Notes under the pieces: model-generated
The model's input: only the letters and a program-made list of their open reading frames with translations
What the model was told of the DNA's origin: nothing
Database searches by the model: none
Shown here: positions 1 to 43,641 of the stretch, in pieces
Numbering within the stretch: the stretch's first letter is position 1
Layout of the letters: every line of letters starts with the position of its first letter
Position numbers and translations under genes: made by a program
From: a virus
Direction: 5' to 3' (one strand)
IMG/VR virus record: IMGVR_UViG_2199352024_000003
Span: 1 to 43,641 of that record
DNA: 43,641 nucleotides

Positions 1-47
1 CCGGTTGCTCCGCCGCCTTCCCTGTTCGTGTATGCGGGGAAGCCCAT
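1..47 (-). CDS. N-terminus of collagen-like fibre protein (gene wraps across the window ends)
   Basis: On the minus strand an ATG (47-45) overlaps the TAA of the upstream gene as TAATG. The frame reads MGFPAYTNREGGGATG and then runs into base 43641, where it stays in the same frame and continues with GGAPGAPGADG. Joined with 42312-43641 it gives a 458-residue protein. The join itself makes a Gly-rich collagen-like stretch with no frame break, which is the main evidence that the window is a closed circle. Role and domains are given under the 42312-43641 entry. Confidence 0.85.
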   Translation of the reverse strand, partial: MGFPAYTNREGGGAT

Positions 48-322
48 TACTGGTTAGACTGCAAGACTCGAACGGACGGGGTGCCTGTAGCCGCTATGGC
101 ATAAAGATCGTTGCCGGAGGTGCCGGGCATGTCGTAAGACGTGCCGTCAGGTCGGGGGAAGCCGTTCGCAACGGTAACATCGTCCCCGCCTATATAGACC
201 GTAGCCCCGGAATTATTGTACATGGAAATGATGGAGGGATTCGGCCGACTTTGGTTCTCTGCGTTGGAGAGTTTGGTCGGTGTGGTGTCGTTGAGAGCCA
301 CGGCAGTTGTGCGAATTGACAT
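47..322 (-). CDS. small virion (head-associated) protein
   Basis: A 91-residue protein starting MSIRTTAVALND. The central part (SGATVYIGGDDVTVANGFP) resembles small phage head proteins that follow the packaging genes and form a short beta-rich fold. It lies between TerL and the fibre gene on the same strand and overlaps the fibre start by one base. A longer reading from TTG at 346 adds eight residues. I prefer the ATG because the family usually begins MS-R-T/S-T, but no Shine-Dalgarno lies directly before it (see the unusual site at 349-390). Function beyond virion association is inferred from position. Confidence 0.7.
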   Translation of the reverse strand: MSIRTTAVALNDTTPTKLSNAENQSRPNPSIISMYNNSGATVYIGGDDVTVANGFPRPDGTSYDMPGTSGNDLYAIAATGTPSVRVLQSNQ

Positions 323-348
323 GAAATTAATTGTATCAGAGAGCAAAT

Positions 349-390
349 CCCCGCCTTATGAGCGGGGACTGCCGATTCTGGATCACCTCC
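349..390 (-). promoter_or_regulatory. very strong Shine-Dalgarno followed by a GC hairpin
   Basis: Bases 390-380 on the minus strand read GGAGGTGATCC, a complete complement to the conserved 3' end of 16S rRNA. It is followed by a 6-bp hairpin (CCCCGC 367-362, loop 361-355, GCGGGG 354-349) that ends 2 nt before the TTG at 346. Linear distance to either start of the next gene is too long for normal initiation, but folding the hairpin would bring the site close to the TTG. A short frame from GTG within the site closes after 16 codons. The bypass role is inference; the hairpin could also be a weak terminator after TerL. Confidence 0.45.
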
Positions 391-409
391 TCGTGAGAGA
401 TAATTTAGT

Positions 410-2029
410 TTACCACCGGCCGAGGGTCGGATGCTGCTTGCCATGCTTCTTCTCTTTCTTGGCAAGGGACTGCCAGAATTTCTCGCTGCTGTTCGCCGGT
501 CCGGGCTTCTTTTCCCTGCGGGGCATCTTCTCAAAGATAGACAGATACTTCGCAGCGTAGGAGAGTGTGTCAACCTGATCGTCGTGCGCTCCGTGCGGGA
601 AGGCAAGCAGCTCATGCTCAAAATCTGCAAGGAATCCTGCCGTCCGGGGGAAGTAGATGCGGCCCGCCTGAAGGAGAGCAGAAGCCTGCATTGCACGGGT
701 CACCTTGTCGGTATCGGGGATGAGTTCTCGGATGGGAAGTCCCTTGCGCATAAGGCTCTGTATGAGGGTTATTCCGAAGGTCGCCTTCTCAATTCCGACA
801 AACCGGGGCTTGAACTTGGATTCGAGGGACTCTCGCACCATGCGCTCGTGCTCCGGCCCCTGTACCCGTACCTTCTTCACGTCGAGGAGCAGCAGCTCCT
901 TGTCGGGAGTTAGGGCAAAGGTAGAGAAGACCGTAAAGTCGGAGGTGGTCTTGGTCGTGGCAGCAAGGTCCGCTACCGTAAAGTTCCAACACTCCGCCTC
1001 CCGGACATACCGGGGAGTCGTGTGCTCGCCGTGGGGGAAGACCTGGTAGAACGTGATGCCGTCCTTGTCGGTCTCGGTAAAGTAGGCGAAATTCTCCTTA
1101 GAGAAGATGCCCCCTCCCTCAATCTGAGGCGTCTGCTGGTACAGGGCCGACCACCAGTAGTTCGTAAGGGTCTTGCGGATGTTGTGGAGAGCATCAATGT
1201 TGTAGCGCTCTGGCCACAGGGCCTCGCCTGGGAGTCGTCCTAGCACGTCCGGGTCTGGTCCGGTCGCAATCGCCGGGAGATTAATTAAGTACCACTCCTC
1301 AGGCTGCTGGAGAAGCTGGCGTCCGCCTAGGTCATCCTCATTCCACCGGGTGTAGAGCAGCACAACACAGCCCCCCGGTTCAAGGCGGGTAAAGGCGGTA
1401 GACATAAACCACTCGTCTGCCGAGTCTCGCTTAACCTGGGACGCCGCATCATCAGCGTTCTTTACCGGGTCGTCAATAATAAGTAAATCGGCGGGCTTAC
1501 CGGAGATTGGGCCTCCGACACCTGCGGTCATCATACCCCCGCCTGTGCTGGTCTCCCAGCGGTGCGCCGCCTTCGTGTCCGTGCGGAGAGAGACAAAGGA
1601 AGCTCCGACAGGGGAGGTGAGCAGGTCCCGGACCTTGCGGCCCCAGGACGCAGCAAAGTCGGCCTCGTAGGAACAGAGAATGACTCGGTTATTCGGATTT
1701 TTTGCAATGAACCAGGCCGGGGTGTACTTGGAGATAAGTTCCGACTTCCCGTGCCGGGGAGGCATCGTGACCATGAGCCGCTTATATGGCGTGCCGTCCG
1801 GTTTCAGAAGTTCCCCTTCGGTTAACTTCCGTAACGTCTCGGAAATCAGGTCAATGTGGGGAGGACGTTGAAACCCGCCCCCCTTCGGAGTAGTGGGGGA
1901 CATAAGGGTGGCGAAGTCGGCGGGGGAGTATAGGGAGACTTCTCTCTGAAGGAGGTTGTGATACTGCCGCCTCTCGGCGGGAGTCATCAGTTCTATTAGC
2001 TCATCAGGTATTTCTTCTAGATGGGGCAA
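410..2029 (-). CDS. terminase large subunit
   Basis: A 539-residue packaging motor and nuclease. The ATPase half has a Walker A motif MPPRHGKSE (89-97) and Walker B LLIIDD (182-187). The nuclease half has the expected acidic residues: D354 in the TVADLA strand, E414 in VGIEKA and the HDDQVD motif at 482-487. Length is typical for the family. The start is TTG at 2029, where the protein reads MPHLEEIPDEL. No clear Shine-Dalgarno precedes it, so initiation at the internal ATG (residue 15) cannot be excluded. It is the first large gene of the leftward virion module. The likely small subunit is encoded on the other strand at 7130. Confidence 0.96.
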   Translation of the reverse strand: MPHLEEIPDELIELMTPAERRQYHNLLQREVSLYSPADFATLMSPTTPKGGGFQRPPHIDLISETLRKLTEGELLKPDGTPYKRLMVTMPPRHGKSELISKYTPAWFIAKNPNNRVILCSYEADFAASWGRKVRDLLTSPVGASFVSLRTDTKAAHRWETSTGGGMMTAGVGGPISGKPADLLIIDDPVKNADDAASQVKRDSADEWFMSTAFTRLEPGGCVVLLYTRWNEDDLGGRQLLQQPEEWYLINLPAIATGPDPDVLGRLPGEALWPERYNIDALHNIRKTLTNYWWSALYQQTPQIEGGGIFSKENFAYFTETDKDGITFYQVFPHGEHTTPRYVREAECWNFTVADLAATTKTTSDFTVFSTFALTPDKELLLLDVKKVRVQGPEHERMVRESLESKFKPRFVGIEKATFGITLIQSLMRKGLPIRELIPDTDKVTRAMQASALLQAGRIYFPRTAGFLADFEHELLAFPHGAHDDQVDTLSYAAKYLSIFEKMPRREKKPGPANSSEKFWQSLAKKEKKHGKQHPTLGRW

Positions 2030-2035
2030 GGTGTG

Positions 2036-2110
2036 TTAGGGGAGCCTACGAGCTACGGAGGAGCCGATGAACGCAGCAAGGGTGACGAGGAGAAAGAATG
2101 TGAGAGTCAT
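2036..2110 (-). CDS. possible 24-residue membrane peptide
   Basis: ATG at 2110 opens a 24-codon frame starting MTLTFFLLVTLAAFIGSS, a single hydrophobic segment followed by ARRLP. It ends 6 nt before the TerL start, so it could couple translation to TerL. There is no good Shine-Dalgarno, only AT-rich sequence before it. It may be chance. Confidence 0.35.
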   Translation of the reverse strand: MTLTFFLLVTLAAFIGSSVARRLP

Positions 2111-2377
2111 AAATTAAGTTTAGCACGGAGAGTGACGCCTATTAAATGCTATACACAGTGAGTTTTTGAGAATTTATGGAGTAAGCTCAAGTTCCGCCTC
2201 CCCGCCACCCCAAAAGTCCTCTACCCCTTGCTGGTGTGGGTGTGTGGCTATCGAACATACGTTCTATATATCTGCTTTTGAAACAACCCCTATTTAATTT
2301 AAATGTTCCCCTTTTCGCTAAAGGTATTGGCATATCGTCCGATATATAAGTATGAGAACACAGAAGGGATACCGAAG
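2111..2377. other. divergent intergenic region
   Basis: About 270 bases without a convincing gene separate the leftward virion module from the rightward small-gene array. It holds the LexA box at 2252-2265 and AT-rich stretches around 2111-2120 and 2290-2303. No consensus -35/-10 pair is clear in either direction. TATATA at 2265-2270 is a possible rightward -10, and TATAGC (minus strand, about 2150) a weak leftward one. Confidence 0.5.
2252..2265. promoter_or_regulatory. LexA (SOS) box
   Basis: The sequence CGAACATACGTTCT contains the exact GAAC-N4-GTTC palindrome bound by LexA in actinobacteria and Firmicutes and fits the consensus CGAACRNRYGTTYC at 13 of 14 positions. It overlaps a TATATA element (2265-2270) and sits between the divergent left and right modules. 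Binding of host LexA there and release on DNA damage is inferred from the site and the temperate lifestyle. Confidence 0.65.
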
Positions 2378-2503
2378 ATGAACAAAGAATTCAGATACCT
2401 CGCAGAGACAGTAGCCGAAGTGATCAGCGCTTTTACCGCACTGTCGCAAGACAACGCAGAGCACGAGGACTTCATCTCCGTTCTTAAGGAACTTCAATCA
2501 TGA
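2378..2503 (+). CDS. small protein, unknown function
   Basis: A 41-residue acidic protein (MNKEFRYLAETVAEV...) predicted to be helical. It is the first gene of the rightward small-gene array. The ATG at 2378 follows purine-rich GAAGGGAT and CGAAG sequence. A longer frame from 2303 lacks a ribosome site and has an unlikely N-terminus. Its stop overlaps the next start (ATGA). Confidence 0.6.
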   Translation: MNKEFRYLAETVAEVISAFTALSQDNAEHEDFISVLKELQS

Positions 2504-2610
2504 GATTGACACAAGCAGAACTGATCGAACTAATGTTCGACTTGTTGACCGATAGGGCGCTAAAACGCTATGTTTTCAGCGGTATAGCGGAGATTAGAAA
2601 AGAGGTTTAG
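2500..2610 (+). CDS. small protein, unknown function
   Basis: A 36-residue frame (MRLTQAELIELMFDLL...) whose ATG overlaps the preceding TGA as ATGA, the coupling seen through most of this array. It looks helical and has a basic end. There is no recognisable family. Confidence 0.5.
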   Translation: MRLTQAELIELMFDLLTDRALKRYVFSGIAEIRKEV

Positions 2611-2612
2611 AG

Positions 2613-2702
2613 ATGGAATTTGGGATAAAAGCTTACTGGGAGTGGACAATGAACGATCTAATGCTAGACATAGCAGAATATTTGGACGAGGTAGGACAAT
2701 GA
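2613..2702 (+). CDS. very small protein, unknown function
   Basis: A 29-residue frame (MEFGIKAYWEWTMNDLML...) two bases after the previous stop, with AAGAGG about 10 nt upstream. It is acidic and aromatic-rich, and is supported only by its place in the coupled array. Confidence 0.4.
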   Translation: MEFGIKAYWEWTMNDLMLDIAEYLDEVGQ

Positions 2703-2755
2703 CAGACGAAGCTCAACACCTAGTAGATGCAGCATTAGAGGAGGTCCACTCATGA
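2699..2755 (+). CDS. possible 18-residue peptide
   Basis: ATG overlaps the previous stop (ATGA) and the frame ends in TGA overlapping the next ATG. The frame bridges two neighbours and contains the GAGGAGG ribosome site of the next gene. It may exist only to couple translation. Confidence 0.3.
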   Translation: MTDEAQHLVDAALEEVHS

Positions 2756-2913
2756 GTTACGCAAGAAAAGGCACTCAAGAGGTCTCAACCTCTGACGGTT
2801 TTGTCAAGATCAAAGTAGTTGGCGCTAACGACACATCCACTAATTGGCTCAATATTTCACTGGACGCATGGCGACGTATTGCCGCCATCATTGTTACGGA
2901 CGAGATGCCATGA
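2752..2913 (+). CDS. small protein, unknown function
   Basis: A 53-residue protein (MSYARKGTQEVSTSDGF...) starting 9 nt after an excellent GAGGAGG site, one of the best-supported starts in the array. It alternates beta-like and amphipathic stretches with a Trp-rich middle (NWLNISLDAWRRI). No family is recognised. Confidence 0.6.
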   Translation: MSYARKGTQEVSTSDGFVKIKVVGANDTSTNWLNISLDAWRRIAAIIVTDEMP

Positions 2914-3080
2914 ACCAAGTCATATGGACACCTGAACAAGGTTGGATCGACAATGGTCCCGAGGTTACACTCACACTCGATGACAAAGGACGCCTAACTA
3001 CCAACGATTTCACCACTAACCTACAAGGCCAAACACAGCCCGCAAGACATACCGGAGACCTCGAAAGTGAGAACGCATGA
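2910..3080 (+). CDS. small protein, unknown function
   Basis: A 56-residue protein starting MNQVIWTPEQGW. The ATG overlaps the preceding TGA. The C-terminus LESENA is encoded by a 22-bp sequence that recurs at 3319-3340, where it ends another small gene the same way. A longer upstream frame exists but would run through the preceding gene. Confidence 0.55.
   Translation: MNQVIWTPEQGWIDNGPEVTLTLDDKGRLTTNDFTTNLQGQTQPARHTGDLESENA
3057..3078 (+). repeat. 22-bp direct repeat, copy 1
   Basis: Identical to 3319-3340. Both copies encode the last residues D-LESENA of a small gene, provide the purine-rich GAAAGTGAGA sequence before the next start, and end at the overlapping stop/start. This suggests duplication of a gene-end/ribosome-site unit. 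Confidence 0.8.
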
Positions 3081-3271
3081 TTAAACGACTTATACAATCT
3101 ACTATCGACTCAATCGAGGAATATCAGATACCTGTAGTTGAGTCTGGCGGCAAGGTTCGGCCTTATCGGGTCCTAGGCGAAAATTTCGATGAAAATGGTC
3201 TTTACTTAGTGGCCAGGGTACTAGATGCTCTTGAAGCTCAAGGCCGACTCAATGACCCTAGGGACGTGTAA
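3077..3271 (+). CDS. small protein, unknown function
   Basis: A 64-residue protein (MIKRLIQSTIDSIEEYQIP...) with ATGA coupling and the GAAAGTGAGA ribosome site supplied by the repeat. The end (VARVLDALEAQGRLNDP) is helical. No known domain. Confidence 0.6.
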   Translation: MIKRLIQSTIDSIEEYQIPVVESGGKVRPYRVLGENFDENGLYLVARVLDALEAQGRLNDPRDV

Positions 3272-3273
3272 TC

Positions 3274-3342
3274 GTGTCCCGCAAACTAACCGCCGTTGAC
3301 CTTGCCAACATCAAAGCCGACCTCGAAAGTGAGAACGCATAA
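3274..3342 (+). CDS. possible 22-residue peptide ending LESENA
   Basis: GTG start two bases after the previous stop. The frame ends with the second copy of the repeated LESENA-coding sequence and its TAA overlaps the next ATG (TAATG). It looks like a remnant of a gene duplicated from 2910-3080. Confidence 0.4.
   Translation: MSRKLTAVDLANIKADLESENA
3319..3340 (+). repeat. 22-bp direct repeat, copy 2
   Basis: Second exact copy of 3057-3078, 262 bp downstream of the first. Confidence 0.8.
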
Positions 3343-3503
3343 TGACCAACTACCCTCACCGCAATGGACCAAACGACAAGGTGCACGTAGCTCAACCATG
3401 TCGCATTTGCACCATACCACTCAAGCTAAGCCATATCACCAAAGTTAATGACGTATGGGTTCACACTCACTGCCTAGAAAGTGAGAGTGCAAATGCTAAA
3501 TAA
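3342..3503 (+). CDS. small zinc-finger-like protein
   Basis: A 53-residue protein with a C-x2-C pair (PCRICT) and a later H-x-H-x-C group (VHTHC), consistent with one bound zinc ion. It starts by TAATG coupling. Its last residues (LESESANAK) echo the repeated LESENA ending. Confidence 0.55.
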   Translation: MTNYPHRNGPNDKVHVAQPCRICTIPLKLSHITKVNDVWVHTHCLESESANAK

Positions 3504-3642
3504 CTCCGAAACCTATCAAGAACTGTATTGGGACTATATAGACAATTTTCCTACAGTATCCGCTTGGATCGATTACTACAACCTACCCGCAAACGAGGCC
3601 GGATTTATCTTAGCGATTTACAAAGGCAGCGTTAGACCATGA
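3493..3642 (+). CDS. small protein, unknown function
   Basis: A 49-residue aromatic, acidic protein (MLNNSETYQELYWDYIDNF...) overlapping the previous gene by 11 nt, with AAAGTGAGAG as ribosome site. The fold SAWIDYYNLPANEAGFILAI suggests a small helical domain. No family recognised. Confidence 0.55.
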   Translation: MLNNSETYQELYWDYIDNFPTVSAWIDYYNLPANEAGFILAIYKGSVRP

Positions 3643-3842
3643 GCCCCGAGCAAGCCTTACATCAAGCCTACCGCCATACAGCGGTCTTTAGCATCATAAT
3701 ACTCACGCTCATTCTACTCATACCACACAATACCCAATGCTACTTTCCACCACTACATACGCCACAAGGCTACCGCTGTTGGTGGGAACAGAACAACGCT
3801 ATGCCCAACCACTTAGAGAAAATCTGCGAAAGGGTTAAATAA
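3639..3842 (+). CDS. small single-span membrane protein
   Basis: A 67-residue protein with one clear membrane segment (about 15-32, VFSIIILTLILLIP) and two cysteines in the C-terminal part. It couples to its neighbours by ATGA at the start and TAATG at the end. A membrane role is likely; function is unknown. Confidence 0.6.
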   Translation: MSPEQALHQAYRHTAVFSIIILTLILLIPHNTQCYFPPLHTPQGYRCWWEQNNAMPNHLEKICERVK

Positions 3843-3964
3843 TGTCCTACCTTTACGACTCATTACCACACTACGATTACGACTCTTACCCAGAGCACGA
3901 GGCACATAAGGATTACCTAGAAGCGCTAGGCTACTACGACGAACAGGAGGATGGTGAACTATGA
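3842..3964 (+). CDS. Tyr/Asp/Glu-rich small protein
   Basis: A 40-residue, strongly acidic, tyrosine-rich protein (MSYLYDSLPHYDYDSYPEH...). Acidic mimic-like composition is common among small phage inhibitors, but no specific target can be inferred. Its end carries the CAGGAGG ribosome site of the next gene. Confidence 0.5.
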   Translation: MSYLYDSLPHYDYDSYPEHEAHKDYLEALGYYDEQEDGEL

Positions 3965-4155
3965 GCACAATAGCGGCAGTACGAAACGGATCAGGCTTAG
4001 ACTTTAATCGCTACGTTCATAAAGTCTTTAAAGACCTAGACTCTGCGCACACTTGGGAGAATAGACAACCTAAGAATTGGACCATAAGAGTATTCGATGC
4101 CAAGCTACGTACAGGTGACGTAGTTCCACCCAACACTGAAAGTAGGGTGATATGA
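3961..4155 (+). CDS. small protein, unknown function
   Basis: A 64-residue mildly basic protein (MSTIAAVRNGSGLDFNRYV...) with a strong CAGGAGGATGG ribosome site and ATGA coupling. No recognised domain. Confidence 0.6.
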   Translation: MSTIAAVRNGSGLDFNRYVHKVFKDLDSAHTWENRQPKNWTIRVFDAKLRTGDVVPPNTESRVI

Positions 4156-4301
4156 GTACCAGATACGACATAACAAGTGATCCTAGATATGTTGAGCCTA
4201 CAGATCATTGCCACCCTATATGGTGTGACACTTGTGACTTATTTGATGATGACGACTGGTGCCCATGTTGTGCCAACTTTGTAGGCAGTGAGACCAAATG
4301 A
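4152..4301 (+). CDS. small zinc-ribbon-like protein
   Basis: A 49-residue protein with CDTC and CPCC pairs separated by an Asp-rich stretch, a likely zinc ribbon. It ends FVGSETK, with TGA overlapping the next ATG. Confidence 0.55.
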   Translation: MSTRYDITSDPRYVEPTDHCHPIWCDTCDLFDDDDWCPCCANFVGSETK

Positions 4302-4483
4302 GCATACTTGGTTTAATCGAAATGGATATTCGCAACGAATTGTTACAAGATAGAACCTATAATTGGGAGTCTCTTAACTCTATTATGGCTAAAATTATGC
4401 CACTTATATCGGATCGCATAGGTCATGAGTGTACGCATAACGCTAATCAAGACTGCTCGCACCGGGACCCGTATCAGACATGA
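4298..4483 (+). CDS. small protein, unknown function
   Basis: A 61-residue protein (MSILGLIEMDIRNELLQDR...) with a helical N-terminal half and a His/Cys-rich end (GHECTHNANQDCSH) that could bind a metal. Coupled on both sides by ATGA overlaps. Confidence 0.55.
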   Translation: MSILGLIEMDIRNELLQDRTYNWESLNSIMAKIMPLISDRIGHECTHNANQDCSHRDPYQT

Positions 4484-4704
4484 CCGATGAACTCTACGAA
4501 CTACGCCTTGCCTACGCCATATCCAAGGGATTAGACGAGGATACAGATGCGCACGAATGGGCAGAGGACCCAGCAGCACCGCCCATAACGCAGTCTTACT
4601 TAGACAACCTACGGGAGCGGGCAGAATACAACGCCAGCCAAGGACCTTACTACGATCACCTTATTACTTCAACCATCCGCAAACAAGGCTATTGGAGTCC
4701 CTAA
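4480..4704 (+). CDS. acidic small protein, unknown function
   Basis: A 74-residue acidic helical protein (MTDELYELRLAYAISKGLD...), among the longer members of the array. No family recognised. Confidence 0.6.
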   Translation: MTDELYELRLAYAISKGLDEDTDAHEWAEDPAAPPITQSYLDNLRERAEYNASQGPYYDHLITSTIRKQGYWSP

Positions 4705-4705
4705 C

Positions 4706-4831
4706 ATGCAAGAGGCACTAGACCGCATGTCCGTACACCTTGACGAGGCACCACTAACACCTGAAATTATCATCCTCCGAGAGGATTTCAAAGCCATCAT
4801 TCAACTAATCGAAAGGCACTCATCCGCATGA
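4706..4831 (+). CDS. small protein, unknown function
   Basis: A 41-residue amphipathic protein (MQEALDRMSVHLDEAPLTP...) starting one base after the previous stop and overlapping the next start (ATGA). Confidence 0.5.
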   Translation: MQEALDRMSVHLDEAPLTPEIIILREDFKAIIQLIERHSSA

Positions 4832-4908
4832 AAGACGACACGAAATTCCTCCTCATCTTCATTACCATCCTTGCCGCCATAATCATCCCGGCGGCCTTAT
4901 CCCGGTAA
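4828..4908 (+). CDS. 26-residue membrane peptide
   Basis: MKDDTKFLLIFITILAAIII: a short charged N-terminus and one hydrophobic span, ending ALSR. Last gene of the first block of the array. Confidence 0.45.
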   Translation: MKDDTKFLLIFITILAAIIIPAALSR

Positions 4909-5291
4909 ATATCCGGGAGGAGAAATCACAAAACTACGGGGAGAAATTCCCCAACTCAAAACCTCATCACAGTCACCGCACAACCCCGCTAACGCCCAAC
5001 CACATGCCCTAAAACCACCCCTTAACACATTTCATGTCATTTCATTACAAAGGGTCATCATGTGTTGCTATCTTTATATCTGACACTCACCCCCTCTGAC
5101 CTGCTGTAATACAGTGTATACATAGTAAGATAGTAAAATGATTATTATATACCCCTCTACTATTTCTCTCTTAGCCGAAAACAGAAAAAAGTGCCCAGGC
5201 CTTCGCAGAGAGTATTTATTTATCTTACAATGTTACACTTGACTCAAGATCGCATTGTGTTAAACTTATATAACACTACGAAAGGCACACA
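4909..5291 (+). other. intergenic control region of the small-gene array
   Basis: About 380 bases without a supported gene, markedly AT-rich towards the right. It contains short repeats (TTTCATGTCATTTCATTA near 5030), an 8-bp palindrome TGTATACA near 5117 and, at the right end, the promoter/operator at 5239-5276. No terminator with a clear T-run was found after 4908. Confidence 0.5.
5239..5276 (+). promoter_or_regulatory. promoter overlapping an inverted repeat (operator)
   Basis: TTGACT (5239-5244) is a good -35. TAAACT (5261-5266) after 16 nt is a usable -10. The inverted repeat GTGTTA/TAACAC (5257-5262 and 5271-5276, 8-nt spacer) covers the -10 region. The next gene encodes a ribbon-helix-helix protein, so self-repression through this site is a natural inference. 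Confidence 0.5.
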
Positions 5292-5414
5292 ATGAAAGTA
5301 CTCGCCGTACAGATCCCCGACGATCTACACCGAGAATTACGAATCAAAGCAGCCACAGAAAACAGCACACTCAAGTCTATTGTCCTCGAAGCAATAGAGC
5401 GATACGTTGCCTAG
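5292..5414 (+). CDS. ribbon-helix-helix (CopG/Arc-like) DNA-binding protein
   Basis: A 40-residue protein: beta-strand KVLAVQIPDDLH followed by two helices (RELRIKAATENST, LKSIVLEAIERYVA). This is the minimal ribbon-helix-helix layout of dimeric repressors that read DNA with the strand. GAAAGG lies upstream of the ATG. It lies directly after the operator-like repeat at 5257-5276, which it may bind. Its stop overlaps the next start. Confidence 0.7.
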   Translation: MKVLAVQIPDDLHRELRIKAATENSTLKSIVLEAIERYVA

Positions 5415-5694
5415 ACCACCAACCTACGAGAACGCCCCAGACTGCTCACAATCAGGTTGCCCCCGAGGCGAGTATATGCCGGGTACAGGACTCTGCAAGG
5501 ATCACTACTCAACACAAGGCTGTTCCGTTCCCGACTGCACTAAGCCACACCACTGCCGAGGTTTATGCACTACCCATTATCAGCGCACACGACGAGGGAA
5601 TAAGGCACTACAACCTTTATTTACTTCCGAAGAGCTACGGGTCTTAAAACACATCACAACCGAATATCTTAAGAACCACACACCTTTACAATAA
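5407..5694 (+). CDS. tandem zinc-finger protein
   Basis: A 95-residue protein with two copies of a C-x4-C...GLC-x2-HY unit (CSQSGC...GLCKDHY and CSVPDC...GLCTTHY) and a basic segment (QRTRRGNK) after the second. This double treble-clef arrangement recurs in actinophage DNA-binding proteins and HNH-linked domains. No nuclease catalytic residues follow it. The start is TTG at 5407, overlapping the RHH gene by 8 nt. Confidence 0.65.
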   Translation: MPRPPTYENAPDCSQSGCPRGEYMPGTGLCKDHYSTQGCSVPDCTKPHHCRGLCTTHYQRTRRGNKALQPLFTSEELRVLKHITTEYLKNHTPLQ

Positions 5695-5723
5695 CCACCA
5701 CACAAGTTAAAATAAGAGAGCGC

Positions 5724-5786
5724 AGCGGGGCAGAGCAGGCAGATAAGTTGCGAAGATACATCCTGCTAGGATCTCGCACCCCCGCT
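5724..5786 (+). ncRNA. nested stem-loop RNA or leader structure
   Basis: Two nested perfect stems are visible: AGCGGGG (5724-5730) with CCCCGCT (5780-5786), and inside it AGCAGG (5734-5739) with CCTGCT (5762-5767), closing a 22-nt loop. It ends 20 nt before the start of the next gene, whose ribosome site TAGGAGAG follows an AT-rich spacer. It may be a structured leader, a protein-binding element or a small RNA. Confidence 0.4.
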
Positions 5787-5805
5787 TAATTTAATAGGAG
5801 AGCAA

Positions 5806-6024
5806 GTGAAACCAAGCGACGATCAACTTTACGAGGACTACTTAGACGCTGTTAATGCGGCATGGAAACTCTTTGCTGAGTATAAGAGTGACTTCATATC
5901 TGACTTAGAGAAACACTCCTTGCCGCACTTTCTCTTTGTCCTTTGCGAAGATCCGAGATTCCGTAGCTTTATGGAGCACACTTGGGAGCAGCAAGACTTA
6001 CGCATCATGGAAGGCCGGAAATGA
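5806..6024 (+). CDS. acidic protein, unknown function
   Basis: A 72-residue helical protein (MKPSDDQLYEDYLDAVNAA...). GTG start 6 nt after TAGGAGAG, preceded by the stem-loop region, so it begins a new block of the array. No family recognised. Confidence 0.65.
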   Translation: MKPSDDQLYEDYLDAVNAAWKLFAEYKSDFISDLEKHSLPHFLFVLCEDPRFRSFMEHTWEQQDLRIMEGRK

Positions 6025-6263
6025 CACTCACGAACGCAGAACTAGCCGACAGGATCAAGAGTTATACCACTTGGGATAGAACGGGAGAAATCTACACGGC
6101 GCTAGTCGAACTCCGTCAATGGCGGGAGTTGGGGCGGGAGCTTTTGCAAGTGCACCAACCAACTGGGTCTGGTCGCCTATGTGTTTATTGTGGCGCTGCT
6201 GACGGAGATTACCCATGCGTAACAGCTCAAGAGGTCCGCACACTTCTCGGAGATGAAGGGTGA
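6021..6263 (+). CDS. small protein with Cys-containing C-terminal part
   Basis: An 80-residue protein starting MTLTNAELADRI at the ATGA overlap. The N-terminal half is helical; the end has CVYCGAADGDYPC, a probable zinc-binding group of the kind found in small phage proteins whose first half is a coiled coil. A start at 5982 would run through the upstream gene. Confidence 0.6.
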   Translation: MTLTNAELADRIKSYTTWDRTGEIYTALVELRQWRELGRELLQVHQPTGSGRLCVYCGAADGDYPCVTAQEVRTLLGDEG

Positions 6264-6448
6264 TGGATTGGCAAGCGCTGGTGACTTGCATTTCGTGTGG
6301 TCATCAACATCATGTGAAAAACGGCAAGTGGGGGCGGTGCGAAATGTCGCTTGTCACGCTGGCCAAATGCCAATGCAAAAAGCTGCACCCAGATCCAGTG
6401 TTTCGCAAGTTTGCCGACGCACCTACCAAAGGAACGGACGAACAGTGA
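6260..6448 (+). CDS. small zinc-finger-like protein
   Basis: 61-62 residues with C-x2-C (CISC), then a Cys in RCEM and C-x-C (KCQCKK). The GTG at 6260 overlaps the previous TGA, and the next codon is an ATG that could serve equally. Confidence 0.55.
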   Translation: MMDWQALVTCISCGHQHHVKNGKWGRCEMSLVTLAKCQCKKLHPDPVFRKFADAPTKGTDEQ

Positions 6449-6636
6449 GCGATAAAGCAGATGAATTTCTACAAGAACTAACGGATTTATTGAACCGATA
6501 CAGCATTGAAAATCGCAGCGACACACCTGACTTTATTCTCGCCGAATACATCGTCGAGTGTTTAACCACATGGAACCGCACAGTGACCAGACGGAGTGAG
6601 TGGTACAAGCCCGACCCGTCAGAGAGGCCGTCGTGA
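6445..6636 (+). CDS. small helical protein, unknown function
   Basis: A 63-residue protein starting MSDKADEFLQELTDLL at a GTG overlapping the previous stop. Acidic first half, basic end (WYKPDPSERPS). The frame is open upstream to 6253 but only antisense or overlapping sequence would be added. Confidence 0.55.
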   Translation: MSDKADEFLQELTDLLNRYSIENRSDTPDFILAEYIVECLTTWNRTVTRRSEWYKPDPSERPS

Positions 6637-6833
6637 TCGATCCTTCCTGGCGAAGAGGCATATCGCTACTACAGCAACAACTTGCAGACGCCAGGCAGGA
6701 GAACGAGCAGCAGCGAGCGGAGTTGGAGAAGTGGCGGGATATTGGTCACCGAGTTTTGAAAGTTCAGGGCTACTCAGGATGGCTTGATGACATTAAATCC
6801 CTCCTCGAATCGGAGGCAGAGGATGATGATTGA
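6633..6833 (+). CDS. coiled-coil small protein
   Basis: A 66-residue protein (MIDPSWRRGISLLQQQLAD...) whose residues 10-40 form a Gln/Glu-rich coiled coil, ending in a very acidic tail (ESEAEDDD). AGAGAGG precedes the GTG by 6 nt and the start overlaps the previous stop. Confidence 0.6.
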   Translation: MIDPSWRRGISLLQQQLADARQENEQQRAELEKWRDIGHRVLKVQGYSGWLDDIKSLLESEAEDDD

Positions 6834-7125
6834 CGAAATCTTCGACAATATGTGGCAGAAGTCCCACAAGCGCATTGCCGAACTGGAAGCAGAGAACGAA
6901 CGGCTGGCAGCGGTTCAATCCGACTTTATTAACTGGTTGGTGGATGAAGTCGGCTACCCGTTCAACATGACGAGCAGGGACTTTCCAGCCACGCTTTATG
7001 AGCCTGTTGTCCTTGCATGGCAAAAGAAAGACGGCGGCGACTTCGATGGTGGGCGCATCGAGGATTACTGGGCTTGCTGTGTTGATGAGGCTGGCTGGAC
7101 ACTAGACGCCACAGATGTATCATAA
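6823..7125 (+). CDS. small protein with N-terminal coiled coil
   Basis: 100 residues (99 from the second ATG at 6826). Residues 10-30 (KSHKRIAELEAENERLAAV) form a coiled coil. The rest is rich in Trp, Asp and Gly and may form a compact domain. A GGAGGCAGAGG site precedes the paired ATG codons. Confidence 0.6.
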   Translation: MMIDEIFDNMWQKSHKRIAELEAENERLAAVQSDFINWLVDEVGYPFNMTSRDFPATLYEPVVLAWQKKDGGDFDGGRIEDYWACCVDEAGWTLDATDVS

Positions 7126-7129
7126 ATAA

Positions 7130-7657
7130 ATGACAAAACGCATTGAGAGGGACCCACTTCCCCGAGGACCAGGCCCAGGCCACCACAACGGACTTGCTAC
7201 CTATAAATTTAACGATGCGGCCAAGGAGATATACCTTGAAGCTCTCCGCAAGCCTACGACCCGCTCAGAGGCCGCTAAAAGGGCAGGAGTAACGGTCCAG
7301 ACCGTACGACAACACATGAAAATCTTCCCGGAATTTGCCGAGGCAGTCATGTACGCCGAGATAGACGGCAGTGATGTTGTCGAGAGCGTTCTGTACGAAA
7401 TGGCGATAGAGGAACACTCCTTCCCCGCAGTGTCTAAGATTCTCGACAACCGTAACCCGGAGAGATGGCGTGATATGAGGAGAAGTGACACCCAAATCAT
7501 ACAAATCAATCAACAGTTAGGGGATGGAGACTCTGCAACGGAAATATCTCGTCTAAGAGAGCAACTGGAACAAAGAAAAGCTCTCCAAGATGGAATTGTT
7601 ATTGATACTACGGCTATGACAAAGGACACTAATGCCCAGCCCAACAACCCCGGATAA
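7130..7657 (+). CDS. putative terminase small subunit
   Basis: A 175-residue protein. Residues about 28-65 hold a helix-turn-helix (EALRKPTTRSEAAKRAGVT with the recognition helix VQTVRQHMK), followed by a helical region and the phrase KILDNRNPERWRD. This layout, an N-terminal homeodomain-like fold and a helical oligomerisation part, is usual for DNA-recognising TerS proteins. It is encoded on the strand opposite TerL and about 5 kb from it across the divergent region, which is unusual. A phage regulator with a similar fold is the alternative. Confidence 0.6.
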   Translation: MTKRIERDPLPRGPGPGHHNGLATYKFNDAAKEIYLEALRKPTTRSEAAKRAGVTVQTVRQHMKIFPEFAEAVMYAEIDGSDVVESVLYEMAIEEHSFPAVSKILDNRNPERWRDMRRSDTQIIQINQQLGDGDSATEISRLREQLEQRKALQDGIVIDTTAMTKDTNAQPNNPG

Positions 7658-8069
7658 TTTACACGAACGTCTGTTCACCAAAATTCAGATTACACCGACT
7701 TGTTGGTTGTGGATAGGAAATACCCACCGCAATGGTTACGGAAGCATAAAAATTTCTCAGAAGATGAAACTAGCTCATCGTGTGATGTATGAACTGTTTG
7801 TGAGTCCAATCCCTTTAGGCTTAGAGTTAGACCATCTCTGCCGCACTAGGAACTGTGTTAATCCTGAACATTTAGAGTCTGTTTCTAGAACTGAAAACAT
7901 GCTCCGAGGCCAGAAGGCTCGTACTTTACCATCATTCTGCAGTAGAGGCCACGAATATACGCCTGAGAACACCTCTGTGGCCTTAAACCCTCGCAGACAC
8001 CGAGTCTGTCGCACGTGTAAGAATGCCCGTGAACGTGCCGCTTGGCGGGCTAGAAAATACGCTGCTTAA
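7632..8069 (+). CDS. HNH homing endonuclease
   Basis: A 145-residue protein. The HNH core reads ELDHLCRTRNCVNPEHLE, preceded by CWLWIGNTHRNGYGSI, the usual N-terminal part of the HNH_3 family. A C-terminal zinc-binding part (CSRGHEY...CRTCKNARERAAWR) probably contacts DNA. It overlaps the TerS-like gene by 26 nt. AAAGGAC precedes the ATG. Free-standing HNH genes of this type spread next to essential phage genes. Confidence 0.88.
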   Translation: MPSPTTPDNLHERLFTKIQITPTCWLWIGNTHRNGYGSIKISQKMKLAHRVMYELFVSPIPLGLELDHLCRTRNCVNPEHLESVSRTENMLRGQKARTLPSFCSRGHEYTPENTSVALNPRRHRVCRTCKNARERAAWRARKYAA

Positions 8070-8152
8070 ATTAAATCCTTGCTTTTATCAAGCAACAGGT
8101 TTAAGTTAACAGGACAAGAACAAACGCCCTCAACGCCACAAGGAGCACCCCA

Positions 8153-9385
8153 ATGTCTGACCTATCCACAGACCGACGATCTACCGCAGCCCCTACGGGA
8201 TATGCCACCCACGATATGTACTTTGCCTCCCACTTTTATCAAGGAGGCCGCCGTAACTTCTTCCTTGATCTGTCTATCCCGCAGCTCCTCGCCACGATCA
8301 ACCAACCCGACCCCCTCGTGCTCATTGAGGGCAACCGCCAGATTACGCTCTCGCACGCCCAGGGCTTTGCGGACTACATTCTTTCTCGACCGGACTGGGT
8401 TTGCCCCATGATCCTACTCCGAGCCCCCACAGGGGAGTTTGAGTTTCGCAGTACCACCCGAGCCGACGAGTCCGGGGCAGGCACCGACTTCGGCATCCTC
8501 TCCGTCCCGAAGTACGCCCGAACACAAATTAACATTATTGACGGGCAGCACCGCATCCTCGGATTCCACCTTGCTTGGACGCAGCTAGAGGATCAAATTC
8601 AGAAGGCCAGAGCACACCTTGCCCGAGCTAAGAAGGACCAGCCCGACGTTCATGTTCTAATAAAATCCGCAGAGAAGCACCTAGACATGCTCCTAAAGCG
8701 CCGACAGACCCTTACCGAGCAGCGAGTCGGCCTCCAGATTGTCATCACGGACGACCCTAAGGAATACAAACAGATATTTGTTGACATTGCGGATAACGCC
8801 AAGGGTATTCCGAAGGCTGTCTCCGTAGGGTTTGACAGTCACAAGGTTGTTTACCGGGCTTTTGCCGCTGTAGCCGAACACCCACTTCTTAAGGACAGGG
8901 TTAACAAGAACTCAGACAGGGCGATAAAGAACAGCCCCTACCTACTCGGAGCGGCGCACGTTGCCAACATTATCCGCTGCATTGAAGTAGGGTCGGGACG
9001 CATAAGCCGAGTGCAGGAATTAGAGTTAAAGGATGCAGATGTTGTTAAGAATTCGCTCGAATTCTTTAACGTTATTACCGCAGCATTTCCTAACCTTAAA
9101 AAGGTAGAGCAGGGCATTCTTTCTCCCGAAGAATTGCGCCAGCAAAACCTCCTCGGATCCGTCACAATGCTGCGAGTTCTTGCCCGAGTATTTCACGATT
9201 TGCGGGAGGAAGGTCTCGGCCTCTCCGATATCCTCGCCCACTTCGAAGGCCTTGCTCCGCTCATGCCTCTGCCCCTACAAGACTTCTGGCTTACCACCGG
9301 AGTCTTCCAACCCGGAGGCACAGCACCCGGATCCGCAGCCGGAGATGTCAACCGCCTCACTGACGCAATAAAGGCCAAGATTTGA
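8153..9385 (+). CDS. DGQHR-domain (DndB-like) protein
   Basis: A 410-residue protein with the signature IDGQHR at 129-134, the hallmark of the DndB family and related DGQHR proteins. DndB is known as the repressor of the phosphorothioate DNA-modification operon, and stand-alone homologues occur in phages and islands with unclear roles. A long helical middle (150-190) and a basic stretch follow. AAGGAGCACCCCA precedes the ATG. The stop codon overlaps the left attP direct repeat. No dnd modification genes are present, so interference with a host Dnd or Ssp-type system is only a hypothesis. Confidence 0.75.
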   Translation: MSDLSTDRRSTAAPTGYATHDMYFASHFYQGGRRNFFLDLSIPQLLATINQPDPLVLIEGNRQITLSHAQGFADYILSRPDWVCPMILLRAPTGEFEFRSTTRADESGAGTDFGILSVPKYARTQINIIDGQHRILGFHLAWTQLEDQIQKARAHLARAKKDQPDVHVLIKSAEKHLDMLLKRRQTLTEQRVGLQIVITDDPKEYKQIFVDIADNAKGIPKAVSVGFDSHKVVYRAFAAVAEHPLLKDRVNKNSDRAIKNSPYLLGAAHVANIIRCIEVGSGRISRVQELELKDADVVKNSLEFFNVITAAFPNLKKVEQGILSPEELRQQNLLGSVTMLRVLARVFHDLREEGLGLSDILAHFEGLAPLMPLPLQDFWLTTGVFQPGGTAPGSAAGDVNRLTDAIKAKI

Positions 9386-9404
9386 CCCCCAGATTGACCC
9401 CCAC
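9383..9404 (+). repeat. attP-flanking direct repeat, left copy (candidate integrase arm site)
   Basis: 22-bp sequence identical to 9582-9603. Each copy is itself two tandem TGACCCCCA motifs 11 bp apart. The pair brackets the tRNA-like core at 9496-9543, as arm-type binding sites of tyrosine integrases do. Confidence 0.65.
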
Positions 9405-9495
9405 AATGCCGGAAACGGGCAGACAGCCTCAGACAAGAAATAGCTTTTGACCTGCACTAACGGACAGAGGCAGACACCCTAAAACACCCTATTTC

Positions 9496-9543
9496 TGCAT
9501 GACACGCAAGGGGTCACAGGTTCAAGTCCTGTACGGCCCACCA
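9496..9543 (+). other. attP core: 3' half of tRNA-Val (GAC)
   Basis: The sequence carries a tRNA anticodon loop ATGACAC (anticodon GAC at 9501-9503, U33 and A37 in place), a variable loop, a perfect T arm (ACAGG 9516-9520, TTCAAGT, CCTGT 9528-9532), the acceptor strand ACGGCCC, discriminator A and encoded CCA (9541-9543). No matching 5' half (GGGCCGT) is found upstream, so this is not a tRNA gene. Recombination here would rebuild the host tRNA-Val gene. The integrase lies 180 bp to the right. Confidence 0.85.
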
Positions 9544-9573
9544 GCACTTTTACCCGAAAAGGAGCCTCACAAA

Positions 9574-9759
9574 ATGCCATCTGACCCCCAGATTGACCCC
9601 CACCGTGATTTTGCGAACGAGTACGAGCTTGCACATCTTGACGACTTCCTTCCGGGGAGCAAGAGACACACTTACCGAGACTTACGAGAGGCAAGAGCGA
9701 AGCACATTAGGGCGCACTATGAGATCATGCTTCGGGAAACAACAGAGCCGTCCGAATAG
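9574..9759 (+). CDS. small charged protein, unknown function
   Basis: A 61-residue protein (MPSDPQIDPHRDFANEYEL...) with AAAAGGAGCC before the ATG. Its first residues are encoded by the right attP repeat. The body is helical and highly charged. The last 35 nt overlap the convergent integrase 3' end. It may be real or a by-product of the att region. Confidence 0.4.
   Translation: MPSDPQIDPHRDFANEYELAHLDDFLPGSKRHTYRDLREARAKHIRAHYEIMLRETTEPSE
9582..9603 (+). repeat. attP-flanking direct repeat, right copy
   Basis: Exact copy of 9383-9404, 199 bp away, on the integrase side of the attP core. Confidence 0.65.
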
Positions 9760-10768
9760 TCGGCTCCACGTTGTGCCGGTAGTGTTGCTCTAACATGCGG
9801 GTGCTTCCCTGGCCGAGGAGATCAGCGATCTCGATCAACGGAACATGTGCAGCGGAGAGAAGAGAAGCGCAGGAGTGGCGAAGTTCATAAGGAGTCCAGA
9901 TCCCCAGCCCCGCTTTCTCTGTCAACTCCGCAAACTCACGTCTAAGGTTGTTCTTGTCCCACATCCCTCCCACCGAAGTCGGGAAGACCAAATCTCCGTA
10001 GCGCTCAATGCCCTTAAGCTCATCTACAACGACCGCAGGCATAGCTAATGTTCGTTGTGATCGTTTTGTTTTAAGAGGGCCGCTCCGAGATACCCGAATC
10101 CTTAAAACGCCGCCTACGAGGTCAACATCCTTCCAACGCAGACCGGCTAACTCTCCCGGACGCAGCCCGAGATACAAACCGGTAAGAATAAGCGGCCGAA
10201 GCCGGTGACCCTCGCTGATCTCCAGAAGGGTCTCGGCTTGCTCCCGAGTAAGAGATCGCCGAACCCGAACCGTCCCCGACGGAGTGTCAGCCAACATAGC
10301 GACGTTTTGATAAACAATGCCACGGCGCTGTGCATGCCGAAGCGCCTTCGTAAGGGTGCTGTGTATCCGAGCCCGACTACTTCGGCTTTCAACTGAGAGC
10401 CCCCGTAGAAACGTCTCGACGTCAGTCACGGAAAGATCCCTAATCTTTCGGTGCCCCAAGGAATCTATGATCTTATCCACCGCCCACGCATAATTGTCCA
10501 GTGTTGCTTTGCGCAGCCCTGAGGCGGCGAGGTCTTCCTTCAGCCAGCGCTCAAGGTATTTCTTGACAGTAACATCGTTCTGTGATAACGGACGGCCCTC
10601 ATCTATTAAGCGTAGGGCAAGTCTTAACTGCGTTAAGACTTCCTTCTGCGTGTGCGCATATATGCTTACAGGCTTTCCGTTCAGCCGGTAGCGGGCCTCC
10701 CAGCGCCCGTCCGACCTCTTTTTAACTGTTCCCTCTCCGTTGCCTCTCATAGCGGCGGGATTATACAC
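9725..10768 (-). CDS. int: tyrosine recombinase integrase
   Basis: A 347-residue site-specific integrase. It has an N-terminal arm-binding domain (GEGTVKKRSDGRWEARYR), a SAM-like core-binding domain (about 60-150) and a catalytic domain with Arg in LGLRPGELAGLRW, the His-x-x-Arg box ELRHSCASLL and the nucleophile Tyr in LEQHYRHN. The GTG at 10768 overlaps the excisionase stop by one base. An ATG seven codons later is the alternative start. It is transcribed towards attP and should act on the tRNA-Val(GAC) site. Confidence 0.95.
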   Translation of the reverse strand: MYNPAAMRGNGEGTVKKRSDGRWEARYRLNGKPVSIYAHTQKEVLTQLRLALRLIDEGRPLSQNDVTVKKYLERWLKEDLAASGLRKATLDNYAWAVDKIIDSLGHRKIRDLSVTDVETFLRGLSVESRSSRARIHSTLTKALRHAQRRGIVYQNVAMLADTPSGTVRVRRSLTREQAETLLEISEGHRLRPLILTGLYLGLRPGELAGLRWKDVDLVGGVLRIRVSRSGPLKTKRSQRTLAMPAVVVDELKGIERYGDLVFPTSVGGMWDKNNLRREFAELTEKAGLGIWTPYELRHSCASLLSAAHVPLIEIADLLGQGSTRMLEQHYRHNVEPTIRTALLFPEA

Positions 10769-10938
10769 TAAGAAACGAGGGCACGCACATAATTATCAAG
10801 ATCTTCTTTGCGGATTAGCGCCCGAGAGCCAATATGTACAAAGGGGATTTCACCCCTTCCCTTAAGGACATACAGTGTCGCCCGAGAAATCCGCAATTGC
10901 TCCAGGACTTCCGGGACTGTAAGTAATAGTTTTTCCAT
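10768..10938 (-). CDS. xis: excisionase-type helix-turn-helix protein
   Basis: A 56-residue protein (MEKLLLTVPEVLEQLRISR...) with the winged helix-turn-helix of the excisionase/AlpA family: TVPEVLEQL, SRATLYVLKGRGEI, and a wing with VHIGSRALIRKEDLDNY. AAAGGG precedes the ATG. It overlaps the integrase start, so the two are co-translated. As an excisionase it would bend attP/attL DNA and direct excision. Confidence 0.85.
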   Translation of the reverse strand: MEKLLLTVPEVLEQLRISRATLYVLKGRGEIPFVHIGSRALIRKEDLDNYVRALVS

Positions 10939-10973
10939 GTGCCCTTTATCGGCAAAGCAAGCCCACAGTTAAG

Positions 10974-11027
10974 ACAAAAAAGAAACAGCTCCGCCGTGCC
11001 CAGAAAGGGGCCTTATAGCGGAGCTGT
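10974..11027 (-). terminator. leftward intrinsic terminator
   Basis: A perfect 10-bp stem, ACAGCTCCGC (11027-11018 on the minus strand) with GCGGAGCTGT (10994-10985), holds a smaller GCCC/GGGC stem inside, and is followed on the minus strand by TTTCTTTTTT. It lies upstream of the excisionase, so it isolates int/xis from leftward transcription started farther right. Confidence 0.8.
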
Positions 11028-11064
11028 CAGACTCAAGGTATTATAAACACCAAGAGTGGGGTTA
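10974..11064 (-). ncRNA. candidate small RNA ending at the leftward terminator
   Basis: On the minus strand a perfect TATAAT (11075-11070) lies upstream of a strong terminator that ends near 10974. No open frame lies between them. A transcript from about 11064 would be roughly 90 nt long, half of it the terminator hairpin. There is no good -35. It may be a regulatory RNA or the leader of an abandoned gene. Confidence 0.35.
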
Positions 11065-11080
11065 GTAAGATTATAGCAGC

Positions 11081-11116
11081 TTGCCTCGCTCTTTTGTCCT
11101 TTGCTAGAATAAGTAG
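11081..11116 (+). promoter_or_regulatory. rightward promoter with possible leaderless start
   Basis: TTGCCT (11081-11086), 18 nt, TAGAAT (11105-11110). The -10 matches five of six bases. The expected start of transcription, 6-7 nt later, falls on the GTG codon at 11116, as in leaderless mRNAs that are common in actinobacteria. Confidence 0.5.
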
Positions 11117-11256
11117 TGAGCAATCGGGAAGTAGATGATTTAGTTAAATATCTCGAAATTGCTTGCCCCAATTTGCGGACTGCGAATCTTACAAAAGACG
11201 TTATAAGGCAGTCCCTATTAATTCTCTTGAGTAGCCAAAAAATTTGCTTGCAATAG
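11116..11256 (+). CDS. 46-residue protein, unknown function
   Basis: MSNREVDDLVKYLEIACPNL...: a small helical protein. It has no Shine-Dalgarno, but the GTG coincides with the predicted transcription start of the promoter at 11081-11110. An inverted repeat TTTGCT/AGCAAA (11243-11260) overlaps its end. As the first product of the rightward module it could be regulatory. No helix-turn-helix is obvious. Confidence 0.45.
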   Translation: MSNREVDDLVKYLEIACPNLRTANLTKDVIRQSLLILLSSQKICLQ

Positions 11257-11307
11257 CAAAGTCTTTCGGTACCATAGGCAATAAGACCTACATCAGGGGG
11301 CACCCAA

Positions 11308-11559
11308 TTGAACGAATATCTTACAGAGTTTATCTCCAATGACGGCCATAAGTTTACTCCAGGAGATGTCTTCCGTTTACGCTCAGAGCCGGGTGCTATT
11401 TTCACCTTTATTCACTTCTTTACAGACAAAGGCGGACCCACTGTGCGAGCCTATGGAGGGTCAAAAGACCCTAACGGGCAGCGGGCAATAAGGTCCTTTG
11501 TAGCCGACCTTAAGTTTATCCCCGTCAAGGCACGAGTGAAGCGTAATGCAGCGGCTTAG
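11308..11559 (+). CDS. small beta-rich protein, unknown function
   Basis: An 83-residue protein (MNEYLTEFISNDGHKFTPG...) with TTG start 8 nt after AGGGGG. The pattern GDVFRLRSEPGAIFTFIHFFTD suggests a small beta barrel. It overlaps the next start by 14 nt. No assigned function. Confidence 0.6.
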   Translation: MNEYLTEFISNDGHKFTPGDVFRLRSEPGAIFTFIHFFTDKGGPTVRAYGGSKDPNGQRAIRSFVADLKFIPVKARVKRNAAA

Positions 11560-11749
11560 TTTATTTAATTCCCCGGACTATCCGGTATGTGATGCCTGCG
11601 GACGGATTATAAGTCAGAACGCACAGTGGCACAGCTACCCGGAATGGATGGGAGCTGTGTGTGATGAATGTGTGGGTCCGATGCACGACTGCCGTCTCGG
11701 TGCCTGTAAGCGTACGCCAGTACAGTTATTCGCCAGTGAACTTTCATAA
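11546..11749 (+). CDS. zinc-finger protein
   Basis: A 67-residue protein with two C-x2-C pairs (CDACGR and CDEC) about 20 residues apart and two further Cys (DCRLGAC), enough for two zinc ions. It overlaps both neighbours. DNA binding or protein-protein contact is likely. Confidence 0.6.
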   Translation: MQRLSLFNSPDYPVCDACGRIISQNAQWHSYPEWMGAVCDECVGPMHDCRLGACKRTPVQLFASELS

Positions 11750-11963
11750 GGCCGCATGCCAGGGGGAATCGGAGACGATGTTCCCCGAGGACGAGGAAGA
11801 TGTTGAGCAGACAGCATCCGGTCTCGCCCTTTGCGCCATATGCCCGCTGCGAGCACGCTGCGAAGAGTATTTCTATAGCTTTGAAGACCACGAGAGAATG
11901 CCCGGAATCTGGTTTGGGACCACGTTCAAGGGGCGAGGAGGGATAGTAGATGCAGAGGATTAA
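11736..11963 (+). CDS. WhiB-family Fe-S transcription factor
   Basis: A 75-residue protein with the four WhiB cysteines: one in KAACQGE and three in LCAICPLRARC (C-x2-C-x5-C), followed by the G-I-W-F-G turn and a basic tail (TTFKGRGG). WhiB proteins occur in actinobacteria and their phages; they bind a [4Fe-4S] cluster and the sigma factor. The chosen GTG (11736) gives the usual N-terminus close to the first Cys and overlaps the previous gene. An upstream GTG is possible. It probably redirects host or phage promoters or affects lysogeny. Confidence 0.85.
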   Translation: MNFHKAACQGESETMFPEDEEDVEQTASGLALCAICPLRARCEEYFYSFEDHERMPGIWFGTTFKGRGGIVDAED

Positions 11964-12120
11964 GCTATCAAGAACCGGAAGGCGCTGGGCGGCAGGCAAG
12001 CCCTGCCTTCTTTGTGGTCTCGTTCTTCACCACAAAGACGCTGTGCTTTTACGCACCGAGGACCAACAACATATTGTTCATAATGCCTGTGCTGATATTG
12101 CGGAGGCACAGGGTGTTTAA
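11950..12120 (+). CDS. small zinc-finger protein
   Basis: A 56-residue protein (MQRIKLSRTGRRWAAGKPC...) with CLLC, then LHH and HNAC, a C-C-H-C type zinc site after a basic N-terminus. GAGGAGG ends 7 nt before the ATG, one of the strongest ribosome sites in the region. It overlaps WhiB by 14 nt and the kinase by 8 nt. Confidence 0.65.
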   Translation: MQRIKLSRTGRRWAAGKPCLLCGLVLHHKDAVLLRTEDQQHIVHNACADIAEAQGV

Positions 12121-12982
12121 GCGCAAAAGGACAAAGGCTCTCGTATTCCTCAGCGGCCCAATGAGCGGACTTCCTAATTCTAACTTCCGGGCTTTTGACA
12201 GAGCGAAAATATCCTTGCTACAGCAAGGATATTCTGTCTGGTCTCCGGCAGATCACGACCGAGTGCAGGGTTTTGACGGAACAGGCCCAGTCCCGGCAGG
12301 CTTTTATCAGAAAGCAATTCGGGCAGACATAGAGGCCCTTGCTAACTGTGATTTTATTTATCTTCTTGACGGGTGGAACAACTCCCGAGGAAGTCGCCTC
12401 GAATATGACTTCGCTATGGCAGCCGGTATCCCGGCACTGAATGCACACCTTCTCCCACGGCCATACATTCTCGGACTGTCCGGGTATGCGCAGGCAGGTA
12501 AGGACACCGTAGGCCGATTCCTAATACAGGATCACGGCTACATACGCCTAGCCTTCGCTGACGCATTAAAGAGTCTGGCCCTTGCTGTTAATCCCGCCCT
12601 TAAGGAGTTAGTAAACGCTCAGGGTTGGGAGGCTACCAAGCAGATCCCGGCTAATCGTCAGTTCCTACAGGATTTAGGAGTGGGCGTACGTAACATCATA
12701 GGCCCAGATACTTGGGTTAATAAGGCGTTTCAGGGCCTTGTCCCCGGACGTAAGTACGTCATAACGGACGTGCGTTTCATGTCAGAGGTAGAAAAGATTA
12801 ACTCCTATAAGGGCATATGCGTCCGGGTATCTCGCCCCGGAGTTTTCCCTGCTAATAGCCACGTCTCCGAAAGCGAGCTAGACGGCTACGACTTCGATGC
12901 TTACCTCCTCAACTCAAACACACTGTCAGATCTACAACGCAACACCGCAACCATTGCCCGCCTGCACAAGGCGGTTATGTGA
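12113..12982 (+). CDS. DUF4406-like domain fused to deoxynucleoside monophosphate kinase
   Basis: A 289-residue two-domain protein. Residues 9-110 match the DUF4406 / nucleoside 2-deoxyribosyltransferase-like fold (LSGPMSGLPNSNF, ADIEALANCDFIYLLDGW, SRGSRLEYDFA). Residues 117-289 form a T4 gp1-like dNMP kinase with P-loop GLSGYAQAGKDT (121-132), FADALK and a DVRF motif. GGAGG six bases before the GTG (12113) fixes the start. The longer frame from 12014 has an implausible N-terminus. It should supply dNTP precursors and possibly salvage or modify nucleosides. Confidence 0.85.
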   Translation: MFKRKRTKALVFLSGPMSGLPNSNFRAFDRAKISLLQQGYSVWSPADHDRVQGFDGTGPVPAGFYQKAIRADIEALANCDFIYLLDGWNNSRGSRLEYDFAMAAGIPALNAHLLPRPYILGLSGYAQAGKDTVGRFLIQDHGYIRLAFADALKSLALAVNPALKELVNAQGWEATKQIPANRQFLQDLGVGVRNIIGPDTWVNKAFQGLVPGRKYVITDVRFMSEVEKINSYKGICVRVSRPGVFPANSHVSESELDGYDFDAYLLNSNTLSDLQRNTATIARLHKAVM

Positions 12983-13146
12983 TTAAGGACACGAAGTGGT
13001 TAGAAGATCGCATAGAAGAACTACAGAAAGAAATATCCCTACTACGAAAAGAGATAATCCGTGAAAAAGACCTTCGGCCTTCTGATACTCATCCTCCTAC
13101 CTTTAAGTGTGGCTCTGCCTGTCGCTGCGAGTCCCGGCAAGGATAA
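12979..13146 (+). CDS. possible small coiled-coil protein
   Basis: A 55-residue frame whose GTG overlaps the kinase stop. The first 33 residues form a strong coiled coil (WLEDRIEELQKEISLLRKEI). The rest overlaps the signal-peptide region of the next gene in another frame by 86 nt, so only the first part may be under selection. Confidence 0.4.
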   Translation: MIKDTKWLEDRIEELQKEISLLRKEIIREKDLRPSDTHPPTFKCGSACRCESRQG

Positions 13147-13672
13147 CAACGTCAGGCTCTGCCACGCCACGTCCAGTGAGACAAACCCGTACGTCACGAT
13201 CACTGTAGACCCGGCCTCCGTTGTCTTTGAAGGTCATGATGGCCATGATGATGACATTATTCCTCCGTTCGAGGGCTATCCAGGCAAGAACTACATGGGC
13301 GACAACATTTTAATTTATCTCAACGACTGTGAGGTACCACAATCCACTACAACTACCACTACGGAAGTATCTCCTACGACGACTGTTGTTTTATCACCGA
13401 GTACGACTACAACAGTAACGATCCCGGAAGCGACGACGACCACAACCAGCACGATCGTGCCGGTTACGACGATTCCGACGACAATCCCGGCTGAAACGAC
13501 CACAACCAGCACGATCGTGCCTTTTTTAGTCGGTCCCGAATCAACAACGACTGTTCCGGTTGTTTCGGGTGAACAAGAATTGCCTCGTACCGGACTGCCG
13601 ATCCTCCTGCACGTTGCTGTAGGTCTTGGGCTGTTGCTTCTCGGAACTCTTGCTAAGAGGTGGGCACATTAA
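13061..13672 (+). CDS. LPXTG-anchored, Thr-rich secreted surface protein
   Basis: 203 residues: a signal peptide (KK, hydrophobic 5-20, ending PVAAS), a domain VRLCHATSSETNPYVTITVD found in secreted actinobacterial proteins, a Thr/Pro/Val-rich stalk of about 75 residues and a complete sortase signal: LPRTG, a hydrophobic segment and a KRWAH tail. Sortase would link it to the host cell wall. Surface anchoring of a phage protein suggests lysogenic conversion or exclusion of other phages. The gene lies between the dNMP kinase and DNA polymerase. GTG start after AAAAGAG. Confidence 0.88.
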   Translation: MKKTFGLLILILLPLSVALPVAASPGKDNNVRLCHATSSETNPYVTITVDPASVVFEGHDGHDDDIIPPFEGYPGKNYMGDNILIYLNDCEVPQSTTTTTTEVSPTTTVVLSPSTTTTVTIPEATTTTTSTIVPVTTIPTTIPAETTTTSTIVPFLVGPESTTTVPVVSGEQELPRTGLPILLHVAVGLGLLLLGTLAKRWAH

Positions 13673-15380
13673 CCCCTCACTCCACTTGGTTGAAACAACG
13701 GAGGAAGCTAACGACTTCCTTCGTTGGCTTTCGCAGGATCGCAATGTTCTTGCAATTGATACCGAAACCGGCGGACTGTCTTACCACAAGGACCCTCTGC
13801 GATTAGTTCAGTTCGGGGACACTTCGGAAGGTTGGAGCCTTTCGTACAAAGATTGGCGTGGGGTAATCAAGATTGCTTTAGAGCGATACGAGGGGCCTGT
13901 CGTCCTCCACAACCACAGCTTTGACTATCACTTTCTCACACAAAACGGTCTGCCGCTCCCGAAGGGCCGCACGCACGACTCCATGCTGATGAGTCATTTG
14001 CTGGAACCTAATCAGGCAATGGGACTAAAGGCCGCCGCCCGCAGGCATGTTGATCCTCAGGCAGCCGATGGACAACAGCTATTGAAGCAAGCATTTCGAC
14101 AATATGGTTGGACCTGGGCCACTGTTCCTGAGAACTACGGCCCCTATTTTTCGTATGCTTGTCTGGACACGGTATTAACCGCTTGTTTGGCAGAGAAACT
14201 GTTACCACAAATTCAGTCTTTAGGGCTTGAGCCATCTTATGACTTAGAGATGGAGTACTCCGAAATAATGCGAGCAGTTGAGACACGGGGAATTCGCCTT
14301 GATATTGAGTACACGCAGAAGTTGAAGGATACTTGGCATGATGAACTCATCGAGATTCAGGATGATTTGATCGAGAGTGGGATTACGAATCCGGGCTCAG
14401 ATCACCAAATTTCAACAGTTTTCTGTGAATTGGGCTGGAATCCGACTCAATTCACACCCACAGGCCGTCCGAAGATGGATGAGTCCGTTCTCTCTCAGAT
14501 GGAGAACCCTCTAGCAAAAATGATTTTGCGATACCGAAGACTTGTAAAATGGACTTCGGGGTATCTCGACAACTTCTTAAATCTTCAACATGATGGGCGC
14601 ATTCATCCGACCATTCGCACGTACCAAGCCCGTACTGGGCGCAGCAGCGTTACGTCCCCGGCACTACAAACTTTGCCAAGAGGAGACACAATTAGGAATT
14701 GTTTGATTCCTGAGGATGGCCACAGCTTCATTTCTACCGATTTTAACCAGGTGGAGATGAGAATTTTTGCTCACTTCTCTCAAGAACACGAGATGTTGAA
14801 GCGAATTAATGACGGAATGAATGTCCATGCTGCAACAGCAGAGGCTTTGTACGGCCCGGAGTTTACATCGGATCAGCAGCAGATCGCAAAAAACGGAAAC
14901 TTTGCCAAAGTGTATGGTGCGGGAATTGGGAAATTTGCTGCTACGGCAAAGGTTTCTCTTGATGAAGCGCAAGCCTTTGACCTGGCATACAACCAACGTT
15001 TTCCAGGTGTAGCTCGATTTTCTCAGCAGGTTATTGACCTAGGCCGTTCCCGATACAACATGGAGGGGTTGGCCTATGTGCGGACCCCCCTCGGGCGACG
15101 ACTTGTCGCTGATCCTAAGAAGGTGTACTCATTAGTTAATTACCTCATTCAGGGGACTGCTAGTGAGGTGTTCAAGCAGAAAATTTGTTACTTGAGTCGT
15201 GCCGGGTTTGAGGACAATCTGCGACTGGTCGTTCACGATGAGGGGCTATTTGATGTTCCCGATGAAGATTGCGAAGAAGCTTCAAAAGCTATTGCAGAGA
15301 TAATGACCGACACGGACAGTTTCGCAGTTCCGCTAACCGTGAGTAGTTCACCTCCCGCAAAAAGGTGGGGTGGAAAATGA
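13668..15380 (+). CDS. polA: family A DNA polymerase with 3'-5' exonuclease
   Basis: About 570 residues. The exonuclease half has AIDTETGG (Exo I), HNHSFDYHFL (Exo II) and YACLDTVLT (Exo III). The polymerase half has motif A TDFNQVEMRIFAH, motif B AKNGNFAKVYGAG and motif C VVHDEG. The residue matching E. coli Phe762 is Phe, while the Arg754 position is Gln. There is no 5'-3' exonuclease domain, as usual for phages. The start is uncertain: AAGAGGT lies 7 nt before an in-frame ATT (13668). TTG codons at 13626 and 13686 lack ribosome sites. It replicates phage DNA with the helicase and primase downstream. Confidence 0.95.
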   Translation: MNPSLHLVETTEEANDFLRWLSQDRNVLAIDTETGGLSYHKDPLRLVQFGDTSEGWSLSYKDWRGVIKIALERYEGPVVLHNHSFDYHFLTQNGLPLPKGRTHDSMLMSHLLEPNQAMGLKAAARRHVDPQAADGQQLLKQAFRQYGWTWATVPENYGPYFSYACLDTVLTACLAEKLLPQIQSLGLEPSYDLEMEYSEIMRAVETRGIRLDIEYTQKLKDTWHDELIEIQDDLIESGITNPGSDHQISTVFCELGWNPTQFTPTGRPKMDESVLSQMENPLAKMILRYRRLVKWTSGYLDNFLNLQHDGRIHPTIRTYQARTGRSSVTSPALQTLPRGDTIRNCLIPEDGHSFISTDFNQVEMRIFAHFSQEHEMLKRINDGMNVHAATAEALYGPEFTSDQQQIAKNGNFAKVYGAGIGKFAATAKVSLDEAQAFDLAYNQRFPGVARFSQQVIDLGRSRYNMEGLAYVRTPLGRRLVADPKKVYSLVNYLIQGTASEVFKQKICYLSRAGFEDNLRLVVHDEGLFDVPDEDCEEASKAIAEIMTDTDSFAVPLTVSSSPPAKRWGGK

Positions 15381-15847
15381 GACCACGAGGCAAAGACTTA
15401 GAAACCAGCTTTCTATATAGAGTGGACAAGACCCCATCTTGTTGGTTATGGCAGGGGAGTTTAACCGCTCTCGGATACGGAAGGCTTCACCATGATGGGA
15501 CTAGGCGACCGGCGCATCGGTTGTCATGGGAACTTTATCGGGGCACTATCCCTAAAGAACTCCATGTTCTCCACAAGTGCGATGTGCGGAATTGTGTTAA
15601 CCCCACTCATCTCTTCCTAGGCACACACCTTGACAATATGAGGGATTGTGTGTCTAAAGGTAGGCACGTCTTACCACCTAGGAGGCGGGGAGGCCAGATA
15701 CAGAACTCTGTGCTGACGGAGGATGATGTTCGAAAGATTCGGGGGCTAAGTGGTATGACTCAAAGAGCCATTGCCAAAGAGTTCGGTGTATCGTTTCAAA
15801 CTATTAATCTGGTGCTTCATGGCAAAACCTGGAAGCACGTTGCATGA
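15377..15847 (+). CDS. HNH homing endonuclease with C-terminal helix-turn-helix
   Basis: A 156-residue protein starting MRPRGKDLETSF at an ATGA overlap with the polymerase gene. It has SCWLWQGSLTALGYGRL, the HNH core HVLHKCDVRNCVNPTHLF and a C-terminal helix-turn-helix (MTQRAIAKEFGVSFQTI) for site recognition. It sits directly behind the polymerase, a typical homing position. It is related in layout to the HNH at 7632. Confidence 0.9.
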   Translation: MRPRGKDLETSFLYRVDKTPSCWLWQGSLTALGYGRLHHDGTRRPAHRLSWELYRGTIPKELHVLHKCDVRNCVNPTHLFLGTHLDNMRDCVSKGRHVLPPRRRGGQIQNSVLTEDDVRKIRGLSGMTQRAIAKEFGVSFQTINLVLHGKTWKHVA

Positions 15848-16317
15848 CCCATATATTGGCAATAGACCCAGGTCTATGTTCGGGCTGGGCTATTCTCCAC
15901 CCTCTAGGCTTTCTCTCAGGGGAAATCGACGGAGGATATATCCCGTTAGTTGATGAAACCAACGAGAAACTGGATATGTTTGATCTGGTCGTAGTTGAGG
16001 AGTATGTGGTTGATTCCGGTACGTCGAAGAAGACACGCTCCTATGAAGCATTTTACGCTATCGGGACCCTTCAGTGGCTCTGCCACGTAAATAACATCCC
16101 TTTTGTTATTAGCCCTCGGACGGCAAAGTCGTTTGACAAGAACGGAGATAAATTAAAACGTCTCGGTTGGTGGAGGCCGGGGCACGGTGGACATGCAAAT
16201 GACGCAGCTCGCCACCTCCTATCGGAAGCAATAAAACTTCCCGAATATCGTCAAACTTTACTTGAGAAATTAGTAGATCCCACGTACAATAAAAGAAGAA
16301 TTGCTAGGGAGGATTAG
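15844..16317 (+). CDS. RuvC-like Holliday junction resolvase
   Basis: A 157-residue RNase H-fold nuclease: IDPGLCSGWA (first Asp), VVVEEYV (Glu) and HANDAARHLL (last Asp). The spacing fits phage RuvC-like resolvases that trim branched DNA before packaging. ATGA overlap with the HNH gene. Confidence 0.85.
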   Translation: MTHILAIDPGLCSGWAILHPLGFLSGEIDGGYIPLVDETNEKLDMFDLVVVEEYVVDSGTSKKTRSYEAFYAIGTLQWLCHVNNIPFVISPRTAKSFDKNGDKLKRLGWWRPGHGGHANDAARHLLSEAIKLPEYRQTLLEKLVDPTYNKRRIARED

Positions 16318-16318
16318 C

Positions 16319-16483
16319 TTGCCTATTTATCAATACCGTCACATAGATAAGGATTCAGACAAGGCAAAATGCCTGTGGTGCGTTCAGGATTTTGACTCTC
16401 CCGAGTATGGATTATTGTCGTGCCCGGATTGCGGATATGACGTTCGCCGTGTGTGGGGATTAGCGGGATTCTCAATTAAGTAA
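16319..16483 (+). CDS. small zinc-ribbon (FmdB-like) protein
   Basis: A 54-residue protein starting MPIYQYRHIDKD at TTG, 6 nt after GGGAGG. It has CLWC and CPDCGYD pairs, the two halves of a zinc ribbon, and the N-terminus resembles FmdB-type regulators. It overlaps no neighbour. Confidence 0.65.
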   Translation: MPIYQYRHIDKDSDKAKCLWCVQDFDSPEYGLLSCPDCGYDVRRVWGLAGFSIK

Positions 16484-16494
16484 GGAGAAATAGT

Positions 16495-16644
16495 ATGAGC
16501 GATGATACCGTTATTGAGGGGATTATTAAAATCAACTCTACAGCATTTTACAAAAATGAGGACGATTTTAACCGGGCACTGGACAGTGAACTCACCCGTC
16601 TTCGCAAGGATCTGTTCGATGAATATAAGAGACTAAACTCCTAA
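16495..16644 (+). CDS. small helical protein, unknown function
   Basis: A 49-residue protein (MSDDTVIEGIIKINSTAFY...) with an excellent AAGGAG site. The second half is a charged helix (ALDSELTRLRKDLFDEYKR). The next gene starts immediately after its stop. Confidence 0.6.
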   Translation: MSDDTVIEGIIKINSTAFYKNEDDFNRALDSELTRLRKDLFDEYKRLNS

Positions 16645-18330
16645 GTGCCCTCCGCATCTTTAGTAGACGGAATAATCTATATTAAGGGTGCGTATTGGGA
16701 GAAGGCTGCCATCATGCAGGTCCCCGGAGTCTCGGCCGTTCTGAAAACCCCGTTCTACAAGGCACCCCTTGCCTGGTCTACCTGCCTCGCACTGCGTGGG
16801 ATCTTCAAGGACTCTTTGGAAATCGAGGGGAGCTTGCTTGAGTGGGCCAATGGAGAGCGTTTAGAGATTGATCGACGTTTGACCGCCCGGCTGAGTGAAG
16901 CGACCTTCTCGGAGACCCCGATGTTTCCGTTCCAGAAACGAGGAGCTACATTTTTAGGGGTTGCTAGAGGCGCTCTCCTGGGAGACCAGCCCGGTCTCGG
17001 AAAGACAATTCAGGCGATACATGCTTTGAACACCTATGAAGCTCTTCCTGCGCTGATTGTTTGTCCCAATTCGGTCAAACATACATGGAAACTTGAGTTT
17101 GAGCGATGGGCACCTGACCTAACTATATCTGTTGTCTCAGGCACAGCGTCACAGCGTCGCAAGGCGCTTGCGCCCGGATCAGACGTTTACGTAGTGAACT
17201 ACGAGTCGGTTAGGGCGCACTCCCGCATTGAGCGGTATGGAAGCATACGGCTCACGGATGCTGAGAAAGAGCCGAAGGAGCTACAGGCCCTCGGGATAAA
17301 GACTGTAGTTGTAGACGAAGCGCACCGAATCAAGAACCGCAAGGCTGTCAGCACACGGGCAATCAAGGCTGTAGGAAAGACAGCGGACTATCGTTTTGCG
17401 CTCACCGGGACCCCCGTAGCGAACACTCCCGCTGACCTTTGGTCAATCATGAATTTCGTCGCTCCCGAAGAGTGGCCCTCCTATTCCCGTTTCGTGGACC
17501 GATATCTTATCTCCGCTCCCGGATTCTTCGGAGGGACTGAGATATTCGGGCTTAACCCGAACACGACAGATGAGTTCTACCAGCTCCTAGACCATCGGTT
17601 CCTCCGTAGGACGAAAGAGGAAGTCCTGCCACAGCTCCCTGAGAAGACATACCAGGTTCGGTATGTCGAGTTAGAGGCAAAACAGGCCAAGGTCTACAAA
17701 TCCCTTGCCTCAGACATGATTGCACAGATTGATTCTGGCATCCTTTTTACCGGAAATCCTCTCACTCAGATGGTCCGACTACGGCAGGCAGCCAGTGCAT
17801 ACCTCACCTTAGATAAGGAAGACGCCGTTTCTTTATCTAGCCCTTCAAATAAGATAGAGGCAATGCTCGAACTGTTAGACGAGCGGGCCGGAGCGCCTAC
17901 CGTTGTCTTTGCAGAGCAGCGTCTCCTTATTGATTTGCTGTCTAGTGAGCTAGACAAAACTGATATCCGATACGGCCGTATAACCGGCGCTGAGAGCACC
18001 GAGGAGCGCACAAAGGCCGTAGAAGCATTCCAGGCAGGCAAGCTCCCCGTGATCCTCTGCACAACAGCGGCAGGCGGCGTAGGGATCACCCTTACCGCAG
18101 CAGACACGGTTGTATTCCTTCAAAGGAGTTGGTCGGCTATTGACAATTCCCAGGCGGAGGATCGCATACATAGAATCGGACAAGAGCACCCCGTTACAGT
18201 AATTGACCTAATAAGTAAAGGGACAATTGAGCAAGCGGTATTTGATCGTTTCGGGGATAAACTTGACCAATTAGAATCTGTTGTTAGAGATAAAAATGTC
18301 TTGCTTTCTATGTTAAAAGCCGTATCATGA
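16645..18330 (+). CDS. SNF2-family DNA helicase/translocase
   Basis: 561 residues, GTG start directly after the previous stop. Motif I DQPGLGKT (114-121), motif II DEAH (224-227), motif III LTGTPVANT, and in the second RecA-like lobe TTAAGGVGITLTAADTVV and QAEDRIHRIGQ (motif VI). This is the helicase found in many phages beside a PolA polymerase. It should unwind or remodel DNA during replication. Confidence 0.93.
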   Translation: MPSASLVDGIIYIKGAYWEKAAIMQVPGVSAVLKTPFYKAPLAWSTCLALRGIFKDSLEIEGSLLEWANGERLEIDRRLTARLSEATFSETPMFPFQKRGATFLGVARGALLGDQPGLGKTIQAIHALNTYEALPALIVCPNSVKHTWKLEFERWAPDLTISVVSGTASQRRKALAPGSDVYVVNYESVRAHSRIERYGSIRLTDAEKEPKELQALGIKTVVVDEAHRIKNRKAVSTRAIKAVGKTADYRFALTGTPVANTPADLWSIMNFVAPEEWPSYSRFVDRYLISAPGFFGGTEIFGLNPNTTDEFYQLLDHRFLRRTKEEVLPQLPEKTYQVRYVELEAKQAKVYKSLASDMIAQIDSGILFTGNPLTQMVRLRQAASAYLTLDKEDAVSLSSPSNKIEAMLELLDERAGAPTVVFAEQRLLIDLLSSELDKTDIRYGRITGAESTEERTKAVEAFQAGKLPVILCTTAAGGVGITLTAADTVVFLQRSWSAIDNSQAEDRIHRIGQEHPVTVIDLISKGTIEQAVFDRFGDKLDQLESVVRDKNVLLSMLKAVS

Positions 18331-18560
18331 AGAAGAGAAAGCCAAGACGGCGTAAGCCTGTAAAACACGGGACTGTTGGTGGGTATTTCAGTGAATTACG
18401 CAATGAAGGGGAGACATGCCTGATCTGTAAAAAGTTCTGGCGTGAGCGACAAAGAGAAGTACGCAAGACCTGGAAGTCTCCTAAAACGAACCGGGAACAA
18501 GTGGTCGAACGGGAGGCAAAGAACAGATATGAGTGGGGGGAGAAGCAACGTGACGACTAG
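18327..18560 (+). CDS. basic small protein with a CxxC motif
   Basis: A 77-residue, very basic protein (MKKRKPRRRKPVKHGTVGG...) with CLICKKFWRERQ in the middle, likely DNA- or RNA-binding. ATGA overlap with the helicase. It resembles small phage proteins of unknown role located before Cas4-like nucleases. Confidence 0.65.
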   Translation: MKKRKPRRRKPVKHGTVGGYFSELRNEGETCLICKKFWRERQREVRKTWKSPKTNREQVVEREAKNRYEWGEKQRDD

Positions 18561-19386
18561 AACGATAAATAATAGCGAAATACAGTCGTTCAAACGCTGC
18601 CGACGCAAGTGGGATTTATCTTATCGTCAGGGCCTCTACCGTCCCGAAGATGGTGAGAAGGGTAACCTGGGTATAGGCACAGCCGTGCACACTCTCCTGG
18701 AGGCTTACTACAAGGATCAGCCCGAGCCTGAGTGGGAGAGCCGTCTGCCGGACCCTAAAGAACGTGAACTCGTTAAGATCATGTATTCGGGGTACCTTCG
18801 TTGGTTGGAGACAACCGGAGCGGACAACGGCCTCACGGTCGTAGCCTCGGAGCAGCAGGTCTCGCACTCCCTCGGAGTGATCCGGGGTCGGGAAGTTATT
18901 TTAACGGGACGCTTGGACCTTCGGGTAATAGATGAATATGAGCGAACACTCCTCTTTGACCACAAGACATGCCAATCCTTTGAGCGAACCGCCGAAGGCA
19001 TACAGCACAACGAGCAGCTTTTAACTTATGCCATGCTGCTTAAATTATCCGAAGGGATTACCGTTGACGGGGCGCTATTGAACATGCTTCGCAAGGTGAA
19101 GCGAGGCCCAACAGCCAAGCCACCATTTTACCAGCGTGAGACCGTTACGTTTAATGAGCACCAGCTCAAGGCTCACTGGGAGCACACGGTTGGGATCGTG
19201 GAAGAGATTCTGCGGGCTGAGGAGCGCATAGACGCAGGAGTCTCGACGCAGATGGTGTGTCCGCCCACGTTTGACAGCACTTGTAGCTGGATGTGCCCGT
19301 TCATGGCGGTGTGCAGTCTTCACGACAACGGAAGCAACGTACAGCAAGCATTACAAGATTTTTACACAGTTAAACCAGCAGCTTAA
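18550..19386 (+). CDS. Cas4/RecB-like PD-(D/E)XK exonuclease
   Basis: 278 residues. It has SFKRCRRKWDL at the N-terminus, GTAVHTLLEAYY, the active-site pair GRLDLRV and LLFDHKT (D...D-x-K), QLLTYAML and a C-terminal Cys cluster (CSWMCPFMAVC) that, with the first Cys, could bind an Fe-S cluster as in Cas4 and AddB. The GTG at 18550 follows GGGGAGAAG. A longer frame from 18442 would run through the preceding gene. It is followed by a Sak4-like ATPase and an SSB, together a recombination module. Confidence 0.88.
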   Translation: MTTRTINNSEIQSFKRCRRKWDLSYRQGLYRPEDGEKGNLGIGTAVHTLLEAYYKDQPEPEWESRLPDPKERELVKIMYSGYLRWLETTGADNGLTVVASEQQVSHSLGVIRGREVILTGRLDLRVIDEYERTLLFDHKTCQSFERTAEGIQHNEQLLTYAMLLKLSEGITVDGALLNMLRKVKRGPTAKPPFYQRETVTFNEHQLKAHWEHTVGIVEEILRAEERIDAGVSTQMVCPPTFDSTCSWMCPFMAVCSLHDNGSNVQQALQDFYTVKPAA

Positions 19387-19398
19387 CAAGGGAGAGAA

Positions 19399-20088
19399 AT
19401 GAGCACACTACTTACTTTGATTCACGGAGAGTCCGGGGTGGGGAAGTCTACCTTCGGGAACACAGGGCCAACGCCTCGGCTGATCCTCGATGCTGAGGGG
19501 AAGTCAAAATATCTTAAGGGCAAGAAGGTCTATTGGGACCCGATGATCGACGAGCCACCGGATGCACCACTCGTAGTGGTCGACGTCTCCGACTGGACGA
19601 TCTTGCAGGCGGTCTACCAGCAGCTTTCGGTCAAGAATCCGTTTCGCTCTGTGGTCTTTGATTCACTGACTATTGCTCAAAAGCGTCTCATCCGACACCT
19701 GTACGGCACGGAGAAGCTGGACTGGGACAACTACGGTGAGATTCAGCGGATCATTGAATCGCTCATTGAAAGCTTCTACCGCAAGCTGGGTCTTGACACC
19801 CTCACGCTCCTCACTGGCTCGCACGAAGAGAAGCGGGCTGTGAGACCCTTCCTGGTCGGCAAGGTCATGAACAGCCTTGCTTACTACGTCGATGTGGTCG
19901 GCTATATGTACGCCGAACGCAAGGATGGGGAAATCACACGATCCATGCTGGTACAGCCGGTAGACGGCTACGTAGCAGCAGACAACATCGGCATCTTCGG
20001 GACTGTTCTTCAGGATCCGAACTTGACGGACATGCACCAACTGTTAACAAAACACATGGAACAACTAGAAGAGGAGCAAGCAAGCTAA
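19399..20088 (+). CDS. Sak4-like RecA-fold ATPase
   Basis: A 229-residue AAA_24/Sak4-type ATPase: Walker A HGESGVGKST (9-18), Walker B VVFDSLT. Sak4 proteins promote single-strand annealing together with a partner SSB, which is the next gene. The stop overlaps that gene's start (TAATG). Confidence 0.85.
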   Translation: MSTLLTLIHGESGVGKSTFGNTGPTPRLILDAEGKSKYLKGKKVYWDPMIDEPPDAPLVVVDVSDWTILQAVYQQLSVKNPFRSVVFDSLTIAQKRLIRHLYGTEKLDWDNYGEIQRIIESLIESFYRKLGLDTLTLLTGSHEEKRAVRPFLVGKVMNSLAYYVDVVGYMYAERKDGEITRSMLVQPVDGYVAADNIGIFGTVLQDPNLTDMHQLLTKHMEQLEEEQAS

Positions 20089-20558
20089 TGGCAAGTATTG
20101 ATTTAGCCAAATTGAAGGAGATTGCGGGGGACGCTCCAAGCAGTAGCTATGACGTCCTGCCTGCTGGACCCTACGAGGTAGAAGTGGACCGTGCAAGTTC
20201 GGAACCCACACAAGCGGGCAAAGAGCGCATCAGCGTCATGTACAAGGTTGTAAGCGGAGACAACACTGGACGGACCTTCTGGGACAACATGATCATCTCC
20301 CCGGAAAGCCCTAAGGCGATTCAGATATTCCTAGACCGTCTCGCAGCACTGGGTGTCAAGAACTTTGACGGCACCGTTGAGCTACAGGACGTCGCAGATT
20401 CACTAGTTGGCGCTCGTGCGTCGGTTGTTCTCGAACACAGGGAATACAAGGGCGAAGTCAAGGCCCAAGTCAAGAGCCTCAAGCCTTCCAAGGCGGGCTC
20501 AATTTCGAACCTCGTCGCAGGACCGAAGGCTTCCGCACTTCCGGGTAGCCCCTTCTAA
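20088..20558 (+). CDS. single-stranded DNA-binding protein (DUF669-like)
   Basis: A 156-residue OB-fold-like protein (LPAGPYEVEVDRASSEPT, YKVVSGDNTGRTFWDNMI). DUF669-type proteins are the usual SSB partners of Sak4. The C-terminus ends in GSPF, echoing the aromatic tip of SSB proteins but without the acidic run. Its N-terminal peptide (IDLAKLKEIAGDA) is repeated at the start of the primase. GAGGAGC precedes the ATG. Confidence 0.8.
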   Translation: MASIDLAKLKEIAGDAPSSSYDVLPAGPYEVEVDRASSEPTQAGKERISVMYKVVSGDNTGRTFWDNMIISPESPKAIQIFLDRLAALGVKNFDGTVELQDVADSLVGARASVVLEHREYKGEVKAQVKSLKPSKAGSISNLVAGPKASALPGSPF

Positions 20559-23042
20559 ATGCCTATCGACTTCAATGCTCTTAAGGACATAGCGGGGCAG
20601 GCTGTTACTCCGACGATTCTTAAGAGAGAACTGTCCCTGCCCTGGTTGGTGGAGCAGCATGGAGTCGAGTTAGAAAAGCAGGGTAATCGCCTTGTCGGGG
20701 AGTGCCCTTTTCATCAGGACCGCAAGCCGTCCTTCACAGTATTCGTTGATCCGCAGGGGTTTGAGCGTTGGTCTTGCATGCCCTGCGGGGAGTCAGGGGA
20801 TCAACTGGACTTCCTTAAAAAGAAGAATCCTACCGCAAGTTTCTCCGAACAACTACAAATTGCATCGGGGATGCTTATCGGGTTTCAGCAGGACGGGGCT
20901 TGGGAGCCTGCGCAGCTAGACACGGCTCCCACTCTCACACGAGAGGTTGCGGCGGAGGTTGTAGCCGAAGCACAGGAGCACTCGGCAGTTGAAGCCGTGG
21001 AACGTCTGCGGCTGCTAAAAGACATGAACTTCGACTCCGAGTGGGTCGTACAGAATTTTAAGTTAGGAATGCTGGGAAGCAAGATCCTAGCGCCTTACTA
21101 TGACGGAGAGGGAGCATATGCCTACAAGACTAGATACCCTAGAACAGGAACTAAATGGTTTGCAGCAGACGGTGCTAAGTTTCTTGGAAGATTCTATGGA
21201 GCTAACGCAGAACGTGGATCTAGCACAAGAGTTGTTCTCGTTGAGGGAGAGTCTGATACTTGGAGTACCTCTTACGCTCTTAGAGACGACCCTACTGTCT
21301 CAGTGCTGGGATTATCTACAGGGGCAACGTCTCCTGTGGTCACAGAATCCCTAGCAGGTCTCGACGTCACACTTGCTTTTGACGGGGATGCGGTGGGCCG
21401 TAAAGCCCTCCGAACTTGGTACAAGGCCCTAACGGGAATTGCTAAGACAATCTCCGTCCTCCCCCTGCCTGACGGTTTCGACCTCTCCCGGTTGCCGTCC
21501 GTGGCAGATGCGCTAGATCGGGCTCGTCTTGTCCTCCCATATTCCGGGCGGGTCCGATCAGGCGCTGTGTTTGAGTTAGCGGGCAAAGAAGATGCCCCCG
21601 CTAAAGCCCTCTGTAATTGGGGGTTTATCCCAGAGCGTGAGCTGAGGGGGAAGGGTGTTGCATACGAGGGCACCATAACCACAACAGGCGAGCGAGCCGT
21701 CCTCTCAGCCAACGATCTCTCCAGCAAGGCCAACATCGTGCGATGGTCTAATGCGCACGGCCTCGGCTGGACCGGCACCGACAAGGATGCTCAAGAAATT
21801 CTGATGTGGCTGGAGTCTGAAGGCCCATTCCTCTCTCCCGGTAACATGACAGAAGTTCTCGGTCTGCATAATGGCAACTTCGTTCTGCCCGACTCCACTA
21901 TTGGACCAGATTATTGGCGTTATGTCCCAGAAAAAGTTGTCCCCACAGAGGAACTACACATATCCCCCCACCGGGGAGGCTTAAACGTCCTTGCTCCGAT
22001 GCTGGAGTTTAACGATCTTTCTGTCGTTTCTCCGCTGATTGCCTGGCTTGCTGCTGCGCCGATCCGGGCGATGCTGCGGGAGTTTCCGATCATGGCTGTG
22101 ACCGGGTCTGCGGGGACCGGCAAGACCGTGATGATCGAGTTCTTTTGTAAGGCGTTTGCCGGGGGATTCCTCGGAACGTCACTGTCGGGCACAACGCCCT
22201 TCGCTATATCCGCTTTCGTAGGGGGCACAAATGGGATTCCAGTATGGTTCGACGAAGCTAGGGCAGGGATACGTCAAGACACTAAAGATCACATGGCGCA
22301 AGTGCTACGTGCTGCTTACTCTGGACAGACTACGCACAAAGGGTCGGTTGCATCGGGTTCTCTCGCTCTCGATTCTTATTCGGCCCTTGCACCTATCATT
22401 GTCTCCGGTGAGGATTCGTTTACAGAAACGTCCCATATAGAGCGCATGATCCTCGTGCAGATGCCCCGCAAAGGCAAGGACCCTAAGGCTCTAGAGGCCC
22501 TGCGTGCTGCGTTGCCTTCTGGCTTCGCTCATGATTATTTAAGTTGGCTTGTGTGGGAAATGCACTCTGGAAATATCACGACGATAGGAAACTATGAATT
22601 TGGGCCCGACAATCTCGCCTCCCGGCAACGCCTTTCCCTTGGTGTCTTGGATTTGGGCTGGAAACTCCTCGGCTGGTACCTGGAGTCTTTAGGAGACTTC
22701 CGTCTTCCTAAGCCTGACTGGAGTGGAATCATTCAGCAGGCCTTAGAGGCTAACTCCTCTGACCCTTTCCGGGAGTCCATTCTCTGGGCGCTAGACAACC
22801 TAGACCGCATAGGGCCTATCGTCTGGAAAGACGAGCACTTTATTTATGTCCGCCCTAATGACCTTGTTTCTGAAATTAACCGTCAGAAATTATTTATCTT
22901 GCCCGGTGGAGCGAAGGCTATGGCAAACCACCTCATCTCCCTCGGAGGGGTGCAAGGCCGATACGAGCGAAATCAGTATCTAAACGATGCCGTGGCGGCT
23001 ATTCGTCTGCCTATTGCCTACCTTTCCGATGGTATGATATAG
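20559..23042 (+). CDS. primase-helicase
   Basis: 827 residues with three parts. A DnaG-type zinc finger at 49-76 (C49, H52, C73, C76). A Toprim primase core with EGESD (229-233) and DGD (275-277). A C-terminal helicase/DUF927-like ATPase with Walker A GSAGTGKT (516-523) and a conserved region VFFDEARAG-like IPVWFDEARAG. The start ATG directly follows the SSB stop. The first 14 residues match those of the SSB. Primes and unwinds DNA for the family A polymerase. Confidence 0.9.
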   Translation: MPIDFNALKDIAGQAVTPTILKRELSLPWLVEQHGVELEKQGNRLVGECPFHQDRKPSFTVFVDPQGFERWSCMPCGESGDQLDFLKKKNPTASFSEQLQIASGMLIGFQQDGAWEPAQLDTAPTLTREVAAEVVAEAQEHSAVEAVERLRLLKDMNFDSEWVVQNFKLGMLGSKILAPYYDGEGAYAYKTRYPRTGTKWFAADGAKFLGRFYGANAERGSSTRVVLVEGESDTWSTSYALRDDPTVSVLGLSTGATSPVVTESLAGLDVTLAFDGDAVGRKALRTWYKALTGIAKTISVLPLPDGFDLSRLPSVADALDRARLVLPYSGRVRSGAVFELAGKEDAPAKALCNWGFIPERELRGKGVAYEGTITTTGERAVLSANDLSSKANIVRWSNAHGLGWTGTDKDAQEILMWLESEGPFLSPGNMTEVLGLHNGNFVLPDSTIGPDYWRYVPEKVVPTEELHISPHRGGLNVLAPMLEFNDLSVVSPLIAWLAAAPIRAMLREFPIMAVTGSAGTGKTVMIEFFCKAFAGGFLGTSLSGTTPFAISAFVGGTNGIPVWFDEARAGIRQDTKDHMAQVLRAAYSGQTTHKGSVASGSLALDSYSALAPIIVSGEDSFTETSHIERMILVQMPRKGKDPKALEALRAALPSGFAHDYLSWLVWEMHSGNITTIGNYEFGPDNLASRQRLSLGVLDLGWKLLGWYLESLGDFRLPKPDWSGIIQQALEANSSDPFRESILWALDNLDRIGPIVWKDEHFIYVRPNDLVSEINRQKLFILPGGAKAMANHLISLGGVQGRYERNQYLNDAVAAIRLPIAYLSDGMI

Positions 23043-23043
23043 C

Positions 23044-23781
23044 ATGGCATACTCTGTAATATCACGAGCCGGATGGGGCGCAAAACCCCCTACTCACACT
23101 CCAGAGACAATGCCTGTTCCTCAAGCCCATGTCTGGATACACCACTCCGTTACGGATGCTTCCTCGTCCGCAACCGGCGATATGCGCACTCTCCAGAACA
23201 TTGCCTTCGGGCGTGGATTTGCGGACGTTTCTTATTCTTTTGCCGTTCACCCCTCCGGCGCAGTTCTGGAAGGCCGAGGCTGGGGCATTGTCGGCGCACA
23301 CACTCTTAATTACAACTCAACATCTCATGGGATCGTATTTATTGGTGATTTTACTAAAGTCTCCCCGACAAGAGAAGCGCTCGATGCCTGTCGGTGGCTG
23401 ATTGCTGAAGGAGTGCGGCTAGGCAAAATCTCCAGCCCTCAGCACATCGGCGGGCATCGTGACGTTTACGCTACAGCTTGTCCGGGACCTAACTTGTATG
23501 ACCAGATAAATTATATTCGCACCCCCCTTACTTCAGGAGTTAAACCAATGTATTCCCCTGCCCTCGTTCTTGAGCCTATCGTGGCCTCTCTCAAAGCTCC
23601 GGGTGGTGGAGAGTGGCTCCTTGCTGCCTCTGGGGCAGTCTACGCATTCGACGCCCCTTACGCTGGCGGTGCCTCCGGGCAACAGTACTTTGCAGGGCGC
23701 AAGGCAGCTCGACTGGAGATTGGCCCGCCCGGAAAGACTTACACAATCGTAAGTGAATCTGGGGAGAGGTATGACTACTAG
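23044..23781 (+). CDS. N-acetylmuramoyl-L-alanine amidase endolysin
   Basis: 245 residues. An amidase_2/PGRP domain (1-160) with zinc ligands His33/34 (WIHHSVT), His138 (GGHRD) and Cys146 (TACPG). The C-terminal part (GGGEWLLAASGAVYAFDAP) resembles a wall-binding repeat of secreted actinobacterial proteins. It cuts the stem peptide from peptidoglycan for lysis. First gene of the lysis module, one base after the primase stop. Confidence 0.93.
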   Translation: MAYSVISRAGWGAKPPTHTPETMPVPQAHVWIHHSVTDASSSATGDMRTLQNIAFGRGFADVSYSFAVHPSGAVLEGRGWGIVGAHTLNYNSTSHGIVFIGDFTKVSPTREALDACRWLIAEGVRLGKISSPQHIGGHRDVYATACPGPNLYDQINYIRTPLTSGVKPMYSPALVLEPIVASLKAPGGGEWLLAASGAVYAFDAPYAGGASGQQYFAGRKAARLEIGPPGKTYTIVSESGERYDY

Positions 23782-23796
23782 AGGGTTCCGTAGATA

Positions 23797-24075
23797 GTGT
23801 TTGACAACCTTCCAGGGGCTGTCCAGCTAGGGATCGCTGGTCCGTTTATTGCGATGTTCGGGGTGATCCTGCGGACGTACCTTAAGGAGGTAGAGGACCG
23901 GGTAAAGAAGGCGGAGGCTAGAGAAGCGGCTGCCACGCTAGAGATAAAGCGCCTTAACGGGGTGATGGTGGAGGACACGATAAGGGCTCTCCATGCTTCC
24001 TCAGGTGCAGTAGATGAGTCCGAGAGATTAGTGAGGGAACTCCTCGTGATCCTTGACAGAATGAAGCACGCATAA
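23797..24075 (+). CDS. membrane/coiled-coil protein, possible holin
   Basis: 92 residues: one membrane span (about 8-25, QLGIAGPFIAMFGVILRTY) followed by a charged coiled coil. The position right after the endolysin fits a holin or holin-associated protein. GTG start; a weak AGAGGG lies upstream. The stop overlaps the next start (TAATG). Confidence 0.6.
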   Translation: MFDNLPGAVQLGIAGPFIAMFGVILRTYLKEVEDRVKKAEAREAAATLEIKRLNGVMVEDTIRALHASSGAVDESERLVRELLVILDRMKHA

Positions 24076-24191
24076 TGACCGTTGAAGATGAAGTTAAGCG
24101 GTATCAAACGATCCTGGAGTATAAGTCCGGGAAGCTAAAAGAACTAATAGATGAAGTACGAGCCAGCGAGATAATGGAGCAAGAAGCATAA
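24075..24191 (+). CDS. 38-residue charged peptide
   Basis: MTVEDEVKRYQTILEYKSG...: a helical, mostly charged peptide joined to both neighbours by TAATG overlaps. Its role in lysis is unknown. Confidence 0.5.
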   Translation: MTVEDEVKRYQTILEYKSGKLKELIDEVRASEIMEQEA

Positions 24192-24787
24192 TGGGAATAC
24201 AAGAGATTTTGCTGGCTCTGAATGAGTCGAATCAACAGCAGATCGAGCAAGCAGATGCTTTACGCTATGACGTAAGGCTGCTCGACTGGAAGTGGCGGAG
24301 GGGGAAGATCCTATTCTTCGGCGGAGCAGCTGTGCTCTTTACGTTGCTGCTGATTATGGCATATTTGCTATTTTCCCTCGTTGGGCTCGCTCATCAACAG
24401 GACAAGAGCGCTAAACGGCAGGACCACATACTCGCCCAAGTAACCGCACTTGCTGAAGAGAATCGGGCGATAAATCAGGTGAATAGGGACAGCCTCGCTA
24501 TCCTTCAGGACGCCACCTCTCCTGATGGAGTTCGTTACAAGGCCGGTTTAGAGAATCAGAAAGCGGCTATTGCACAGATAGACGCTCAGAACCAAGCTCG
24601 TCAGCAGCAGCTTATGGACGCACTTAACTCAATTCAAGCACAGCTTACAGGGATCAAACGAGCTATCCCAACCACGACAACCACGGCGGTGCGGAGCACG
24701 ACAGCGCCTCAGGTCGGCCCCCCGCCCACAACCATCCCCGTCTCTACTGCTACGACGATCACAGTCAAGGGTAAGGGGAAGAAGTGA
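24191..24787 (+). CDS. membrane-anchored coiled-coil protein with Thr/Pro tail
   Basis: 198 residues: a short cytoplasmic part, a membrane span (about 38-60, ILFFGGAAVLFTLLLIMAYLL), a long coiled coil (70-155) and a Thr/Pro-rich tail with a Lys-rich end. The tail composition resembles the stalk of the LPXTG protein and could cross the cell wall, as for a spanin-like or wall-contact role in lysis. TAATG coupling at the start. Confidence 0.6.
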   Translation: MGIQEILLALNESNQQQIEQADALRYDVRLLDWKWRRGKILFFGGAAVLFTLLLIMAYLLFSLVGLAHQQDKSAKRQDHILAQVTALAEENRAINQVNRDSLAILQDATSPDGVRYKAGLENQKAAIAQIDAQNQARQQQLMDALNSIQAQLTGIKRAIPTTTTTAVRSTTAPQVGPPPTTIPVSTATTITVKGKGKK

Positions 24788-25770
24788 AGTCAGCGGAGGA
24801 CCAGCTCCGGGCAACACTCATCAAGTTAGACAAGGAAAAAGACAAGACAGATGCTCTAGTCGAAGCGGTATTCGAAGCGGTGGATCTTAACTTAAAATCA
24901 ATCCGGCCGCCGAAGGTGCTTAAGCCTCGCAAGGATCGCAGGGCTCGCCCTGCAGAGGTGGCCGTAGCTGTCCTCTCAGATTTTCAACTTGGGAAGACAA
25001 CTTCCACATACAACTCAGCGGTCTGTGAAAAGCGGATTGAGCTTTATGCCGATGTGGTTAAGGATCTAACAAAGATTCAGCGCAGTGTCAACCCTGTTAG
25101 AGACTGCCATGTCTGGATCTTGGGTGACATTGTTGAGGGGGAGATGATCTTCCCCGGACAAGCACATCTCATAGATAGCAGTCTATATCGGCAAGTAGCG
25201 GTGGATGGTCCCCGCATCTTAGGGAATTTCCTGAGGAGAATGTTAGAGGAGTTTGACAATGTTCACGTTACGGCCGTACCAGGAAACCACGGGTCTCTTG
25301 GGGGAAGGGCACGTAAGGACTACCACCCGGAATCTAACGCCGATCGCATCCTATATCGTATGGTCGAGCAAATACTCGCCCACGAAAGTCGTCTTACATG
25401 GGATATTGTCGAAGGCGCTGAGGATTCTTGGTATCGAGTCGTCGATATTGGTGGATATAAAACGCTCCTCTTCCACGGAGACCAAGTGGGGAATCCAAAC
25501 TCGAATATCGCTTCCATTAGCAAGAGAATCACTGGCTGGAAGTCAGGTGCCCTAAACGAGCATTTCGACGACGCCTTCTTCGGGCACTATCACACCGTAA
25601 CAAAGATCACGGTAAACAAGACAACTGTCCGCATTTCCGGGAGCCCTGAGTCAGACAACGGCTTTGCCCGCAGCACCCTTGCCTCGGTGGCCCGTCCCTC
25701 TCAGCAGCTCATGTTTGCTCGCCCCGGCTTCGGGGTCACATCTGAGAGCACGGTCTGGCTGGATAGATGA
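24784..25770 (+). CDS. calcineurin-like metallophosphoesterase
   Basis: 328 residues. Metal-binding motifs: SDFQLG (D66), GDIVEGE (114-120), PGNHG (166-170), FHGDQ and GHYH. The first motif has Gln where many relatives have His. The protein starts with a charged helix. GTG overlaps the previous stop. It is a phosphodiesterase or phosphatase of unknown substrate inside the lysis/late module. Confidence 0.85.
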   Translation: MKSAEDQLRATLIKLDKEKDKTDALVEAVFEAVDLNLKSIRPPKVLKPRKDRRARPAEVAVAVLSDFQLGKTTSTYNSAVCEKRIELYADVVKDLTKIQRSVNPVRDCHVWILGDIVEGEMIFPGQAHLIDSSLYRQVAVDGPRILGNFLRRMLEEFDNVHVTAVPGNHGSLGGRARKDYHPESNADRILYRMVEQILAHESRLTWDIVEGAEDSWYRVVDIGGYKTLLFHGDQVGNPNSNIASISKRITGWKSGALNEHFDDAFFGHYHTVTKITVNKTTVRISGSPESDNGFARSTLASVARPSQQLMFARPGFGVTSESTVWLDR

Positions 25771-25931
25771 GGTACCTCTACCGCCTACGCCACTGGATTC
25801 GGGGAGAGCATCAGATGACTATCACCTTTCCGGGATACTACGCCCGAGGTGGGTTTTGTGAACAATGTAGGGCTTGGTGGTTTGTGCCTAGAGACCCTGA
25901 AGATACTTCTACTGAATGGACGTTTCGATGA
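25767..25931 (+). CDS. small protein with CxxC and Trp motifs
   Basis: A 54-residue protein (MRYLYRLRHWIRGEHQMTI...) with GGFCEQCRAWWFVPRD, a possible half zinc ribbon. Coupled by ATGA at both ends. Confidence 0.55.
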   Translation: MRYLYRLRHWIRGEHQMTITFPGYYARGGFCEQCRAWWFVPRDPEDTSTEWTFR

Positions 25932-26179
25932 CCGAAGGAGACATTGTCGAATGTTGGTGGATTGACTCAGCCACCACGTCCTCAGGGTGGTCTGATCTTT
26001 CGGAATTAACTAATGAGATTACGCCGATCAAAACGGCGGGGTACCTCATGCACTCTAATCAGGACGCTGTGACCATCGCCCTCTCTCTCGACCCTGAGAA
26101 TGAGAACTTCAACGGGGCGATCACAATCCCAGTTGTCTGTATCAAATCACTTGAAAGGCTATCAAAGGTGGTAGAATAA
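25928..26179 (+). CDS. small acidic protein, unknown function
   Basis: An 83-residue protein starting MTEGDIVECWWID at the ATGA overlap. An ATG four codons upstream is less likely. The protein is beta-rich and acidic. No family recognised. Confidence 0.6.
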   Translation: MTEGDIVECWWIDSATTSSGWSDLSELTNEITPIKTAGYLMHSNQDAVTIALSLDPENENFNGAITIPVVCIKSLERLSKVVE

Positions 26180-26182
26180 GAG

Positions 26183-26371
26183 ATGGTCACTGACAAATTT
26201 CTTGCTAAATTCCTAAGCCGTAAGTTGCTACTCTCCGTGGCTGCATTCCTCGCCCTTACCTTTAAGGGTAATGCAGTAGCAGCCGGAGCCGTAGCAGCCA
26301 TATATGTCCTCGTGGAGGGCTATGTCGACTCAAGGACGCAGGCTAGTGGCGGAACAGACCCGCAAGCGTAA
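26183..26371 (+). CDS. holin-like two-span membrane protein
   Basis: 62 residues: a basic N-terminus (MVTDKFLAKFLSRK), two hydrophobic segments (15-27 and 32-47) with a short turn (KGNA), and a short hydrophilic tail. Size and layout fit a class II holin, and the amidase is in the same operon. The last 26 nt overlap the Pup gene. Confidence 0.65.
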   Translation: MVTDKFLAKFLSRKLLLSVAAFLALTFKGNAVAAGAVAAIYVLVEGYVDSRTQASGGTDPQA

Positions 26372-26552
26372 GCCCGCTCAGGCCAAAAAGGCCGAGAAGG
26401 TTGATGAGACTGTCCAAGTTCCTGAGGCTGCTCAGACTGAGCGAGAGAAACGTCTAGCAGATATAGACGAAATTCTCGATGGAATAGATGAGATCCTGGA
26501 AGAAGAAGCTGAAGAGTTTGTAAAGAACTTTTTGCAAAAAGGAGGTCAGTAG
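26346..26552 (+). CDS. pup: prokaryotic ubiquitin-like protein Pup (phage-encoded)
   Basis: A 68-residue protein from GTG at 26346. The N-terminus MAEQTRKRKP resembles MAQEQTKRG of mycobacterial Pup, and the C-terminus EEAEEFVKNFLQKGGQ aligns without gaps with ENAEDFVRAYVQKGGQ. Residues 37-62 form the amphipathic helix that binds the Mpa/ARC coiled coil. The end is GGQ, which needs deamidation by Dop before PafA can attach it to lysine. The N-terminal half is Lys/Arg-rich, unlike the acidic, Gly-rich one of many host Pups. No pafA, dop or mpa is present. A longer frame from 26304 exists. Its last codons (aaa gga ggt cag) double as the ribosome site of the next gene. Confidence 0.93.
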   Translation: MAEQTRKRKPAQAKKAEKVDETVQVPEAAQTEREKRLADIDEILDGIDEILEEEAEEFVKNFLQKGGQ

Positions 26553-26556
26553 GGGG

Positions 26557-27012
26557 GTGAAACAGACATTCTTTAAGACGCAGAGCACTAGACCGTCTAA
26601 GTTCTTCTACAAAGTTCATGATGTGAACCATAAACACCCGTATTTGAGAAAAACCTGTCTCACTTGCGGTGTAAGCAAGATGATGCAAAAGCGAGCGACA
26701 GCTCAATTTTGCTCAATTGCATGCGGGAAAATTGGAAGGCTCAATCCTAATTTTAATGCAGACCCTAATAGTCCTTACAAAACAAAATCAAGGTCTGAGA
26801 TGGTTCGATACCACGAATTAGTTTATTTACATCGAGGAGCACCCGAACATTGTGTACACTGTGGCACTACCGAAAATCGCATGTACCACTGGGCTAACGT
26901 TTCTGGGAACTACGCAAACGTTAACGACTTTATTCGTCTTTGCGTCCCGTGCCACTCTGCTTTCGACAGAACAAAACGCCCTACCTCTGTTGAATTGTCT
27001 TCAATCCGGTAA
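26557..27012 (+). CDS. HNH endonuclease
   Basis: A 151-residue protein. N-terminal zinc finger (CLTCGV...FCSIACG) and a C-terminal HNH core (CVHCGTTENRMYHWANVSGN...LCVPCHSAFD), where Trp-Ala-Asn replaces the usual His-x-Asn spacing seen in phage HNH proteins. GGAGGTCAG precedes the GTG. It is the last rightward gene. Its final 32 nt overlap the 3' end of the convergent virion gene. Confidence 0.85.
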   Translation: MKQTFFKTQSTRPSKFFYKVHDVNHKHPYLRKTCLTCGVSKMMQKRATAQFCSIACGKIGRLNPNFNADPNSPYKTKSRSEMVRYHELVYLHRGAPEHCVHCGTTENRMYHWANVSGNYANVNDFIRLCVPCHSAFDRTKRPTSVELSSIR

Positions 27013-30000
27013 GTGCTCTGAGCAGTCTTTGTCGTTTTGTTCCGCCCGAACTCTCTGAAATGAGACCCTTCCCTCGACCAACAACAGGAAGCAATGACGA
27101 AGCGATACGCTCTGCCCTCGCCTGCGTCCCACCCTTCAACGCATTTCCTGTGAAGGTACTATGTCCTGTCGCTTCGCTTGCTAGTGAATTAAGAATCGAA
27201 GGAATAGGCCCTCCCACGGTACCGAGAGTCTTAGCATTAAAGTCTCGCCAGCTCGTAGGGTGAAGAGGTGCAGTGGCCTGCTCCGCAGCAGAAATAGCAC
27301 TGTCCGGGCTTGTGAGCACCTGCCTATCCGATTGGCCTGTAAGAAGCCTAGCGATATTTGCCGGAAGCACACGACCATCTTGTAGATACTCCGGCGCACT
27401 CTGATCAGGAGAAGACATAGACCCCTCAATGATGTGCTGCCTCATTGCGTACTTTCCGGGGTTCTTAAATAATTGCTCGACCTGAAGGGGTGTGTTCTTA
27501 CGCATGAAGGTGTTGCCTGTGGGCATTACCAGCCCATCATGCCTCACAACCCAAGTTCCGGTTGGAGTTCGTGGGCACCATACCTGTCCTTTGAATTGAG
27601 ATTTTGTTAGGTTGTTGAATAGGTTGAAACCTTGCTGAGTGCTTACATATAGATTGGAAGTCTTACGACGAGCAGTGCAGATGCGGGCCGACCGTCCAGT
27701 CATATAAGTTAAAATCTGAAAAGCGTCTAGGACAGGCCCAGGCATTTGCGTGAAGCATTGTTGTCCCCGGGAAGACGTAGACCCCTCAGCGTCAAACATT
27801 GCTTGCCACATCGCTTCGGCGGATTCTCTGGACAACTGAGTGACTAGAGATGGTAAGTCACTCTTGTCATGGTAGTGCTTGGTGAGCGACTTTTTATCTT
27901 CTAATGAAACTGGAACAGCTACAACTCCCGTGGTGGGGTGGGGCTTATGGGGGGAAGTCCCTAATAAGTCAATGATCTGAGCAAGGAATTTTTTAGGGGA
28001 CTGATAGACAACCGCTTCCCAGTGGTTTTTCCTCCACCTACCATGACCATCTGTGACTACCCAACCCAAGATTGCAGCCAAGCGGGGGTCTAATAGGCTG
28101 TTGGACTCCTCAAATTCTCCCCTAAATGGGACCCGATCAGATGTCAAGAACTCTTGCGCCTCTTTAATAGTGCCGGTTTGTGTAGGCCACCTATGATTGG
28201 GTGTGTATGAAAGGCTTAGTCCACCTGTGCGAGAGGTCGTCCAAAGCTCACCGTCATAATCGAAAATCGCCACTTCCTGGATGGGCTCCCACCTCATAAC
28301 GTGTGTCTCAGGGTCGAAAACCATAACCGGCTCGTTCAAAACTAGCTGATCGAAAGTTTTCCAGCCTCTCTTAGTTAAAATTTCATGGTCGGTCGGGACA
28401 CAATAAAATGGGATAACTTTCCCAAAGGTCTTCTTCTCAAACTCCGTCAAATCTCCATAGTCAAAGAGGTACTTCTTAACGGACTCAGCAGCAGCCTTTG
28501 AGCTGCCCAGCTCCTCACGTTTTGCAATGAAGTGGGCAAGGCGGGCATTGTCTTCGACAATCTGGTTTCCCTTACCACCGAGTTCTGCGACCTTGCCATG
28601 ATGCGTCAGCTGCTTGCCTATCGCCTTAGCCTTCCCGCCCGTGCTGGCCTCACCAAAAGCACCTTTGAAAGTCTTCCCACCTTCTCCCTTAAGAATGTCA
28701 TGTTGAAAGAAAGAGGTCCCTAGAGCACCTGTGTCCCTAGCTTCCTTATAAATCCTGTAGTTCTTAGTCCCTAACTTGGCAGCGAGAGCTTGCTCCAATT
28801 TCGTAGGGTCAACTGTTTTATCTCGCAGGACTGACCGGACCTTCATTTGAATGCCGAGGGCATCCTTGTACACGACCGGGTTCGTGACTCCGGCAAGGTA
28901 GTTTAGGAACACATTACTCCGGGCATTTCGTGCAGTGAACGAGCCGCCTATCGGGATGATAGTTGCCCCCGACTTCCACATGCCGTTCCACTCTTTATAG
29001 AACTTACCTAATTTCGTCAACTCCTCACTGGAAGACGATATTGCGTGTGACTTTTCAAGATCATCTGCTATCTCTGTAGGAGCGTGGAACGTTCCCATAT
29101 CCCCGAGATTAACCGTCCTATACCCCGGAGGAATCTTTCCCTCCGAGACACCCTCAGCTGGGATGAGGATGTTCTTCCCCGTCCGCTCGTCCTTAAGACT
29201 TCCTATCTTATCGATATATTCTCGCTGAGCAGCCGTCTTTGCAGCTACCGTAGCGTCAGACAATGCCCCGACATAAGCCCCCTCGTGTAGGACCCTTTCT
29301 CCATCTTTAAGGAGCCCGGCCTGTTGTAGGCGAGGTGCAACTTTTTCGTTGATTTGTTGTGCCGTCAAGCCGGGGTACAGCTTCTGTAGATCTATGTTGC
29401 CTTTAGAGTCCTTCGCAGCATTAGCCGCATCCTCTCCGAGAGCCTGTGCAAACCTAACCGGATCCTTCTGCGCCTTAGCCCCCGCAGACGTCACAACCCG
29501 AGTCTGAGGCCCAACGGCCTTCTCAGTCCCGGCCAGAACGCCTTGCGCTGCTTGTGGAACTACCGCTGAGTCTTGGTGGATCTGCCGTACTGTGTCCGTA
29601 TATTCTGAGAGTTCAGGCCGTTCGGCTTTCAGGGCCTTTACGGCCCCTTCTCCGGCAGCAATAGCATTGCCGACCAGGCGGTTATCAGCCTCTGTGAGTC
29701 CTCCCGGCACTTTCCGAGCAGCAAGGTCAAGTGATCTCTTAGAGTTCTCTAACGCCACGTCCGCAGCGGTCTCTCGGGTCTTTTCAGCATCATTCATAAT
29801 GCCGCCGACTTCTTTGCCGAAGCGCTGCTCGTTCTTAGCTCCGGTGTGGAAGGCTTTAGCGAGAGTCTGTGCGGCCCCAGTTCCCTTTATTGCCCCCTCA
29901 GCTGCCCGTAGGCCCGTTTTCTCAAGGCCCCCCTCAATGGTAGACCCCTTTATCAAATTAACGCCTACAGACGTTCCTGGGATGTGTACGCCGAGCCCGC

Positions 30001-30745
30001 CTTGTCCACGAGTCTCCAATGCCCGCATTGTGCGGTCGGCAAAACGATTTGCTCCCTCCTCGACCCCGCCTTTTGCCTCCCCCCTCACGACCTCGCCCAG
30101 AGTTCGGCGGGGCGTTATTCCCCCCTCTGTAGCGTGCTCAACCAAGGACTTTCGAACTGCTGCCTTTTCACCCGCCGAAAGCCCTTTTTTCACGCCTTGT
30201 TGTGCGATGTTCTCCGCAACATCCTTACCGAGACTTTTACTGGCAATCTGAAGGCCCTCTTTAGCAACATCTCCTGTTCCTAAGGTTGCGTAGGTAAGAG
30301 GGTCTGTAGCGATTGATCCGAGAATATCCTCGGCGTGCTGCAGTATTCCGTGTGTCTGAACATCCCGGCCTCCGAGGGCCTGTCTAAAAGTGAGATGCTC
30401 TTTGCCGAGTGCTCCTCGTGCGAACCCTGAGGCTGCCCCTCCTATAGCGGCAGCAACACCTTTGTCCCTGCCCTCAGCTCCACCACGACCAGCGGACAGC
30501 ACAGCCTCTCCCGGGCGGCTGATAATGTCACCTACAATAGAAGCACCCTTAAGAAGCCCGTGTACACCGGGAGCGGAAAGAATCTTTTGCCCTACGGATT
30601 TAGATTTGCCGGGCTCAGAGCTGCCGCTTACCAAATCTGCTAAGGAACTGTTGCCCGTTGAAGATGGAACTTCGGAGTCTAAAGATTTAGCCTTAGGCTT
30701 AGTTGATCCGCCGCCTACCAAACTAGAAAGAGAGTCGTTAGCCAT
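26981..30745 (-). CDS. large internal virion protein precursor with intein
   Basis: 1254 residues as translated, 957 after intein removal (C782-N1078). The N-terminal third is Gly/Ala/Lys-rich with amphipathic segments (LLKGASIVGDIISRPGEAVL). The C-terminal part has the extein motif DYGDLTEFEKKTFGKVIPFY / TFMRKNTPLQVEQL, shared by large virion proteins of many podoviruses that form ejected or tail-inner structures. It is the last gene of the leftward module. The ATG at 30745 overlaps the stop of the previous gene. Function is inferred from size, position and this motif. Confidence 0.85.
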   Translation of the reverse strand: MANDSLSSLVGGGSTKPKAKSLDSEVPSSTGNSSLADLVSGSSEPGKSKSVGQKILSAPGVHGLLKGASIVGDIISRPGEAVLSAGRGGAEGRDKGVAAAIGGAASGFARGALGKEHLTFRQALGGRDVQTHGILQHAEDILGSIATDPLTYATLGTGDVAKEGLQIASKSLGKDVAENIAQQGVKKGLSAGEKAAVRKSLVEHATEGGITPRRTLGEVVRGEAKGGVEEGANRFADRTMRALETRGQGGLGVHIPGTSVGVNLIKGSTIEGGLEKTGLRAAEGAIKGTGAAQTLAKAFHTGAKNEQRFGKEVGGIMNDAEKTRETAADVALENSKRSLDLAARKVPGGLTEADNRLVGNAIAAGEGAVKALKAERPELSEYTDTVRQIHQDSAVVPQAAQGVLAGTEKAVGPQTRVVTSAGAKAQKDPVRFAQALGEDAANAAKDSKGNIDLQKLYPGLTAQQINEKVAPRLQQAGLLKDGERVLHEGAYVGALSDATVAAKTAAQREYIDKIGSLKDERTGKNILIPAEGVSEGKIPPGYRTVNLGDMGTFHAPTEIADDLEKSHAISSSSEELTKLGKFYKEWNGMWKSGATIIPIGGSFTARNARSNVFLNYLAGVTNPVVYKDALGIQMKVRSVLRDKTVDPTKLEQALAAKLGTKNYRIYKEARDTGALGTSFFQHDILKGEGGKTFKGAFGEASTGGKAKAIGKQLTHHGKVAELGGKGNQIVEDNARLAHFIAKREELGSSKAAAESVKKYLFDYGDLTEFEKKTFGKVIPFYCVPTDHEILTKRGWKTFDQLVLNEPVMVFDPETHVMRWEPIQEVAIFDYDGELWTTSRTGGLSLSYTPNHRWPTQTGTIKEAQEFLTSDRVPFRGEFEESNSLLDPRLAAILGWVVTDGHGRWRKNHWEAVVYQSPKKFLAQIIDLLGTSPHKPHPTTGVVAVPVSLEDKKSLTKHYHDKSDLPSLVTQLSRESAEAMWQAMFDAEGSTSSRGQQCFTQMPGPVLDAFQILTYMTGRSARICTARRKTSNLYVSTQQGFNLFNNLTKSQFKGQVWCPRTPTGTWVVRHDGLVMPTGNTFMRKNTPLQVEQLFKNPGKYAMRQHIIEGSMSSPDQSAPEYLQDGRVLPANIARLLTGQSDRQVLTSPDSAISAAEQATAPLHPTSWRDFNAKTLGTVGGPIPSILNSLASEATGHSTFTGNALKGGTQARAERIASSLLPVVGRGKGLISESSGGTKRQRLLRALTGLKTIQQR
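27512..28402 (-). other. intein with LAGLIDADG homing endonuclease
   Basis: 297 residues, Cys782 to Asn1078 of the virion protein. Block A CVPTDHEILTKRGWKTFDQL, block B with TPNHR (the TxxH histidine), two endonuclease motifs LAAILGWVVTDGH and AMWQAMFDAEGS, block F VWCPRTPTGTWVVRHDG, and the end MPTGN followed by Thr+1. The residue before the last Asn is Gly instead of the usual His. The exteins join as IPFY-TFMRKN, a natural sequence for this protein family, which shows that the insertion is precise. Confidence 0.93.
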
Positions 30746-31938
30746 TAGTTAGGGTGTGTCGTGTTGTACTGTGTGGCCCTCTTATTACCAGCTTCTGCCT
30801 TAGGGCTGTAGAACTTCTTAGAGTCTAAGCTCTGCGTAATGAGGTTTAAGAAGTCGGGGTCGTCTCCGTGGTCCTGAAGTAGGGAGTTTAGGACGTCATC
30901 TTTTGTTACTTTAGAAGACTGTGCTTTAGAGATCAGCGCTTCCGCCTCCTTATACGCTTCCGAGTTCATTATGTCTGATGCCTTGTTATAGTCCGAAATC
31001 CCGGCCTTGTGCGCTGCTGTGACTACTTCGGGGGAGACTGCTTTGCGCATTTCCGAGGTGTCGTAGTCGGGGCCAAAGATTCCGGCTGCCCGGTCTTTGC
31101 CCACACCACGATCTTGAGCAATTGACTGTGCGAGTGTTGACGGTTTAGGCACAGTTCTGAATGCAGCTTTAGCATTGTCGTAGGCTAAGGAAGCTACGCC
31201 TGCTGCCTGTTGTTTCTGGTCCAAATCTGCTTGAACTTGCTGAGCCCGAGTCTTGAGAGCTTCTATGTTTTTCTTTGCGTCGCCTTGTTGTTGAGAGTAC
31301 GTATTAGCGCCACCTACTGGGCTCCTGAACAGCCGGTCCCCGATAGAGGGTTTTTCTAAGTGTCCCTCATATTTCATAAGATCCTGGATCTGCTTTAGTT
31401 TTTCCTTGGCAGCATCCCTCTCCTTATTCGCAGCATTAAACTTCTCTTCGGCGGGGGTGAGGGCGGCTGTGTTGTTTTTATCAATCTCATCAAGCTTATT
31501 CCGGGTAGCGCCACCGATCTCAGTTTTAATTAGCTCATTGGTGAGTTCCTTTTGCTTGCCTCCTGCCTTAGTCGCTGCTGCCGCTGCCGCTGCCTGGACC
31601 GCTGGCATAGACGCCTTGAGGTTAGACATGAAGTTATTAGATGAAGCTGCTAGATTGCCCCTAAAGGTGTTATTGAGGTTGTTTAGCTGTGCAGTGCTGG
31701 CAAGTTGTCGTTCAAAGGGAGCCACTGCCCCGGCTGCCTGATCTTTTGCTGCCTGCCCTGCACCCATTGCATTCCAGCGATCTGCCGATGCCTTGGCCGC
31801 TGCGGCCTTACCTTCTTGCAGGCTCTTTTGAGCTGCCTCAAAGGCCAATTTACCCTGTGTGCCTGCCATAGCAGCGGCGTTAAGGAGTCCCGCCTTGTTT
31901 TGGTCAATCTGTTGCCCGGCTGTGCTGAAATTATCCAT
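30745..31938 (-). CDS. internal virion protein, Ala/Gln/Lys-rich
   Basis: 397 residues, mostly helical and coiled-coil (80-250), with a run of Ala near 110-120. It ends DSKKFYSPKAEAGNKRA. Start and stop overlap its neighbours by one base. Composition and place between the tailspike and the largest virion protein fit an ejected core protein. No enzymatic motif. Confidence 0.7.
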   Translation of the reverse strand: MDNFSTAGQQIDQNKAGLLNAAAMAGTQGKLAFEAAQKSLQEGKAAAAKASADRWNAMGAGQAAKDQAAGAVAPFERQLASTAQLNNLNNTFRGNLAASSNNFMSNLKASMPAVQAAAAAAATKAGGKQKELTNELIKTEIGGATRNKLDEIDKNNTAALTPAEEKFNAANKERDAAKEKLKQIQDLMKYEGHLEKPSIGDRLFRSPVGGANTYSQQQGDAKKNIEALKTRAQQVQADLDQKQQAAGVASLAYDNAKAAFRTVPKPSTLAQSIAQDRGVGKDRAAGIFGPDYDTSEMRKAVSPEVVTAAHKAGISDYNKASDIMNSEAYKEAEALISKAQSSKVTKDDVLNSLLQDHGDDPDFLNLITQSLDSKKFYSPKAEAGNKRATQYNTTHPN

Positions 31939-32540
31939 TAGTAAGATCCAAACGATCCGGCGGTATCGTCTTTAGGAGCTGCTGAAGATAGGCGCTGGGC
32001 TGAATCGAGGGCCTGTTGTGCTGCTTGTTGCTTATAGCTCTGAAGTTGAGTCTGAAGGTCATTAGTAATGTTCTGTTGTGATGCCAGAGTTCCGGCTCGT
32101 GCATTGGCTATTGCCCTGTCCGTGTTGTACTGTGCATCTTGTTGCGCAAGACCCCGAGCACCCGAAGAGTAGGACCCTTGGGCTCCGAATCGGTTAGCGA
32201 TACTTTTCTGCGATTTTTCGCCTTCATGGTTAATGTCCGCCTCTTGCATAGGAAGTGCAGCACCAACCTGGCCGTACTTAAGTCCGGCAGTAGCCTGCGC
32301 CACTGCCTCAGACCCTTGTACGGCGTTGAGGTATGCCAGATATGCGGGGTCGTGGAAGATAGACCCCTGCTGTGCTGCCGTCTGTTGTGGAGAAGTCGGT
32401 GGAGTAGTGGGGGGTGTCTGTGTGGGACCCGGCGTAGGGGTGCTAGCAGCCTTAGCCTTAATAGCTGCTATTTGGGCTGCTGAGACTGGACCCATGTACG
32501 TGCCATTTAGTACAGACTGCTCTTCGGGAGTTAAATCCAT
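31938..32540 (-). CDS. internal virion protein with Thr/Pro linker
   Basis: 200 residues. After a helical start (MDLTPEEQSVLNGTYMGPV) comes a Thr/Pro/Gln linker (33-58), then Ala/Gln-rich helices ending DDTAGSFGSY. Probably a small ejected or tail-core protein. No close family recognised. Confidence 0.65.
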   Translation of the reverse strand: MDLTPEEQSVLNGTYMGPVSAAQIAAIKAKAASTPTPGPTQTPPTTPPTSPQQTAAQQGSIFHDPAYLAYLNAVQGSEAVAQATAGLKYGQVGAALPMQEADINHEGEKSQKSIANRFGAQGSYSSGARGLAQQDAQYNTDRAIANARAGTLASQQNITNDLQTQLQSYKQQAAQQALDSAQRLSSAAPKDDTAGSFGSY

Positions 32541-32580
32541 CGTATCTCGGAATCAAAAGGCATAGAATACTATGATATCA

Positions 32581-34254
32581 CTAGGCGGGCTCAACAATTA
32601 TCCAGGCAATATCCGAAGTGTCTAGTACGTTCAGACTTCCAATAGTGAAGGATGTGCCGGGAGTTCTGGCGGTGACTGCTAAAAGCCCTAAGGTCCCTGA
32701 TGGGTTATTGTTTGTCAGGAAGATTCGGGAGTTGGCCGTAACGGCAGTCGTAGAAACAACGACAGTCCCGCCTACTAAGGTGGCGATTCCCATTTTCGCA
32801 TTCGTGCCCTCTTTAACCTTCAGACCCTTCCCAGCCGTATTAGCAATGAAGTCACCGGAGCTGAGAGTAAGGTCTGCCGCAGCTAGTCCAGGATTAGGGT
32901 AAGTCCCGGATAAAACACCGCCCGCTGCCCCCCCGGGTGCCCGAGTATTGATTGCATTCCCAGTGCCCGAATCGACAATGGGCGTAGTGAAAGCGCCAGA
33001 GTTGCCTACGTCGATGATGTTGTTATTGCCGGACACGTTAATGCCTGTATTACTGCCCCCGCCTCCGGTAGCGAGGGCTGCTTGGCCGACGCAGCCCGAA
33101 GCCGTTACGGTAAGGGCCGTGATAGATGAGAGGCCCTGTGTTGAGCAGTGGAGGCTGAAAATTATGCTGTCCGCTGACAATGTGACCTTGCGGTAGTGTC
33201 CGGTGATGTAGGCAGGACGTACGTTCGTCCCTCCGGCAATCAGTAGGTCTGTCGAAGGCAGGTCATTGCCTCGACAGTTAAAGTTAGACGTCCTACTGAC
33301 CGCCAGACTTCTGAGAGTGAGAGTCCCGATATGGGCGTCTCCTCGGGAATAGTTGTTTGTGAACTGTGTGTCTAAAACGTCCGTAATAGTGAAATCGCCA
33401 GTCCAGTTGGTCCAGTCACACCCCGTGAAGTCAGCAACACCCCCGAATGTTCCTGAGTTGCGCCCGTAAATTGTGAACGCAGCACTGCCAAAAATGTCTG
33501 CTTGTCGGATCTTGATATTTCCGAGGCTTGTGGAAGAGCCTCCAACCTGGCCTGTGGTCCCGGTGTTGCAGATCGCAACTCGGCCACCCACGATATCTAT
33601 ATTCCCGGCCGAGGTGCAGGAGCTTCCGAAAATGGCAAAGGTGGAAGCATCACAGTCCCGAAGGAACAAGGCCGTCGCTGGGCCGGAGCCGAAGAATGTG
33701 TTAGTCGTTGACAACCCTGAAGATTGTGTGAAGGTGCAGCGAAATCCTGAGAAGGAGCAGGTGCCGATAGATCCTTGAAATAAGGGTGTCCGTGCTGGGT
33801 CGAGCTTGAAGTTGATTCCCTCAGCCGAGACTACTCCCGCTGTCCCCGTAGCCGTTAGCCCGTCCAGGCTCCAGTTCACGCCCGAAGACTGTCCGGGGAC
33901 GATATTAACCCCGGCTCCCAGAAGCCATATGTTGCGATTGCTCACGTCCACAGCACCAGCACCAAGGTCGGTGTAGTTCCCGCCCTTAACGTAGATGAGG
34001 TGGCAGATGCTCGTGCCCGTGTCCTGCGCCTCTATGGCGGCCTTGATCGAGGTGTAGTTCCCAGAACCGTCCGAAGCCACAACGACAAAAGCACTGAATC
34101 CCTGGGCAGAACTAAGCGCAAACTCTAGCTCTTGATCCCGGTCCATTAGCAGTGTGAGGAGATCGTCCTTGTCCTGCTTATCTCCGGTCCAAGTTTTATT
34201 CATAAGATCCCGAAGCTCGATCAAGGAGTAGGGATAGCGGAAGGGAGCGGTCAT
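32581..34254 (-). CDS. tailspike/tail fibre with beta-helix domain
   Basis: 557 residues. The N-terminus (MTAPFRYPYSLIELRDLMN) binds the tail. Residues 60-430 have the pattern of a right-handed beta-helix beginning VASDGSGNYTSIKAAIEAQD, typical of pectate-lyase-like spikes. The end has the fibre phrase GGVLSGTYPNPGLA and a compact C-terminal domain. Likely recognises or cuts surface polysaccharide. Overlaps the next upstream gene by one base. Confidence 0.82.
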   Translation of the reverse strand: MTAPFRYPYSLIELRDLMNKTWTGDKQDKDDLLTLLMDRDQELEFALSSAQGFSAFVVVASDGSGNYTSIKAAIEAQDTGTSICHLIYVKGGNYTDLGAGAVDVSNRNIWLLGAGVNIVPGQSSGVNWSLDGLTATGTAGVVSAEGINFKLDPARTPLFQGSIGTCSFSGFRCTFTQSSGLSTTNTFFGSGPATALFLRDCDASTFAIFGSSCTSAGNIDIVGGRVAICNTGTTGQVGGSSTSLGNIKIRQADIFGSAAFTIYGRNSGTFGGVADFTGCDWTNWTGDFTITDVLDTQFTNNYSRGDAHIGTLTLRSLAVSRTSNFNCRGNDLPSTDLLIAGGTNVRPAYITGHYRKVTLSADSIIFSLHCSTQGLSSITALTVTASGCVGQAALATGGGGSNTGINVSGNNNIIDVGNSGAFTTPIVDSGTGNAINTRAPGGAAGGVLSGTYPNPGLAAADLTLSSGDFIANTAGKGLKVKEGTNAKMGIATLVGGTVVVSTTAVTANSRIFLTNNNPSGTLGLLAVTARTPGTSFTIGSLNVLDTSDIAWIIVEPA

Positions 34255-35813
34255 TAACCTGTCTCCTCCGCTGAAACTTCGATCTCTACGACGATCTTTT
34301 GAATTGCGATTCCTCGGATATTGGAGAAGTTAAGCTGGAAGCCGTTACCTCTGCCTTGGCCGCCGAACTGAAAAATTTTGCGCTTCAGTACGCCCGTGTC
34401 AGATCCTGAGGAAGAAGCCTCATCAAATGAGAGACTGCTGGAGGTCGTAGAGGTGCCTTCGTACTGGCGAAGGGCTGTAACTGTAAGGTCGAAGTGGTTC
34501 GTCTGGCCGTTGTTAGGGTCGTACCGCAGGAAGTCAACGAAGACTGAGCGGACGTGTGCGATCTCGCCCTGATGCCCCCACCACTCCGGGAGAGTGAAGG
34601 AAGCAGCGGGGGCAGTGTTAGATGCGTCCCCCGTGGACTCAAGGGTGCCGCTTGCAACGCCGGGGCGATTCAGGTATGTGTGCCAGGCGTAGAACTTAGG
34701 TGCAACTCCCACGGAGCCGGGTGTAGCGATAACAGGTTTGTCTCCGCCTCCCATCACCATCCACCCGCCGATTGCAGTCTCAAATGTGTGGTATGTCCAC
34801 GCTTTCTCATGTCGGAGCAGGCAGCGATTAGCAGCCCCAGCTCCGGCAATACCGGAGACCACTCCTACCTCATCGTTATAGTTCAGGCTGCGCATTGCGA
34901 GAGAAGGAGGCAGGTCACCTCCGCCGATTGACGTCACAGCTCCCGACAACCACTGTAAGTGGCGCTGGTGGTCCGTAATAGCACCGCTGAACTGGGCGGG
35001 GTAATCCTTGCCGTTCGGGATAAATAAGATATGGCCGTTTTCCAGCATTACTGCGTCCGTAGGTGCCCAAGGCGCTGAGACAGCGAGGTTCGGGTCGCCT
35101 GATCCTGAGCCGGTACCGTACACCTTTCGTACGACGGGACTCGTGGCAATATCTCCATAGAGCACCCACCATGATCCGTCTTCCTTGGCGATAAGAATGT
35201 GTGTGCGCTGGGGGTACATTGCCCGGATCTGCCAGCCATCGCCTATGTCGACGAAGTTCGTCGAAGTCCAAGAATTGTAGTTATCTAAGTCGGAGAACCG
35301 AATACGATTTCCGGAATTAAGCCCTGTTCCGACCCCACCGATGAGCATTCGGTTGTTCTGAAGGCATATCGCCCGTCCACCGGGGGAGCCCGTTAAAGCC
35401 GTGAGAGCGACAGAAGTGTGATTAATTAAATAGCTCTTGTCCGCAAAGTTGGTGATGTATGTTCCCGCAGGGTCTACAGCAGCCTGAAGGGGATACGTGG
35501 GTTGGGCGGTAAGCGTTCCTGTGTATGTGAAGACTGCACTCCCGACGCCGGAGTCATTGAATCCGTAGATGGTGGACCCAACACAGAACCAAATTTGTTT
35601 GGCAGTGTATGAGCACCAGCCTAAACCTCGGAGTATCCCCGTAGGAACGCCCGTAGGAGCTAGGTCCTTCAGCCCCGCACGAGGGCCGAGGGCTCCGTTT
35701 TGATACAGCTGCATATTGACTCCGGTAAAGGAGTTAGGCGGAGCATGGAGACCGCCCAGCAGTCCGTATTCACCGCCCGAGAAATCACTATAGACTTTAT
35801 TGACGATACCCAT
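34254..35813 (-). CDS. tail (nozzle-like) protein
   Basis: 519 residues, starting MGIVNKVYSDFSGGEYGLLGG. The phrases SFTGVNMQLYQNGALGPRAGL and RIRFSDLDNYNSWTS, and the many beta-strands, resemble tail tubular B/nozzle proteins of podoviruses, which form a beta-propeller below the connector. Coupled to the connector gene. Confidence 0.72.
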   Translation of the reverse strand: MGIVNKVYSDFSGGEYGLLGGLHAPPNSFTGVNMQLYQNGALGPRAGLKDLAPTGVPTGILRGLGWCSYTAKQIWFCVGSTIYGFNDSGVGSAVFTYTGTLTAQPTYPLQAAVDPAGTYITNFADKSYLINHTSVALTALTGSPGGRAICLQNNRMLIGGVGTGLNSGNRIRFSDLDNYNSWTSTNFVDIGDGWQIRAMYPQRTHILIAKEDGSWWVLYGDIATSPVVRKVYGTGSGSGDPNLAVSAPWAPTDAVMLENGHILFIPNGKDYPAQFSGAITDHQRHLQWLSGAVTSIGGGDLPPSLAMRSLNYNDEVGVVSGIAGAGAANRCLLRHEKAWTYHTFETAIGGWMVMGGGDKPVIATPGSVGVAPKFYAWHTYLNRPGVASGTLESTGDASNTAPAASFTLPEWWGHQGEIAHVRSVFVDFLRYDPNNGQTNHFDLTVTALRQYEGTSTTSSSLSFDEASSSGSDTGVLKRKIFQFGGQGRGNGFQLNFSNIRGIAIQKIVVEIEVSAEETG

Positions 35814-36448
35814 TAGATTTGGGAACCGGGTCTAACCCTCACACGCTGAGTGGCACTTGTACGACGCACGTTGTCTCGCATAACCTTGAGCATGGCTTGG
35901 TATTGTTCAAGGTATTGGGTCGCTCGTGGGGAGTAACGAGATTGCTCTTTATTCTGAACACAGCCGTAGTAAACAGCCAGATCCACGATTGCATCGTGAT
36001 ACTGCGCTGGTAGGCGTGGCGTATCAGTCGTATTAGTGAGAGTGGTCTCGATTACGTAGTAGACATGATTGATCGTATAGACGGCATTCGGGACAGGACG
36101 CACAAGCAGCGAGTCGGCTTGAATAGCGTACATGTTCGGGATACCCTGAAAAGAAGTGGGGGTGTTGAGCAGCTGCGCCAGCGGGTAAAGTTCAAGAGCG
36201 CCGTAGGGTTCAATGTGCAGGATCCTGGTCTTGTACCATCCTGTTTGTCCCGTGAGGCTGAGAGTTCCCGTACCAGCAACAGTGGTGAGAGTCGTGAGGA
36301 CTTCGTTCCACGGCCAGTCATGTTCCGTACCGATCCGGCGAATAGCTTTATTTATATATCCATCTACGGTCGCAGTGGGGTAGTACTGGTCGGTAGTAGT
36401 GACACCTATATTAGAGTAGAAGGCAGCCCTAAGTGCAGCAAGGTCCAT
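35813..36448 (-). CDS. head-tail connector (adaptor, tail tubular A-like) protein
   Basis: 211 residues: MDLAALRAAFYSNIG, GYINKAIRRIGTEHDWPWNE, and ending RRTSATQRVRVRPGSQI. Alternating helices around a beta part match adaptor proteins that join portal and nozzle. It lies directly before the nozzle gene, the order seen in other podoviruses. Confidence 0.72.
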   Translation of the reverse strand: MDLAALRAAFYSNIGVTTTDQYYPTATVDGYINKAIRRIGTEHDWPWNEVLTTLTTVAGTGTLSLTGQTGWYKTRILHIEPYGALELYPLAQLLNTPTSFQGIPNMYAIQADSLLVRPVPNAVYTINHVYYVIETTLTNTTDTPRLPAQYHDAIVDLAVYYGCVQNKEQSRYSPRATQYLEQYQAMLKVMRDNVRRTSATQRVRVRPGSQI

Positions 36449-36855
36449 TAGAGAAGGTCCTTCTTAATCGCCCAGGCAACGTGCTCTGCCGTCTGTAGTT
36501 GCCGGTCCCGTGTGTCCTGTTCCTTCTGTTTTTCAAGAAGTGCGTTGTGCTTGTCCATCTCGGCTATTACGTTCTTTCGTCTCATGTCCCAGGAGATAAG
36601 CCCTCGGATAAGTTGCTCATCTAGCTTGGCGTAGGGCTTAGACACGCAGATGCACCTCCGCTTGCCGTCATCGCCCCACTGATGCAGCTCCCAAGTGTGG
36701 TTTTCGTTTAAGATGAGGATTAGGTTTTCGTCACCTTCCCAGCCGAGTGTGGGGTCTCCGAAGTGTAGTTTATTTAACATGTCGGACACTGAAGGGTCCA
36801 GCCATACGGTCTGCCCGTTCTTGAGCTGGGTGGGCCGTTGAAAGGTAGAGTGCAT
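36448..36855 (-). CDS. conserved phage protein of unknown function
   Basis: 135 residues, starting MHSTFQRPTQLKNGQ. A beta-rich part (ENLILILNENHTWELHQWGDDGKRR) is followed by a charged helix. Similar proteins occur between capsid and connector genes in podoviruses. First gene after the terminator. Confidence 0.65.
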   Translation of the reverse strand: MHSTFQRPTQLKNGQTVWLDPSVSDMLNKLHFGDPTLGWEGDENLILILNENHTWELHQWGDDGKRRCICVSKPYAKLDEQLIRGLISWDMRRKNVIAEMDKHNALLEKQKEQDTRDRQLQTAEHVAWAIKKDLL

Positions 36856-36877
36856 CCCCCCAGTGTATCAGGACAGC

Positions 36878-36907
36878 AAAAAGCCCCCTCCGTGAGGAAG
36901 GGGCTTT
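36878..36907 (-). terminator. terminator after the major capsid gene
   Basis: Minus strand AAAGCCCCTTCC, a 5-nt loop and GGAGGGGGCTTTT, followed by GC. A strong stem with a T-run lying 15 nt after the capsid stop. It probably reduces transcription beyond the capsid gene so that head proteins are made in excess. Confidence 0.85.
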
Positions 36908-36921
36908 ACTTGCTCTGGCGT

Positions 36922-38148
36922 TTAAGCTTCTGTCAGACCAGTCAGAGCGCCGTGGGCGTTCCTCATGTCAGTAGTGAACTCGTGACGCTTGTAGATCGTA
37001 CCTTCATAGGAAAGGGACGAGCCAGCACCGGTTTGACGGGCCAAGATGGATCCGTCGTCGTTCTGGAACTCCCAGTCCGAAGCCTGGTATTCAAACAAGT
37101 GACTTGTGTTCAACAGCCACATCGTGCCGTCCGGGCAGTCACGGTCAACCACAAGTGCGGTCGGTGATCCACCGTTGGAAACGTCTAGGCCCTTGAATCC
37201 ACCCTTTAGGTCCACCGTGTTAACGAATCGTTTGTTGGTGGTTAGGAGGGTAGCGTAAGCCCGACGAACACCGTAGGAGCTGATGATTAGGTCAGCTTCT
37301 TGGCCCGAGGCAATTGCAATGTTGTCTTGCACCTTGGTAACGGCATTCTCACTGATAGAACCGCCGCTCGTGTTGAACGACGCTGTAGGCGTAGCCCATA
37401 CTGGGTAGGTGGCCGGGTCAACGTTGAACAGTGTGCCTGAGGTAGCAACAATGGACTGAACACCCGTGAGCTCCACGTTGTTCGCCGAGGAGGTGGCGTT
37501 TAGGCCAGTTCGGAAAACTTTGTGGGATGAGGTGGTCGTGACCGCTGCACCGGAGATGGTGATGGTCTTGTTAACTGAGTCAACTGCGGTGATCTGTCGG
37601 TTTGAAGCGACGGTTTGAGGAGCCGCAACAGTACCCAAGTCGATGTACATTCCGACTTCCAACTCACGCATTGCGCTGAGAGGAGTGGCAGCCGCAAGCT
37701 GCACCGTGGTAGATGCGGTAGTTGTACCCGCCGTAGCGATAACACCGTCGGTGGTGCCCCAGAGCTGGCGGTTAACGTCACGCTTTAGGTCGTCCTTTGC
37801 CCGTGTCAGTTCGGAGTCAACGGCCCGGACGAAAGAACCTTTGTCGGTCTTCGTCTGGAGGATGACTTCCTGGGTGAAGGTCACTACGGCCATGTTGGTC
37901 TTCAACGGCACACGCTCTTCTGCGTAGCCTTGATTTCCAGCCGTAGGCTTAATGCCGCCTTCAAGACGAGCACCGACACCGGAGTTACGAGTAACGTGCA
38001 AGGACAAGACGGCTCGACGGCCTTCTACATCTCGTTCGTTCTTCTCGACCTGCGCAAGCAGGACATTTGCATTGTTTAGTTCTTCACGTACGCCTGGCTG
38101 ATAGTCTTCACGCAAAGCCTGGTCCAAGTTTGCTAGGGATGCACCCAT
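36922..38148 (-). CDS. major capsid protein
   Basis: 408 residues with HK97-type features: an N-terminal helix (LANLDQALREDYQPGVREELNN region), an E-loop-like part with LSLHVTRNSGVGARLEGG and GNQGYAEERVP, a spine helix (RAVDSELTRAKDDLKRDVNRQLWG), an Ala/Thr-rich insertion and a C-terminal A-domain (IISSYGVRRAYATLL). Preceded by scaffold and followed by a terminator, as expected for the most abundant virion protein. Ribosome site AAAGGAAC. Confidence 0.93.
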   Translation of the reverse strand: MGASLANLDQALREDYQPGVREELNNANVLLAQVEKNERDVEGRRAVLSLHVTRNSGVGARLEGGIKPTAGNQGYAEERVPLKTNMAVVTFTQEVILQTKTDKGSFVRAVDSELTRAKDDLKRDVNRQLWGTTDGVIATAGTTTASTTVQLAAATPLSAMRELEVGMYIDLGTVAAPQTVASNRQITAVDSVNKTITISGAAVTTTSSHKVFRTGLNATSSANNVELTGVQSIVATSGTLFNVDPATYPVWATPTASFNTSGGSISENAVTKVQDNIAIASGQEADLIISSYGVRRAYATLLTTNKRFVNTVDLKGGFKGLDVSNGGSPTALVVDRDCPDGTMWLLNTSHLFEYQASDWEFQNDDGSILARQTGAGSSLSYEGTIYKRHEFTTDMRNAHGALTGLTEA

Positions 38149-38547
38149 TTAATTTATTGTTCCTTTCAAATAAGCGTTTAGATTGGGATGCATTTCAACC
38201 CAACCAACAGTTGTGTTGCACTTCGTGCAGAGAAGTCCTCTGACTTCACCTGTTTGATGATCGTGGTCAACTGCGAGACGCCTACCTGAGACTGGCTCTG
38301 GTCTTGCACAAATCTTACATTTGCCTTCCTGAGACAACAAAAGCATATCATATGCATCAGAAGTCATTGAAATACCTCGTCGCTTCCAATTACCCTCAGC
38401 ATGAGCATAGGGATTGGCGGCATGCCACTTCTTTGTTCACACCTTATGACAGGCTATGCAGTATCGGTAGTACTTGCCTTCTCGATATTTATGGGTGTAA
38501 TAGTCTGTTAAAGGCTTCTCGACACTGCAATCAGCACAAACCCTCAC
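38149..38547 (-). pseudogene. endonuclease VII-like gene interrupted by an in-frame TGA
   Basis: From GTG at 38547 the frame reads a zinc-finger half (VRVCADCSVEKPLTDYY...YCIACHKV), then TGA (38439-38437), then in the same frame TKKWHAANPYAHAEG and the nuclease half (LLLSQEGKCKICARP, LAVDHDHQTGEVRG, LLCTKCNTTVG). Both halves match one recombination endonuclease VII-type protein. A CGA-to-TGA change would explain it. The ATG at 38367 could still make a 72-residue nuclease part. It lies between scaffold and capsid genes, a typical homing-endonuclease site. Confidence 0.75.
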
Positions 38548-39288
38548 TTAATTTACATCACTCCGGGACATGCGTTCGAGAAGTGCAGACTTAGAATCCT
38601 TAAGATTCTTAATCGTCCGGCCCTCGCCTGCGAGCTGTGTCCCATTACCGGGAGCGCCTGCCCCATCAGCGTCTTTAGTCTTACTAGCGATATATTCGTC
38701 GATCGCAGCTTGCTTGCGCCCAGCGAGGATTTCGTGGGCCTTCGTAACGTCGCCCGAAGTGTCATAGGCCGCAAGATCCATGAGCCAGCGGTACTCGGGA
38801 GTGCCGGGGGTGTACCCCAAGCCCTGAGCCTCGGTCTCCAGCTCTTGAACGGCCTTAGCCTGGTCTTGTTGAGCCTGCTGTTCCTGAAGGTACTTCTCAA
38901 GGTCCGACTTTGTAAGGAATCCTTCCTCTACCGCCTCGACGCCCGCCTCAGCTTCGGCCGGGGTTCCGCCTTCTGCGAGGATTGACTCGTAGATCTCCTT
39001 CATGAGTTCAGCGCCCGCACGGGGGTCCTGCTGGAAGGTGCTAGCTAGCTCTTTCCAAGCGTCCCTTTGTTCTTGCTCATAAGACTCAAAAATCTCATAT
39101 TCTTTGGCTTTGGTACGATAATTTGCCGCTTCTTTGCGGATCTTTTCCACATATGCACGGTCAAACTTGTCCGTCTCGGCATTATCGAATGGGTCTACTT
39201 CCGTCTCGGGCGTAGCTTCGGGAGCTGCGGCTTCTACGGGGGCTGCCTCAAGGGCGGGTGCTACATCTACAGGTGCGTCGTCAGGCAT
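38548..39288 (-). CDS. scaffold protein
   Basis: 246 residues, acidic and almost wholly helical. Ala/Pro/Glu-rich N-terminus, a charged coiled coil (40-150) and a basic C-terminal helix (IKNLKDSKSALLERMSRSDVN) that would contact the capsid protein. Between portal and capsid, as usual. Confidence 0.85.
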   Translation of the reverse strand: MPDDAPVDVAPALEAAPVEAAAPEATPETEVDPFDNAETDKFDRAYVEKIRKEAANYRTKAKEYEIFESYEQEQRDAWKELASTFQQDPRAGAELMKEIYESILAEGGTPAEAEAGVEAVEEGFLTKSDLEKYLQEQQAQQDQAKAVQELETEAQGLGYTPGTPEYRWLMDLAAYDTSGDVTKAHEILAGRKQAAIDEYIASKTKDADGAGAPGNGTQLAGEGRTIKNLKDSKSALLERMSRSDVN

Positions 39289-39302
39289 CGGGCCTGTCTC
39301 CT

Positions 39303-41297
39303 TTACTGTTGTGGGTTATTTGGTTCGGTCTGATCCATTGGTGGTGTTGGTCCTTGTACTGGACCGGGAGCCTCGGGAGGAGGAACATTGCCCGTCTCGT
39401 CTGGGACGATGGGGGTGGGAATTTGCTGAGCCGTGGGTGTCGCAGCGAGGCCCTGGGAGACAGCTGCCTGAGCCTGACGCTTGCCCTCTTCTTCCGCTGC
39501 CATTGTCTCATGGGCTTGGACGTGTTGGTCCACAAGATCACGCAGAGTGGTGTCCAGAGACTCATACCGGGCACTCTTTCGAAAGTCGTTGTGATCCATT
39601 ATGTGGTCAGCGTGGTTGTCGAAATCGGCGGGAACACAGACTGTGCCCATTGCCATATCGTGATTCTCTCGCTTAGCCTTTGCGTGGTCCATCGAAATAG
39701 CCTGGAGGATGTCATCCTGCCCCGGCAGGTCCGCCATCTTTGCGAACAAGAGCGGGTCTTGTGTGACCTTGCGATCCCACATGCTCTGTGCCATAGCAAA
39801 CAGCGCCGCACGAGAGCGGGGCTGGAGTGCGTCGGAGGGAACCTCGGCGGTCGTCTGTCCAGAAAGGGAAGCACCTGTCCAAGAAACCGTTTCCGGCACT
39901 TGCCCGGACGTCTGAATCTTAGCTTGGCGGGTCTCTCGAACCTTGTCCTCGTAAAGTTTGAGGAAGAGGGTGGCAAAGCGACCCCACCCGTCAGCCGTCT
40001 CTTTCACAAGATGACCTATCGGGGAGTTGTCCTGCTCAACTAAAACCGACAATCCAACGCCAGAATCTACATTAACTGGCGCCTCTCCCCGAGAAACTGC
40101 GTGAAGGCCGAGAATGTCATCCATCTGTGCGGACAACATCTCAGGTTCACGAATCCACCAGTCCGGCATAGAAGGAGGACTGAGATATGAGGGGATACCG
40201 CCGTCTGGGCCTGCGACATAGTTAAGGACTTCGCCGGGGAGATCACTAACAGCGTCCTCGTCGTCGATCGCACCCTGCGGAAGAAGAAGCCGGGAGTTAC
40301 CCGAGAGCTTCATGTGCTCGATAATGTTGCACCACGAGGCGTTGTAGGCAGTTTGCACCGGGACGGCAGCTGATACTACGGTATCGCCTGTCGCACGGCC
40401 AGGAATCTTGGTCTCCCTAAAGCAAATAACGTTAAGGCGATCCTTAAAGGGGAAGGGCCAGGGGTGTGGACCGTCTACGATCTTGTCCCCGACAATGGTG
40501 GCTACAAGGCCGTTGGGGTTCTTGGAGGATGGGCGCTCGTAGTAAGTCAGCACCCGAGTCAGCTCAACAGGGTAGGCAGTGTCTGACGAGCCCACGTAGC
40601 GAGCCTGAGGAGAGGCACCCGAGTTGGCGTCGGTCGGTGGCGTCTCTTCCATCTTAAAGCGTTCTTGGACTTCAACAGGGGGGAAGGCTTGCGCCCGTAT
40701 CCACCACTGCGCCTTTTCGAAATTCCGAGTCCCTGGCTCGAAGGCAACCTCGACAATAGACATGACCGTGACACAGGCGTCGCCCGTGCCTACAGTCTTG
40801 CCTGTCAGTTCTGATTTGCCGAGCGTAGTGCCCGACTCAGGGTCCCAGTCAAGTGCGAGAAAGCTAGTGCCGCCCTCCCACAGTGCCCAGGACAGCTCTT
40901 CTCGGAGGTCTTCCCAGTTCTGTCGCTTGTGAGCGTCCCGAAGGACAGCCTCGGAGATGTGGGCACCACGCACAGAGGCATCGTCGGAGCCCGAAGGGGG
41001 GACTTCGAATTGGAGGGGGCGAGATAGCAGTTTTGCCATGATCGTCCGGCTGGACGGCCACAGTTTGTTTACGGTAATTTGAACCCGAGAGTTATCCCGA
41101 GCAATATCTTGGACCGTGTTTCGTGTTCGGTCCCATTGGACCCACTGACGTCCTGAGATGTAGGCCTTGTTAATCCAAAACTCTTGGCTTTCCCGTGTGA
41201 CAGCCCGAACTCCCCGCTCGTAACGATCTTTAACGATCTTAGCGGTGATTGTAGGTGTTAGTGCTTCAGGTTTGGAAGGATCTACGGCGTCATCCAC
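39303..41297 (-). CDS. portal protein
   Basis: 664 residues. RQWVQWDRTRNTVQDIARDNSRVQITVNKLWPSSR and the following PLQFEVPPSGSDD belong to podovirus-type portal proteins. A long C-terminal Pro/Gln tail. It is the largest head gene after the terminase and forms the DNA entry ring. Start ATG overlaps the upstream gene's stop. Confidence 0.9.
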   Translation of the reverse strand: MDDAVDPSKPEALTPTITAKIVKDRYERGVRAVTRESQEFWINKAYISGRQWVQWDRTRNTVQDIARDNSRVQITVNKLWPSSRTIMAKLLSRPLQFEVPPSGSDDASVRGAHISEAVLRDAHKRQNWEDLREELSWALWEGGTSFLALDWDPESGTTLGKSELTGKTVGTGDACVTVMSIVEVAFEPGTRNFEKAQWWIRAQAFPPVEVQERFKMEETPPTDANSGASPQARYVGSSDTAYPVELTRVLTYYERPSSKNPNGLVATIVGDKIVDGPHPWPFPFKDRLNVICFRETKIPGRATGDTVVSAAVPVQTAYNASWCNIIEHMKLSGNSRLLLPQGAIDDEDAVSDLPGEVLNYVAGPDGGIPSYLSPPSMPDWWIREPEMLSAQMDDILGLHAVSRGEAPVNVDSGVGLSVLVEQDNSPIGHLVKETADGWGRFATLFLKLYEDKVRETRQAKIQTSGQVPETVSWTGASLSGQTTAEVPSDALQPRSRAALFAMAQSMWDRKVTQDPLLFAKMADLPGQDDILQAISMDHAKAKRENHDMAMGTVCVPADFDNHADHIMDHNDFRKSARYESLDTTLRDLVDQHVQAHETMAAEEEGKRQAQAAVSQGLAATPTAQQIPTPIVPDETGNVPPPEAPGPVQGPTPPMDQTEPNNPQQ

Positions 41298-41500
41298 TAG
41301 AGACCGATCTGCTCAACCGGACGAATCGGCGTAGGGGCCTGAGTGCGCCCGGAAGGAGCCTCAAGGCGCTTAAGTTCAAGGGGGGTCCTAGAAACAAGGG
41401 CGTGAACAAGGAACTTACGCTCCCGAGACTGCAAAACAGCCTGCACAGTGCTTGAAATAGCAAGCACAATCGCAAAAGCGTAAGGAATGTACGTTGTCAT
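41297..41500 (-). CDS. small membrane-type protein
   Basis: 67 residues: an N-terminal hydrophobic segment (5-22, IPYAFAIVLAISSTVQAVL) and a basic C-terminal part. Overlaps both neighbours. Role unknown. Confidence 0.6.
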   Translation of the reverse strand: MTTYIPYAFAIVLAISSTVQAVLQSRERKFLVHALVSRTPLELKRLEAPSGRTQAPTPIRPVEQIGL

Positions 41501-41835
41501 TAAGAGACGGCCTGCTCATTCCACGCAGAAAGGGCCTTAAGAGCCTGTTCAGCCGTAACAAGACGGGCAGCAAGCGCTTCTGTCTCTTCGTGGGCGTCCT
41601 TGACGGCCTGTTTTAAGTTATTTGACTTAATCGGAGTAATCATCCCGAGTAATCCGGCCATCTCGGTGACGCAGGACTCACAAATCGACACCCAACCTTC
41701 GAAATCGACCAGCTTTTCACAGTCGATAACGCTCTCTCTACGTCCCTGAAATAGAGTTCGCTGGGCCGCCTTGCAAAAGAAGCAGGAATTATCAATAGTT
41801 TGTGGTGCGTACTGATCTGTTACATGAAATGCCAT
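41500..41835 (-). CDS. zinc-binding coiled-coil protein
   Basis: 111 residues. CFFC, an isolated Cys, and CESC in the first half suggest a zinc site; the second half is a coiled coil (KQAVKDAHEETEALAARLV). Between jelly-roll protein and portal. Function unknown. Confidence 0.65.
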   Translation of the reverse strand: MAFHVTDQYAPQTIDNSCFFCKAAQRTLFQGRRESVIDCEKLVDFEGWVSICESCVTEMAGLLGMITPIKSNNLKQAVKDAHEETEALAARLVTAEQALKALSAWNEQAVS

Positions 41836-42297
41836 TTAAGCTCCTAGGTATTGGCCTTCGAAGAAGGTAAGGGACCCTGTGGTGGGCCGAACTTGAACAG
41901 AAGCAGAAGTGAAATTAGTCACTTGAACGTAAAAATCACTCTTATATGCGGGTGGACTGATCTTTTCAACCAACACCGGCCCCGCACTTATTACTTCTTC
42001 GGCCGTTAGAGATGATGCGGTGACTTTGCCGGAAGCTATGGGATTAGAGTTGCCATCCGTAATCTCAACAAGGAGAGTGCCAGAAACACCGTTTGGCTGA
42101 ACTACTACGGTGGTTTCAAACTGGTACACGCCCATCTTCTCTACTTCCAGCTTCTGTGAGAGTAAAGTGCTTGAAAGGTCATGCCAACCGTTGGTGTTAA
42201 CGGTCTCATTATCAAACGGGATACGAACGGTTGCCCCAGCAGCAATGGTGGTTACTGCTGAGCCTAGAAATGCGTGTGCCGCCACTGCTTGTGCCAC
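41836..42297 (-). CDS. C1q/TNF-like jelly-roll virion protein
   Basis: 153 residues: RIPFDNETVNTNGWHDLSST, VEKMGVYQFETTVVV, ending GSLTFFEGQYLGA. This pattern of strands is the jelly roll of phage head fibres or decoration. AAGGAG before the GTG at 42297. Follows the collagen-like fibre gene, so the two may form one fibre. Confidence 0.75.
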   Translation of the reverse strand: MAQAVAAHAFLGSAVTTIAAGATVRIPFDNETVNTNGWHDLSSTLLSQKLEVEKMGVYQFETTVVVQPNGVSGTLLVEITDGNSNPIASGKVTASSLTAEEVISAGPVLVEKISPPAYKSDFYVQVTNFTSASVQVRPTTGSLTFFEGQYLGA

Positions 42298-42311
42298 TAT
42301 TTCTCCTTAAA

Positions 42312-43641
42312 TTAAGCCGTTGGGCCGAGGTTTTTAACTTCAAGTAGTGTTTTGGCTTGAGTGCCTACGGGAGAAAGGGACCCTGAAGATGTACCAGCTC
42401 GTCCTAGACAAGTAACATTGCCTCCCGACAGATCGCCGCTAACCACAGTATGCACGATGGTCGCATGTAGAGCATTGTACCCAGCCCCGTTTGTCTTGGT
42501 TTTTCCACGTAGATAGGTAGTTAGTCCTACGGTGATACCGACACCCAACGTGGCGCCTATGTCAACATATCCCGTGAGTTCAAGTGTAACTTCAATGTCA
42601 TCACCAACAGCAGCGGCAATGTCAAGTGAGATCCCATTGAGAGTTCCGGGAGAATCCTCGGATCCTGTGCAAGTAGTCTCATCAGCTGAAGTAAGCTTCT
42701 TGTGTGTGATCGAAGCGCCACCTCCAGAAGGAATCTGAGGAGCAAATCGACCGTTATCCCCTAAAGAGGAGTCCCACACCAGAATGTTTCCGTCATTAAG
42801 AGTGGTGTTGGTGTCAATTTCGTAGCCGCTAGAGTCATGAATTAGGTTAAAAGTATTCGGCTGGTTGTACCACTTGCCCGCAGCATAGACCGGAACATCA
42901 AAATTGTTGAGAGCATAAGTGTCGCCAATATCCGTGTCAGCGAGTTCAGCAAAGGTAGAGATGCCAGTAGCAAGTGTTCCGACCCCGGCATTCCAAGCTG
43001 CTTGGACCCCACTTAGTGTAAGATGCGAACTTAATGAAGCATCATCATTAGCAAGAGCCACAGTCCAGATGTACTGGCTGTATTGCCCGGTCGGCAGATG
43101 GGTGGTGATCGTCTGGACCAAAATACCGTCAATGAAGAACTCAACCTTTTGCCCGCTGGTCATTTTTGCGTAATAGAGGTTGTCACCACTTTGATTGTCA
43201 AATGTCAGCGGATCAGAAAGCGTGGTGCCACCAGAGTTGCCGACTGAAGCCCGAACCTCTACAACACCACTAACAACGGAGAATATAAAGCCCATGTGGT
43301 CCGGTGGCGGAGCGATTGCAGCCAGATTATTGTTGAAGCCGCCGAATGTCACGAAAGCATGGCAGTCAATTGCAGGGTCAATGTATAACCCCGCTGCAAT
43401 TTCAGGGTTTTGATCCCAAACGGGAGCAGAATACCAGTCCGCATTTGAAACTGCGACTACCCCCGTAGGACTAGTTGCTCCGCCCGTCAGCTGCGCCCCG
43501 CTATCATCACGAACAGCGGCACCGCCTCCGGCAGTAGCAACTTGGAAAGCGGCTAAATCTTCTAAAAACGTAAAGGTACGAAACTTGGGGGGCTCAATAG
43601 GAGCGGCAGCACCGTCTGCGCCCGGAGCGCCGGGAGCGCCG
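42312..43641 (-). CDS. collagen-like head/tail fibre protein (continues at 47-1)
   Basis: Together with 1-47 this encodes 458 residues. The region at the join is collagen-like (GGATGGAPGAPGADGAAAP). A central jelly-roll or lectin-like part follows (DCHAFVTFGGFNNN, GFIFSVVSGVVEVRA, DNLYYAKMTSGQKVEFFIDG), a spacer (ADTDIGDTYALNNF, GKWYNQPNTFNLIHDSSG) and a C-terminal beta-rich domain. The frame is open from 43641 to 43353, so the internal ATG at 43352 is not the real start. Likely a head or tail fibre that binds the host. Confidence 0.85.
   Translation of the reverse strand, partial: GAPGAPGADGAAAPIEPPKFRTFTFLEDLAAFQVATAGGGAAVRDDSGAQLTGGATSPTGVVAVSNADWYSAPVWDQNPEIAAGLYIDPAIDCHAFVTFGGFNNNLAAIAPPPDHMGFIFSVVSGVVEVRASVGNSGGTTLSDPLTFDNQSGDNLYYAKMTSGQKVEFFIDGILVQTITTHLPTGQYSQYIWTVALANDDASLSSHLTLSGVQAAWNAGVGTLATGISTFAELADTDIGDTYALNNFDVPVYAAGKWYNQPNTFNLIHDSSGYEIDTNTTLNDGNILVWDSSLGDNGRFAPQIPSGGGASITHKKLTSADETTCTGSEDSPGTLNGISLDIAAAVGDDIEVTLELTGYVDIGATLGVGITVGLTTYLRGKTKTNGAGYNALHATIVHTVVSGDLSGGNVTCLGRAGTSSGSLSPVGTQAKTLLEVKNLGPTA

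Follow-up and report, generated by a model that had tools for sequence, protein, structure and literature searches.

A viral DNA of 43,641 nucleotides (hereafter, the window; IMG/VR record IMGVR_UViG_2199352024_000003) was found to encode a genuine prokaryotic ubiquitin-like protein (Pup), and from its sequence we lean toward the view that this Pup is conjugation-competent and exploits the pupylation–proteasome system of the host. The protein scored 63.3 bits against the Pfam profile PF05639 (cut-off, 27; E=4e-17) and 51.9 bits against the NCBIfam equivalog TIGR03687 (cut-off, 41.45), and a phmmer search matched it to the Pup chains of the PDB and M. tuberculosis Pup (E=7e-9). A phage-encoded Pup had been proposed for this DNA in an earlier note, and its identity is upheld since both profile cut-offs were exceeded. 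The reading frame given there was recovered with 68 codons from a GTG and the C-terminus FVKNFLQKGGQ, and the ungapped C-terminal alignment to M. tuberculosis Pup covers the last 28 residues, of which 17 are identical (10 within the last 16). The MAEQT start likewise stands, as it resembles the starts of other Pups and is preceded by a Shine-Dalgarno-like sequence (Table 1); at the alternative in-frame ATGs (26322 and 26304), a ribosome site is poor or absent. AlphaFold2, run with 37 phage Pups, predicted a single helix of residues 27–64 (mean pLDDT 72 for the model); the N-terminus before it is disordered, having no secondary structure at a pLDDT of about 65. This helix covers the amphipathic segment 37–62 of the earlier note, whose hydrophobic moment exceeded that of 99.6% of shuffles. 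Scores above the profile cut-offs, a terminal GGQ, and a disordered N-terminus joined to a C-terminal helix, by which a Pup is recognized, were hence all found in this protein. It resembles actinobacterial Pup (PF05639, TIGR03687) in length, the disordered N-terminus, the central and C-terminal helix, the conserved L..F V....Q.GG-Q/E end, and the GGQ form requiring deamidation, but differs in being phage-encoded and orphaned from the mpa-dop-pup-prcBA-pafA locus.

Table 1. Positions of the pup gene, its parts, and other located features of the window.
Feature	Position	Strand	Basis
Terminase large subunit	410..2029	-	phrog_38, E=2e-93
Amidase endolysin, 5' of pup	23044..23781	+	phrog_1493, E=1e-29
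SbcD-like metallophosphoesterase/exonuclease	24784..25770	+	phrog_284, E=3e-44
Small membrane protein, 62 aa (holin-like)	26183..26371	+	ORF; overlaps pup start by 26 nt
Shine-Dalgarno-like AAGGA	26332..26336	+	Sequence reading; 9 nt 5' of pup GTG
pup (phage Pup, 68 aa, GTG start)	26346..26552	+	PF05639, TIGR03687, PDB Pup matches
Predicted helix, pup codons 27-64	26424..26537	+	AlphaFold2; corresponds to Mpa- and PafA/Dop-binding regions of known Pups (PMC8755798, PMC8599861)
Gly-Gly-Gln-stop of pup	26541..26552	+	Sequence; end predicted for Dop deamidation and PafA ligation
HNH endonuclease, immediately 3' of pup	26557..27012	+	phrog_1271, E=1e-4
Large gene convergent with pup, 1254 aa	26981..30745	-	31% over 666 aa in L035; same arrangement there

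The window carries terminase (phrog_38), portal (phrog_156), and major capsid (phrog_14242) genes, which identify it as a tailed phage (Caudoviricetes), and further profile matches were obtained for DNA polymerase, helicase, primase, and an amidase endolysin. Cultured relatives of its capsid (28–34% identity) infect Arthrobacter, Microbacterium, and Cellulosimicrobium, and two more capsid relatives are uncultured spring phages. This capsid kinship points to an actinobacterium as the most likely host; the Pup–proteasome system is at home in these bacteria. Pup was absent from the five capsid relatives tested, and since the closest cultured ones lack it, the protein is dispensable in the wider group. 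A distant syntenic relative from IMG/VR (G034) has core proteins 36–43% identical to their window counterparts (38% for terminase and primase, 42% for portal and polymerase, 43% for capsid) and retains the same order of amidase, phosphoesterase, small membrane ORF, and pup, plus the convergent gene. The presence of pup at its place in so distant a relative indicates that it has long been inherited in this phage line. The earlier note had located pup at the end of a lysis operon behind a holin-like gene. This is loosely right, as an amidase lies 2.6 kb upstream and a membrane ORF overlaps pup, but the holin lacks profile support, that ORF having matched no family, holin included, in profile searches; a similar hydrophobic ORF occurs 5' of pup in the syntenic relative L035. 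The SbcD-like nuclease is common to Streptomyces phage Dagobah and other Pup phages, with 36–47% matches in L049, L036, L077, and L111.

Three other genes of the window were observed in passing. About 295 residues (roughly 783–1078) of the 1254-aa product of the convergent gene are missing from the L035 homologue; this segment starts with Cys, ends with GN before Thr, and seems to be an intein. The product of 13061-13672 (+) has a signal peptide, a Thr-rich stalk, and an LPRTG-hydrophobic-basic end, resembling a sortase-anchored surface protein. The gene at 8153-9385 (+) encodes a DGQHR-domain protein related to DndB that exceeded the TIGR03187 cut-off.

Pup proved to be recurrent among viruses. 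When IMG/VR was scanned with a DNA pattern describing the Pup C-terminus, 41 contigs matched, all 41 of which hold Pup in frame; adding a profile-derived scan and a C-terminus-blind pattern brought the total to 66 IMG/VR Pup records besides the window. Together with the window and Dagobah, these make 68 viral records, every one of which exceeded the PF05639 cut-off; when grouped by their C-terminal 48 residues, they form 45 clusters at 90% identity and 15 at 75%. The terminase large subunit (TerL) was found in 38 of 67 records by using profiles for three terminase families. This count leaves out G157 and G158 (40/67 before their removal), as the ORF called there corresponds to the UvsW helicase of G156. 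Of these 38 records, 19 have TerL on the pup strand and no more than 1.6 kb downstream of pup, with each of the three TerL families represented; in the window, L035, and Dagobah, pup is located instead on the lysis side. Dagobah (MT711977) is a cultured phage of S. coelicolor, and its gene HUN42_00036, annotated 'ubiquitin-like protein Pup', is positioned directly 3' of the endolysin; its genome paper does not mention the Pup gene (PMC7650747). The Dagobah and window Pups are alike in being orphans beside an endolysin in phages that both possess the SbcD-like nuclease, but the Dagobah protein has 78 aa and ends in QVGGE, whereas that of the window has 68 aa and ends in GGQ. A tblastn search of cultured phages with the window Pup gave no match, which is worthless as a negative because the low-complexity filter masks the query: in a control with 41 known Pups it recovered its own sequence only. 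The L020 Pup recovered 41/41 when used as the query, and Dagobah was found with it. The Gordonia phage matches of this query (E=9) were due to chance, and the profile detected no Pup in Gordonia phage Gravy. When genomes were scanned for host Pups, a single odd contig emerged: that of MAG nzgw507 (L043/L044), a genome of about 0.8 Mb which we take to belong to the small-genome phylum Patescibacteria. It encodes a Pup-like protein with a normal helix region lacking the FV...GGQ end; no Pup ligase or proteasome match was found in this genome.

None of these viruses was found to bring the enzymes that attach or remove the tag. PF03136, which covers PafA and Dop, matched none of the 68 viral Pup records, window and Dagobah included; PF00227 (20S subunits) matched none of the first 41 IMG/VR Pup records, and the window record has no Pup ligase, depupylase, or Mpa/ARC (TIGR03689). 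As many records are fragments, such an absence is weak in any single one, though not in all 68. The PF03136 test itself works, since it matched MT835496 twice, at the two genes flanking pup. That entry (MT835496.1 40446-44998, L050), labeled 'Bacteriophage sp.', was set aside as bacterial DNA with dop, pup, pafA, and a frameshifted mpa. When the whole of IMG/VR was scanned independently for PafA/Dop-like sequences, not one was confirmed; the scan relied on two short motifs taken from two sequences, which divergent enzymes could escape. What phages contribute would thus be the tag, the unfoldase, or both; neither a phage ligase nor a phage depupylase came to light, and a protease core was absent from the records tested for it.

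The part of Pup that is joined to other proteins is well preserved. An exact GGQ or GGE C-terminus was found in 44 of 45 complete viral Pups from the C-terminus-blind scan, and the residue preceding GG varies (K, R, Q, A, S, V). Because the end is kept and this neighbor drifts, selection is acting on the ligatable end of phage Pups. The Q and E forms occur inside one phage family (L028, L029). The sole exception (L124/L091; IMGVR 3300025725_000006) ends in QQSGQ and possibly represents a non-ligatable variant. Besides the start, the residues invariant in 37 phage Pups are L51, F58, V59, Q64, G66, and G67, and they fall within the last 27 residues, a stretch known to fold on PafA and Dop (PMC8599861). 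Invariance in this stretch and the missing viral enzymes together point to a tag provided by the phage and enzymes borrowed from the host. Use of its own tag with host enzymes, which the earlier note had ascribed to this phage, is hence strongly favored: almost every viral Pup retains a ligatable C-terminus, and viral PafA/Dop was not found. In two phage families where dS is computable, dN/dS over pup was about 0.06–0.19, some dS values being saturated. For the pair Dagobah/L033, the ratio was about 0.34 overall, rising to about 1 within the last 35 codons, where sites are few.

Phages also encode the proteasomal ATPase. A TIGR03689 search of the Pup-bearing records yielded one strong match, in the IMG/VR contig G156, which is T4-like (gp22-like scaffold, gp23 capsid with E=2e-139, UvsY, UvsW) and has pup between uvsY and uvsW. 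Its ATPase of 533 aa aligned with M. tuberculosis Mpa to the last residue (E=4e-135), spanning the N-terminal coiled coil, both OB domains, and the AAA domain, and ends in GQYL, the motif that docks Mpa to the 20S core (PMC8755798). In all, full-length Mpa/ARC was found in six viral contigs from separate assemblies, the Pup-bearing T4-like contig among them, representing at least two unrelated phage types: L136:17823-19424 (IMGVR_UViG_3300034418_008582), L144, L145, L146, L147, and L148. As in Mpa/ARC of the TIGR03689 family, these six homologues keep the coiled coil, OB domains, and AAA motifs, and the Walker A and B motifs, K-W-V-G pore loop, and GQYL are present in 6/6; they differ in being phage-encoded, and were found in phages other than that of the window. 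In L146 and L147, the ATPase gene lies close upstream of a terminase gene, one gene away from it, and no Pup was seen in the examined parts of L144–L148. Among cultured phages, nothing was comparable to phage Mpa over its full length, the sole close match being the mislabeled MT835496. The 'proteasome-associated ATPase' of a Brevundimonas phage matches in the AAA region only, and for the 'bacterial proteasome homolog' of Citromicrobium phage RXM, Pup is not mentioned; both were discarded. The existence of phage Mpas speaks for degradation being what at least some phages seek.

In known systems, Dop deamidates Pup-GGQ and PafA joins the terminal glutamate to lysines (PMC8223512, PMC6466877, PMC8755798), and Mpa binds the Pup helix and threads the Pup N-terminus (PMC8755798). 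The window phage may produce Pup-GGQ from its lysis-side operon, probably late, as the gene position suggests. Host Dop would deamidate its terminal Gln to GGE, and host PafA would ligate the product to lysines of host and/or phage proteins, consistent with the binding residues and GG-Q/E end conserved in phage Pups. The conjugates would then bind Mpa through the helix, and the disordered N-terminus would be threaded for entry into the host 20S core. A surplus of phage Pup might raise the flux through the host system, by which host or defense proteins would be cleared and amino acids recycled; some other phages additionally bring their own Mpa/ARC. Such productive use is favored over a decoy role, and stable modification and useless carriage come behind. 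Several points were counted against it: some actinobacteria pupylate without a proteasome, Pup is missing from the closest cultured capsid relatives, the last 35 codons of the Dagobah/L033 pair exhibit no purifying excess, and a competitor saturating PafA, Dop, or Mpa could show equal conservation.

The latter corresponds to the foremost alternative, a rather unlikely one in our estimation, in which excess phage Pup occupies Dop, PafA, or Mpa and thereby keeps the host from pupylating and degrading phage proteins. Lysine-desert proteins are enriched in mycobacteriophages, which the authors of that study read as pupylation avoidance (PMC10665810), so pupylation may harm phages; moreover, Dop binds Pup more tightly than PafA does, the ATP hydrolysis of Dop is driven by the C-terminal residue of Pup (PMC8599861), and an orphan tag without its own enzymes suits a competitor. 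A decoy for Mpa alone, however, has no need of the GG-Q/E end, yet this is kept in nearly all viral Pups, and an active-looking Mpa with a 20S-docking end in other phages suits use rather than blockade. Given phage Mpa/ARC with intact GQYL, redirection of proteolysis thus seems preferable to blockade.

It is improbable that some phage Pups act as non-degradative modifiers, whose basic N-terminus would thread poorly into Mpa and leave stable conjugates that alter protein activity or localization. The N-terminus is indeed the threader in known Pups (PMC8755798), and the earlier note had called that of the window Pup unusually basic. Its net charge of +4 over 20 residues was ascertained, but N-termini as basic as this (+4 to +6) recur in roughly one in three of 30 distinct phage Pups, so that the trait is not special to the window Pup; such marked basicity is a difference of these phage Pups from actinobacterial Pup. 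In other phage Pups the N-terminus is acidic or neutral, and the host Pup comparison set is too small for basicity to be called a viral trait. The suggestion that this N-terminus stabilizes conjugates gained no support in the present analysis.

Still less probable is that pup is a passenger useless to the phage, spread by an adjacent HNH homing endonuclease or by chance. HNH genes lie 3' of pup in four lineages; that of L089/L090 is directly 3' and 59% identical to the window HNH, weaker ones occur in L005 and L063, and such a neighbor could have helped pup to spread. On plasmid NZ_CP109229 of Streptomyces anthocyanicus (L128:3851-4069), an IS transposase and a tyrosine recombinase (integrase) are encoded in the vicinity of an orphan Pup, and Pup is therefore present on other mobile elements too. 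Against useless carriage are the purifying selection on pup, its retained C-terminal end, its persistence in the distant syntenic relative, and the 15 Pup clusters at 75% identity. Finally, bacterial or prophage-flanking DNA wrongly classed as viral is a very remote explanation, and for the window it is refuted by its phage genes and syntenic relative: database contamination is real, as the bacterial mpa-dop-pup-pafA DNA filed as phage in MT835496 attests, but terminase, portal, and capsid genes are present in the window and its relatives, pup lies close to a terminase gene in 19 records and between uvsY and uvsW in the T4-like contig, PafA/Dop is absent from all 68 records, and the cultured Dagobah has Pup.

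No description of a phage Pup or phage Mpa was found in a targeted search of the open-licence full-text literature, and phages go unmentioned in the papers that founded or reviewed the field of pupylation. As far as we have seen, the Pup gene family is known, and its viral, orphan, and recurrent use, together with the viral ATPase, is undescribed. The recurrence of viral Pup, accompanied in a few cases by the ATPase, suggests that phages steer the protein-disposal machinery of the host. A wider reading, to which we give somewhat less than even credence, is that phages of proteasome-bearing actinobacteria conduct a virus-directed pupylation-proteolysis, in which their own Pup and, in some, their own Mpa/ARC (GQYL) would be combined with borrowed Dop, PafA, and 20S to destroy chosen host proteins. 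The capture of ubiquitin and ubiquitin ligases is a classic theme among eukaryotic viruses, and phage Pup would be its bacterial counterpart if the productive reading is true. Bacterial ubiquitin-like conjugation against phages, in which the host tags phage parts, is similar as protein tagging at the phage–host interface, but here the tag is supplied by the phage and belongs to an unrelated family. With the cultured pair Dagobah and S. coelicolor, the role of the bacterial proteasome in phage infection becomes directly testable. The lysine deserts of mycobacteriophages (PMC10665810) may also be viewed in a second way, as phages may both evade and exploit pupylation. Phage Pups and Mpas further constitute natural variants for the study of tag recognition and targeted degradation.

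Follow-up and report, generated by a model that had tools for sequence, protein, structure and literature searches.

The insert within the last late gene of the viral DNA analysed here is confirmed, by its sequence and its modelled fold, as a LAGLIDADG intein, and its relatives indicate that the intein family is mobile and has repeatedly invaded the motif in which it sits, the most conserved one of the host protein. The window, by which is meant the whole stretch of DNA that was analysed, is an IMG/VR virus record of 43,641 bases. The host open reading frame (ORF) occupies 26981–30745 on the minus strand and encodes a precursor of 1254 amino acids. Its N-extein (28403–30745, minus strand; 781 amino acids) ends in EKKTFGKVIPFY, and its C-extein (26984–27511, minus strand) has 176 amino acids. 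Translation of the minus strand reads FEKKTFGKVIPFY ^ CVPTDHEILTKRGW ... GQVWCPRTPTGTWVVRHDGLVMPTGN ^ TFMRKNTPLQ, where the caret marks a junction (FY^CVPTDHE and PTGN^TFMRKN). This reading places the insert exactly at 27512–28402 (minus strand; 297 amino acids from C1 to N297, residues 782–1078 of the ORF) and predicts a spliced product of 957 amino acids, in which the exteins would join as IPFY-TFMRKN.

The earlier note had proposed an intein at these positions, with splicing blocks A, B and F and both LAGLIDADG motifs visible, and the present analysis agrees: the boundaries are exact, all of these elements are present, as are block G, the nucleophile, His B:10, the terminal Asn and Thr+1, and the segment matches both a family profile and the HINT and endonuclease fold. 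On the minus strand, Cys1 (28400–28402) is the N-terminal nucleophile of class-1 type. Block B, TPNHRW (28187–28204), contains Thr67 (B:7), His70 (B:10) and Trp72 (B:12, the W of the WCT triplet). The first LAGLIDADG motif, RLAAILGWVVTDGH (28043–28084), carries the acidic residue D118 and the second, AEAMWQAMFDAEGS (27779–27820), carries E206. Cys276 (27575–27577; F:4, the C of WCT) is a candidate alternative first nucleophile, block G (27512–27520) consists of Thr295 (G:5, the T of WCT), Gly296 (G:6) and the cyclising Asn297, and Thr+1 (27509–27511) would be the acceptor of the N-extein. In the first family set of 39 aligned inteins, the window's included, Cys1, His B:10, Cys F:4 and Asn G:7 are found in all 39, Thr B:7 in 37, Gly G:6 in 36, Thr G:5 in 35 and Trp B:12 in 27. 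Decayed class-3 inteins such as Arth_1007 are known (PMC3196547); in the window, however, the ORF is unbroken by any stop, the catalytic residues are intact and both acidic residues of the endonuclease are kept, and decay is considered highly unlikely.

Profile searches and structural modelling point the same way. A family HMM from which the window and one relative (L001) were left out scored the window intein at 196.4 bits over residues 1–297, against a best score of 7.9 bits for 2000 shuffles of its residues, and matched no other ORF of the window. A tblastn search with the intein matched 204 phage records; in 186 the match spans at least 80% of the intein, and identities are about 20–26% among the listed matches that span nearly all of it. 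Curated libraries hardly detect the intein: Pfam LAGLIDADG_3 gave 23.0 bits (cut-off 22.5) and TIGR01445 intein_Nterm 16.8 bits, which is under its cut-off of 24.5. The AlphaFold2 model, built from 28 sequences, has a mean pLDDT of 94.6 and a pTM of 0.92. The best 16 PDB matches of this model in Foldseek are all inteins with homing endonucleases, aligned over the whole length, and the top matches include TliVMA, PI-PfuI and PI-SceI, followed by I-DmoI. The HINT fold matches 7qsu, 1dq3 and PI-SceI with E-values of 4e-13 to 3e-8, and the two motifs with their acidic residues, together with the I-DmoI fold matches, mark the central part as a putative LAGLIDADG endonuclease.

Relatives of the host protein show the site both empty and occupied. 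A search with the joined exteins found 30 viral contigs that have the host protein without the insert. The invariance of FYTFMRKN in these contigs was dropped as evidence of conservation; the peptide was among the search seeds, so that the argument is circular. A second scan was therefore seeded only upstream of the site, with the stretch F[DN]Yx[DEA]LTx[FVI]E, and 80 of the 299 relatives found were kept. Seventy-seven of these are empty and read through an FYT[WFY]xRKN-like sequence, and three have an intein at precisely this junction (FY^CVP...TGN^TW(M/L)RKN); the three contigs amount to about two viruses, since L116 and L118 look like one, and all such counts, drawn from uncultured contigs, depend on the search seeds and on near-duplicates. 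Four published phage homologues found without the FYTFMRKN seed, those of Pf-WMP3, DS1, ct52p938 and ctEqG8, also read through; their sequences at the site are PFYTYVRK, PFYSWTRK, PFWGFMSN and PFASYALM. The window N-extein is itself homologous to that of the intein-free L003 (E 4e-122). Scanning viral sequences with the remainder of the N-extein gave no relatives, nor did scans of genome contigs. The claim that the exteins meet in a conserved motif is thus upheld, and the intein-free homologues with which comparison had been proposed do exist. They also bear on the reading that the segment is an ordinary inserted domain that stays in the mature virion protein. The continuous ORF is compatible with that reading, but homologues lack the segment precisely at its boundaries, the same element is found in portal, tape-measure, polymerase, methylase and phosphoesterase genes, and its fold is that of a HINT domain with an endonuclease; it is scarcely credible that the segment is such a domain.

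The intein of the window belongs to a lineage tied to one motif. A scan with four inteins of this motif gave 35 loci, for which the junctions were read and a tree was built. The tree contains a group of 20 inteins, including that of the window, with support of 90/95, the first value being under its usual threshold of 95. Eighteen of the 20 sit in a P-F/Y-Y/W-T/S-W/F/Y motif: 13 at the position used in the window, four at two codons downstream (L001, L170, L179 and L180) and one at three codons downstream (L182). The +2 position needs at least three changes on the tree. The sister inteins of L176 and L179, which are 72% identical and lie in homologous exteins, have sites two codons apart (IPFY^SWLEVN and IPFYSW^SEIN, respectively). 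For TerL inteins, insertion sites that differ by one residue have been described before (PMC5050341). The inteins of the uncultured and unannotated IMG/VR contigs L168, L172, L171/L153 and L186, at the same site, and of L001 and L170, which unlike that of the window lie two codons downstream, are 33–51% identical to the window intein and interrupt its motif in homologous proteins. Exteins of the FY type share homology with those of the window, with profile E-values of 1e-3 to 1e-73 (1e-31 for L001). No homology was demonstrated between the PYW-type exteins (L173–L175 and others) and those of the FY family (HHalign probability 1%), and the two types agree only in the motif and its spacing. The PYW-type protein of L191 has a related intein (3501–4397) further downstream within the same protein. 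Another related intein, with a His-Asn end, lies in a large phage protein with a MuF_C domain at LF^TF (L048, 4001–4999). LF^TF looks like the motif FY^TF, but extein homology was not demonstrated and the intein groups elsewhere in the tree. The insertion site of the window may have been described earlier; the literature covered here was open-licence only.

Inteins and exteins have separate histories in this group. The inteins of the window and L168 are 51% identical and their exteins 25%; conversely, L174 and L188 have exteins that are 66% identical and inteins that are 37% identical, at the same site and on different branches. Such decoupling in both directions is as expected from repeated horizontal invasion and replacement. 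The L174 and L188 inteins have Cys1 and Ser1, respectively, an apparent intein replacement. Intein-free relatives share 17–22 of the 24 central target bases with the joined site of the window, a level inflated to some degree because these relatives came from the seeded set. It is very likely that the window intein is mobile and probably functional, an assessment that extends to both the splicing and the homing parts of the scheme proposed below.

The Gly-Asn ending was regarded in the earlier note as a less common variant that may slow splicing, and neither part of that view is supported. Gly-Asn is the normal end of this family (see the counts above). The intein in the RDF (gp51, a metallophosphoesterase) of phage Bethlehem, a homologue of which in phage Nhonho is among the family matches found, splices completely with its native Gly, and its G316H variant is only about 50% spliced after a time exceeding 5 h (PMC5050341). 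Penultimate His does aid Asn cyclisation in many inteins (PMC5222942), and Gly-Asn could on that basis be a tuning for slow splicing and late maturation of the virion protein; with Gly as the family norm, fast in the tested relative where His is slow, the slow-splicing idea is not supported and such tuning is given very little probability. This corrects the assumption that phage inteins lacking a penultimate His splice poorly.

The first nucleophile of the window intein is ambiguous, as Cys1 stands together with a complete class-3 WCT triplet (W72, C276 and T295). In a class-3 route Cys276 would attack the N-junction directly to give a block-F branched intermediate, and Cys1 would be dispensable. 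The triplet and the invariance of Cys F:4 in the first family set speak for this route, and so does the distance between Cys F:4 and Asn in the window, which at 21 residues equals that in proven class-3 inteins (calculated from the residue numbering of PMC5222942). Within the same clade, the L182 intein (3498–4397) has Glu1 and Ser B:7 and keeps the complete WCT triplet, Asn and Ser+1. It is placed inside the clade with PYW-type members (support 100/97), a gapless alignment of its exteins with those of relatives (profile E 2e-34) fixes its junctions, and no single base change would turn its Glu codon, GAA, into a Cys codon. The inteins of L188 and L189 have Ser1. Tori and Perler in 2011 reportedly described class-3 splicing of an intein with Ser1. 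Catera Gp206, a class-3 intein that splices (PMC3196547), appears to carry Ser1, as judged from a likely homologue in L059. Against the class-3 route, Cys1 is kept throughout the first set and Thr B:7, a class-1 trait, nearly so (37/39), and Cys F:4 and Trp B:12 can also be found in class-1 inteins (PMC4031507, PMC7891396), which makes class 1 the better guess. One survey defines class 3 by the absence of Cys1 (PMC7891396), so that the window intein is not filed as class 3, and L182 is without an N-terminal nucleophile. Taken together, a first attack by Cys1 is favoured with fair confidence over one by Cys276 directly, and the class-3 route is regarded as possible and rather unlikely.

A single origin has been proposed for class-3 inteins, by loss of the first nucleophile from a phage intein (PMC3196547). 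L182 looks like a natural class-3 derivative by its residues, and it may represent a second, local origin of class 3 or a dead intein; the sole class-3 representative in the tree is the RecB-like intein of L059, a long branch. A tentative reading, doubtful at present, is that the clade has two competent first nucleophiles and that L182, at the least, splices through the class-3 route after the loss of Cys1. If true, it would be an independent conversion of class 1 to class 3 within one lineage that homes to one virion-protein motif.

The preferred reading, with Cys1 as the probable first nucleophile, is built into the following scheme, in which we infer splicing, cutting and the order of attack from sequence. 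The precursor would fold its HINT domain, Cys1, or directly Cys276, would attack the N-junction, and the N-extein would be passed to Thr+1. Asn297 would then cyclise, and an O-N shift would give the seamless 957-residue protein. The endonuclease of the excised intein would cut intein-free alleles at a conserved TTYTAYACNTTYATGCG-type site, and the intein would spread by homing among diverged phages.

The host protein probably belongs to the virion. The late genes of the window lie on the minus strand and include a P22-like portal, a head scaffold-like protein, a major head protein, tail proteins and a K1-lyase-type tailspike; the host ORF follows these as the last gene of the structural module. 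Outside the insert it has no match in Pfam or PHROG, and relatives of the protein have a weak PHROG tail match. Gene order and these matches suggest a phage virion or ejection protein. Additional domains occur in two relatives: L018 (1–8376) has a 2OG-Fe(II) oxygenase as well as a SLOG domain, and L012 (3019–8535) has a weak Lsr2-like match close to its C-terminus, which suggests that such proteins are polyvalent and perhaps injected. An HNH-endonuclease-like ORF (26557–27012, plus strand; PHROG 1271, E 1e-4) is convergent with the intein-bearing gene and overlaps its 3' end. In MW202795 (L045) the homologous gene is likewise overlapped tail to tail at its 3' end by an HNH gene (5744–6322). 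Elsewhere in the window a DndB-like protein (8153–9385, plus strand; PF14072, E 5e-27), of a family associated with DNA sulfur modification, adjoins a tyrosine integrase gene (9725–10768, minus strand), and the phage is possibly temperate. The open ORF at the right end runs in frame over the joined ends (1/43641), with a start about 16 codons upstream, and no terminal repeat is present at the ends; the record is possibly a complete genome that is circularly permuted.

Several known inteins resemble that of the window. The Bethlehem gp51 intein shares LAGLIDADG motifs, Cys1, Cys F:4 and the Thr-Gly-Asn end (PMC5050341), but is only about 25% identical and has Val at B:12; its host is a phosphoesterase and its splicing was measured, whereas that of the window intein is predicted. 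The class-3 inteins MP-Be DnaB, Mch DnaB1 and Catera Gp206 share Trp B:12, Cys F:4 and Thr G:5 (PMC3196547, PMC7664689), as well as the Cys-to-Asn spacing and Ser/Thr+1; unlike them, the window intein keeps Cys1, has Thr B:7 and has Gly rather than His at G:6. Portal-protein inteins of mycobacteriophages and of Gordonia phage Woes likewise lie in a phage structural protein, and that of Woes has the same set of Cys1, WCT and Gly-Asn, but they differ in host gene, site and tree branch. Inteins in mycobacteriophage portal proteins had been listed before (PMC5050341), homologous inteins occur in portal and tape-measure genes, and many viral contigs have an intein in the same motif as the window. 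The earlier view that a structural protein is a less usual host is weakened to that extent, with the structural assignment itself kept as probable, and the window intein is ordinary in kind. Its relatives are of use as a natural series, in which a single motif is interrupted at three neighbouring positions and position 1 is Cys, Ser or Glu; this series makes directly testable both the origin of class-3 from class-1 inteins and the shift of an insertion point by a few codons.
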